From Butyrivibrio sp. (lineage in GTDB: Bacteria; Bacillota; Clostridia; Lachnospirales; Lachnospiraceae): a stretch of DNA of 36,732 bases. Positions 1 through 36,732 of this stretch are shown piece after piece. The stretch is from positions 1 to 36,732 of the forward strand of contig NZ_JAFRGN010000049.1 of the NCBI RefSeq assembly GCF_017433805.1, in the 5' to 3' direction. The notes under the pieces are model-generated. The model saw only the letters and a program-made list of their open reading frames with translations. It made no database searches and was not told where the DNA came from. Within the stretch, counting starts at the first letter, position 1; each line of letters starts with the position of its first letter. The translations under genes were made by a program, and so were the position numbers.

Positions 1-115
1 CTGTCTCCTCAACAAATGTATTCCATTCTCTGCAGCCAGGGCACTGGCCCATCCACTTGGATGATTCATAGCCGCAGCTCTGGCAAAAGAAAACTGACTT
101 GATCTTAGTTGCCAT
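1..115 (-). CDS. radA: DNA repair protein RadA, N-terminal fragment (runs off the left edge)
   Basis: Only the first 38 codons are inside the window. They encode a CxxC zinc finger: residues 11-14 are C-Q-S-C and residues 25-28 are C-P-G-C, embedded in F-C-Q-S-C-G-Y, S-K-W-M-G-Q and C-R-E-W-N. That spacing and the S/KW(M/L)G..P.C..WN pattern are diagnostic of RadA/Sms, the RecA-like branch-migration ATPase that helps process recombination intermediates. The ATPase and Lon-like domains lie outside the window. The ATG at 115 is preceded by a strong GGGAGGGG ribosome binding site. Sitting a little downstream of clpC is a common Firmicute arrangement (family knowledge), although here a small gene and a terminator intervene. 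Confidence 0.9.
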
Positions 116-144
116 AACCCCTCCCAATAAAACTGATACTACAT

Positions 145-177
145 AAAAAGGAGCTTCCTGTATGACCAGAAAGCTCC
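145..177 (-). terminator. Intrinsic terminator between the 136-aa gene and radA
   Basis: An 11-bp stem with one mismatch (150-160 pairs with 167-177) has a 6-base loop and is followed, on the minus strand, by five T residues (145-149). It ends the transcript of the 136-aa gene, so radA probably needs its own promoter in the roughly 30 bases before its start or depends on read-through. Confidence 0.8.
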
Positions 178-195
178 CTGATGATCAAAAAAGTA

Positions 196-606
196 TTATT
201 TCTCAACTCTTACCTGAGCTTTGCCCTCTGCAGAAAGCTCTACGCTGAGATTAAGCTTTCCCCCAAGGTTTGTGCTCATCTTGCCTATACTACTTCCGTT
301 TACAAACACGCTGTATTCTGTGTTCTCTAAAAGTCCAAGTGTGATCTGTGCATCGCTTGCACCCTCTACACTAAACTCTACTCCCTTATCTGTTTCCTTG
401 AAGCCAAGTACTGCAGTTCCAGGAACTGATTCATATACAAAATTCTCATTACACTCAAGCTTGGTAATATCCTTGAAAGTCTTGACCTTGAGAAGGTCAC
501 CATTGTGTTCGAAATTCTCTACTTTCTGCTTCTCGGGAAGCTCATAGTTACCAAAGCTGATGCTACCATCATTCTCGGCACGGAGTAATTCCTCTACGAC
601 TGCCAT
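196..606 (-). CDS. Conserved small protein of unknown function between clpC and radA
   Basis: 136 residues, acidic, with no signal peptide or membrane segment. I see no characterised domain. The middle and C-terminal halves look beta-rich (residues about 50-135: repeated short strands, G-x-S-I-G-K and L-G-G-K-L-N-L-S turns), which would suit a small beta-sandwich. From memory similar proteins sit beside clpC/radA in other Lachnospiraceae, so it is probably a real conserved gene. The start at 606 has an AGGAGG site 7 bases upstream. It has its own likely promoter (675-703) with a palindrome over the start site, and a terminator at 145-177, so it appears to be monocistronic. Function unknown. 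Confidence 0.75.
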   Translation of the reverse strand: MAVVEELLRAENDGSISFGNYELPEKQKVENFEHNGDLLKVKTFKDITKLECNENFVYESVPGTAVLGFKETDKGVEFSVEGASDAQITLGLLENTEYSVFVNGSSIGKMSTNLGGKLNLSVELSAEGKAQVRVEK

Positions 607-650
607 ATCAAACCTCCTGAATGATAAAAAAATTAGTGTTAACTACCACA

Positions 651-703
651 GTGCATACCTATTTATGCACCTTCATTATAAAGCATAACCATTTTATTGG
701 AAA
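651..703 (-). promoter_or_regulatory. Promoter with a palindromic operator for the 136-aa gene
   Basis: On the minus strand a -35 like TTTCCA (698-703) and a perfect -10 TATAAT (675-680) are 17 bp apart. Just downstream, over the expected start of transcription, lies a perfect 7-bp inverted repeat, GTGCATA / TATGCAC (651-657 and 664-670, 6-base loop). It could be a repressor site or a 5'-UTR hairpin. There is no T run right after it, so it is not an obvious attenuator. Confidence 0.55.
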
Positions 704-720
704 TTAAATCTTTTTAAATT

Positions 721-3285
721 TTACTTCTTCTTTTTTACAGTTTTTTTAGCCGGCTTTTTGGTAGAAACATTTGCCTTGGTCTTGGCTGTTCTGGTAGTCT
801 TAGTGGTCTTGATATTGGCCTTTTTAACGGATGTTTTACCTTCGCTTGTAGTGAAGATGATCTTGTCATCCTTGAGAGCTACTGTAACATCTGTTTCTGG
901 TTTGATATTGCCACGAAGGAGCTCCTCTGCCATAGCATCCTCGATAGTTGACTGGATTGCTCTCTTAAGAGGTCTTGCACCCATCTTGGCATCTGAATGC
1001 TTGGTCACAAGGTACTTCTTAACAGCAGGAGAAATTGTAAGATTGATACCCATCTGTGCCTTGCATCTCTTGGCGAGATTCTGAGACAGAAGTGTAACAA
1101 TCTCCATCATCTCTTTTTCTGTAAGAGTATGGAATACCATGATCTCATCAATACGGTTGATGAACTCAGGTTTAAAGAGCTTTTTAACCTCTTCCATAAC
1201 TCCTGACTTCATATCCTCGTAGTCCTTCTTGGCATCCTGGCCTGCGCCAAAGCCGAGCTTCTTGGGAGCTACAATCTTCTGAGCTCCAACATTGGAAGTC
1301 ATGATGAGGATTGTATTCTTAAAGCTGACCTTTCTGCCCTTGGAATCTGTGATGTGTCCATCATCAAGCACCTGCAAAAGGACATTGAAAATATCAGGGT
1401 GTGCCTTCTCAATCTCATCGAAAAGAATTACTGAATAAGGATGTCTTCTGACCTTCTCACTCAGCTGTCCGCCATCATCAAAGCCAACATATCCTGGAGG
1501 TGATCCGATCATCTTGGATACGGAGTGACCTTCCATGTACTCAGACATATCAACTCTGATAAGAGCATTCTCATCTCCGAACATAGCCTCTGCAAGGGCC
1601 TTGGAAAGCTCTGTCTTACCTACACCAGTAGGTCCAAGGAACAGGAAAGAACCGATAGGTCTGTTAGGATCCTGAAGTCCAACCCTTCCTCTTCTGATGG
1701 CCTTGGAAACAGCCTTAACTGCATCTTCCTGGCCGATAACTCTCTTATGAAGAACAGATTCAAGCTTAAGAAGCTTCTCTGATTCTTTTTCTGCAATCTT
1801 TTTAACAGGGATTCTGGTCCACTCTGCTACTACTTCTGCAATGTCGTTCTCATTAACGATAAAGCCTGAGCTGAGCTCTTTCTTTTTCTCAGCATTCTTA
1901 ACTCTTGTGAGCTTGGAAAGAAGCTGATTCTGCTGTTTATTAAGCTCGCCAGCCCTGACAAAATCACTGTTCTTAAGAGCATTCTCTATCTCAATATCTG
2001 TGTTTCTGATAGTCTCCTCAATCTCTTTAACCTTGGGAGATACGCCCATAGTACGAAGTCTTACCGCACTTGCTGCCTCGTCGATAAGGTCAATAGCCTT
2101 ATCTGGGAGGTTTCTGTCGTTGATATATCTCTCAGAAAGATCTACAGCAGCCTTGATAGCCTCAGGTGTAATAGAAACCTTGTGGTGCTCCTCGTACTTG
2201 CTGACGATACCCTTGAGGATTTCTGTAGCCTCTTCCTTGGTAGGCTCGTCAACGTTAACAGGCTGGAATCTACGCTCGAGGGCTGCATCCTTCTCAACAT
2301 ACTTGCGGTACTCAGTGATGGTTGTAGCACCAATCATCTGAATCTCTCCTCTTGCAAGAGAAGGCTTCAGGATATTAGAAGCATCGATAGCACCCTCAGC
2401 ACCGCCTGCGCCGATAAGTGTATGCATCTCATCTACGAAAAGAATAATGTTGCCATCCTCAGAAACCTCTTTGATGACCTTCTTGATTCTCTCCTCAAAT
2501 TCTCCACGATACTTGGAACCTGCGATCATACCAGAAAGATCAAGGGTTACAAGTCTCTTATTCTGAACTGTAAGAGGCACATCGCCAGAAGCAATACGCT
2601 GTGCAAGTCCCTCTACATCTGCAGTCTTACCAACACCTGGCTCACCGATAAGACATGGGTTATTCTTGGTACGTCTACTAAGTATCTGAATAACTCTCTT
2701 AATTTCTCTTTCTCTTTCGATAACGGGATCAAGCTTGTTCTCAAGAGCAAGAGCTGTCATATCACGGCTGTACTGTGCCAGAATAGACGCCTTTTTGCCG
2801 CCCTTAGGAGCAGCTTTTTTGCCAAGGTCCTCTTTTACCAGATTAGGATCCTCTCCCATTGCTGCCAGTGTCTCAGCATAAATCTTCTGAGCTGGCACGT
2901 TAAGTGTGCTGATAAGTCTGACAGCAACATTCTCACCCTCCTTGATAAGAGCAAGGAGAATATGCTCTGTACCTGTCTTGTCAGCATGAAAACGCTCTGC
3001 CATCCTGTGAGCTTCCTCCAGAACCTTCTCAGCTCTAGGAGAAAAGCCATCTTTATCAAGAGTACGAACACTGGAATCTGGCACGATAAGGTCTCTTATC
3101 ATGTCCATCATCCTGTTCTCATCAATGCCATTATCAATAAGGATTCTGGAAGCTACGCTTCCGTCTTCCAGGATAAGGCCCATGAGAATATGCTCTGTAC
3201 CAACATAGTTGAGTTTAAGACTTCTGGCTGTTCGCTTAGCAAGTTTAAGTGCGTCAGCCGCCATTACTGTAAACCTGGATTCCAT
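721..3285 (-). CDS. clpC: AAA+ chaperone ClpC (ClpP partner ATPase)
   Basis: 854 residues, HSP100 unfoldase that feeds substrates to ClpP in the cytoplasm. Order: two Clp-N repeats (about 1-145), first AAA+ module with Walker A GEPGVGKT (214-221) and Walker B ILFVDE (281-286), a UVR-type middle coil (about 421-456), second AAA+ module with Walker A GPTGVGKT (551-558) and Walker B ILFDEIEK (620-627), and the ClpP-docking loop LGF (677-679). Two oddities: residue 223, just after the first P-loop, is Asp where the family nearly always has a hydrophobic residue (T-A-D-V-E-G); and the C-terminus carries a roughly 38-residue Lys/Thr-rich basic tail (817-854) not seen in most ClpC. The start is 3 bases after the gntR stop, and its ribosome binding site (AAGGATG) lies inside the end of gntR, so the two genes are translationally coupled. 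Confidence 0.97.
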
Positions 3286-3288
3286 ATG

Positions 3289-3663
3289 TTACATCCTTTC
3301 ATATTTGTCGTACAACTTGTCCACCAGGGCATGAATATCATCCCTGCCAATTCCCTTACATATTGCTCTTGCAAGAACTACTGCCAGATCTGACTGTGCC
3401 TCCTGCAAAGCCTGCAGCTTGTCGATATCGATAGCAATTATGGCACCACGCCTTCTGTCAATCTTGACAAAGCCATCCTGCTGCAAAATAGAGTATGCCT
3501 TGTTGACGGTGTGCATATTGATACCAATGGTCTCAGCCAATTGCCTTACGCTTGGGAGCTGCTCTCCCTCTCTAAACTGGGATGTTGCAATGCCCAATAT
3601 GATCTGGTTACACAATTGCACATAAATCGCTTCATCACTATTAAAATCAATCTCGATGATCAT
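3289..3663 (-). CDS. YtrA-type GntR family regulator coupled to clpC
   Basis: 124 residues from the ATG at 3663, chosen because GGAGGGG lies 7 bases upstream; the longer upstream reading frame has no such site. Residues about 10-75 are a GntR winged helix (P-S-V-R-Q-L-A-E, then N-M-H-T-V-N-K-A-Y, then the wing G-F-V-K-I-D-R-R-R-G-A). Only about 45 residues follow, too short for an effector domain, which is typical of the YtrA subfamily of dimeric repressors. It is the first gene of a two-gene operon with clpC and probably regulates that operon. In many Firmicutes this position is held by ctsR-mcsA-mcsB (family knowledge), none of which is present here. Confidence 0.88.
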   Translation of the reverse strand: MIIEIDFNSDEAIYVQLCNQIILGIATSQFREGEQLPSVRQLAETIGINMHTVNKAYSILQQDGFVKIDRRRGAIIAIDIDKLQALQEAQSDLAVVLARAICKGIGRDDIHALVDKLYDKYERM

Positions 3664-3721
3664 ATCGCGCCCCTCCTTCGCAGAAAAATCTATCATCACA
3701 CTCAAATTCTGTGACAACTTT

Positions 3722-3749
3722 AGTATAACAGATATGACAGTTTATGCAA
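3722..3749 (-). promoter_or_regulatory. Promoter of the gntR-clpC operon
   Basis: Minus strand -35 TTGCAT (3744-3749) and -10 TATACT (3722-3727) with a 16-bp spacer, about 60 bases before the gntR start. TGTCA-type half sites occur both in the spacer and just after the -10 box, as expected if the GntR protein binds here, but I cannot define an operator with certainty. The -35 box directly abuts the terminator of the upstream operon. Confidence 0.6.
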
Positions 3750-3750
3750 G

Positions 3751-3784
3751 AAAAAAGAGGCTTTGCAAAATGCAAAGCCTCTTT
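3751..3784 (-). terminator. Strong intrinsic terminator ending the pur operon
   Basis: A perfect 14-bp stem (3754-3767 with 3771-3784) with a 3-base loop, followed on the minus strand by six Ts. It lies 10 bases after the stop of the SH3 protein gene and closes the purE-M-N-D-SH3 unit. Confidence 0.92.
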
Positions 3785-3794
3785 GAAGGTCGTA

Positions 3795-5228
3795 TTAGTC
3801 GTCGAGGTCGAGGAACTCGAACTCGAAGTCATCGTCGTCGCCTACGAAGTTACGTGCGCGGCGCTTAGGTGCTTCTTCCTTGACTGGAGCACTCTGTCTG
3901 TCCTCAGCAGGTCTTCTGCTTGGACGATCATCTGCATCACGCATAGGTCTTCTAACTGGTCTCTCTACGTCCTCTTCGATGTCTCTCTCGGCTCTTCTTG
4001 ATGGACGTACATCCATATCCTCGTCTGCGTCTCTTCTGGATGGTCTTACTGTTCTCTCTTCTGCTGGTCTTCTGCTTGGACGACCCTCTGCAGAATCTCT
4101 ATTCTCTCTTCTAACAGGTCTGTCTTCTGAGTTTCTCTCAGGAGCTCTTCTTACTGGTCTGTCTGAATCTTCATCATCTCTTGCAGGTCTACGTGAAGGA
4201 GCTGCCTCTGGTCTTCTTCTGTTCTCGTAGCGGTCGTACTCATCCTCTTCCTCATCTTCATAGTAAAGAGAATCTCTAAGCTTGATCACAAGTACGATTA
4301 CACCTGCTGCAAGGATAGCTGCAAGTACACCAAGTGCAATTGCAAACTTCTTGAAGTTAGAAGCCTGCTTACGAAGCTTGTTAACAGCCTCTGCGCTCTG
4401 AGCTGCTGAGATCAGTTCATCAACGATTACACGGTAGCCACCTTCGTTGTCATAGAGGTACCAAACACCATTGCCATCATCACCTGTGATGTACATAAGT
4501 GAGTACTTGCCATCGCCCTGGTTCTGATCTACTACAGGCTGCTGCTCTTCTACTGCCTCAGTGTTCTCGCCTTCTACAGCTTCTGTATTCTCGCCGCCTT
4601 CTACATTCTCAGTGCCCTCTGTGTTCTCAACAGGAGCTGCCTCAGAAATCTCAAGGAGGTCGTTTCTAACAAAACCTTCCTTGCCATTAGCGCCAAATGT
4701 TATCTTGTACCATGTCTTATTATCAGTTCCAGTAGCCTCTCCAGTGATGGTAACTGTCTCGCCCTTGGAAACCTTACCTACTGAATCATAGCTTGTACCA
4801 GCACCCTGACGAACATTTACACTGTCAGATGTGATTGTAGCCGTCTTCTGTTCTACTGCTGTAACAGATGTCTCTGGAAGAGATGCTGTACTGGTTGTAG
4901 TTGTGCTGGAGCTTGATGATCCGCCAGCCTTGCTGACAAGATCGCTTCTAACATAACCAAATTCATTTTTGTTAACGTAAATCTTGTACCAAACGTAACC
5001 TGATGCATCCTTGGATTCATCAACAATATCAACTGTGTCGCCGTTCTTAAGAGAAGAAACCTGCTTGGCTGTTGTGCTGGCAGACTCTCTAACCTTGACA
5101 TTGTCTGAGGTTACCTTTCCAGTTGTCTGAGTATAAGCGTAAGTCTCAAGTGATGTGCCTGCAAATACTGATAATGCAACCCCTGCTGCAAGCAAAAGAC
5201 CTGCTATCTTCTTTCCCAACTTATTCAT
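3795..5228 (-). CDS. Membrane-anchored protein with two extracellular SH3 domains and an Arg-rich cytoplasmic tail
   Basis: 477 residues from the second ATG (5228). The first ATG (5234) sits only 1 base after the GGAGG site, whereas 5228 is spaced 7 bases from it. Layout: signal peptide (about 1-31), bacterial SH3 domain (about 36-100), Ser/Thr linker, second SH3 domain (about 128-195), Glu-rich spacer, one membrane segment (about 295-315), then a cytoplasmic tail of about 160 residues. The tail has many in-frame copies of R-P-S-R-R / R-P-V-R-R separated by acidic residues and ends in a very acidic D-D-D-D-F-E-F-E-F run. The SH3 pairs probably bind cell-wall peptide; the tail may contact DNA, RNA or a partner (inference). 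It is the last gene of the purine operon and overlaps the purD stop region, though no metabolic link is obvious. Confidence 0.85.
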   Translation of the reverse strand: MNKLGKKIAGLLLAAGVALSVFAGTSLETYAYTQTTGKVTSDNVKVRESASTTAKQVSSLKNGDTVDIVDESKDASGYVWYKIYVNKNEFGYVRSDLVSKAGGSSSSSTTTTSTASLPETSVTAVEQKTATITSDSVNVRQGAGTSYDSVGKVSKGETVTITGEATGTDNKTWYKITFGANGKEGFVRNDLLEISEAAPVENTEGTENVEGGENTEAVEGENTEAVEEQQPVVDQNQGDGKYSLMYITGDDGNGVWYLYDNEGGYRVIVDELISAAQSAEAVNKLRKQASNFKKFAIALGVLAAILAAGVIVLVIKLRDSLYYEDEEEDEYDRYENRRRPEAAPSRRPARDDEDSDRPVRRAPERNSEDRPVRRENRDSAEGRPSRRPAEERTVRPSRRDADEDMDVRPSRRAERDIEEDVERPVRRPMRDADDRPSRRPAEDRQSAPVKEEAPKRRARNFVGDDDDFEFEFLDLDD

Positions 5229-5230
5229 AT

Positions 5231-6517
5231 TCATACCTCCTTGGCGTCATCGATTGCCTTTCCTATATCATGACGCATGTACTTATTTTCGAAGTCAACC
5301 CACTGGGTAGCTTCATATGCCTTGGCACGAGCCTCAGCAAGAGTATCGCCCTTGGCAGTGATACCAAGAACTCTTCCTCCATTGGTGACAATTCCTTCTG
5401 ATGTAACTTTTGTACCAGCGTGGAAACAATAGTATCCATCTTTTCCCTTAAAATTGTCAAGACCAGTGATAAGCTTGCCCTTCTCGTAGCTGACAGGATA
5501 GCCATCACTTGCAAGAACAACGCATACTGCTGCCTTATCCTCAAATTCCATGTCTATCTCATCAAGTTTACCATCGATGCAAGCATTCATCACATCAATT
5601 ATATCAGTTTTCAGTCTAGGAAGCACTACCTGTGCTTCAGGGTCACCAAATCTGGCATTATACTCAAGTACCTTAGGTCCGTCAGGAGTCAGCATAAGTC
5701 CAAAGAAAATAACACCCTTAAACTCTCTTCCCTCAGCTGCCATGGCCTCAACTGTCTTGCCATAAATATTCTTACGGCAGAACTCATCAACCTCTTTAGT
5801 ATAGAAAGGACTAGGTGAGAAATTACCCATTCCACCTGTATTAAGTCCTGTATCGCCATCTCCTGCTCTCTTGTGATCCTGAGCAGATGACATAAGTCTG
5901 TAGGTCTTGCCATCAACAAAAGATAAAACAGAAACCTCACGGCCTGTCATGAACTCCTCGATTACCATGTGATTGCCGGCATCTCCGAATTTCTTATCTT
6001 CCATGATCTCGCGAACACCTGCCTTGGCCTCTTCAAGGTCCTGACAGATCAGAACGCCCTTACCAAGTGCAAGTCCATCGGCCTTCAGAACGATTGGGAA
6101 CTTGGCATTTTCAAGATATTCAAGTGCAGCCTTAGGATCATCAAAGGTCTCATAAGCTGCTGTAGGAATTCCATATTTTTTCATAAGGTCCTTGGAGAAA
6201 GCCTTACTTCCTTCAAGAATAGCTGCATTCTTACGAGGGCCGAATACTCTGAGCCCCTCAGCCTCGAATACATCTACGATTCCGCCAACAAGAGGATCAT
6301 CCATACCTATGATAGTCAGATCGATCTCTTTTTCCTTAGCAAAAGAAACTAATTTATCGAATTCCATTGGAGTAATAGGAACACATTCTGCCAGCTCAGC
6401 GATACCGCCGTTTCCTGGAGCACAGTAAATCTTATCAACCTGTTTACTTCTGGATACAGCCTCGCAAATAGCATGCTCACGGCCGCCTCCGCCAACTACT
6501 AAAACCTTCATACCCAT
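5231..6517 (-). CDS. purD: Phosphoribosylamine-glycine ligase
   Basis: 428 residues, normal length for GAR synthetase, which joins glycine to phosphoribosylamine using ATP (second step of IMP synthesis). Recognisable are the N-terminal V-L-V-V-G-G-G-G-R-E-H motif, the ATP-grasp segment V-L-K-A-D-G-L-A-L-G-K-G-V, the R-A-G-D-G-D-T-G-L-N-T-G-G-M-G loop and the metal-binding E-Y-N-A-R-F-G-D-P-E. The 'IGPE.PL' segment of many PurD proteins reads I-G-M-D-D-P-L here. The start at 6517 has GGGAGAGG upstream; a second ATG two codons on is possible. It is the fourth gene of the purine operon. Confidence 0.97.
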   Translation of the reverse strand: MGMKVLVVGGGGREHAICEAVSRSKQVDKIYCAPGNGGIAELAECVPITPMEFDKLVSFAKEKEIDLTIIGMDDPLVGGIVDVFEAEGLRVFGPRKNAAILEGSKAFSKDLMKKYGIPTAAYETFDDPKAALEYLENAKFPIVLKADGLALGKGVLICQDLEEAKAGVREIMEDKKFGDAGNHMVIEEFMTGREVSVLSFVDGKTYRLMSSAQDHKRAGDGDTGLNTGGMGNFSPSPFYTKEVDEFCRKNIYGKTVEAMAAEGREFKGVIFFGLMLTPDGPKVLEYNARFGDPEAQVVLPRLKTDIIDVMNACIDGKLDEIDMEFEDKAAVCVVLASDGYPVSYEKGKLITGLDNFKGKDGYYCFHAGTKVTSEGIVTNGGRVLGITAKGDTLAEARAKAYEATQWVDFENKYMRHDIGKAIDDAKEV

Positions 6518-6561
6518 TGTTCCTCTCCCAAATTATAATCTAGTATTTATGCCACTTATGA

Positions 6562-7218
6562 TCACAGCGTATCAAGCAGCTCGTCGTATCCGTCAACAAC
6601 TGCTCTGCCATTTTCTACTCTTACCTTGCCATTAGCAATAAGATCAATCGCCATAGGCATTATCTTCCACTCAGCCTGCTCCATTATTCTTCTCTGAAGA
6701 GTCTCCGGAGTATCATCATCCCTGATCATTACAGGCTTCTGCAGAATAATTGGTCCTGTATCTGTTCCGGCATCAACAAAGTGAACTGTCGCGCCAGATA
6801 CTCTTGCTCCGCGCTCCAGAACCTTCTCGTGAACCTTAAGTCCATAGTATCCGGTTCCACAGAACGCAGGAATAAGTGATGGATGAATGTTAATGATCCT
6901 GTTAGGGAAAGCCTCAACAACCGCCTCAGGAATAACTACAAGACAGCCTGCGAGAACTATAAGATCAGGATTAACATCCGTAAGAATCTGTAAAAGAGCT
7001 GCATTAAAATCTGCTCTGTTCTCAAATTCCCTGGGGCTCTTAACTGCTGTAGGAATACCAGCCTTTTTGGCCCTCTCTATCGCATAAGCATTAGGGTTAT
7101 TGCTATAAACGAGGCAGATCTCTGTATTGGTGATCTTGCCGGCGTTTATTCCATCTATAATTGCCTGAAGGTTTGTACCACCTCCAGAAACCATAACTGC
7201 AATTCTCATCATACTCAC
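6562..7218 (-). CDS. purN: Phosphoribosylglycinamide formyltransferase (10-formyl-THF dependent)
   Basis: 218 residues. The catalytic triad of GART enzymes is visible: N110 and H112 in N-I-H-P-S-L-I-P, and D153 in A-G-T-D-T-G-P-I-I. The N-terminal phosphate loop is V-S-G-G-G-T-N-L-Q. It transfers a formyl group from 10-formyltetrahydrofolate to GAR (third step). The reading frame opens with GTG at 7218, spaced 7 bases from AAGG; in-frame ATGs follow at codons 3 and 4, so the true start is uncertain by two or three residues. It lies 12 bases after purM. Confidence 0.97.
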   Translation of the reverse strand: MSMMRIAVMVSGGGTNLQAIIDGINAGKITNTEICLVYSNNPNAYAIERAKKAGIPTAVKSPREFENRADFNAALLQILTDVNPDLIVLAGCLVVIPEAVVEAFPNRIINIHPSLIPAFCGTGYYGLKVHEKVLERGARVSGATVHFVDAGTDTGPIILQKPVMIRDDDTPETLQRRIMEQAEWKIMPMAIDLIANGKVRVENGRAVVDGYDELLDTL

Positions 7219-7230
7219 CGATTATCCTTA

Positions 7231-8262
7231 TTAAACAAGCTCAACGCCCTTGTCGCCAGAAGCGCACTTACCAACTACCCATGCCTTATCGCCTGAAGCC
7301 TTGATAGCCTCAAGAGTCTTATCAACATCAGCAGGATCTACAGCAAGAACCATACCAAGTCCCATGTTGTAAGTGTTGTACATCATGTGCTCCTCAATCT
7401 GTCCCTTCTTCTGCATAAGAGTGAAGATTGGAGGAATATCATAGCTGTTTTTCTCAACTACAGCCTTGATTCCATCTGGAAGCATTCTTGGAATATTCTC
7501 ATAGAAGCCGCCACCTGTGATATGGCTGCAGCCCTTAACCTTAATTCCTGCATTCTTGATGGATTTCATCATCTTAACGTAAATTCTGGTAGGAGTTAAA
7601 AGAGCTTCTCCGAGTGTTGTACCAAGCTCATCATAGTAAGTCTCAAGGCTCTCCTTGGTCATGTCGAATACCTTACGAACCAGTGAGAATCCGTTACTGT
7701 GAACACCTGTTGAAGCAACACCGATAAGTACGTCTCCGTCCTTGATACTGCTGCCATCGATCATATCCTTACGATCAACAACACCTACCGCAAATCCAGC
7801 TACATCGTACTCATCCTCAGGCATAAGGCCTGGATGCTCAGCTGTCTCACCACCGATAAGTGCAGCATCTGACTGCTTGCAGCCTTCAGCAACTCCCTTA
7901 ACAATTGCAGCAATCTTCTCAGGAATGTTCTTGCCACATGCAATATAATCAAGGAAAAATAATGGCTCACCGCCTGCGCACGCTACGTCATTAACACACA
8001 TAGCTACTGCATCAATTCCAATAGTGTCGTGCTTATCAAGAAGAAATGCCAGCTTGATCTTGGTTCCAACACCATCTGTTCCGGATAAAAGAACCGGATC
8101 CTCCATTTCCTTTATCCCCTTAAGAGAGAAAGCTCCTGAGAAGCCGCCAAGTCCGCCCAGAACCTCAGGTCTCATCGTACCCTTAACGTACTCCTTCATC
8201 AGCTCAACAGACTTGTAGCCTGCCTCAATGTCAACGCCTGCTTTCTTGTAATCCAGTGCCAT
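7231..8262 (-). CDS. purM: Phosphoribosylformylglycinamidine cyclo-ligase
   Basis: 343 residues, the usual length of AIR synthetase, which closes the imidazole ring using ATP (fifth step). Clear signatures: L-S-G-T-D-G-V-G-T-K (about 59-68), D-A-V-A-M-C-V-N-D (nucleotide/metal loop), I-G-G-E-T-A-E-H-P-G, S-T-G-V-H-S-N-G-F-S-L-V-R and H-I-T-G-G-G-F-Y-E-N. The GAGGAG site is 6-7 bases before the ATG. FGAM synthetase, needed to make its substrate, is not in the window. Confidence 0.97.
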   Translation of the reverse strand: MALDYKKAGVDIEAGYKSVELMKEYVKGTMRPEVLGGLGGFSGAFSLKGIKEMEDPVLLSGTDGVGTKIKLAFLLDKHDTIGIDAVAMCVNDVACAGGEPLFFLDYIACGKNIPEKIAAIVKGVAEGCKQSDAALIGGETAEHPGLMPEDEYDVAGFAVGVVDRKDMIDGSSIKDGDVLIGVASTGVHSNGFSLVRKVFDMTKESLETYYDELGTTLGEALLTPTRIYVKMMKSIKNAGIKVKGCSHITGGGFYENIPRMLPDGIKAVVEKNSYDIPPIFTLMQKKGQIEEHMMYNTYNMGLGMVLAVDPADVDKTLEAIKASGDKAWVVGKCASGDKGVELV

Positions 8263-8319
8263 AATTTCTCCTCATTTCCTTTTGATATTGTTATAGAAAT
8301 AGCGCATCAAGTAGTAGGA

Positions 8320-8820
8320 TCAGTACTGCTTGTATCCTACTTCCTGAAGCTTCTTATCTTTCTCAATAACTGTTTCCTTGAGAGATTTGGTATATTCTTT
8401 TAATTTGTTTAAAAGTGTGGGATCGCTGGTAGCCAGGATCTTGGCTGCCAGAATGCCTGCATTGGCGCCACCGTTTATTGCGACGGTGGCTACAGGGATG
8501 CCAGTAGGCATCTGTACTATACTATAGAGTGAATCTCTTCCGCCGAGGGAAGTTGTGTGCATAGGAATGCCTATGACAGGCATTGGGAAAATAGCTGCGC
8601 ACATGCCAGGAAGGTGTGCTGCCATTCCCGCACCTGCGATGATGACCTTGAAGCCCTTGTCTTCTGCGGTCTTTGCATACTCAAAAAACTCATCCGGCTC
8701 TCTGTGAGCTGAAATAATACGCATCTCATAAGAGATGCCGAGCTGATCCAAAATGTCTGCGGCCTTGGCCATTACAGGCATATCGGAATCACTCCCCATA
8801 ACAATTCCTACTTGTGCCAT
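8320..8820 (-). CDS. purE: N5-carboxyaminoimidazole ribonucleotide mutase / AIR carboxylase subunit
   Basis: 166 residues, first gene of the purine operon. Class I PurE motifs: M-G-S-D-S-D near the N-terminus, S-A-H-R-E-P (catalytic His), A-G-A-G-M-A-A-H-L-P-G-M and Y-S-I-V-Q-M-P-T-G-I-P-V-A-T. The residue after A-G-A-G is Met where many class I enzymes have Gly, and this is the only unusual point. A PurK partner, needed if it works as the mutase, is not in the window. A strong GGAGGAG site precedes the ATG. Confidence 0.96.
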   Translation of the reverse strand: MAQVGIVMGSDSDMPVMAKAADILDQLGISYEMRIISAHREPDEFFEYAKTAEDKGFKVIIAGAGMAAHLPGMCAAIFPMPVIGIPMHTTSLGGRDSLYSIVQMPTGIPVATVAINGGANAGILAAKILATSDPTLLNKLKEYTKSLKETVIEKDKKLQEVGYKQY

Positions 8821-8872
8821 TGATTCTCCTCCGATAATTTAACTAAAAATTTCGTGTCCAAAAATCCCTAGT

Positions 8873-8900
8873 ATCATAACATACAGCGAATTATATCGCT
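8873..8900 (-). promoter_or_regulatory. Likely purE promoter region with a small hairpin
   Basis: On the minus strand a -10 like TATGAT (8873-8878) lies about 55 bases before the purE start, but I find no good -35. Upstream is a 5-bp inverted repeat, AGCGA/TCGCT (8885-8889 and 8896-8900), around TATAAT-like bases. No guanine-riboswitch or PurR-box sequence is recognisable in this 108-base gap, so how the operon responds to purines is not visible. Confidence 0.35.
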
Positions 8901-8928
8901 ACATTTTTTTGTGAATAAAAATCAGTAA

Positions 8929-11043
8929 TTATTCTTCCATAGGCTTGTTAAGCTCTTCAGTGCCCGCAAGAACAAATTTACCATTTCTGATGATTGTTTC
9001 TGTGCTTCCATCTTCTCTTACAACTGTGATTTCCCCAAGTTCGTCGTAAGGAATTGTGATATCTGTATGGCAGCTAAAGTATGCCTTATCCGGCTCAGTC
9101 TTTCTCTTTGCAGAGATCTCGTTGTCTCTTGCAATGATAGCCTTGCCATCTGGGTTATATGTCATTGTATCTTCTTCATATGAATAGCAGGTATCACCTA
9201 CAGCAAAGTGAGGACCTGTCTTCTCTGCAATGAGGATTGGAAGCTTATCAGCAATATCATACTTCCTAGCCACAACATAAGCTGTTGTGTTAGTTCCAAT
9301 AGCAAACTCACCGATAGGAAGAGTCTTGTGATTAAAGAGGATATTGTCGCTGATGTATCTCTTGCCCTCTTCCTCAGTATCAAAGTTGCTGCAGCTATAA
9401 TCTGAAATACATCCATCCTGGAACTTGATCTCAAGGTTCTTGTAGAACAGGCCATCAAGATAAACACCTGTTACGTGGAGAACGCCCTCTGTTCCAGCAA
9501 GCACTGGAGAAGTGAACACCTCACCAACAGGGATATTAACGTCAGCTACACAGTTCTCAAAGTTAGTCTCTTTGGACTTATCCTTGAGTTCGTGGAGCAT
9601 TACCTTCATATCTGTATGGTTGTCGCCCATTCCCTTGATAACTACATACTGTCCCTGATCAAGGCTGTCGATGATCTTCTGCTGAATGCCCTGATAGAGC
9701 TTGTAGTCAAGAGTATTGATTCTTACTGTTTCATCAAAGATTGCCTTGAAATCTTTTCCGATATCAGGAACTGGGAATGCGATGATCGTAAAGCTTCTCT
9801 CCTTGTTGATAACGTACTCATTCACAATGAGGCTGTTCTGAACTCTGAAGTCGCTGAGCATCTTCTGCTGTGCCTTGGTCAGGTGCACTGCATCCTCGTT
9901 AGTCTCTGGCTCAAACGGAATCTCACCAAACACTTCGATAACTGCAGGACCACCATAGAGGCGAGCTTTGTCCTTGTACATCTCACCGGCGGATCTTGAA
10001 GCTTCGAGCTTTCTTGTTACGAAATTATTGTCCAGGAAAAGAGCTACATCTTCCTTGTGATCATAGTTGAACTGCTTGTTAGGAAAAGCACCGTAACTGC
10101 CGCCTCTTGAAGCTGAACCTGACATACTGAAGATGCTCATAGGATCAATGAACATAGTTGTCTTAAGTCCGATAGCTTCAAGGTTAGCTACAGCCTTTCT
10201 GACCATTCTCTCAAATCCAAAGTTGAAGTACATTCCAGCTGTCTTCTTGATAGAGATATCTTTACCAGTCATGGCAAAGCCGATACGGTAGCCCTCTGTA
10301 AAGGTTGTAGCAAGCTTATCGATCTCTTCCTCTGAAAGACTGTTAAGATGCTCTGCGGTCTTAATCTCGTTGTCTGTAATGTATTCACCAAATCTGTAGA
10401 GATATCTAAGGTCTGTAAGATCAGCATTAAGGACAATGTCTCTTACAAAGCTGACATCAGAATTTACCATCTTAGCAAAGCTGTGCTGTCTGAACTCTTC
10501 AGCATAGTCACTGCCATACCAATACAGAATCTTGCGAACATCTTCATAAGCAGGAGTCTTGCCATCCTGATCAGCGCTTGCAAATACGCCGTAAACTTCA
10601 AGGAAAAGCTCCAAGGCTACTGCAAGCTCAAAGATTTCTCCCTCATATGCAGCAGTGATAAGGCTTCTGAGCTCAAAGTAAAGAGCTGACAAAAGCTTAC
10701 CAAATTCATCTCCAAACACTGATACAGCAAAGGTTGGATTACCATAGCTCTTATCATAGTTCTCAGGAAGAATATCCTCATAGAGCCTGTTATTGCGCTC
10801 CTTAAGCTCTTCCATAGTAGCCTTGTCAAAAGAGCCATCGTGTGCGAAACGATAGTTCTCATCTACCATCAGAAGAAACTCTCTGACAAAATGGAAATAC
10901 TTATCAAACTTCTCGTCAGATAAATGCTCCTGCGCCATGCTGCCGAGTCTCTCTACAGAAAGAGCGTATCTCTCCTTGAGAACCTCATTACCAGTTTCAA
11001 ATTCATAAATTAATTCTTCGTTATTACTCATTTCTAATTCCAT
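8929..11043 (-). CDS. M29-type aminopeptidase with a long N-terminal extension
   Basis: About 704 residues from the ATG at 11043. The last 350 residues resemble M29 aminopeptidases (AmpS/PepS type, metal-dependent, cytoplasmic): N-I-P-V-G-E-V-F-T-S-P, I-G-E-F-A-I-G-T-N, I-A-E-K-T-G-P-H-F-A-V-G-D and S-C-H-T-D-I contain the Glu, His and Asp metal ligands expected of the family. The first 340 or so residues are a mostly helical region absent from standard enzymes of about 410 residues, and I recognise no domain in it. Start alternatives are TTG at 11058, which has the best AGGA site, and ATG at 11031. It follows the 122-aa membrane protein by a few bases and is the last gene of the pyrE operon. 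Confidence 0.75.
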   Translation of the reverse strand: MELEMSNNEELIYEFETGNEVLKERYALSVERLGSMAQEHLSDEKFDKYFHFVREFLLMVDENYRFAHDGSFDKATMEELKERNNRLYEDILPENYDKSYGNPTFAVSVFGDEFGKLLSALYFELRSLITAAYEGEIFELAVALELFLEVYGVFASADQDGKTPAYEDVRKILYWYGSDYAEEFRQHSFAKMVNSDVSFVRDIVLNADLTDLRYLYRFGEYITDNEIKTAEHLNSLSEEEIDKLATTFTEGYRIGFAMTGKDISIKKTAGMYFNFGFERMVRKAVANLEAIGLKTTMFIDPMSIFSMSGSASRGGSYGAFPNKQFNYDHKEDVALFLDNNFVTRKLEASRSAGEMYKDKARLYGGPAVIEVFGEIPFEPETNEDAVHLTKAQQKMLSDFRVQNSLIVNEYVINKERSFTIIAFPVPDIGKDFKAIFDETVRINTLDYKLYQGIQQKIIDSLDQGQYVVIKGMGDNHTDMKVMLHELKDKSKETNFENCVADVNIPVGEVFTSPVLAGTEGVLHVTGVYLDGLFYKNLEIKFQDGCISDYSCSNFDTEEEGKRYISDNILFNHKTLPIGEFAIGTNTTAYVVARKYDIADKLPILIAEKTGPHFAVGDTCYSYEEDTMTYNPDGKAIIARDNEISAKRKTEPDKAYFSCHTDITIPYDELGEITVVREDGSTETIIRNGKFVLAGTEELNKPMEE

Positions 11044-11077
11044 TCTTTCTAAAATCAATTTCTGTTTCCTGCAGCTG

Positions 11078-11446
11078 TTAAGCCACAAAGTTTAGTACTA
11101 TCAAAAACACAACAAATATTACCGTCAAAGAGTTGAGTATAATTCCTACATTTGGAAAAAACTTAAATATGTCTTTTTCAAATCTGGACATGATTCCCAA
11201 AACAAGTCCCACAACAGAAAATATCGCCGCAACAAAAGCAGCTGCGGCGTATTGTAATAGAGCCTCTCCACCATTGTTGTAGGTAAAAAATACAGCAATT
11301 GCATAAGTCGTCACTGATATACACCCTAAAACGGCACTCATGATGCCCTTCTCAGGGTGTCTGTTGTCAGTGAACATATACTTATCTCTGACAGGTTCAA
11401 GTCTCTTAATGTGAAGTTTGAATCTACTCTTTTTCTTTTTAGACAT
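11078..11446 (-). CDS. Small three-helix membrane protein of unknown function
   Basis: 122 residues: a very basic start (K-K-K-K-S-R-F-K), then three hydrophobic helices at about 33-55, 65-87 and 98-120, with a conserved-looking H-P-E-K-G and G-I-M-S-R-F between them. I cannot assign a function; it resembles small Lachnospiraceae membrane proteins of the DUF6142 kind (from memory, not checked). Its ATG overlaps the stop of the 50-codon gene before it (TAATG), so translation is coupled. It precedes the aminopeptidase gene closely. Confidence 0.75.
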   Translation of the reverse strand: MSKKKKSRFKLHIKRLEPVRDKYMFTDNRHPEKGIMSAVLGCISVTTYAIAVFFTYNNGGEALLQYAAAAFVAAIFSVVGLVLGIMSRFEKDIFKFFPNVGIILNSLTVIFVVFLIVLNFVA

Positions 11447-11598
11447 TAGATGATAATTCTCTTCCTACTGCCAAGTAACTTGGCTCCACTAATAATAAGG
11501 AGCACTCCTGTCGCGATACCTGCAACAATTGAAATAACTCCAAATGCTATGTTAAGGCCACCTGTTCCGCCAAGTACCTTGTATGTATGCTCGTCCAT
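11446..11598 (-). CDS. 50-residue single-pass membrane protein
   Basis: A short gene with every sign of being real: AGGAGGGG 6 bases before its ATG at 11598, 24 bases after the pyrE stop, and a stop codon that overlaps the next start by one base. The product starts M-D-E-H-T-Y-K-V-L-G-G, has one helix at about residues 15-37 (I-A-F-G-V-I-S-I-V-A-G then V-L-L-I-I-S-G-A) and ends in a basic S-R-K-R-I-I-I tail, so the C-terminus is probably cytoplasmic. It is likely to act with the 122-residue membrane protein (inference from coupling). No known family recognised. Confidence 0.8.
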   Translation of the reverse strand: MDEHTYKVLGGTGGLNIAFGVISIVAGIATGVLLIISGAKLLGSRKRIII

Positions 11599-11622
11599 TC
11601 TGTTCCCCTCCTATGATTATGA

Positions 11623-12300
11623 TTATTTTGCGCCGTACTCTTTGTAGTATTCGTCGATAGCTTTTTTGATATCCTTGTTGATGATAACTTCGCCATCGAT
11701 TGGTCTGTTGTAGAGATAGCTTACTACGTCGTCCATAGTAACGATTGCGTTTGCGCTAAAGCCATATCTGTCCTTGATCTCGTCAAGAGCGCTCATGTCT
11801 GTCTCAAGACCCTTCTCCTGTCTGTTGAGAGATACCATAAGACCTACGATATCGCAGTCAGCCTGCTCCTGAATGATAGGCACTGTCTCCTCAATTGACT
11901 TACCTGATGTAGTAACATCTTCTATAATAAGTACGCGATCGCCGTCTCTAAGCTTGGAACCAAGAAGGATTCCCTTATCGCCGTGATCCTTGATCTCTTT
12001 TCTATTGGAACAATATCTGATCTCTCTGCCATAGAGTTCGCTGATAGCTACGCTTGTAACTACAGAAAGTGGAATTCCCTTGTAGGCTGGTCCAAAGAGA
12101 ACGTCGAACTCAAGACCAAAGGTATCGTGAATAGCTCTTGCATAATACTCGCCAAGCTTACGAAGCTGAGAACCTGTTACATAAGCTCCTGCATTCATAA
12201 AAAATGGAGATTTACGTCCACTCTTAAGAGTAAACTCCCCAAACTTAAGGACGTTACTGTCCACCATAAACTCGATAAACTCTTCCTTATATCTTTCCAT
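11623..12300 (-). CDS. pyrE: Orotate phosphoribosyltransferase
   Basis: 225 residues. It makes orotidine 5'-phosphate from orotate and PRPP in pyrimidine synthesis. The PRPP loop V-L-I-I-E-D-V-T-T-S-G-K-S spans 123-135; L-F-G-P-A-Y-K-G-I-P and Y-C-S-N-R-K-E-I-K-D-H-G are the other family signatures. AAGGAGG precedes the ATG with 9-base spacing. Other pyr genes are absent, so pyrE is here the first gene of an operon with two small membrane proteins and an aminopeptidase. Confidence 0.97.
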   Translation of the reverse strand: MERYKEEFIEFMVDSNVLKFGEFTLKSGRKSPFFMNAGAYVTGSQLRKLGEYYARAIHDTFGLEFDVLFGPAYKGIPLSVVTSVAISELYGREIRYCSNRKEIKDHGDKGILLGSKLRDGDRVLIIEDVTTSGKSIEETVPIIQEQADCDIVGLMVSLNRQEKGLETDMSALDEIKDRYGFSANAIVTMDDVVSYLYNRPIDGEVIINKDIKKAIDEYYKEYGAK

Positions 12301-12379
12301 ACAACAAAACCTCCTTTATACAACGATAATGATATCGAATATTTAGTAATAAATACGGTCTGTCACCCAATTACTGATT

Positions 12380-12408
12380 ATAATACCTTGTCATTCATAT
12401 CGCATCAA
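12380..12408 (-). promoter_or_regulatory. Promoter of the pyrE operon
   Basis: Minus strand -35 TTGATG (12403-12408), 17-bp spacer, -10 TATTAT (12380-12385). It leaves an AT-rich leader of about 75 bases before pyrE. I see no PyrR-type attenuator. Confidence 0.55.
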
Positions 12409-12433
12409 GAAATATTTTTTTTCCCAAAAAATA

Positions 12434-12463
12434 TGGTCCTGGGGGGACGGGGGTAGTGGTTCA
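12434..12463 (+). repeat. GGWCC-ended intergenic repeat, copy 1 (variant)
   Basis: Thirty bases: TGGTCC, then a slightly expanded GGGGGGACGGGGGTAG core, then GGTTCA instead of GGTCCA. It sits in the divergent space between pyrE and the plus-strand 5'-nucleotidase gene. It is the most diverged single copy. Confidence 0.8.
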
Positions 12464-12479
12464 TTTTCCACATATCGAT

Positions 12480-12524
12480 TATAATGTACTTGCAGTTTCC
12501 ACTCAAAAAGGAAATTTACTGCAA
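12480..12524 (+). promoter_or_regulatory. Nucleotidase promoter with inverted repeat at the transcription start
   Basis: A perfect -10 TATAAT (12480-12485) has no good -35; the matching position falls at the right edge of the GGWCC repeat. Just after it lies TTGCAGTTTCC ... GGAAATTTACTGCAA: a 7-bp inverted repeat TTGCAGT/ACTGCAA (12490-12496, 12518-12524) with an inner TTCC/GGAA pair. Its position over the start site suits a repressor site or a 5'-UTR hairpin. Confidence 0.5.
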
Positions 12525-12548
12525 CTCGAAAACCACAGGAGGTAGTGT

Positions 12549-14213
12549 ATGAAAGGAAACAAGTTATTAAAGGGATTATTATCCTCTGTCCTTGCACTTG
12601 CTATGGCAGCTACTCTTAGCACACCAGTTAAGGCAGCAGAAGCTTACAAGGTAAGTGCTGACATCAGATCACTGGCCGTTGTACCAGCAGATCTTTCAGG
12701 CAAAACTGTTATTGTGCACACAAACGATATGCATGGAGCCATCAGTAAGTATGCCTATGTAGCATCAGTTAAGCAGAATCTTCAGGCAAGAGGTGCTGAA
12801 GTAATTCTTGCAGATTGCGGTGACTTCAGCCAGGGAACACCTTACGTTAGCACAACAAAGGGTCTTAACGCAGTAACAATGATGAATGCTGCTGGTTATG
12901 ACATCGCAACACTCGGTAACCACGAGTTCGACTATGGCTATTACAAACTTATGTCCAATCTTTCTACAGCCAAGTTCAAGGTTGTATGCGCAGACGTTCT
13001 TGGCGCAGATGGCAATCCAATCGTTAATCCAAACTATATGTACACATCAAGATCTGGTCTTAAGATCGGTTTCTTCGGAATGGAAACACCTGAGACACAG
13101 ACTAAGGTTAATCCAGGTCTCATCCAGGGCATCACATTCATGTCTAAGGGCGAGCTTGCAACATGTGCTCAGGCACAGGTAGATACACTTAAGGCTCAGG
13201 GCGCTGACCTTGTAATCTGCCTCTCACACCTTGGTGTTGATGCTGAGTCAGCTCCAGACGGACACAGAAGTGTTGACGTTTACGCTAAGACAAAGGGCAT
13301 CGACCTTATGCTCGATGGTCACTCACACACAATCATGACAGCAGGTGCCAAGAATGAGCCTGTACAGTCAACTGGAACAAAGCTCGAGACTATGGGTCTT
13401 GTATTCATCGACAATGCTTCCAAAACAATCGAAGACAGATTTCTCATCAACATGGACCTTCTTCAGGAAGAAGTAACTACAGCTGCTAAGTCTAACGAGA
13501 TGTTCAAGGCTATCGACAGAGAGTACGGTGCTGTTCTTGCCAAGACAGAAGTTAAGCTCAATGGTGATCGTGATCCTGGTAACAGAACTGAGGAGACTAA
13601 CCTCGGCGACCTTATCACAGACGGTATGCTTTGGAGCGTTTTAAGAGCACCTGGCGCCCTTACAGTTCCTGCTGACCACGTTGTCTGCATCACAAATGGT
13701 GGTGGAATCAGAGCATCTATCAAGGCTGGCGATGTTACTAAAAAAGATATCAACACTGTTCTTCCTTTCGGAAACACAGTATCAGTAGTTTATGTAACAG
13801 GTGATGAGCTCCTTGAGGCACTTGAGGCTTCAACATACTGCACACCACAGGCTATTGGTGGTTACCCACAGACATCTGGTATCAAGTTCACAATTGATAC
13901 TCACAAGTCTTTCAACAAGGGTGCTGCTTATCCTGGATCAACATACTACAAGCCAGCTTCAATCAACCGTGTAACAATCGAGAGCATCAATGGACAGCCA
14001 TTCAACAAAGCTGACACATATGCAGTTGTAACTAACAACTTCTGTGCAGCTGGTGGTGACACATACTACGCATTCAAGAATGCAAGCGCTCAGTTCGATA
14101 CAGGTATTGTTATGGACGAAGCTGTTATGGATTATGTAAAAGAAGTACTTGGCGGAAAGATCACATCTGCTAAATACGGCGCTCCTAGAGGAGATCAGAC
14201 ACAGATTAAGTAA
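12549..14213 (+). CDS. Secreted 5'-nucleotidase / metallophosphatase (UshA family)
   Basis: 554 residues with a classical signal peptide (lysines at 2-8, hydrophobic core, cleavage near V-K-A-A-E-A, about 29-32). The calcineurin-like phosphatase domain has its metal motifs in order: H-T-N-D-M-H-G (57-63), G-D-F-S-Q-G-T-P (91-98), G-N-H-E-F-D-Y-G (123-130) and D-G-H-S-H-T (about 257-262). The C-terminal 5'-nucleotidase domain has N-G-G-G-I-R-A and L-P-F-G-N-T. It dephosphorylates external nucleotides so that nucleosides can be taken up. There is no LPXTG or other anchor at the C-terminus, so it is probably free. An AGGAGG site lies 6 bases before the ATG. It is the only plus-strand native gene in the window, uses a strikingly restricted set of codons (likely high expression), and is bracketed by two same-orientation GGWCC repeats. 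Confidence 0.93.
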   Translation: MKGNKLLKGLLSSVLALAMAATLSTPVKAAEAYKVSADIRSLAVVPADLSGKTVIVHTNDMHGAISKYAYVASVKQNLQARGAEVILADCGDFSQGTPYVSTTKGLNAVTMMNAAGYDIATLGNHEFDYGYYKLMSNLSTAKFKVVCADVLGADGNPIVNPNYMYTSRSGLKIGFFGMETPETQTKVNPGLIQGITFMSKGELATCAQAQVDTLKAQGADLVICLSHLGVDAESAPDGHRSVDVYAKTKGIDLMLDGHSHTIMTAGAKNEPVQSTGTKLETMGLVFIDNASKTIEDRFLINMDLLQEEVTTAAKSNEMFKAIDREYGAVLAKTEVKLNGDRDPGNRTEETNLGDLITDGMLWSVLRAPGALTVPADHVVCITNGGGIRASIKAGDVTKKDINTVLPFGNTVSVVYVTGDELLEALEASTYCTPQAIGGYPQTSGIKFTIDTHKSFNKGAAYPGSTYYKPASINRVTIESINGQPFNKADTYAVVTNNFCAAGGDTYYAFKNASAQFDTGIVMDEAVMDYVKEVLGGKITSAKYGAPRGDQTQIK

Positions 14214-14226
14214 TCTAACCCCAAAA

Positions 14227-14255
14227 TGGTCCTAGGGGACGGGGTTAGTGGTCCA
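14227..14255 (+). repeat. GGWCC-ended intergenic repeat, copy 2
   Basis: A full 29-bp copy: TGGTCC, TAGGGGACGGGGTTAGT, GGTCCA. It begins 14 bases after the nucleotidase stop and is in the same orientation as copy 1. Confidence 0.9.
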
Positions 14256-14263
14256 AAAAATAT

Positions 14264-14296
14264 AGCCGGTTGGTTTCATCTAGATTCCAACCGGCT
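14264..14296. terminator. Bidirectional terminator between convergent genes
   Basis: A perfect 10-bp GC-rich stem, AGCCGGTTGG (14264-14273) with CCAACCGGCT (14287-14296), and a 13-base loop. A T-rich stretch follows on the plus strand, and on the minus strand TATATTTTTT follows. It serves the nucleotidase gene from the left and the MoxR operon from the right. Confidence 0.85.
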
Positions 14297-14314
14297 TACT
14301 TTATATCTTTTTCC

Positions 14315-15550
14315 TTATCTCATCTTATCTTCTATCTGATTCTTTATTTCTTCAAACAGCAGCTGAGCCCTGAGCACCTCTTCATCGCTCAGCTGATTTT
14401 CATCATTATATCTGGCGCGTATGTAGAGCTGTCTCAGTTCATCAGTTTTACCAGTCTCAATGATCTCATCCGATGCAATAGCTACATCCTCAGAGGTTGT
14501 CTGGTTCACAATCTTAACTCCAAAGGTCTTAACAAAGAACAGATACTCTTTGTAGATCTGCCTTATCTTGGCATTATTTGTCTCGGCATGAGGCTTTTTC
14601 TTTTTCCTCTTAAATCCAAAGAAAGAAGTACTCTCTTCTGCCTCACCATCCTCCATCTCAAGTGCCGCGCCATTCTTCTTATTATTGATGCCGCGAACCA
14701 TCCTGTAGAACCAGCGAAGGAGAAGTATCAGCAGTACAATTGCCAGCAATACCAAAAGAGCTGCAATAACAATTTCTATCACATCATAGTTAAGCCCCTC
14801 TGCCACGGAAGATACTTCTTCCACAGCATCCTGCTTCTCTATCTGCTGAACATCAGGATCTTTGGGCTTAATCACCTTATCCTCCGGATTGGGTTTAAGA
14901 GCCTGGTCAAAAAGCCAGCTGATACCAGAAACCAATGCAAAAAATATAGCTCCAACAGGCATGAAGATCACTTCAACCACTCTGCCTGAATGCATAACAA
15001 TCTCGTAGATAGTGACGCATGCCAAAACTCCCAGCACCAGAACCACGAACATCTCTGCAAAGTTTATGAGTCTGTGCTTTAACTTGGCGCCCTCACCAAC
15101 TCTTTTAAGGCGAAGAACAAGAACACCAAGGAAAAGATAAATCGCAGCATAGACCGTAGCTTCCGGCCTTATGGGCCACTGTCCAAAGCAGATAAAGAAC
15201 AAAACTGCCACAGGAATTGCAGGAATTCCGAACCAGAATTTGTATTCCTCGTAGTGAATGTCAATCTTATCTGCAAATGTCATAGCAGCATAAAACATTA
15301 TTGGTATAGCTGCTATTATAAGGTCTGACATATTCCTTGCAGCAAAAAGGCCAGCAAATGGCAGAAGTCCGCATATTATCCTTGCTGGTAGCGCTCCCTT
15401 GGCCTTTTGTACTATCAGTGTGGAAACAAAAGCTACCGCCACCACGGCTCCAACCACAGGCCATGAGCCGCCAAATATCTTGAACAATGCTGCAAAAGAA
15501 AAATATAAAAGTAAATCACAGATTGTCTTTAAAGCATTAGCAAATAGCAT
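14315..15550 (-). CDS. Multi-pass membrane protein of the MoxR/DUF58 operon (DUF4129-like C-terminus)
   Basis: 411 residues. About seven hydrophobic helices fill residues 1-215, a charged loop follows (Asp/Lys/Glu-rich, about 218-250), then another helix (about 258-285), and a cytoplasmic tail with a K-R-K-K-K-K-P stretch. The tail's last 75 residues (K-I-R-Q-I-Y-K-E-Y-L ... L-R-Q-L-Y-I-R-A-R-Y) resemble the DUF4129 region often found in membrane partners of MoxR and DUF58 proteins. A transglutaminase domain, common in such partners, is absent. The start overlaps the DUF58 gene by 14 bases, with a strong GGAGGTG site inside that gene. Confidence 0.75.
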   Translation of the reverse strand: MLFANALKTICDLLLYFSFAALFKIFGGSWPVVGAVVAVAFVSTLIVQKAKGALPARIICGLLPFAGLFAARNMSDLIIAAIPIMFYAAMTFADKIDIHYEEYKFWFGIPAIPVAVLFFICFGQWPIRPEATVYAAIYLFLGVLVLRLKRVGEGAKLKHRLINFAEMFVVLVLGVLACVTIYEIVMHSGRVVEVIFMPVGAIFFALVSGISWLFDQALKPNPEDKVIKPKDPDVQQIEKQDAVEEVSSVAEGLNYDVIEIVIAALLVLLAIVLLILLLRWFYRMVRGINNKKNGAALEMEDGEAEESTSFFGFKRKKKKPHAETNNAKIRQIYKEYLFFVKTFGVKIVNQTTSEDVAIASDEIIETGKTDELRQLYIRARYNDENQLSDEEVLRAQLLFEEIKNQIEDKMR

Positions 15551-16559
15551 TACTATTCACCTCCGCTTCCAGCACGCACAGCTCATATTCGCTAAACCGC
15601 TGCAGACGGGCAAGACTATCCCTATCCTCTGCAGAAAGCGGCGCACTTATTATGAAATAGCTGCGGCTTCTCTTTCTCTCTCTTATGCACCTTTCGATAA
15701 GTCGGTCAAAAGAAAAATAGCTGAACAGATCGGATCTGCCAAGGTTCATCATCAGCTGATCCATATGTTTTTTACCAAAGCCTTCATCGAGGTTTCCAGT
15801 ATCTCCGTTAGACAAAAACTGGTATGGTATGTGCTCCTGCTCAAGCCTTTCGCAGACTGTTCTGACAATCTCAAGAGCCTTCTCTTTTTCTTTGGAACTT
15901 CCTGCATCGAGATTGAGCACTACCGCTGCATTTGCATCAACTGTGTAGTCGCTGTTCTTGACCATGAGCTTGCCAACCTTGGCGCTGTGCTTCCAGGATA
16001 TCTTTTTCATGGGCTCTCGTCCCGTGTAGTCCAGATATCCTATGGTCAGAACCGGGTCTTCTACAATGAAACGTCTGACTGAAATATCTCCGATGTAACC
16101 GCCAAGCACCTTCAAAACGAATTCATCATCGCAACGCTTGGGCATTACAGTTATATCTGACTTAATCTCTCCAGAAATTACCCAGGACTTAAAGCCGAGG
16201 AAATCACCGGTCTCCACATAATATTTGCCGCGCTGATACAGTCCTCTTTTGGGCAAAGAGAACAGTGTAGTGTGCTTGTAGCTGTGATGTCCGAACAGAA
16301 ATACACTGTGATGCTCGGAGTTTCCTTTTTTACCGGAAATCACAGCCCCGTCTGGCATGTACTCATAGTAGTGCATGTAGACGATCGGGAGAAACCAGTT
16401 GTTGATGATCCTGCTGTTAAAGGCAATCTTCTCGCCCGGCTCAGCAAGCTGGGTATCAAAGGTATATCGTAGCAGCACGTACTGCGAAAGCCTCGGTGCC
16501 ACCACAAATTGCATTATCAGGATGATCACAATCATCCCTATCATTAGAAATGTAATCAT
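15537..16559 (-). CDS. DUF58 protein, partner of the MoxR ATPase
   Basis: 340 residues. An N-terminal hydrophobic helix (about 2-20) is followed by a beta-rich domain, and by the DUF58 signature D-Y-T-G-R-E-P-M-K-K-I-S-W-K-H-S-A-K (about 185-202) leading into a degenerate von Willebrand A-like fold. Such proteins are clients or adaptors of MoxR ATPases, often linked to metal insertion or envelope complex assembly (family knowledge). The ATG overlaps the moxR stop (ATGA), so the three genes form one tightly coupled operon. Confidence 0.9.
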   Translation of the reverse strand: MITFLMIGMIVIILIMQFVVAPRLSQYVLLRYTFDTQLAEPGEKIAFNSRIINNWFLPIVYMHYYEYMPDGAVISGKKGNSEHHSVFLFGHHSYKHTTLFSLPKRGLYQRGKYYVETGDFLGFKSWVISGEIKSDITVMPKRCDDEFVLKVLGGYIGDISVRRFIVEDPVLTIGYLDYTGREPMKKISWKHSAKVGKLMVKNSDYTVDANAAVVLNLDAGSSKEKEKALEIVRTVCERLEQEHIPYQFLSNGDTGNLDEGFGKKHMDQLMMNLGRSDLFSYFSFDRLIERCIRERKRSRSYFIISAPLSAEDRDSLARLQRFSEYELCVLEAEVNSNAIC

Positions 16560-17488
16560 ACGCTTTCCAGTGGCACTTTAGTCTCGCTGAGAATCCTTTC
16601 CATAATCTTGTTTGGATCTACGTGACTACCAGGTGCTGAAATGAGACGATGTGCAAGAACGCAGCTGGCTTCTTTTTTCACATCTTCAGGGATAATATAG
16701 TTTCGTCCTGAGATAGCAGCTCTGATGCGCGCTGCCTTGAACAATGCAAGTGTTCCTCTTGCTGAAACTCCGCATGAAATCTGGGCATTGTTACGAGTAG
16801 CCTCTACGATATCCATAAGATATGCTTTTACATCTTCAGAAGCTGTTACATTCTCTATTTCTTTTAACGCCTCTAACCTGTCAGCTTCGCTAACTACGCA
16901 CTGAAGCTCAGAAATGATATCCTTGGCATCCTTCCTGCCCAGAATAGAAATCTCCTGGTCTCTTTCCATGTAGCCAAGGCTAAGTCTCATGAAGAAACGG
17001 TCCAGCTGAGCCTCAGGAAGCGGAAATGTTCCGTAGGATTCAACCGGGTTCTGTGTTCCCATTACGATGAAGTTAGCTGCCAGTGGGAAAGTCTCGCCAT
17101 CAACAGAAACCTGGCGCTCTTCCATTGCTTCCAGAAGCGCTGACTGTGTACGTGGTGTTGCTCTGTTGATCTCGTCTGCAAGAACTACATTAGAAAATAC
17201 GGGGCCTTTTCTGAATACGAAGTCCCCTTCCTTCTGATTATAGAAATGAATACCAGTAAGATCCGATGGTAAAAGATCTGGTGTAAACTGGATTCTCTTG
17301 AAATCTCCACCGATGCTCTTGGAAAACGCCCTAAGAAGCATGGTCTTACCTGTTCCAGGAAGGTCCTCAAGAAGCACATGTCCCCCTGCAAGGAAGCAGA
17401 TGACGATCTGTCTGATGGCATCGTCCTTGCCAATGATGACCTTACCTACATTCCCCACAATAAGGTCTGAATACTCTTTTACTGTCAT
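16556..17488 (-). CDS. MoxR-type AAA+ ATPase
   Basis: 310 residues, first gene of the operon. Walker A is L-P-G-T-G-K-T (43-49), Walker B V-L-A-D-E-I-N-R (102-109); G-T-Q-N-P (sensor 1 region), F-P-L-P-E-A-Q-L-D-R-F and the C-terminal G-V-S-A-R-G-T sensor 2 motif are also present. MoxR chaperones act on VWA/DUF58 partners, matching the next two genes. A GGAGGAG site lies 9 bases before the start. No promoter is obvious in the 55 bases to the upstream hydrolase gene, a space taken up largely by a GGWCC repeat. Confidence 0.95.
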   Translation of the reverse strand: MTVKEYSDLIVGNVGKVIIGKDDAIRQIVICFLAGGHVLLEDLPGTGKTMLLRAFSKSIGGDFKRIQFTPDLLPSDLTGIHFYNQKEGDFVFRKGPVFSNVVLADEINRATPRTQSALLEAMEERQVSVDGETFPLAANFIVMGTQNPVESYGTFPLPEAQLDRFFMRLSLGYMERDQEISILGRKDAKDIISELQCVVSEADRLEALKEIENVTASEDVKAYLMDIVEATRNNAQISCGVSARGTLALFKAARIRAAISGRNYIIPEDVKKEASCVLAHRLISAPGSHVDPNKIMERILSETKVPLESV

Positions 17489-17525
17489 TTTTAAATATCT
17501 CCTCCGTGATTTCTTTTTTCCTTTT

Positions 17526-17554
17526 TGGTCCTAGGGGACGGGGTTAGTGGTCCA
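17526..17554 (+). repeat. GGWCC-ended intergenic repeat, copy 3, overlapping a gene end
   Basis: A full 29-bp copy (TGGTCC ... GGTCCA). Its right end lies inside the 3' end of the next minus-strand gene and supplies that gene's final Met-Asp-His codons and TAA stop. Confidence 0.92.
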
Positions 17555-18380
17555 TTTCGATCCACGAAAAGAACTTGTCCAGTCCCTTGTTCTCCTCCCT
17601 TGTCTCCAGGAAAAGACCTGCTGTATACCAGGAATGTGTATTTTTCTCATCTTCTACACTGTAGAGCTCGCAGCTGTTTCCAAGCTCCCTGGCTCTGGCC
17701 GCAAAGTCCTCTGCACATTCATACTGCAAAAGACCATCATGCCTACTCTGAATAAGCAGCATAGGAATATGGTTCCTACTCATAAGTGAAACAGGCTCAG
17801 CCTCTTTCCTGTTATAGCCCTTACTAAAGAGCTGATTTAAAAGAATTCTGAGAGTCTTGGACTGATCCTGTCTGAAGCTGTAAGGGCCTCCAAAACCAAC
17901 GAATCCTATTATTGATGATATATCTACGTTGTAGTCTTTTTGCGCCTTTTCACTATAACACATAATGGACGTAAGGTGTGCCCCAGCTGATGGCCCCACA
18001 ACAATCACTTTTGAAGTATCTATATCTTTTTCCTTAAGATACTCAATTGCCTTGTTGTAACAGGCGCAGACATCCGCTATCTGAATGGGATACTTGTTCT
18101 TAGGTGAAAGCCTGTAGCCACCTGAAACAACTCTGTAGCCCGCATGTGAAATGTGTTGGCCCACATAGTCAAAATAGTCAGGATCTCCTGCATTCCAGCC
18201 GCCTCCATGAACCCAGTAGATGATCTTATCGCTCACAACCTTATCAGGCTCATAATATAGAAAATACTGGTCTTTATCCGAGCCGTAATCTACTCGCTCT
18301 GGCGTGGTGTATTTAGGTGCTGTACGAAGTTTCTTGAAAAGTCCAAAGTAGCTAAAGCTTTCCCTTAAATAATCATTCAT
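17544..18380 (-). CDS. Alpha/beta hydrolase, hormone-sensitive-lipase type esterase
   Basis: 278 residues, no signal peptide. The oxyanion motif H-G-G-G-W is at 58-62, the nucleophile elbow G-P-S-A-G-A-H at 129-135 (Ser131), and likely acid and base are Asp215 (R-H-D-G) and His249 (N-T-H-S-W). This is the carboxylesterase/HSL pattern; the substrate is unknown. Its ATG overlaps the stop of the nucleotidyltransferase gene before it (ATGA). Its last three residues and stop are encoded by a GGWCC repeat, so the original C-terminus may have been different. Confidence 0.88.
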   Translation of the reverse strand: MNDYLRESFSYFGLFKKLRTAPKYTTPERVDYGSDKDQYFLYYEPDKVVSDKIIYWVHGGGWNAGDPDYFDYVGQHISHAGYRVVSGGYRLSPKNKYPIQIADVCACYNKAIEYLKEKDIDTSKVIVVGPSAGAHLTSIMCYSEKAQKDYNVDISSIIGFVGFGGPYSFRQDQSKTLRILLNQLFSKGYNRKEAEPVSLMSRNHIPMLLIQSRHDGLLQYECAEDFAARARELGNSCELYSVEDEKNTHSWYTAGLFLETREENKGLDKFFSWIEMDH

Positions 18381-19234
18381 CTGTTGTCCCTACGTTTCTC
18401 CATAAATGCGCGAACTCTGCGTGCCTCATCAAGGTCAAGTGCAAAGTTCAGTTTCTCTGCAACATATATAGAAAGCTCCCCGAAAAAGTCGTACATCAAA
18501 AAGAGCTTATCCCACATATCCTCGTAGTCGCCACTTGCAAACATCCCCTCAAAGCGCGCCATCTCTTCCTCAGTAAGATAGTTCTTAAGATATTTACAGC
18601 AGGCGCCTGTGGTAACCTGGAAATCGTTGTCGATGCCAATCTTCCAATTGATCATCTTAAGGAACATATTCATCATGTACTCTTCCATCATGCGCTTAGC
18701 GTAATAGAACTCATGTCTGCAAAGTCCCTTGGTCACGTAATTACTGATCCAGCGAAATTCATTAACTGTTCCAAAGAATTCAAATTCACTCGGCTTTTTG
18801 ATGTAAAAGCACTCTTTGGAAGTGATGTCTACAAGCTGAGGAAAATTATCCTTGTTAATGAGTATTGTGCGAGGCTCATTAAATTCTGTCTGCTTATCAA
18901 TCTCGCTCACATCAATAAATGTCAGGTCAATTCTGTTGCCATCCTCGTACTGTGTAAGATATGCAAAGCGTGACCTGCCATTATAATCATAGGGCTCATC
19001 GTAGTAGTCATCAGGCATCTGCATGATAAGAATATCGCCAAAGCGCTTCATGTAGTCGTGATCTCTTGTAAACTCTCTGATGTCTGATACAAAAAAAGTT
19101 ATGTCAAAGTCGGAAAACTCATCGTGAACTGCTCCCTTGGTGACATTGGAGCCTTCCATTGTTGCAGCTCTAATGCGGTCATCCTCTGTCGCAGTTTTCA
19201 TAATAAGATCATACATTTCGTCGTAGGTTTTCAT
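18377..19234 (-). CDS. Aminoglycoside 6-adenylyltransferase (ANT(6)/AadE family) homologue
   Basis: 285 residues from the ATG at 19234, with AAGGA 10 bases upstream. A longer reading frame exists only because the preceding GGWCC repeat happens to begin with ATG. The nucleotidyltransferase core shows E-G-S (27-29) and the catalytic acid pair D-F-D (42-44) in F-S-D-F-D-I-T-F-F-V. Further on, W-K-I-G-I followed by D-F-Q-V and the K-Y-L-K-N-Y-L segment match the streptomycin adenylyltransferase family. Real resistance activity is not shown: many chromosomal members have unknown substrates. It is coupled to the esterase gene downstream. Confidence 0.88.
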   Translation of the reverse strand: MKTYDEMYDLIMKTATEDDRIRAATMEGSNVTKGAVHDEFSDFDITFFVSDIREFTRDHDYMKRFGDILIMQMPDDYYDEPYDYNGRSRFAYLTQYEDGNRIDLTFIDVSEIDKQTEFNEPRTILINKDNFPQLVDITSKECFYIKKPSEFEFFGTVNEFRWISNYVTKGLCRHEFYYAKRMMEEYMMNMFLKMINWKIGIDNDFQVTTGACCKYLKNYLTEEEMARFEGMFASGDYEDMWDKLFLMYDFFGELSIYVAEKLNFALDLDEARRVRAFMEKRRDNR

Positions 19235-19255
19235 AAAAGTCGTATCCTTCCAATA

Positions 19256-19284
19256 TGGACCACTAACCCCGTCCCCTAGGTCCA
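19256..19284 (-). repeat. GGWCC-ended intergenic repeat, copy 4
   Basis: A full 29-bp copy in minus orientation (TGGACC ... GGTCCA on the plus strand). It lies between the degV stop and the start of the nucleotidyltransferase gene. Confidence 0.92.
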
Positions 19285-19297
19285 TTACTGTAAAAAA

Positions 19298-20140
19298 TCA
19301 TTTATCAATGAACAGCACGCCAAGAGTACCTGGGCCACAGTGAGATGAAACAACGCTTCCTGCTCTGGTCTCCAGAATTTCGGCAAAAATCCCAAGACCT
19401 TCCAGGTATTCTTTAACATTTTTAACTATTTCTTTATCACATCCAGAGTGGGTTATAAATACTCGCTCCGGTCTTGCATTTTTCAAATCAGCTTCCATAT
19501 CCTTGACATAATCAAGTACATATTTCTTACTTGATCCGCGGTATTTCTTTTCCGGATGCATAGCACCGCCAGCTACCGCTATGCGTGGATGAAGCTTAAG
19601 TGCAGTCCCAAAAAGTGCAGCAAGGCCTGAGCAGCGCCCTCCCCTATACAGATATACAAGGGTATCTATAACAAAGCTGGCACGTACTTTATCTTTAAGA
19701 GCCTCTATTTCCTCAACAATCTCTTTGACCGTCTTTCCCTCTTTTACCAGTTCCGCAGCATGAACCACCAATAGTCCGATTCCAGTTGAAAGATTGGCCG
19801 AATCAATGACGTGAACCCTATCAGACATATCCATATCTTCTGCCGCAAGCTTCACATTGTTATAGCTTGCTGACATAGAAGAAGAGATAGTAAATATGAT
19901 GTACTCATCAGAGCTTGCAGGATCCAGATACTTAGAAATATCATCTATACCAGGTGCTGCAGTCTTAGGCGTCTCGCCATGTTCATCAGACCATTTGTAG
20001 AGTTCTTCAGGAGAAATATTGACTCCATCCAGATATTCATCATCTCCAAGTCTTACATAGAGCGGGATTATCCCTATATCGTATCTTTTAACCAATTCCT
20101 GCGACAGATCGCAGGTACTATCCGACAATACTTTTACCAT
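19298..20140 (-). CDS. DegV family fatty-acid-binding protein (FakB type)
   Basis: 280 residues. Family motifs: S-D-S-T-C-D-L near the N-terminus, F-T-I-S-S-S-M-S-A-S-Y-N (lipid carboxylate-binding serines, about 83-94), Y-L-Y-R-G-G-R-C-S-G, and the C-terminal G-S-V-V-S-S-H-C-G-P-G-T-L-G. DegV/FakB proteins carry a fatty acid for phosphorylation by FakA, feeding phospholipid synthesis; FakA is not in this window. A GGAGGAG site lies 5 bases before the ATG. Confidence 0.94.
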   Translation of the reverse strand: MVKVLSDSTCDLSQELVKRYDIGIIPLYVRLGDDEYLDGVNISPEELYKWSDEHGETPKTAAPGIDDISKYLDPASSDEYIIFTISSSMSASYNNVKLAAEDMDMSDRVHVIDSANLSTGIGLLVVHAAELVKEGKTVKEIVEEIEALKDKVRASFVIDTLVYLYRGGRCSGLAALFGTALKLHPRIAVAGGAMHPEKKYRGSSKKYVLDYVKDMEADLKNARPERVFITHSGCDKEIVKNVKEYLEGLGIFAEILETRAGSVVSSHCGPGTLGVLFIDK

Positions 20141-20182
20141 TTTTCTCCTCCGTAGACTTTCTCTGTTCCATTTATACTCCTC

Positions 20183-20782
20183 TCAATTGAGACGTCTTTT
20201 TATCTCATCAAGTTCTTCAATAGTAAATTCAATTGGCTTTGCATTATCAACAGCTATGGTGTGTGATTGCTCAAATGGAATGTTGTTACGCATAGCTATT
20301 AAAGTCATGATAACTGCGCCATGAGAAATAATCAAAAGGTTCTGGTCTGAAGAGGTATCATATTGTTCAAGGATATTGTCTAGTGCCTCAAACAGCCTCT
20401 CCATAACCATCTGATAAGATTCACCCTGAGGACTCTTGTTATAGCGCTTGTAGGAATTCCAGAGTCTTAATTCTTCCGGATATAAAGCCTCTATCTCTTC
20501 CCATGTGTGACCCTCAAACAGACCTAGGTTCATCTCTTCCAGACCGTTTACGACCTCAAAGCCAGTGTGGAAGTGCCAGTCAATTATCTGCGCAGTCTGC
20601 CTGGCACGAATCTGATAGCTTGTGTAGATCTTGGCAAAAGAGATATGGTTGTCCTGCAGATACTGGCACAGTTCATTAGCCTGAAGCATCCCGTTTTCAT
20701 TTAGCGGAATATCCGTGGTTCCCTGTACTTTCCTCATAATATTCCAATCAGTTTGTCCATGTCTGGCAAAATATATTTTCAT
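20183..20782 (-). CDS. Histidine phosphatase (phosphoglycerate-mutase-like)
   Basis: 199 residues. R-H-G-Q-T at 7-11 holds the phospho-accepting His8; R59 or R61, E82/E83 (G-L-E-E-M-N-L-G) and His154 (I-S-H-G) complete the site. Soluble; the substrate cannot be told from sequence (phosphosugars, cobalamin or nucleotide precursors are all known in the family). AGGAAAG precedes the ATG. It lies 42 bases upstream of degV in the same direction. Confidence 0.92.
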   Translation of the reverse strand: MKIYFARHGQTDWNIMRKVQGTTDIPLNENGMLQANELCQYLQDNHISFAKIYTSYQIRARQTAQIIDWHFHTGFEVVNGLEEMNLGLFEGHTWEEIEALYPEELRLWNSYKRYNKSPQGESYQMVMERLFEALDNILEQYDTSSDQNLLIISHGAVIMTLIAMRNNIPFEQSHTIAVDNAKPIEFTIEELDEIKRRLN

Positions 20783-20827
20783 TTTGTCTTTCCTGTTTTT
20801 CTCATATATCCCAATGAGTTTGTTTTA

Positions 20828-21349
20828 TTACTTGCTTGCCGAGTAAAAGTGATATAGACGCTCTTCCTCGTCGTATATGTCTTTATACATTCGAGTATCT
20901 AATAGCTTGAATCCCGCTTTCTCTGCGGTTTTGCAGGAAGCAATATTCTCATCAAGAATGGTAGCTATTATCTCTTTTTCATCATAGTGTTGGAAAAAGT
21001 ATTCAAGATATGCTCTAACTGCCTCGGTTGCAAGGCCATGCTGCCTGTACTCTGCGCCGATGCCGTAGCAGATACCTATTTTTCCAGTATCCTCATAATA
21101 GGTATTTCCCACAGTTCCAATGACTCTTTCATCATCCTTAAGACATATAATACTGCAAATATAGTCTGCTCTGGGGTCATCTGCCTCTGACAATTTGATT
21201 GCTTCATTGATCCATTCATCTATCCACTCTGAACAGTCCGCATCAAATCCAAGTTCAGAAAAGCTACCATCTTTTGCCATATCAGCTAGTAGCTTCTCGT
21301 CACCCTTTTGAATTGATCTGATGATAAGTCTTTCGGTTTCTATTCTCAT
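20828..21349 (-). CDS. GNAT acetyltransferase, RimJ/RimL type
   Basis: 173 residues. It starts M-R-I-E-T-E-R-L-I-I-R, typical of the RimJ/RimL branch, with the acetyl-CoA motif A-E-Y-R-Q-H-G-L-A-T-E-A-V at about 99-111 and N-I-A-S-C-K-T-A-E-K-A-G-F-K further on. The acceptor is unknown. AAGGG lies about 10 bases upstream of the ATG. Confidence 0.88.
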   Translation of the reverse strand: MRIETERLIIRSIQKGDEKLLADMAKDGSFSELGFDADCSEWIDEWINEAIKLSEADDPRADYICSIICLKDDERVIGTVGNTYYEDTGKIGICYGIGAEYRQHGLATEAVRAYLEYFFQHYDEKEIIATILDENIASCKTAEKAGFKLLDTRMYKDIYDEEERLYHFYSASK

Positions 21350-21374
21350 GGAATCACAGCCCTTCTAACACTTT

Positions 21375-21860
21375 TTAGCATCTCTCATCCGAAACGATAT
21401 GCTCGACGCAATCATGCTCAGATTGTAAGTACTCCTTCATAAATGTAGGGAAAGCCTTGTATTTATCCAGCTCAGCAATTGGGAGCCAATACATATTTTC
21501 TTTTACGCCCTGAGTGAAACTGTTACTGTTAAGTTCTCTGGTGCCTCTTGATTTCATCACGAAGTATAAAGCAATCTCATGACAATCCATATCCTTAAGT
21601 GCGCCCATATTATCAGCAAAAAAGTTCTCATGGATGACGGCGAGATGATCAATCTCATAATGGATTCCTGTCTCCTCGAAGACTTCTCTTTTAACTGCGT
21701 CCTCAGCTGTCTCTCCCATGTGAACTGCGCCGCCGATTGAATAGTAATAATCATCCTTCTCATTGCCGGCAAATAACACGTAGCCATCCTCTACAATGAT
21801 TGCAGCTGCGCGGTATCTAAACCACTTGTTGTCCTTGGTAAATCCACAATTATATTCCAT
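21375..21860 (-). CDS. Nudix hydrolase
   Basis: 161 residues from ATG 21860, where AGAGGG is 4 bases upstream; the longer frame would need a TTG start. A full Nudix box runs from Gly44 to Ile66 (G-x5-E50-x7-R58-E59-V-F-E62-E63-T-G-I). The N-terminus (N-K-W-F-R-Y-R-A-A-A-I-I) looks like that of Ap4A- or NTP-pyrophosphatase-type Nudix enzymes. Substrate unknown. Confidence 0.9.
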   Translation of the reverse strand: MEYNCGFTKDNKWFRYRAAAIIVEDGYVLFAGNEKDDYYYSIGGAVHMGETAEDAVKREVFEETGIHYEIDHLAVIHENFFADNMGALKDMDCHEIALYFVMKSRGTRELNSNSFTQGVKENMYWLPIAELDKYKAFPTFMKEYLQSEHDCVEHIVSDERC

Positions 21861-21915
21861 AAAACCCTCTAGATATTTCAATTATGCTAACGCTATATTT
21901 CATATAGCTCCGTAA

Positions 21916-22662
21916 TTATTTCTTTGCCCTGAGCGCCATGTATGCTGGTATGTTCATATCGTGTAGCCTGCCGGAACCATTTGTATCTTCAAATAACTCA
22001 ATCAACGTAAATCCTGCTTCAAGCTGGCCACCCAGCTGTTCTTCAAGGGTATGAGAAAACTGCATTCCGTCATCTTCCTCTTCTAACATTTTCCTATATA
22101 CTTCATTTGTAAGAGGGTCGAAAGGAAGGGCATTCACTATCTCTTTTTCCTCTAGATCAACAATGTAATTGATGTAGTAGTCAACCCCTGACAAAAGAGA
22201 TCCACCCTTCTTCAATACGCGGTAGCACTCCTTCCAAATAGGCTTAACCTCTTTAACATAACAATTGGAAACAGGATGGAAAATCAGATCAAACTCCTCA
22301 TCCTCAAAAGGAAGTCTCTTTGTCATGTCAGCTCTGACAATTCGTATATCATAGCCCTCTCGTACAGAAACCAGCTTCTCACTCTCCAGCTGTTTCTCCG
22401 AATAATCAAGCACAGTACATTCTGCTCCTAGCGCAGCAAAAATAGGCATCTGCTGGCCACCGCCACTGGCAAGGCCGAGAACTTTTTTACCCTTCAGATT
22501 TCCAAACCAATGGTGCGGAACATTCTTGGTCGGTGTGAGAACAACGTCCCAGTTTCCTTCTTTGGCCTGTAAAAAGACTTCATGGCTGATTGGCTTGCCC
22601 CATTCCCAGCCATCTTCTATCCATCTATCAATTGTAGCTGCATTTATATCCTGATAATTCAT
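21916..22662 (-). CDS. SAM-dependent class I methyltransferase
   Basis: 248 residues. Motif I is V-L-G-L-A-S-G-G-G-Q-Q (61-71), with the acidic residue D86 in V-L-D-Y-S and motif IV around F-D-L-I-F-H-P (124-130), followed by L-K-K-G-G-S-L. The fold fits small-molecule methyltransferases of the UbiE/YcgJ kind. Target unknown. GGAGGG precedes the start. It is the first gene of a run MT, Nudix, GNAT, phosphatase, degV in the same direction. Confidence 0.88.
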   Translation of the reverse strand: MNYQDINAATIDRWIEDGWEWGKPISHEVFLQAKEGNWDVVLTPTKNVPHHWFGNLKGKKVLGLASGGGQQMPIFAALGAECTVLDYSEKQLESEKLVSVREGYDIRIVRADMTKRLPFEDEEFDLIFHPVSNCYVKEVKPIWKECYRVLKKGGSLLSGVDYYINYIVDLEEKEIVNALPFDPLTNEVYRKMLEEEDDGMQFSHTLEEQLGGQLEAGFTLIELFEDTNGSGRLHDMNIPAYMALRAKK

Positions 22663-22683
22663 AACTCATCCCTCCGCAAAAAA

Positions 22684-22712
22684 TGGACCACTAACCCCGT
22701 CCCCTAGGACCA
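22684..22712 (-). repeat. GGWCC-ended intergenic repeat, copy 5, fused to a gene remnant
   Basis: A full 29-bp copy ending GGACCA. On the minus strand it continues the open frame of a truncated HIT gene and supplies its stop codon. Confidence 0.92.
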
Positions 22713-22774
22713 TTTACCAGAAATGGATTCTTGCCCTCTATTGTTTCCTTAACTCTTTCACATACACCGCACAT
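22691..22774 (-). pseudogene. N-terminal stub of a HIT-family hydrolase cut off by the GGWCC repeat
   Basis: A 27-codon frame with a good AAAGGGG site 8 bases before its ATG and only 12 bases after the HAD gene. Its first 20 residues read M-C-G-V-C-E-R-V-K-E-T-I-E-G-K-N-P-F-L-V, which matches the opening of Lachnospiraceae HIT-type (Ap4A hydrolase-like) proteins (M-C-x-x-C-E-R-I ... G-x-N-P-Y-F-V, from memory). The next codons come from the 29-bp repeat (N-G-P-R-G-R-G-stop). The catalytic H-x-H-x-H region is missing and is not found next to it, so the gene was truncated at the repeat. Confidence 0.65.
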
Positions 22775-22786
22775 ATATATTCCCCT

Positions 22787-23443
22787 TTACATTTTATCTA
22801 AGTATTTAATAACATCATTCAAATTATCCAGAACTATCTCCGCCAGCTCATGCATTTCATCGTTGGCAGGAAGGAGATCTGGAACCATGATCGTCCGTAG
22901 ACCTCCCGAAGTTGCAGAACGGATTCCGTTATAAGAGTCCTCAATCGCATAAGCATCTTCTGGCTTAACTCCTATTTTCTCACAGGCAAAAAGGTATATC
23001 TCAGGATGAGGCTTACTGTGAGTCACCATGTCACCTGTAACGATCTCATCAAAGTATTCTAAAAGCCCAGCTTCACTTAGACGCCTGATAACTGATGTCT
23101 TCTTGGTTGAAGTCGCCAAGGCAATCTTCTTGTTAGAACTCTTAAGATAATCAAGGATCTCGCGAACTCCGCTCTTTATTGGGAGCCTGCCGCCATCATA
23201 TTTAGCGTGGAAAAGAGCTGAAGCCTGCTTATCAAACTCATCAAAAGGAAAGTCCTCTCCATAAGCTTCCAGCATGATTTCTCGTGTCTTCTGAAGATTC
23301 ACACCGATGCAAGCATGGAAATGTTCTTCCATAAATTCCATGCCCATCTTCTCAGCCTGCTCAATCCAGCATTCCATGATTGCTCTTTCGGAGTCAAAAA
23401 TAATTCCATCCATATCAAAAACTACTGCATCATAATTTTTCAT
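22787..23443 (-). CDS. HAD-superfamily phosphatase, beta-phosphoglucomutase-like
   Basis: 218 residues. Nucleophile and acid are Asp10 and Asp12 (F-D-M-D-G); motif II is A-T-S-T (110-113), motif III lysine K144 (H-S-K-P-H-P), motif IV E168-D169 (I-E-D-S-Y-N-G). The helical cap at about 16-85 is the C1 type of beta-phosphoglucomutase and related sugar phosphatases. AAAGG lies 8 bases before the ATG. Confidence 0.9.
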   Translation of the reverse strand: MKNYDAVVFDMDGIIFDSERAIMECWIEQAEKMGMEFMEEHFHACIGVNLQKTREIMLEAYGEDFPFDEFDKQASALFHAKYDGGRLPIKSGVREILDYLKSSNKKIALATSTKKTSVIRRLSEAGLLEYFDEIVTGDMVTHSKPHPEIYLFACEKIGVKPEDAYAIEDSYNGIRSATSGGLRTIMVPDLLPANDEMHELAEIVLDNLNDVIKYLDKM

Positions 23444-23464
23444 TTTTATGCCTTTCGGTATATT

Positions 23465-23983
23465 TTACTGTACTCTTGTGTAATACTCATTTTTTAATAC
23501 CATGTTGCACCTGCTCCATGATTCATCTTTGTAAGTAAAGGCATTCTCTGTTGTACCACTTTCTTTAAACCCGGCCTTGAGATAGCATCTCTTTGCTCTT
23601 TCATTTTCCGGAAACACGCATAGCCAGAGAGATTTTGCTCCTGTTTTCTCAAAAGAATGCTTGGCTATGAGCTGTAGCATTTCTCCTGCTACGCCCTTGC
23701 CCCTATACTCAGGATCAACCACAACAAACTTGAGCATTCCCCTGTTTGTCTCGTCATCTTTGGAGTAGCAAAAGAACCCCACTGGCTTGTCATCATCCAA
23801 AGCTGCTATATACGCAGTATCTCCGTATTGCGCTTTTTTCGCTGCAAGGACATTAGCAAAATCCTCTTTTTCAAGCGGGTATTGGAAATAGTTTGCGCAC
23901 CACATAGCATGCGTTCTTTCATCTGTTACCCAGTTTTTAATTACATCAAAGTCCCTATCGAGGTTGAATTCTATAAGCTTCAT
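23465..23983 (-). CDS. GNAT acetyltransferase
   Basis: 172 residues from the ATG at 23983, where the domain begins (M-K-L-I-E-F-N-L-D-R-D-F). An ATG at 24004 is possible but neither has an ideal ribosome binding site. Acetyl-CoA motif V-V-V-D-P-E-Y-R-G-K-G-V-A-G-E-M is at about 86-101, then N-E-R-A-K-R-C-Y-L-K-A-G-F. Acceptor unknown. It is 21 bases upstream of the HAD gene and follows array 1. Confidence 0.85.
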   Translation of the reverse strand: MKLIEFNLDRDFDVIKNWVTDERTHAMWCANYFQYPLEKEDFANVLAAKKAQYGDTAYIAALDDDKPVGFFCYSKDDETNRGMLKFVVVDPEYRGKGVAGEMLQLIAKHSFEKTGAKSLWLCVFPENERAKRCYLKAGFKESGTTENAFTYKDESWSRCNMVLKNEYYTRVQ

Positions 23984-24080
23984 CCTTGTTACACTTTCTA
24001 ACATTTAAATTGATTGTAAAACTATCTTTCCTGATTATAGTGATTATCATAAACTCACTCTTCTATATCTTGGCCGATCT

Positions 24081-24245
24081 TACGTGAAATTCATCCTTTT
24101 TATACTGTATCTAACGTATTTTTCAGGATTTTTTCAGTAGAATTACGTGAACATCACAGTTATTCATATCCATCTCACGTATTCATACCCACTTTTTATA
24201 CAAAAACTACGTGAAAAATATAAATTATTGAACGTTACCCACGTA
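24081..24245. repeat. Dyad array 1: six alternating TACGTGA / TCACGTA motifs, about 32 bp apart
   Basis: Motif starts and orientations: 24081 (+), 24112 (-, TAACGTA), 24144 (+), 24175 (-), 24208 (+), 24239 (-, CCACGTA). Steps are 31, 32, 31, 33 and 31, so the full dyad repeats every 63-64 bp. Spacers of 24-26 bases differ from one another. The segments from a minus motif to the next plus motif can fold into hairpins with T-rich/A-rich inner arms. It lies 32 bases after the stop of the CPBP gene. The rest of this 294-base gap (from 23984) holds nothing else I can identify except a perfect palindrome CCGATATCGG at 24251-24260. Confidence 0.85.
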
Positions 24246-24277
24246 GAGAGCCGATATCGGTACCTTACAAACTCCGA

Positions 24278-25057
24278 TTAGTTACTTACAACATTGCTCT
24301 TACTTCTTTTTAAACTAGTATTATTCCAATTTCTCTTTACCAGAACAATAGCAATTACAATGATCAACACTCTACAGCCATAGGAAACATAGGCATTCCC
24401 GCCCACTGCCAGCTGTGAAAAGACATTTATCAGCGCATGGGTCATGGCGCATAACCACAGGCTTCCTGTGACGTTGAAGATTGATGATAGAATGAAACAA
24501 TTGATCAACAAGCCGATTAGGAACGGGATCGGGTCCACAACATCCATTGTTCCTTCCACATAGAAGTATGCAAAATGCCATATTGCCCAGGACACAAAGG
24601 TACATAAAGTCGCAAGCACAAAGTCCCAGCGCTCCTGAAGTGCCGGCTGAAAGAAGTATCTCCAGCCTATCTCCTCGATTCCTCCAAACAGAAGCGCCCT
24701 GAAGAATAGAATAACAGGCGCGTACCAGATAGAAATATTAAGCCCGCCTCCAAATAAAAGTGAAAAGAAATCCAGAAACAGAAACAAAAATGCAAGCAGG
24801 TAAGATCTTGGTTTCTGCGCTACATTAAAAAAGTCTCTAAGTATCTGAGTTAGCTTTATCTTTTTATACTTAATGGAAACAACAGCTCCCCACAGAGCAG
24901 ATGAGATCCCGCCTACAGCAATAGCAAGCATTCCAAGTGGCGTCGTATAGTCAACTGCTACGCCACTTCTTCTCAGCACAAATACTAGCAGACATACAAG
25001 AATAATCTGCCCCAGCGCTCCGACTAGATATAGATTAATAGCTTTGTTATGACTCAT
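24278..25057 (-). CDS. CPBP intramembrane metalloprotease
   Basis: 259 residues from ATG 25057, with GGGGGAATTA just upstream; the ATG four codons earlier lies inside that site's neighbourhood and is unlikely. Seven to eight membrane helices. The Abi/CPBP catalytic motifs are present: E128-E129-x3-R133 (G-I-E-E-I-G-W-R), H161 (W-A-I-W-H-F) and H207-x3-N211 (T-H-A-L-I-N). Such proteases process prenylated proteins or protect against self-made bacteriocins in some bacteria; the role here is unknown. Confidence 0.9.
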   Translation of the reverse strand: MSHNKAINLYLVGALGQIILVCLLVFVLRRSGVAVDYTTPLGMLAIAVGGISSALWGAVVSIKYKKIKLTQILRDFFNVAQKPRSYLLAFLFLFLDFFSLLFGGGLNISIWYAPVILFFRALLFGGIEEIGWRYFFQPALQERWDFVLATLCTFVSWAIWHFAYFYVEGTMDVVDPIPFLIGLLINCFILSSIFNVTGSLWLCAMTHALINVFSQLAVGGNAYVSYGCRVLIIVIAIVLVKRNWNNTSLKRSKSNVVSN

Positions 25058-25093
25058 TAATTCCCCCATATAGACATCTGTATTGCATAAGTC

Positions 25094-25960
25094 CTAGCGA
25101 ATATTCCCAATTTCATAATCAATCAGCTTATATATCCAGCTATTCAAATCGGAAAAGACATAGCCCGCTTTCTTAGCCTTTTCTGTGTTAAAGGTAAGTG
25201 AATCTGTAAGTCCATTATATGGCGCAGCTTCGCCATTTTCATCAAGGACTGCCTTTTTACCAAGCTTCTCTTCGGCATAGCTTATGATCTCTGAAATCTT
25301 AATAGCGCCATTGGAACAGCCATTAACAGCGCCGCTAAGCGGATGATCAACAAGGTAAGCTATGAATTCACCTGCTTCTTTTTCATGGATAAAAGACATA
25401 GCGTGATCAAGATCATCCACGAACATGGGATTCTCTTCCTTTATGTGTTCCAAATAAAAGCGGAGTCTTCCTGTATAATCGTTTTCTCCTAGAACAACAG
25501 GATAGCGCACAAACGTACAAGCAGAAGAATCCATGTATTCTAAGACAGCCCTCTCAGCGTTTCGCTTTGTCTTTTCATAATCAGGGAGTCTGTCCATCCA
25601 CTCTAGCAGATACTCACTTGTTACGAATTCATCCTCGCTAATATTGGCATGTTCATTGGGATACACAGAACAAGTCGACATCTGGATATAACGATCACAG
25701 CTGACATTTTCCAAAAGAGCTTTCACATCGTTAGAGCCGTAGGCAATCTTATCGATGATCACGTCAAACTTCTGGTTTTCTAAAGCTCTTTTAACACTAG
25801 ATGAATCCATGCGGTCCAGAACCGCATAGCTCACTCTGCCTTCGAACTCAACCTTCGCATTTCCCCTTGTGGCAATGGTCACATCATGCCCCTTTGCCAG
25901 CAAAGCGTTTACCATTGGAATACCGAAATATCTTGTCCCACCAACAACCAGTATTTTCAT
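25094..25960 (-). CDS. NAD-dependent epimerase/dehydratase (extended SDR)
   Basis: 288 residues. The Rossmann motif G-G-T-R-Y-F-G (7-13) is the atypical SDR form. The active site looks complete with Ser95-97 region (S-T-C-S-V-Y) and Y128-x3-K132 (D-Y-E-K-T-K). These proteins reduce or epimerise nucleotide-linked sugars, but closely related ones (CSP41-like) bind RNA, so the substrate is open. GGGAG lies before the ATG. It is 36 bases upstream of the CPBP gene. Confidence 0.87.
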   Translation of the reverse strand: MKILVVGGTRYFGIPMVNALLAKGHDVTIATRGNAKVEFEGRVSYAVLDRMDSSSVKRALENQKFDVIIDKIAYGSNDVKALLENVSCDRYIQMSTCSVYPNEHANISEDEFVTSEYLLEWMDRLPDYEKTKRNAERAVLEYMDSSACTFVRYPVVLGENDYTGRLRFYLEHIKEENPMFVDDLDHAMSFIHEKEAGEFIAYLVDHPLSGAVNGCSNGAIKISEIISYAEEKLGKKAVLDENGEAAPYNGLTDSLTFNTEKAKKAGYVFSDLNSWIYKLIDYEIGNIR

Positions 25961-25984
25961 AAATTCTCCCTGTAAGTCTTATTT

Positions 25985-26494
25985 TTATAAAACCCTTTTT
26001 ATTCTGGTAAAAAACTCTTTTTCATCTTCATGGTGAATATAAGCGCCATTCTTAAGCTGAACCTTCAGTGACGCAGGATTATCCTTGTGGACTGACATGT
26101 AAATCTCGTCCTCAGGGATGATAGTCCAGGCTTTTTCTATTGATAGTTTGAGTCCTTCGCTGGCATATCCTCTTCCACGGTATTCTTTTCTTATACCGTA
26201 GCCTATATGACCAGCTCCGTTTGCAAGCGACTCGCATAAATGATGACGGATTCTAAACAAGCCGACAATCGTATCATCGTCCCACAGGAAAAATTCCGTC
26301 CCTGGAACATGCCCTGTTTTAACACCTATTCCATTTGACTTATCTATGAAGCCTGGAAGAATTCGTCCCACAAAATCCTCATAGCTACAGCCAAAATTGC
26401 TGTTAGTAAAGCCATTCTCGTCTTCTGGTAACTGTCTTATAAAGTCATATTCTTTTTCAGCATCATCGAGATTTGCTGCTTTTAAGTAAATCAT
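25985..26494 (-). CDS. GNAT acetyltransferase
   Basis: 169 residues. Acetyl-CoA motif I-R-K-E-Y-R-G-R-G-Y-A-S-E-G (101-114) and G-H-I-G-Y-G-I before it place it in the RimJ-like group. Acceptor unknown. GAGGA lies 6 bases before the ATG. First gene of a GNAT, epimerase, CPBP run that ends in dyad array 1. Confidence 0.87.
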   Translation of the reverse strand: MIYLKAANLDDAEKEYDFIRQLPEDENGFTNSNFGCSYEDFVGRILPGFIDKSNGIGVKTGHVPGTEFFLWDDDTIVGLFRIRHHLCESLANGAGHIGYGIRKEYRGRGYASEGLKLSIEKAWTIIPEDEIYMSVHKDNPASLKVQLKNGAYIHHEDEKEFFTRIKRVL

Positions 26495-26651
26495 TATTGT
26501 CCTCTTCTTACTGTGAATATCTCTTTAGCTAATTCATTGTTTGCTCTACTGCAAAAGCCACTCGTACGTGACATCATCACTACTATCTCTAATTTCTCAC
26601 GTAATTTTCAGCCTTTTCACAGTAAAAATACGTGAGTTTTACAATCTTCCC

Positions 26652-28046
26652 AGTAATGTCCATATAATGGTGTAAATTCAAAAATTAATATTAAAAGAGC
26701 CACAGGCTTACCTTTAGGTATAATTAAATCACCACAATAAAATCAACCGGAGGTATAGCTCAATGGCTCAACTCAATATTACTTTAAACCAAGAGGAAAT
26801 TCTACAGTTACTTTCATCAAATCGTGATGATGCATTTAAAAAGCTTCTACAGGATAGCCTGAACACCATCCTACAGGCTGAATCAACAGAACAGCTTAAG
26901 GCAGAGAAATATGAGCGCTCGGAAGAACGGACTGACAGCCGTAATGGCACCAGAGAACGCCAACTGACTACTCGTCTTGGTAAGATTGACTTAGTAGTAC
27001 CAAGGCATAGAGATGTTCCGTTCAAGTCACTTATATTTGACAACTATAAAAGAAGTGAGGCTGCTCTTGTAGCGAGTATGGCTGAGATGGTAATCGCTGG
27101 TGTCTCAACAAGAAAAGTGGCCAAGGTTGTTGAAACTTTGTGTGGAACTTCCTACTCAAAATCCATGGTGTCAGAAGTATGCAAGGATCTTGACGTTATT
27201 GTTAATGAATTTCGTAACAGACCTCTGACTAATGCGTATCCGTTTGTTCTTATAGATGCTACTTATTTCAAGGTTCGAAATGACCACAGGATCGTATCAA
27301 AGGCCTTTATGGTAGCTTATGCCACAAATACAGAAGGAAAGCGTGAAGTCATCGGATTTGACCTGTTTGATAACGAAACAAACAATACGTGGTTCATGTT
27401 TATGGAATCCCTTAGGAAACGCGGTTTACACGGAGTAAGAGTCATTACTTCCGATGCTCATCCGGGTATTCTGTATGCTATAAAGAAGGTCTTTCCTGAA
27501 GTGCCCTGGCAAAGGTGCCAGACACATTTTTCAAGGAACATACTAGATAAAACGCCTTCCAAATATCAAAAAGGATTACATTCTGAGCTGCTTGAAATGT
27601 ACCATGCTTCAACCATCACTGAAGCACGAAAGATCCGTGATCGCATAATTAGCGACTACAATGATATTGCTCCAACAGCGATGGAATGTCTTGATGCTGG
27701 CTTTGAAAGTGCAATGACCATCATGGTATTACCTGAGCGTCTTAGGATATATCACCGAACATCGAATCATATAGAGCGTCTGAACCGTGAACTAAAACGT
27801 CGCTCAACAGTGATTGGGGTATTTCCAAATGATGCTTCTGTGATAAGAATCATGGGAAGTGTGCTTATGGATGTTCATAAAACCTTTGCCTTGGCAAACT
27901 TGAGTGGATATCCTAAAAAGCAGTTGCAATCAGTGGATGACTATATTCCTCAGCTTAAGGAAATAGCTGAAGAACAATTGAAACTATTGGCGGCTTAACG
28001 CCGCTTAGTGCCTAAAGGTAATTTACACACAATTAAGGACTTGACC
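26652..28046 (+). mobile_element. IS256-family insertion sequence, 1395 bp, in dyad array 2
   Basis: Ends are imperfect 27-bp inverted repeats (26652-26678 and 28020-28046; 18 of 27 positions match, best at GTCC and GTGTAAATT). An 8-bp target duplication ATCTTCCC flanks it (26644-26651 and 28047-28054). It holds one transposase gene. The sequence TTACCTTTAGG recurs just inside both ends and may be a transposase-binding site. The clean duplication and open reading frame suggest a fairly recent insertion. Confidence 0.85.
26763..27998 (+). CDS. IS256-family transposase
   Basis: 411 residues. DDE catalytic residues: first Asp in L-I-D-A-T-Y-F-K, second in V-I-T-S-D-A-H, and Glu in S-N-H-I-E-R-L-N-R-E-L. 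Between them is the family's W-Q-R-C-Q-T-H-F-x-R-N block (C-x2-H). The N-terminal part carries the DNA-binding region. It is full length with no frameshift. GGAGG lies 9 bases before the ATG. Confidence 0.96.
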   Translation: MAQLNITLNQEEILQLLSSNRDDAFKKLLQDSLNTILQAESTEQLKAEKYERSEERTDSRNGTRERQLTTRLGKIDLVVPRHRDVPFKSLIFDNYKRSEAALVASMAEMVIAGVSTRKVAKVVETLCGTSYSKSMVSEVCKDLDVIVNEFRNRPLTNAYPFVLIDATYFKVRNDHRIVSKAFMVAYATNTEGKREVIGFDLFDNETNNTWFMFMESLRKRGLHGVRVITSDAHPGILYAIKKVFPEVPWQRCQTHFSRNILDKTPSKYQKGLHSELLEMYHASTITEARKIRDRIISDYNDIAPTAMECLDAGFESAMTIMVLPERLRIYHRTSNHIERLNRELKRRSTVIGVFPNDASVIRIMGSVLMDVHKTFALANLSGYPKKQLQSVDDYIPQLKEIAEEQLKLLAA

Positions 28047-28145
28047 ATCTTCCCAATGCTCCTCACGTATTCAAGCCTGTTTTTATGCAAAAACTACGTG
28101 AAATAATAATAGTTATCGATGATACTCACGTAGAAAACCATTTTC

Positions 28146-28361
28146 CTACTTTTCAAGCTGCAAAACCTCGCGGCATTTGGTTACCTCTTCGCCTGTAACC
28201 TGGATTCTGCCTGCCTTGGGAGTTTCCCAGTAGTTGGCTTCTCCATCAGTGAATCTGATGAGACAAGCAATTCCATGGAAGCTATCGCTATCAATTCTCA
28301 TCTGATAATATGGATAGTACTGAAATCCCCAACCGTCCCTGTTAAGTCTCTTGTGCTTCAT
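28146..28361 (-). CDS. Small conserved-looking protein of unknown function, 71 aa
   Basis: From ATG 28361, preceded by GGAG at 6 bases; the longer frame would need TTG. The sequence has an aromatic-rich core (W-G-F-Q-Y-Y-P-Y-Y-Q-M-R-I), then F-H-G-I-A-C-L-I and D-G-E-A-N-Y-W-E-T-P-K-A-G. That looks like a compact folded domain rather than noise. No family assigned. It lies 42 bases after the GNAT-Nudix gene and directly before array 2. Confidence 0.6.
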   Translation of the reverse strand: MKHKRLNRDGWGFQYYPYYQMRIDSDSFHGIACLIRFTDGEANYWETPKAGRIQVTGEEVTKCREVLQLEK

Positions 28362-28403
28362 AATAAACTCCGTCAATTTCCTACACTACTCTGTCTTTTT
28401 CTT

Positions 28404-29339
28404 TCAAAGTTTTCTTCCCTTTATATACGCATCAGCCATTTTAAGTAGCTCTTTCTTACTGTCATGTTCTATGGTATTAAGTGCCTCCTCAAGCGTAAGG
28501 CTCTTTAGAGCTTTTACTTCGTTTGGTCGTATTATGCCTGGAGCTACGTCTGTGTATTCTGCCAGGAAGTACACAACCTGCTTGGTGACTCCTGGCATTT
28601 CTGCTGGCTGATATTGCTCAATCTCTCTAAAGTCAGTGCAGAGATTAACTTCCAGATTTGTTTCTTCTTTTATCTCGCGAAGTGCAGTCTCTTCTTCTGT
28701 CTCGTTTCCTTCCATATGGCCCTTGGGAAAACTGTGAAATCCGCTTGTTTCCTGAACAAGAAGGTACTTAATCACTCCGTTCTCAACTGTGTAAACTATC
28801 GCCCCACAGGATTTTTCAAAAGTATCGCTCTGTGAGTCTTCATCCACACTCATTCGGTTAATGCTATAGTAGGTGAGGTCTCGCTCCTGACCAAGATAGA
28901 CCATTTCCTTCTCGACAAAGTGGTCGTAGGTCATTCCGCATTTTTCCATCACCCGCTTGGAAGACTCATTTCCTGTAAAAAAGGATGCATAGACGGTTTT
29001 GAATTTCTTTTCCTCAAGACAAAATTCTATGAACCGCTCAACTGCCTCTGTTCCATAACCACGTCCCCAGTACCCTGAGCCGATTCCGTAGCCAATCTCA
29101 CATGATTCCCCGTTGTCATCAAAATATAAAATGATGCCAATAAGACGGCCTGTTTCCTTGAGCCTTATGGCATACATGCCGTCCCTGTCCACATAAGGAG
29201 TGACATCCATGTCCTCAATATTCTCAACATAAGTGCAAACAAAGGTTTCAAGCACCTTTCTGTCGTGGGATATATTGTGAAAGTAATCCTCTTTATCAGA
29301 CGCCTTAATGGCATCAATCACTAATCTCTCTGTCTCCAT
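28404..29339 (-). CDS. GNAT-Nudix fusion protein
   Basis: 311 residues in two domains. Residues 1-163: RimJ-like acetyltransferase (M-E-T-E-R-L start; acetyl-CoA motif G-S-G-Y-W-G-R-G-Y-G-T-E-A-V at 87-100; N-E-S-S-K-R-V-M-E-K-C-G). Residues 175-311: Nudix domain like bacterial Ap4A hydrolases (K-Y-L-L-V-Q, F-H-S-F-P-K-G-H-M-E-G-N). Its Nudix box runs from G207 (E213, R221-E222, E225-E226) but ends T-N228-L where G is the rule. The metal-binding glutamates are intact, so activity is likely. The joined activities suggest a nucleotide-linked acetylation or detoxification job (inference). Confidence 0.88.
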   Translation of the reverse strand: METERLVIDAIKASDKEDYFHNISHDRKVLETFVCTYVENIEDMDVTPYVDRDGMYAIRLKETGRLIGIILYFDDNGESCEIGYGIGSGYWGRGYGTEAVERFIEFCLEEKKFKTVYASFFTGNESSKRVMEKCGMTYDHFVEKEMVYLGQERDLTYYSINRMSVDEDSQSDTFEKSCGAIVYTVENGVIKYLLVQETSGFHSFPKGHMEGNETEEETALREIKEETNLEVNLCTDFREIEQYQPAEMPGVTKQVVYFLAEYTDVAPGIIRPNEVKALKSLTLEEALNTIEHDSKKELLKMADAYIKGRKL

Positions 29340-29393
29340 GTGTTATCTACCTGCTCGTCCTTGGCAGGTGCCTTTCCTATTATTCCTGCAAAA

Positions 29394-29682
29394 CGTATAA
29401 AACAAGCACTTTTGTCCATTTTATATGCTTAAAATCTGGTCAAAAAGAGCTGTTTTGCTATAATTCCCTTCTTATTTGAATATTTATATGTATTTTCCCT
29501 ATATCAAAAAGTCCTAAAGGCATATAAATACTTCCTAATCGCCCTTTTTATATGTATTTACCACTTTGGGAATCGAGCAAAATACGTATAAATCATGCCT
29601 CATCGACCATTTTTATAGTAAATGATGGTATTTGCCACCCCGAAACACATATAAAATGGCATATTATTGCCCCGATTATAGC
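29394..29682. repeat. Dyad array 3: ten CRTATAAA / TTTATATG motifs with a 63-64 bp period
   Basis: Plus motifs start at 29394, 29457 (degenerate), 29521, 29585, 29648: steps 63, 64, 64, 63. Minus motifs start at 29420, 29483, 29547, 29612 (degenerate), 29675 (weak): 26-27 bases after each plus motif. Each plus/minus pair can form an 8-bp stem with an 18-base loop. Loops (18) and inter-pair spacers (29-30) differ between units. The period equals that of arrays 1 and 2 but the motif is unrelated. It fills most of the 368-base gap between the macrodomain gene (stop at 29708) and the GNAT-Nudix start; nothing else was seen there apart from a short hairpin near 29350-29371. Confidence 0.8.
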
Positions 29683-29707
29683 AACTAATAGCGGTCCATT
29701 CTGGCCT

Positions 29708-30223
29708 TCAGTTCAGCGACTGATAAATCTGATAATCACCTTCGCTGAAATTCACGAAAGTTACTTCCATATCGTAGTCTGCATTCTGTGCAAGCCACTC
29801 TTTTACCGTAGAAAGAGCTATCTGCGCCGCTTCTCTCTTGGGATATCCGTACACTCCTGTGGAAATACCTGGAAATGCGATACTGTGAAGATTATTAGCC
29901 TTAGCAACCTCGAGAGAATTCCAGTAGCAATTACGAAGGTCTTCAGGGTCAGAAGCGCTTCCGCTGTAGATTGGCCCAACTGTGTGAATAACATGCGCAG
30001 CAGGAAGATTGTAGCCTCCAGTAATCTTGGCTTCGCCTGTTCTGCAGCCGTTTAAAGTTCTGCATTCATCCAGGAGCCCTGGACCAGCTGCTCTGTGTAT
30101 GGCGCCGTCAACGCCACCGCCGCCCAGTAATGAACTGTTCGCAGCATTAACTATCGCATCAACCTGTAACTTGGTGATATCACCAACATGAAATTTGATT
30201 GAGTTCTTCATCTGAAAATCCAT
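29708..30223 (-). CDS. Macrodomain protein, O-acetyl-ADP-ribose deacetylase / ADP-ribosyl hydrolase type
   Basis: 171 residues, one macrodomain. G-D-I-T (14-17), N-A-A-N-S-S-L (26-32), [10 protein letters not shown] (34-43) and [10 protein letters not shown] (about 119-128) match the MacroD/YmdB class, which removes ADP-ribose from proteins and hydrolyses O-acetyl-ADP-ribose. AAGGAGG is only 3 bases before this ATG. A later ATG (codon 5) is less well spaced. The start lies 44 bases inside the upstream gene, in another frame. Confidence 0.93.
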
Positions 30224-30713
30224 AGTCCTCCTTCATAAGTTTCCTGGTGTTATTTGCAACGCCTTTTCTAGCGGCGTAGGAAGGAACAAAGTGTTCAAGT
30301 TTTTCATAGGTTACTTTGTTATCCTCATCAATACTGATATCGTACAAAAGAGCTTCTTCCATCCGCCCATCTGCAGCACTTAGCACCATCAGGACACGTG
30401 CTGTACCTGCAGCTACTGGCGAAAAATCTAAACCATACTTAGATCTAAACAAATGCTTTTTCCTATAGTTCTGAGAGAATGTAATAACTTCTGAGTCCTG
30501 TATGATCACATATTCTGCAGGGTAGTTCTCGAAAAAGAGCCCCTCCTCGCTAAATATAAACCTGATAGAATTGTCTTTTTCCGAAACAACAATATTCTTG
30601 TCAGCATCTGTTTCTGATGCTAGCGCAACACTCATACAATTATATGATATTGGTGTGAATAATATGGTGGCTAGAACAAGCGCCACCAAGACTTTCTTGA
30701 CTTTATTCCCCAT
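30180..30713 (-). CDS. Secreted or lipid-free exported protein of unknown function
   Basis: 177 residues from ATG 30713, preceded by GGGG at 7 bases; the frame's earlier start would be GTG. It has a clear signal peptide (K-V-K-K then a hydrophobic core [12 protein letters not shown], possible cut near A-L-A-S-E at about 28-32). The mature part is acidic and has no family I recognise. The last 14 codons overlap the macrodomain gene, so the two are probably co-translated. It may be a cell-surface protein; nothing more can be said. Confidence 0.7.
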
Positions 30714-30770
30714 CTCTTTTCCCCACACTTTTTCATGAACTCTTTTGTCTCTACAGCCATCTAAACAACA

Positions 30771-31441
30771 TCATCTGCCTGAAATAATATCCAGTATTAT
30801 CGCTTCTGTCTCGTCAACAAATCTGTCAGACCTCTCTTTGGTGAGATACTGGTAGTTCCTATGAAGATCACCGTGGTTATCACTGCGGTAATAGCCGCAA
30901 ATGTACTCGCGTCTGTTCTCAAAGGCATCCTTGGCAAATATGTCCATAAATTCATTTTCGATATCGTCAGTATCCTCATAAATATGGAATGCACGAAAAT
31001 CTGGATGCTGCTCCAGATAAAGGAAATCAAGGTCATACCAGTCTTCCTTGTTCTTCCAGATAAATTCTGTAAGAGACATGTTTTCTTTTCTGGCATTTTC
31101 TCAGATACACCTTCAGAATGTGTCATTTTCGTCCATTCGATATCTGTTAAAAGATGTGTATAATAGCCAAGGAAAAATGAGTATTCACGGTTTGAATACT
31201 TCTTTACTTTCTCTTTTGTAAAATAGTCCTGAACATACTTATCAATATCTATGTATGTCTTTTCACCAGGCTTGGTTCTAAAATGTGTCACTGATCCTGG
31301 CGGTGTAAACACTGACCAATCCTCGTTGGGAACACCACTGTCCGGTGCGATGTTCCCCAAGATAAACGCACTCTGATCCAGCCCCTCTATCCTATCAAGC
31401 AATCTGTCTGCAATCCTAAGGTGTACCATCCATGATGCCAT
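30771..31441 (-). pseudogene. Zinc-dependent phospholipase C-like gene with a frameshift
   Basis: Two reading frames join into one protein of about 223 residues. The first part (from ATG 31441) has the N-terminal A-S-W-M-V-H-L-R-I-A-D and later T-H-F and T-H-L-L-T-D-I-E-W, the His/Asp zinc-binding pattern of the Zn-PLC (PF00882-like) family. The second part, in another frame, has F-I-W-K-N-K-E-D-W-Y-D-L-D-F-L-Y and D-A-F-E-N-R-R-E-Y-I. The frames switch near 31,095-31,105; the total of 671 bases is one short of whole codons, so a single-base deletion fits. It is either a recent pseudogene or a sequencing error. Confidence 0.75.
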
Positions 31442-31465
31442 ACCCTACTCCTCCATAAGTCTTAA

Positions 31466-31906
31466 TTAAATATCAAACCGGTAGATCTTAACCAGTCTCT
31501 TGCCCTCAGCGTACATTTCGTTATCTTCAGGGATATCGATTGTCTCAATGTATTTGCCGCCAGCGTATTCGCAGGTCTTGTAAGATGCGGCGTTATCCGG
31601 GTCGCAGGTGATTATCACATAATCAAGGCCATGCTTCTTGGCAAGCTGGAATAAGAGCTTGCAGGCCTTTCCTGCGAAGTGGTTACCGCGATATTCTTCA
31701 TTGACGTTGTAGCCTATGTTTCCCCCGATGTAGGTCTTGTCGTTATGACCAATTCTCAGGTCACATGCGCCAACCGATGTTCCATCCAAAAGACAAATAT
31801 CAAAATAGTAGGCAGGAAGCCAGCGCTTCTCAGGCTTGGCCTCACAGGTTTTGTTAAGCTTTAAAAAAATCTCGTCCGTCCTTAGATCATCTACTTCGTA
31901 AAACAT
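31466..31906 (-). CDS. GNAT acetyltransferase
   Basis: 146 residues from ATG 31906, which has AAGGAGGAG upstream. A longer frame starts inside the neighbouring GGWCC repeat and is not real. The acetyl-CoA motif is N-E-E-Y-R-G-N-H-F-A-G-K-A (69-81), followed by D-P-D-N-A-A-S-Y-K-T-C-E-Y-A-G. Acceptor unknown. The first gene after repeat pair 6. Confidence 0.82.
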   Translation of the reverse strand: MFYEVDDLRTDEIFLKLNKTCEAKPEKRWLPAYYFDICLLDGTSVGACDLRIGHNDKTYIGGNIGYNVNEEYRGNHFAGKACKLLFQLAKKHGLDYVIITCDPDNAASYKTCEYAGGKYIETIDIPEDNEMYAEGKRLVKIYRFDI

Positions 31907-31924
31907 AATCACTCCTCCTTGAAA

Positions 31925-31985
31925 TGGTCCTAGGGGACGGGGGTAGTGGTCCATTTTAGACCACTAACCTTCGTCCCCTGATTCA
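31925..31985. repeat. GGWCC repeat copies 6a and 6b, an inverted pair (hairpin)
   Basis: 6a (31925-31953) is a near-perfect plus-orientation copy; 6b (31957-31985) is a diverged minus-orientation copy, with GACC in place of GGACC and an altered end. They are only 3 bases apart and can fold into a hairpin of about 28 bp. The pair lies right after the TraX gene stop (31993) and before the GNAT gene, so it may also act as a transcript end. Confidence 0.85.
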
Positions 31986-31992
31986 TTAATTC

Positions 31993-32736
31993 TTACAGAC
32001 AAATATTCACATTTCCATAGATCAGAATTCTCAAAATTCCAAGTATTATCAGATGAAGGGGATAATAAATATAGAAAAACCACTTCATCCACTTAGCCTT
32101 ACCACGCTCGCCGTTGTAGAGTTTAAGCACCGGATATACCAGCAGTACACCTAGCATTACAAAAGCATAAGCCTTGCTCACAAAGAAGTATGATACAAGC
32201 GCATAAACTGTAACCCACTGGATGATCTTGAGCATCTGCTTCTCAAGATTGCCGCGGCGAACATACATATCAACGATTGCAAGTACTGCAATGCAGCTCC
32301 AGTCAGCAGGAAAGGCACTCCATACGAGAATGAACTGAATAATAAACTTCTGCCATGTCTTTAGAACATTGACATGTTCCCCGATATAAAGGACAACCAC
32401 CGCGATAAACAGCGGATACATTACGCTCGTCCTGTTGAAGATGCCACCTTTAAGCGGATTAAGCTCGATTCCGAAGCCAAAGCAATATGCAAAGTGGGAT
32501 ATGATCGCAAAAATACCCAGGCGCAGCATATATTTTTTTACATCTCTTGTATAGTGATAGCCTTCGCAGATAAAGAACCACATGATAGGTGCTGTAAGTC
32601 GCCCGATAACATGGAGCGCAACTGGCAATGGCTCTACAGGAAAATTCGGATACAAAAGATCTGTGAAATGATCGATTGTCATGGCAATTATGGCAATCAG
32701 TTTTAAGTGATTGGAATTAAGTATTTTCTTGTTCAT
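31993..32736 (-). CDS. TraX family membrane protein
   Basis: 247 residues from ATG 32736, with GGGGAG 8 bases upstream; the longer frame runs through repeat 7. About eight hydrophobic helices. The family signature is at the start: H-L-K-L-I-A-I-I-A-M-T-I-D-H-F, followed by V-I-G-R-L-T-A-P-I-M-W-F-F-I-C-E-G-Y-x-Y-T-R. TraX acetylates pilin on F-type plasmids; chromosomal Firmicute members have unknown roles, probably envelope acylation (inference). Confidence 0.9.
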   Translation of the reverse strand: MNKKILNSNHLKLIAIIAMTIDHFTDLLYPNFPVEPLPVALHVIGRLTAPIMWFFICEGYHYTRDVKKYMLRLGIFAIISHFAYCFGFGIELNPLKGGIFNRTSVMYPLFIAVVVLYIGEHVNVLKTWQKFIIQFILVWSAFPADWSCIAVLAIVDMYVRRGNLEKQMLKIIQWVTVYALVSYFFVSKAYAFVMLGVLLVYPVLKLYNGERGKAKWMKWFFYIYYPLHLIILGILRILIYGNVNICL

Positions 32737-32755
32737 CCTAAGCGCTCCCCGAAAA

Positions 32756-32784
32756 TGGACCACTAACCCCGTCCCTGTGGTCCA
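32756..32784 (-). repeat. GGWCC-ended intergenic repeat, copy 7
   Basis: A full 29-bp copy, TGGACC ... GTGGTCCA, in minus orientation, between the TraX start and the MerR stop. Its last core bases are GTCCCTG instead of GTCCCCTA. Confidence 0.9.
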
Positions 32785-32791
32785 TTTGCAT

Positions 32792-33595
32792 TTATTTTGT
32801 TCTGCACCAGAAGTGGTTCTGACCATCATCTGAGCTAATTACGTTACAGGACACTGTCATTTTCTTGTCCTGATTTCTCATACATAAGGTTCCAATAAAA
32901 GTATTAGCAAAAGCTGTATTTGCCTTCTTTTCAGGAGCCAGTTTAAAAAGACATCTGTACTCACTGCCATTTGTAATTTCTGGAATTTCAGCCATGAAAT
33001 CTTTTACGTTCTTCCAGTCATGATTCTCATAAACTGTTGTAAAATCAGGATCATTTAAGCTCTTCTTAAAAGCTTCAAGATCCTCTTTTCTATCTGGTAT
33101 CTCTCTGATATCAAAAAGTGAACGATCACCTGTATCAACTATCTTTCCAAAGAATTCATCAAGACCCTCTTTGAGCTCATTGTACTCCTCTTCGCTAAGT
33201 CCGAACTCCTCGGCTGGTGAATATTCCTCCATAGATTTCATAAGTGAATCTCTTAAAGCTAAAACTACTTTTCTCATCTCCGTTATTTCGGTCTGGTATG
33301 TTTTCTGAATGTTTTTGATTTCCTGTAATTGTCTTTCCTGCTCAGCTATCTTTCTCTCAAATGCTATGTAGATTGCTGCATCATCTTTATCCAGCAGCTC
33401 TTTTATCTCATCAATGGAAAATCCAGCCTTTTGCATGTTCTTGATCTTAACGAAAGCAATCGCCTGCTCCTCATCGTAGTAGCGATATCCAGTCCAGTCA
33501 TCTACCTTCACCGGTTTGAGTAGATCCTGACGGTCGTAATATCGCAGTGTCTGAGGATTGCATCCGCAGAGCTTCGCAAAATCTTTGATTGTCAT
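32792..33595 (-). CDS. MerR family transcriptional regulator with a C-terminal sensor region
   Basis: 267 residues from ATG 33595, with AGGAG 10 bases upstream. The N-terminal helix-turn-helix (about 1-70) reads T-I-K-D-F-A-K-L-C-G-C-N-P-Q-T-L-R-Y-Y-D, then G-Y-R-Y-Y-D. A coiled coil follows at about 75-118 and an acidic C-terminal domain of about 150 residues that is probably the ligand sensor; no known cofactor motif is visible. Its own promoter has the 19-bp spacer that MerR proteins use. Confidence 0.9.
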   Translation of the reverse strand: MTIKDFAKLCGCNPQTLRYYDRQDLLKPVKVDDWTGYRYYDEEQAIAFVKIKNMQKAGFSIDEIKELLDKDDAAIYIAFERKIAEQERQLQEIKNIQKTYQTEITEMRKVVLALRDSLMKSMEEYSPAEEFGLSEEEYNELKEGLDEFFGKIVDTGDRSLFDIREIPDRKEDLEAFKKSLNDPDFTTVYENHDWKNVKDFMAEIPEITNGSEYRCLFKLAPEKKANTAFANTFIGTLCMRNQDKKMTVSCNVISSDDGQNHFWCRTK

Positions 33596-33620
33596 ACCGA
33601 CCAATCTCCTTTCTGTAACG

Positions 33621-33651
33621 GTTATATCATTGCAGTTAACTATAAGGTCAA
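33621..33651 (-). promoter_or_regulatory. MerR-type autoregulated promoter with 19-bp spacer
   Basis: -35 TTGACC (33646-33651) and -10 TATAAC (33621-33626) are 19 bp apart, too far for normal RNA polymerase but exactly what MerR activators correct by twisting the DNA. The centre holds the palindrome AGTTAACT (33634-33641). It overlaps the last codons of the upstream hydrolase gene. Confidence 0.75.
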
Positions 33652-34448
33652 CAGCTTTTTTTCAAAAAATTTTCAATATATTTATTTACCTGCTCAGGCT
33701 GGTCATCATTGGAGTTATGAGCGGCGTCTTTTATCCATGTAATTGAAGTGCCAAGCTCCTCTGCCCATGCGATGTTGTAGTGTATAACTTTACCAGTTCG
33801 GTCATGCTCTCCAACGATCAAAAGAACCGGGCAAGTGATTTTCAGATCGCAGTTATCCTCTAAAAATCCTGCAAAACCAATGCCCATTAAATGGCACAGC
33901 TCCTTTTTATCATATACAGATAGCATCTGAAACATGTTCTGATAGGACCTCTCGGTTGTGGTGCACTGCTTGGCAATAGCCTTACGAAGCGCCTTGTCAG
34001 GATAAAGAGCTGACATCCACTCGATCTGCCTAAGCCACCATCTGTCGGACCTGGAGTAATATTTTTCTCCAAAAGGAGTGCTATCTAAGGATACAAAACA
34101 CTTAACGTACTCTGGAAAGCGCTTAAGTACTGACTGAGTGATAAATCCTCCCATGGACTGACCTACAAAAGCAGCTTCTTTAATATAGTTATCCTTAAGG
34201 ATCTGCACTGCAGCAAGCGCTGCCTTCTCATAAGTAAAATCCTTGTATGGGCGGGATAAGCCATGAGCTGGCGCATCCCAGACAATAACGTTGTAATCCT
34301 TGGAAAAATATTCTATCTGATTCACAAATAAGTCATGGCTTGCAGTTAAACCGTGTAAAAAGAATATTGTACCACACTCATTTCTAAAATTCTCTGATAT
34401 CCAATAATGGATATTTCCAGATTCTGTCTCTAAAATTTTCTCTATCAT
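33648..34448 (-). CDS. Alpha/beta-fold hydrolase
   Basis: 266 residues, cytoplasmic. Oxyanion H-G (32-33), nucleophile elbow G-Q-S-M-G-G (96-101, Ser98), acid in G-E-H-D-R-T-G and base in D-A-A-H-N-S-N-D. It resembles esterase/peroxidase-type hydrolases of about 270 residues; substrate unknown. GAGG lies 10 bases before the ATG. It is followed closely by the merR gene, which may control it together with itself. Confidence 0.9.
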   Translation of the reverse strand: MIEKILETESGNIHYWISENFRNECGTIFFLHGLTASHDLFVNQIEYFSKDYNVIVWDAPAHGLSRPYKDFTYEKAALAAVQILKDNYIKEAAFVGQSMGGFITQSVLKRFPEYVKCFVSLDSTPFGEKYYSRSDRWWLRQIEWMSALYPDKALRKAIAKQCTTTERSYQNMFQMLSVYDKKELCHLMGIGFAGFLEDNCDLKITCPVLLIVGEHDRTGKVIHYNIAWAEELGTSITWIKDAAHNSNDDQPEQVNKYIENFLKKSC

Positions 34449-34467
34449 CTCGTCTCAACCTCGCTGC

Positions 34468-34530
34468 GTGTCCCCGTCCCCATGGTCCACTCTTTTCATT
34501 TTGGACCACTAACCCCGTCCCCATGGTCCA
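34468..34530 (-). repeat. GGWCC repeat copies 8a (partial) and 8b, in tandem
   Basis: 8b (34502-34530) is a full copy, TGGACCA ... ATGGTCCA. 8a (34468-34489) keeps only the CCCCGTCCCCATGGTCCA part; its outer end is lost into the ribosome-binding region of the hydrolase gene. Both have the same orientation. They lie between the amylase gene and the hydrolase gene. Confidence 0.85.
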
Positions 34531-34559
34531 CTTTATTCAACATTATACCCATGAAAGAA

Positions 34560-34592
34560 GCGGTCTACAATCAAATAATGACCGTAAACCGC
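34560..34592 (-). terminator. Possible terminator after the amylase gene
   Basis: A 9-bp stem with one G-T pair (GCGGTTTAC/GTAGACCGC read on the minus strand), about 32 bases after the amylase stop. The following T stretch is weak (CTTCTTTC), so it may be a poor terminator. Confidence 0.45.
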
Positions 34593-34623
34593 CTAAATTA
34601 ACACATTTTATATATTATGAATT

Positions 34624-36399
34624 TCATTTTTTTCTGAGTACCAGGATTCCGTTGGCTTCAAGAGTACCCTTGCCGTCTGCGTCCTCGTTCCACTTACGGG
34701 AGTATACAACCTCCTCGAAGCTACTGATATCTATGGTTACATCTGACTCCTCACAATTGAGATATACCTGAAGGCTCTCGTTCTCCCCGAGCTTCTCATA
34801 AGATATCACTCTCTTGCTGGCGATATCGTTAGGGAAGTGGAAGTTCCTGCTCTTGCAGGACTGAAGGCTCTTTCTCATGCTGATGAGCTTCTTCATCTCG
34901 CCAATCTCGGTATTTCTTTTACCTGAATCTATCTCCTCCCAAGGCATGCATCTCCTGCAATCAGGGTCATATCCGCCCTCCATGGCAACCTCTGTGCCGT
35001 AGTAGATACACGGACTTCCTGGCATTGTGAAAAGAACTGCCAGCTGCTGGTAAAAGACATCTATATTGTTCTGGGCTTTATCCAGAAGTCTATTGGTGTC
35101 ATGAGAATCCAGCAGGTTGAAAAGAACGTCGTTAACCTGTGAATAGTACATGGTAAAGCATCTGTTAATGTCGTATTCGAAGGTCTCTCTTCCCCTGTTC
35201 TTATAAACCCAGAAATCCGCAATAGCAGTAGAGAGCGGATAGTTCATAACTGAATCATACTCATCTCCGTGAAGCCATGATATTGAATCATGCCAGATTT
35301 CTCCCAAAAGGTAAAAATCATCCTTCATATGACTTGTCATGTATCTGACAGCCTTAAGGAAAGAATGAGAAATCTCGTTACCAACGTCGAACCTGAGGCC
35401 ATCTATATCAAAGGTCTCGATCCAGAATCTGATGATATCCAAAAGATAGTCCTGAACCTGAGGATTGCTGGTGTTGAGCTTGGGCATATATTCTGCAAAG
35501 GCAAAAGAATAATATCTTCCATCCTTGGTATCTCTTCCCTGCTCCACTGGCCATTTGTTGACCATGTACCAGTCAGCGTACTGGGAAGCCTGTCCCTTTT
35601 CAAGTACATCAATCCACATTGGATGATCACTTCCGGTGTGGTTGAATACCGCATCCAGCATAACTCTGATGCCCATCTCATGAGCTTCCTGAACCAGGAG
35701 CCTTAGGTCATCATTGGTTCCAAAATGAGGATCAACCTTCTTGTAATCTCTTGTGTTGTACTTGTGATTACTGTGAGCTTCAAAAATAGGATTGAGATAA
35801 ATTCCTGTGATTCCAAGATCTCTTAAATATGGAAGTCTGTCCCTTATGCCCTTAATGTCTCCGCCGTAGTAATCGTGGAAATTCTCTACTTTTTCATACT
35901 TCCATGGAAGGACATTTTCAGGGTCTATACTCTTATCTCCGTTGCAGAATCTCTCAGGAAAAATCTGATACCACACCGTATCATTAACCCAGGAAGGAGT
36001 CTTGCAGACATCGGCAGGATTCATCCATGGCATTATGAAATAAGAAAGAGTCTTACCTTCCTGATTCATCTCCTCTTCAGTAAGGAAGCCGTCCTCAAAG
36101 AAGAACATGCACTCATCGCCGCTATGAAGTTCAAAGTAGTATTTGCATCTCTTATACTCTGGGCACAATGTGGTTGTCCACCAGATGTGATTCTTGAGGC
36201 GCTTTTTGTAGCAGATTTCTTCCCTTACTCCGCTCCAATGCTCGTTTCCGCCCATTATTCCAGCTTCGTAGGGATCTCCGTAAATAATATACACTTTATC
36301 AACGTCATATCCTGTTTTGATATTGATGATAAGGTTATCCTCATCAAGCGGATAGCAGTACTGCTCTGACATTCTGTGATATATAGCACTTAGTATCAT
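34624..36399 (-). CDS. GH13 alpha-amylase family enzyme, neopullulanase / cyclomaltodextrinase type
   Basis: 591 residues from ATG 36399, with AAAGGAG 6 bases upstream. No signal peptide, so cytoplasmic. An N-terminal domain (about 1-125) fits the CBM34 fold of GH13_20 enzymes. The catalytic barrel has all four conserved regions: D-A-V-F-N-H (249-254), G-L-R-F-D-V (334-339, nucleophile Asp338), G-E-I-W-H (366-370, acid Glu367) and L-L-D-S-H-D (429-434, Asp434). Such enzymes split imported maltodextrins or cyclodextrins. Regulated by a LacI-type operator (36414-36427). Confidence 0.93.
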   Translation of the reverse strand: MILSAIYHRMSEQYCYPLDEDNLIINIKTGYDVDKVYIIYGDPYEAGIMGGNEHWSGVREEICYKKRLKNHIWWTTTLCPEYKRCKYYFELHSGDECMFFFEDGFLTEEEMNQEGKTLSYFIMPWMNPADVCKTPSWVNDTVWYQIFPERFCNGDKSIDPENVLPWKYEKVENFHDYYGGDIKGIRDRLPYLRDLGITGIYLNPIFEAHSNHKYNTRDYKKVDPHFGTNDDLRLLVQEAHEMGIRVMLDAVFNHTGSDHPMWIDVLEKGQASQYADWYMVNKWPVEQGRDTKDGRYYSFAFAEYMPKLNTSNPQVQDYLLDIIRFWIETFDIDGLRFDVGNEISHSFLKAVRYMTSHMKDDFYLLGEIWHDSISWLHGDEYDSVMNYPLSTAIADFWVYKNRGRETFEYDINRCFTMYYSQVNDVLFNLLDSHDTNRLLDKAQNNIDVFYQQLAVLFTMPGSPCIYYGTEVAMEGGYDPDCRRCMPWEEIDSGKRNTEIGEMKKLISMRKSLQSCKSRNFHFPNDIASKRVISYEKLGENESLQVYLNCEESDVTIDISSFEEVVYSRKWNEDADGKGTLEANGILVLRKK

Positions 36400-36413
36400 T
36401 AGCTTCTCCTTTC

Positions 36414-36427
36414 GGAAAACGTTTTCC
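36414..36427 (-). promoter_or_regulatory. LacI-family operator of the amylase gene
   Basis: A perfect 14-bp palindrome, GGAAAACGTTTTCC, with the central CG of LacI/MalR/CcpA sites, 14 bases before the start codon and just after the likely transcription start. A maltose-responsive repressor is the natural candidate; none is encoded in the window. Confidence 0.75.
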
Positions 36428-36439
36428 TTGATATCAAAC

Positions 36440-36468
36440 ACTATATCCTATAATTATGAATTGTGCAA
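36440..36468 (-). promoter_or_regulatory. Amylase promoter
   Basis: Minus strand -35 TTGCAC (36463-36468), 17-bp spacer, -10 TATAGT (36440-36445). The start would be near 36433, putting the operator at about +6 to +19. Confidence 0.65.
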
Positions 36469-36486
36469 CACAGATTTTTTTCGTGA

Positions 36487-36549
36487 TGGACCTAGGGGAC
36501 GGGGTTAGAGGTCCAAAAAATGGACCACTAACCCCGTCCCCTAGGTCCA
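36487..36549. repeat. GGWCC repeat copies 9a and 9b, a near-perfect inverted pair
   Basis: 9a (36487-36515, plus orientation) and 9b (36521-36549, minus orientation) differ at one position and are separated by five A's. They form a 29-bp hairpin followed on the plus strand by eight Ts, so it looks like a very strong terminator for plus-strand transcripts, although no plus-strand gene ends here. Confidence 0.93.
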
Positions 36550-36646
36550 TTTTTTTTCATCAAAACCTGCTAAGAAAAGTCAAGAAGCAATTTCTTTTCC
36601 CAACAGGTTTTCGTTTTGCCTTGTCCTTATTATTTTTGTGTACACT

Positions 36647-36669
36647 AAAAAGGCTGACTTTCATCAGCC
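36647..36669 (-). terminator. Intrinsic terminator of the gene at the right edge
   Basis: A 6-bp stem GGCTGA/TCAGCC with a 6-base loop, followed on the minus strand by five Ts. It lies 25 bases after the stop of the partial gene. The 145 bases between this gene and the amylase promoter otherwise hold only repeat pair 9 and AT-rich sequence. Confidence 0.65.
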
Positions 36670-36694
36670 AATAATAAGCCGTGTTTTTACTTTT

Positions 36695-36732
36695 TCATGC
36701 TTTGTAGACTTCGCTTACACGAGCATAGTAAA
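36695..36732 (-). CDS. Last codons of a minus-strand gene (runs off the right edge)
   Basis: An open frame enters from the right and ends Y-Y-A-R-V-S-E-V-Y-K-A-stop at 36695. The terminator just downstream supports a true gene end. The other two frames hit stops or look less protein-like. Identity cannot be told from 11 codons. Confidence 0.45.
   Translation of the reverse strand, partial: YYARVSEVYKA

Follow-up and report, generated by a model that had tools for sequence, protein, structure and literature searches.

In plasmid initiator and partition systems, a protein gene is preceded by iteron or operator arrays, which are phased sites for that same protein. In the type III toxin-antitoxin systems ToxIN and CptIN, the repeats lie upstream of the gene, and the type III ribonuclease has another fold than the proteins considered here (family F). 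Type III systems resemble family F in pairing a nuclease with matched tandem repeats, in the portion of the published account used here (PMC8860590). REP/REPIN-RAYT systems (REPtrons) comprise a nuclease-type gene by its own palindromic repeats, with several motif types per genome, each with its protein, and with more repeat copies elsewhere in intergenic DNA, as far as the available text of two reports describes them (PMC3116915, PMC8266576). Non-Cas hypervariable interspersed repeats are variable-spacer arrays beside nucleic-acid enzymes, one of which is AddB-like PD(D/E)XK, in the sections of Altae-Tran 2023 drawn on here (PMC10910872).

We analyzed a 36,732-base stretch of a Butyrivibrio genome (the window, taken at its full length) that contains an intergenic array of inverted half-sites. 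At the level of sequence, most family F genes have an array directly upstream, with motifs that differ between genes; the repeats are pitched at full turns of the helix, what they share is the half-sites and not the spacers, and same-motif arrays occur far from the gene. No description of this array-family pairing was found within the open-licence literature.

The window array and its counterparts in the genome

The array consists of five dyads with steps of 63, 64, 64, and 63 bp (Table 1). Exact CRTATAAA occurs four times and exact TTTATAYG three times in the whole window, and all seven matches are inside the array (29394-29655). A sequence-only reading had described five CRTATAAA units at these steps, each with a right arm 26-27 bases after the left one. 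The placement and steps stand; the left half-site at 29457 is GCTATAAT, which differs from CRTATAAA, and the right arm is TTTATATG in dyads 1-3 but degenerate in dyads 4-5. Half-sites and spacing are recurrent, and spacer sequences are not. A promoter or terminator reading was rejected: promoter-like sites in 29200-29800 number two (2.3 expected), and of two terminator-like sites (0.2 expected), one precedes the array and one lies within it at 29624-29639, neither being a dyad. The surroundings of the adjacent Macro-domain gene differ among the relatives examined, so empty-site comparisons were made at other loci.

Table 1. Features of the window; each dyad starts with its left half-site.
Feature	Position	Strand	Remark
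CATATAAA-type array, five dyads, period 63-64 bp	29394..29682	.	Finding under study
Dyad 1, CGTATAAA-N18-TTTATATG	29394..29427	.	Right arm at 29420
Dyad 2, GCTATAAT-N18-TTTATATG	29457..29490	.	Right arm at 29483
Dyad 3, CATATAAA-N18-TTTATATG	29521..29554	.	Right arm at 29547
Dyad 4, CGTATAAA-N19-TTTATAGT	29585..29619	.	Degenerate right arm
Dyad 5, CATATAAA-N19-ATTATAGC	29648..29682	.	Degenerate right arm
GNAT + NUDIX gene	28404..29339	-	Context only; start 54 bp from array
Macro-domain gene	29708..30223	-	Context only; 3' end 25 bp from array
TACGTGA/TCACGTA array, period 63-64 bp	~24081-24246	.	Without intact same-motif family gene in this genome
TACGTGA/TCACGTA array, short	26565..26635	.	
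TACGTGA/TCACGTA array, short	28063..28132	.	By eye like part of 24175-24246

The dyad pattern was found at six places per strand in the 3.45-Mb genome and its everted form at seven, with zero matches to the reversed control of either. The six places correspond to four arrays, on contigs 9, 34, 47 (the window), and 56. All four have alternating half-site direction and start-to-start gaps of mostly 26-27 and 36-38 bp. A motif-blind detector of periodic dyads was run on ~395 kb of this genome plus the window, with one block-shuffled copy of each scanned contig as control. The window array scored 53, and the top score among shuffled contigs was 43. Above this maximum were the known CATATAAA arrays, the TACGTGA array at 24081, a GCATCGG array (contig 34, 53.2 kb, score 47), a GCATCGA array (contig 9, 44.6 kb, score 48), a GCACGWTA array that barely passed (contig 56, 19.5 kb, score 44), and one extra place without explanation (contig 9, position 6430, score 44). 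The additional motif types share the 63-64 bp period. When lag 63 was counted across all sampled sequence, the signal was swamped by codon periodicity.

Two further arrays with a dyad period of ~63-64 bp and another motif had been reported in the window, and these are real, with the motif TACGTGA/TCACGTA. A genome search found no intact family gene paired with TACGTGA in this genome, and the motif occurs upstream of family genes in other species of the genus, so the TACGTGA arrays look orphaned; they may have outlasted their gene. A 26-residue remnant of the family C-terminus (L155, contig 48, position 47126) lies ~7 kb from a TACGTGA array on contig 48. A Mutator/IS256-type transposase gene (26763-27998) sits between the two short TACGTGA arrays of the window, and its insertion may have split one array. 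In an IMG/VR contig, a TACGTGA array of near-identical 64-bp units (L146, 13260-13504) directly follows an integrase gene and a tRNA-like stretch and is probably host flank DNA. A phage origin of the arrays was considered and rejected, with zero matches to the CATATAAA triple pattern in viral contigs and this position, judged by eye, for the sole TACGTGA stretch among them.

Family F genes and their upstream arrays

The first array-gene contacts were seen on contig 56, where a gene at 31787-32629 lies beside a CATATAAA array and a related gene at 18607-19353 lies beside the GCACGWTA array. A Blautia relative adjoins its own CGTATAAA array. Family F proteins are stand-alone, uncharacterized, and ~250-290 amino acids long, with a fast-evolving, variable N-terminal part and a C-terminal nuclease-like domain of PD-(D/E)XK/EDxHD type. 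Above-cut-off matches were absent for seven of them in Pfam (nor was Pfam Y1 matched at E 1) and for three in NCBIfam. The C-domain matches PD-(D/E)XK-type models and folds. Its structural model (residues 145-262) has an alpha-beta3-alpha-beta core with E, D, and E/H active-site residues at block pLDDT values of 75-91 from residue 151 onward, and the active-site-like residues are invariant across 101 family F proteins. The modeled domain is assigned to the PD-(D/E)XK superfamily as a predicted nuclease, with the EDxHD subtype based on one fold match. The N-terminal model is unreliable (pLDDT mostly <50). Foldseek alone gave no match to the model at E 0.001 or better, and the family profile retrieved nothing relevant from PDB sequences. 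The C-domain is common to PADLOC candidate PDC-S68, and nine viral-contig proteins match family F essentially in this domain.

This genome has six intact family F copies, one broken copy, and the remnant described above. Upstream arrays above threshold accompany four of the six intact copies, and every one of these has a motif of its own: the contig 56 gene at position 31.8 kb (score 49) and the copies on contigs 29 (47, GCATC), 17 (52, GGCAG), and 67 (61, TTTACCGCA), the last three motifs being read by eye. The contig 36 copy scores 41, below threshold, with a weak CAGTA array visible by eye only, and the contig 56 gene at position 18.6 kb has its array downstream (44 vs a shuffled maximum of 43). 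Upstream of the broken gene (L153, contig 57, 177949-178601) is a TTAGCCGCA..TGCGGCTAA array of about six units by eye.

Family F was identified in 37 of 41 genomes of a genus set, with up to nine matches each. We compiled 77 family loci, comprising 30 from the genus search, seven first seen, and 40 hand-picked off the ranked list, not strictly in rank order and with some at contig ends or with stops skipped. Flanks were long enough at 76 loci; 59 had an upstream array (score of at least 46) and two a downstream array. Removal of one duplicate locus left 58 of 75 genes with an upstream array and 17 without one above threshold, and further removal of three discovery loci (two hits, one miss) left 56 of 72. 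The threshold of 46 came from shuffled controls (maximum 43) that were run for periods 50-80 only. It was reached by no shuffled flank (0/76), by one of 28 carA flanks, which is the known array, and by one of 16 Macro-gene flanks. A score of 50 upstream of a Macro gene on contig 62 of genome G010 (L080) is possibly another array. Half-site motifs differ from gene to gene, with no GTAG in common. No gene common to array or family F neighborhoods was seen.

A three-half-site pattern was scanned over 84,980 species genomes, yielding 27 stretches in Butyrivibrio, Pseudobutyrivibrio, other Lachnospiraceae, Fibrobacter, one Treponema, one Blautia, and a few MAGs that carry no genus name. The search pattern itself fixed its gaps, and uniform spacing counts as evidence only beyond them; chains past the reach of the pattern hold the 26/37 rhythm, with 10 half-sites each in Fibrobacter, Treponema, and Blautia records, for example. 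Inner steps in 80 in-register dyads are 25 (4), 26 (38), and 27 (38). Many of the array records are MAGs and could be misbinned; those of B. hungatei, P. ruminis, and OR37 carry no MAG label. For a cross-genome test we used 17 of the 27 stretches, one per genome, leaving out repeats and three genus-set genomes (G013, G016, and G035) that also encode family F. The family was present in 15 of these 17 genomes (E 1e-6), including Fibrobacter, Treponema, and the Blautia genome in which the array-family link was first seen, vs 10 of 148 class-wide (E 1e-20, counting the own genome and one genus-mate; Fisher p 5e-13, relatedness ignored). The two genomes without it were both MAGs, one from Fibrobacter and one in which the match resembled AT-rich chance. 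In array-picked genomes outside the genus, 14 of 30 upstream flanks and two downstream flanks reach 46 (13/29 and 2/29 without a repeated Blautia locus). Fibrobacter gene-side CATATAAA arrays score only 43-45, under the threshold, and the gene link in that phylum therefore rests on motif and eye. Dispersed and gene-side arrays within one genome are separate places that share local quirks, by eye, in Treponema and Pseudobutyrivibrio. About a dozen predicted family F nucleases occur in one genome. A single-dyad count in relatives (15/61) was set aside because hairpin terminators are counted in it and some genomes also match the reversed control.

Helical pitch, motif, and turnover

Same-strand spacings of motif matches cluster at 43, 51-54, 62-64, and 74-75 bp. 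We scanned periods from 34 to 96 on 104 flanks with a cut-off of 47, which had no shuffles of its own, and 70 flanks reached it. Best periods were 42 (1), 49 (1), 52-54 (36), 62-64 (23), 73-75 (6), and 84-85 (3), and 69 of the 70 are near 42, 53, 63.5, 74, or 84.5 bp, which are whole helical turns in a ladder of 4-5-6-7-8; the 84-85 class could be two units of 42. Phase coherence was 0.94 at 10.6 bp per turn for 17 proteins, one per 45%-identity cluster (null 99.9% level 0.72), and 0.89, best at 10.8 bp per turn, for 34 proteins at 60% clustering (null 99.9% level 0.55). The whole-turn pitch indicates that double-stranded DNA is what gets read. Proteins lined up along one face of double-stranded DNA would be expected to give such a ladder, and RNA would not. 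The 63-64 bp length, earlier singled out as special, is only the six-turn class of this series.

Array and protein were compared in 56 pairs, two of 58 having been left out for vague motifs. Protein identity correlated with period (rho 0.64) and with motif (rho 0.19), and none of 1000 permutations reached either value; the motif correlates better with the N-terminal part (0.23) than with the C-terminal part (0.13). Closely similar motifs were found in 35% of pairs at >70% protein identity, 8% at 50-70%, and 1-3% below 50%, a steep fall indicating that the words change fast. A protein tree of 29 hand-chosen members, with motif labels assigned partly by eye, recovered clades of TACGTGA proteins (100/100), GCATC proteins (100/100), Fibrobacter proteins (100/100), and three Butyrivibrio CATATAAA-like proteins (90/86). 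Two proteins fall elsewhere in the tree, that of Blautia with CGTATAAA and that of a genus member with TATATAA, so the CATATAAA-type word was apparently arrived at repeatedly. The earlier suggestion of one mechanism with fixed-pitch arrays, varying motif, and matched proteins is supported by the upstream excess (58/75 vs 2/76 downstream) and by period and, more weakly, motif tracking the protein.

Dispersed arrays precede a carA-like gene and trpE-, fabF-, and alaS-like genes (the last three named by eye). No convincing gene family is common to array neighbors; one cluster holds six loci, several of which are orthologous places. Arrays come and go between close relatives. One B. hungatei NK4A153 array has no counterpart at the corresponding junction of three relatives, where the distance between matching flanks drops from 506 to 53 bp (G033), 346 to 37 bp (G035), and 514 to 91 bp (G036), and none of the 27 other carA flanks scored has the carA-side array of the window genome. 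Three relatives (L113, L115, and L119) have other short repeat arrays, of CCTTCCCCC..GGGGAAGGC type, at the junction upstream of carA, which thus seems to collect unrelated intergenic repeats. A long palindrome, GGCAGATATATATAA...TTATATATATCTGCC, lies beside the NK4A153 CATATAAA array (L068, ~2669-2776) and is partly matched at other places of the NK4A153 genome and in G035. G014 contains CGTATAAG/ATTATATG-like tandem repeats at steps of 65-66 bp (L049, 3138-3500).

In one MAG, RUG596, five contigs (L056, L057, L058, L060, and L061) share a dispersed segment of up to ~460 bp that carries CATATAAA half-sites and is pairwise 84-97% identical over up to 458 bp. Outside that MAG, spacers of same-motif dispersed arrays are mostly not alike, so copying is seen for that MAG alone. 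Whole-array alignment first hinted at whole-array copying, a reading that weakened once spacers were compared alone. Half-site columns in the ortholog comparison were set by motif match and are biased toward conservation; with this bias, half-sites of orthologous CTGTTG arrays differ at 13.5% vs 42.7% for the rest, about three times less, and those of the dispersed trpE-side array in three genomes differ at 3.6% vs 9.9% elsewhere. The TACGTGA and TCCCTGTCT ortholog sets, both less diverged than the CTGTTG set, have no extra half-site conservation. Spacers had been proposed to carry variable information, which these data do not support. Their sequence looks free and their length alone fixed, with divergence about three-fold faster than in half-sites in one of four ortholog sets.

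Interpretation and comparison with known systems

We regard the window array as probably a set of predicted double-stranded DNA sites for the contig 56 family F protein (31787-32629), the proposed cognate, whose gene has an upstream array with the window-array motif. It is very likely that the window array is a trans copy of this gene-side array. The N-terminal part of the protein would read the half-site, and the protein would bind each half-site and assemble along one helix face. Binding to the array before its own gene would hold its own expression low and park the nuclease. In a homing-like step, the nuclease would sometimes cut, and repair would then copy array DNA into other intergenic sites; we put forward spread of the arrays by the nuclease tentatively, at somewhat below an even chance. 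What the system does (self-control, homing-like spread, or defense) we infer only, and we favor, at moderate odds, a nuclease that is retained on its arrays and limits itself there, with array DNA spreading in a homing-like manner. It is an even call whether these are a new class of genetic system, in which free-standing predicted nucleases would each recognize a private DNA word by way of a rapidly changing N-terminal domain and have a helix-phased array of it ahead of their own gene, with further arrays seeded round the chromosome; this reading would span at least three phyla (Bacillota, Fibrobacterota, and Spirochaetota).

Plain autoregulation, with family F as DNA-binding regulators, arrays as cooperative operators, dispersed arrays as regulon sites, and a nuclease domain unrelated to spread, fits the upstream position of the arrays, many of which end 30-150 bp ahead of the start codon, as well as the dispersed arrays before carA-like, trpE-, fabF-, and alaS-like genes and the less diverged half-sites of the trpE-side array. 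We consider it unlikely given the invariant active-site-like residues; moreover, the carA-side array is missing from the other scored flanks and the neighbors have no common gene family beyond the six-locus cluster, so a regulon would need rebuilding in each species. A nuclease silent on chromosomal arrays and freed upon loss of host DNA or of the locus, for defense or addiction, would agree with a stand-alone nuclease-like gene that has many paralogs per genome and one broken copy, and with a C-domain shared with PDC-S68 and viral-contig proteins. It appears improbable, as family F has no common partner gene.

Transcription of the array into hairpins of ~34 nt, by analogy with CRISPR-like arrays or the repeats of type III toxin-antitoxin systems, would be in keeping with dyads that are inverted repeats, with a gene after the array, as in ToxIN, and with the ~60-nt products that the sequence-only reading proposed. 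RNA would not need a pitch quantized by the B-DNA turn. The two arms vary independently in 80 dyads (A-C 8, G-C 5, A-T 43, G-T 12; Fisher p 0.29), and an Rfam search of the window gave nothing at gathering score. We rejected this reading, on helical pitch and independent arms, as highly improbable.

The DNA-site reading ties one unnamed protein family to intergenic DNA that looks like junk and amounts to hundreds of base pairs per locus. The arrangement is a natural experiment, with many paralogs, a likely recognition word beside each, and a helix-quantized pitch. What should surprise specialists is that periods form a ladder of 4-5-6-7-8 turns and that this ladder agrees with the protein tree. 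Should binding be confirmed, sequence pairs alone could suffice to learn how the N-terminal part relates to its word, and the reason for several such nucleases in one bacterium would be open to direct testing. If the new-class reading is true, dozens of natural protein-word pairs would offer a readable DNA-recognition code.

Family F resembles REP/RAYT, as represented in the available text on those systems, in that the repeat type is matched to the adjoining protein and further copies occur elsewhere. The same text describes an HUH/Y1 enzyme, single-stranded hairpins, and GTAG, whereas family F is PD-(D/E)XK-like, with no Pfam Y1 match at E 1 among seven proteins and no GTAG common to its half-site motifs. 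Its arrays differ as well, with short inverted half-sites ~18-46 bp apart, free spacers, double-helix phasing, and a position mainly upstream of the gene. Unlike EDxHD homing endonucleases (I-Bth0305I), no family F gene was seen inside an intron or intein, and the target-like sites of the family are in multi-copy arrays beside the gene and elsewhere. Type III toxin-antitoxin systems have RNA antitoxin repeats, each kept whole as folded RNA, and a ToxN-type ribonuclease; here there are free spacers, independent arms, a DNA-turn pitch, and a PD-(D/E)XK-like fold, with no match above cut-off in Pfam for seven proteins or in NCBIfam for three. Two of the six systems of Altae-Tran 2023 were compared by their text description, in the sections drawn on, and neither is family F (PMC10910872). 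CRISPR arrays have near-identical repeats and unique spacers, whereas half-sites alone are shared here and both dyad interiors and linkers vary. Iteron and operator arrays differ in that family F has no common neighbor gene and has a nuclease-like domain. The whole-turn pitch is that of a DNA-phased binding-site array.
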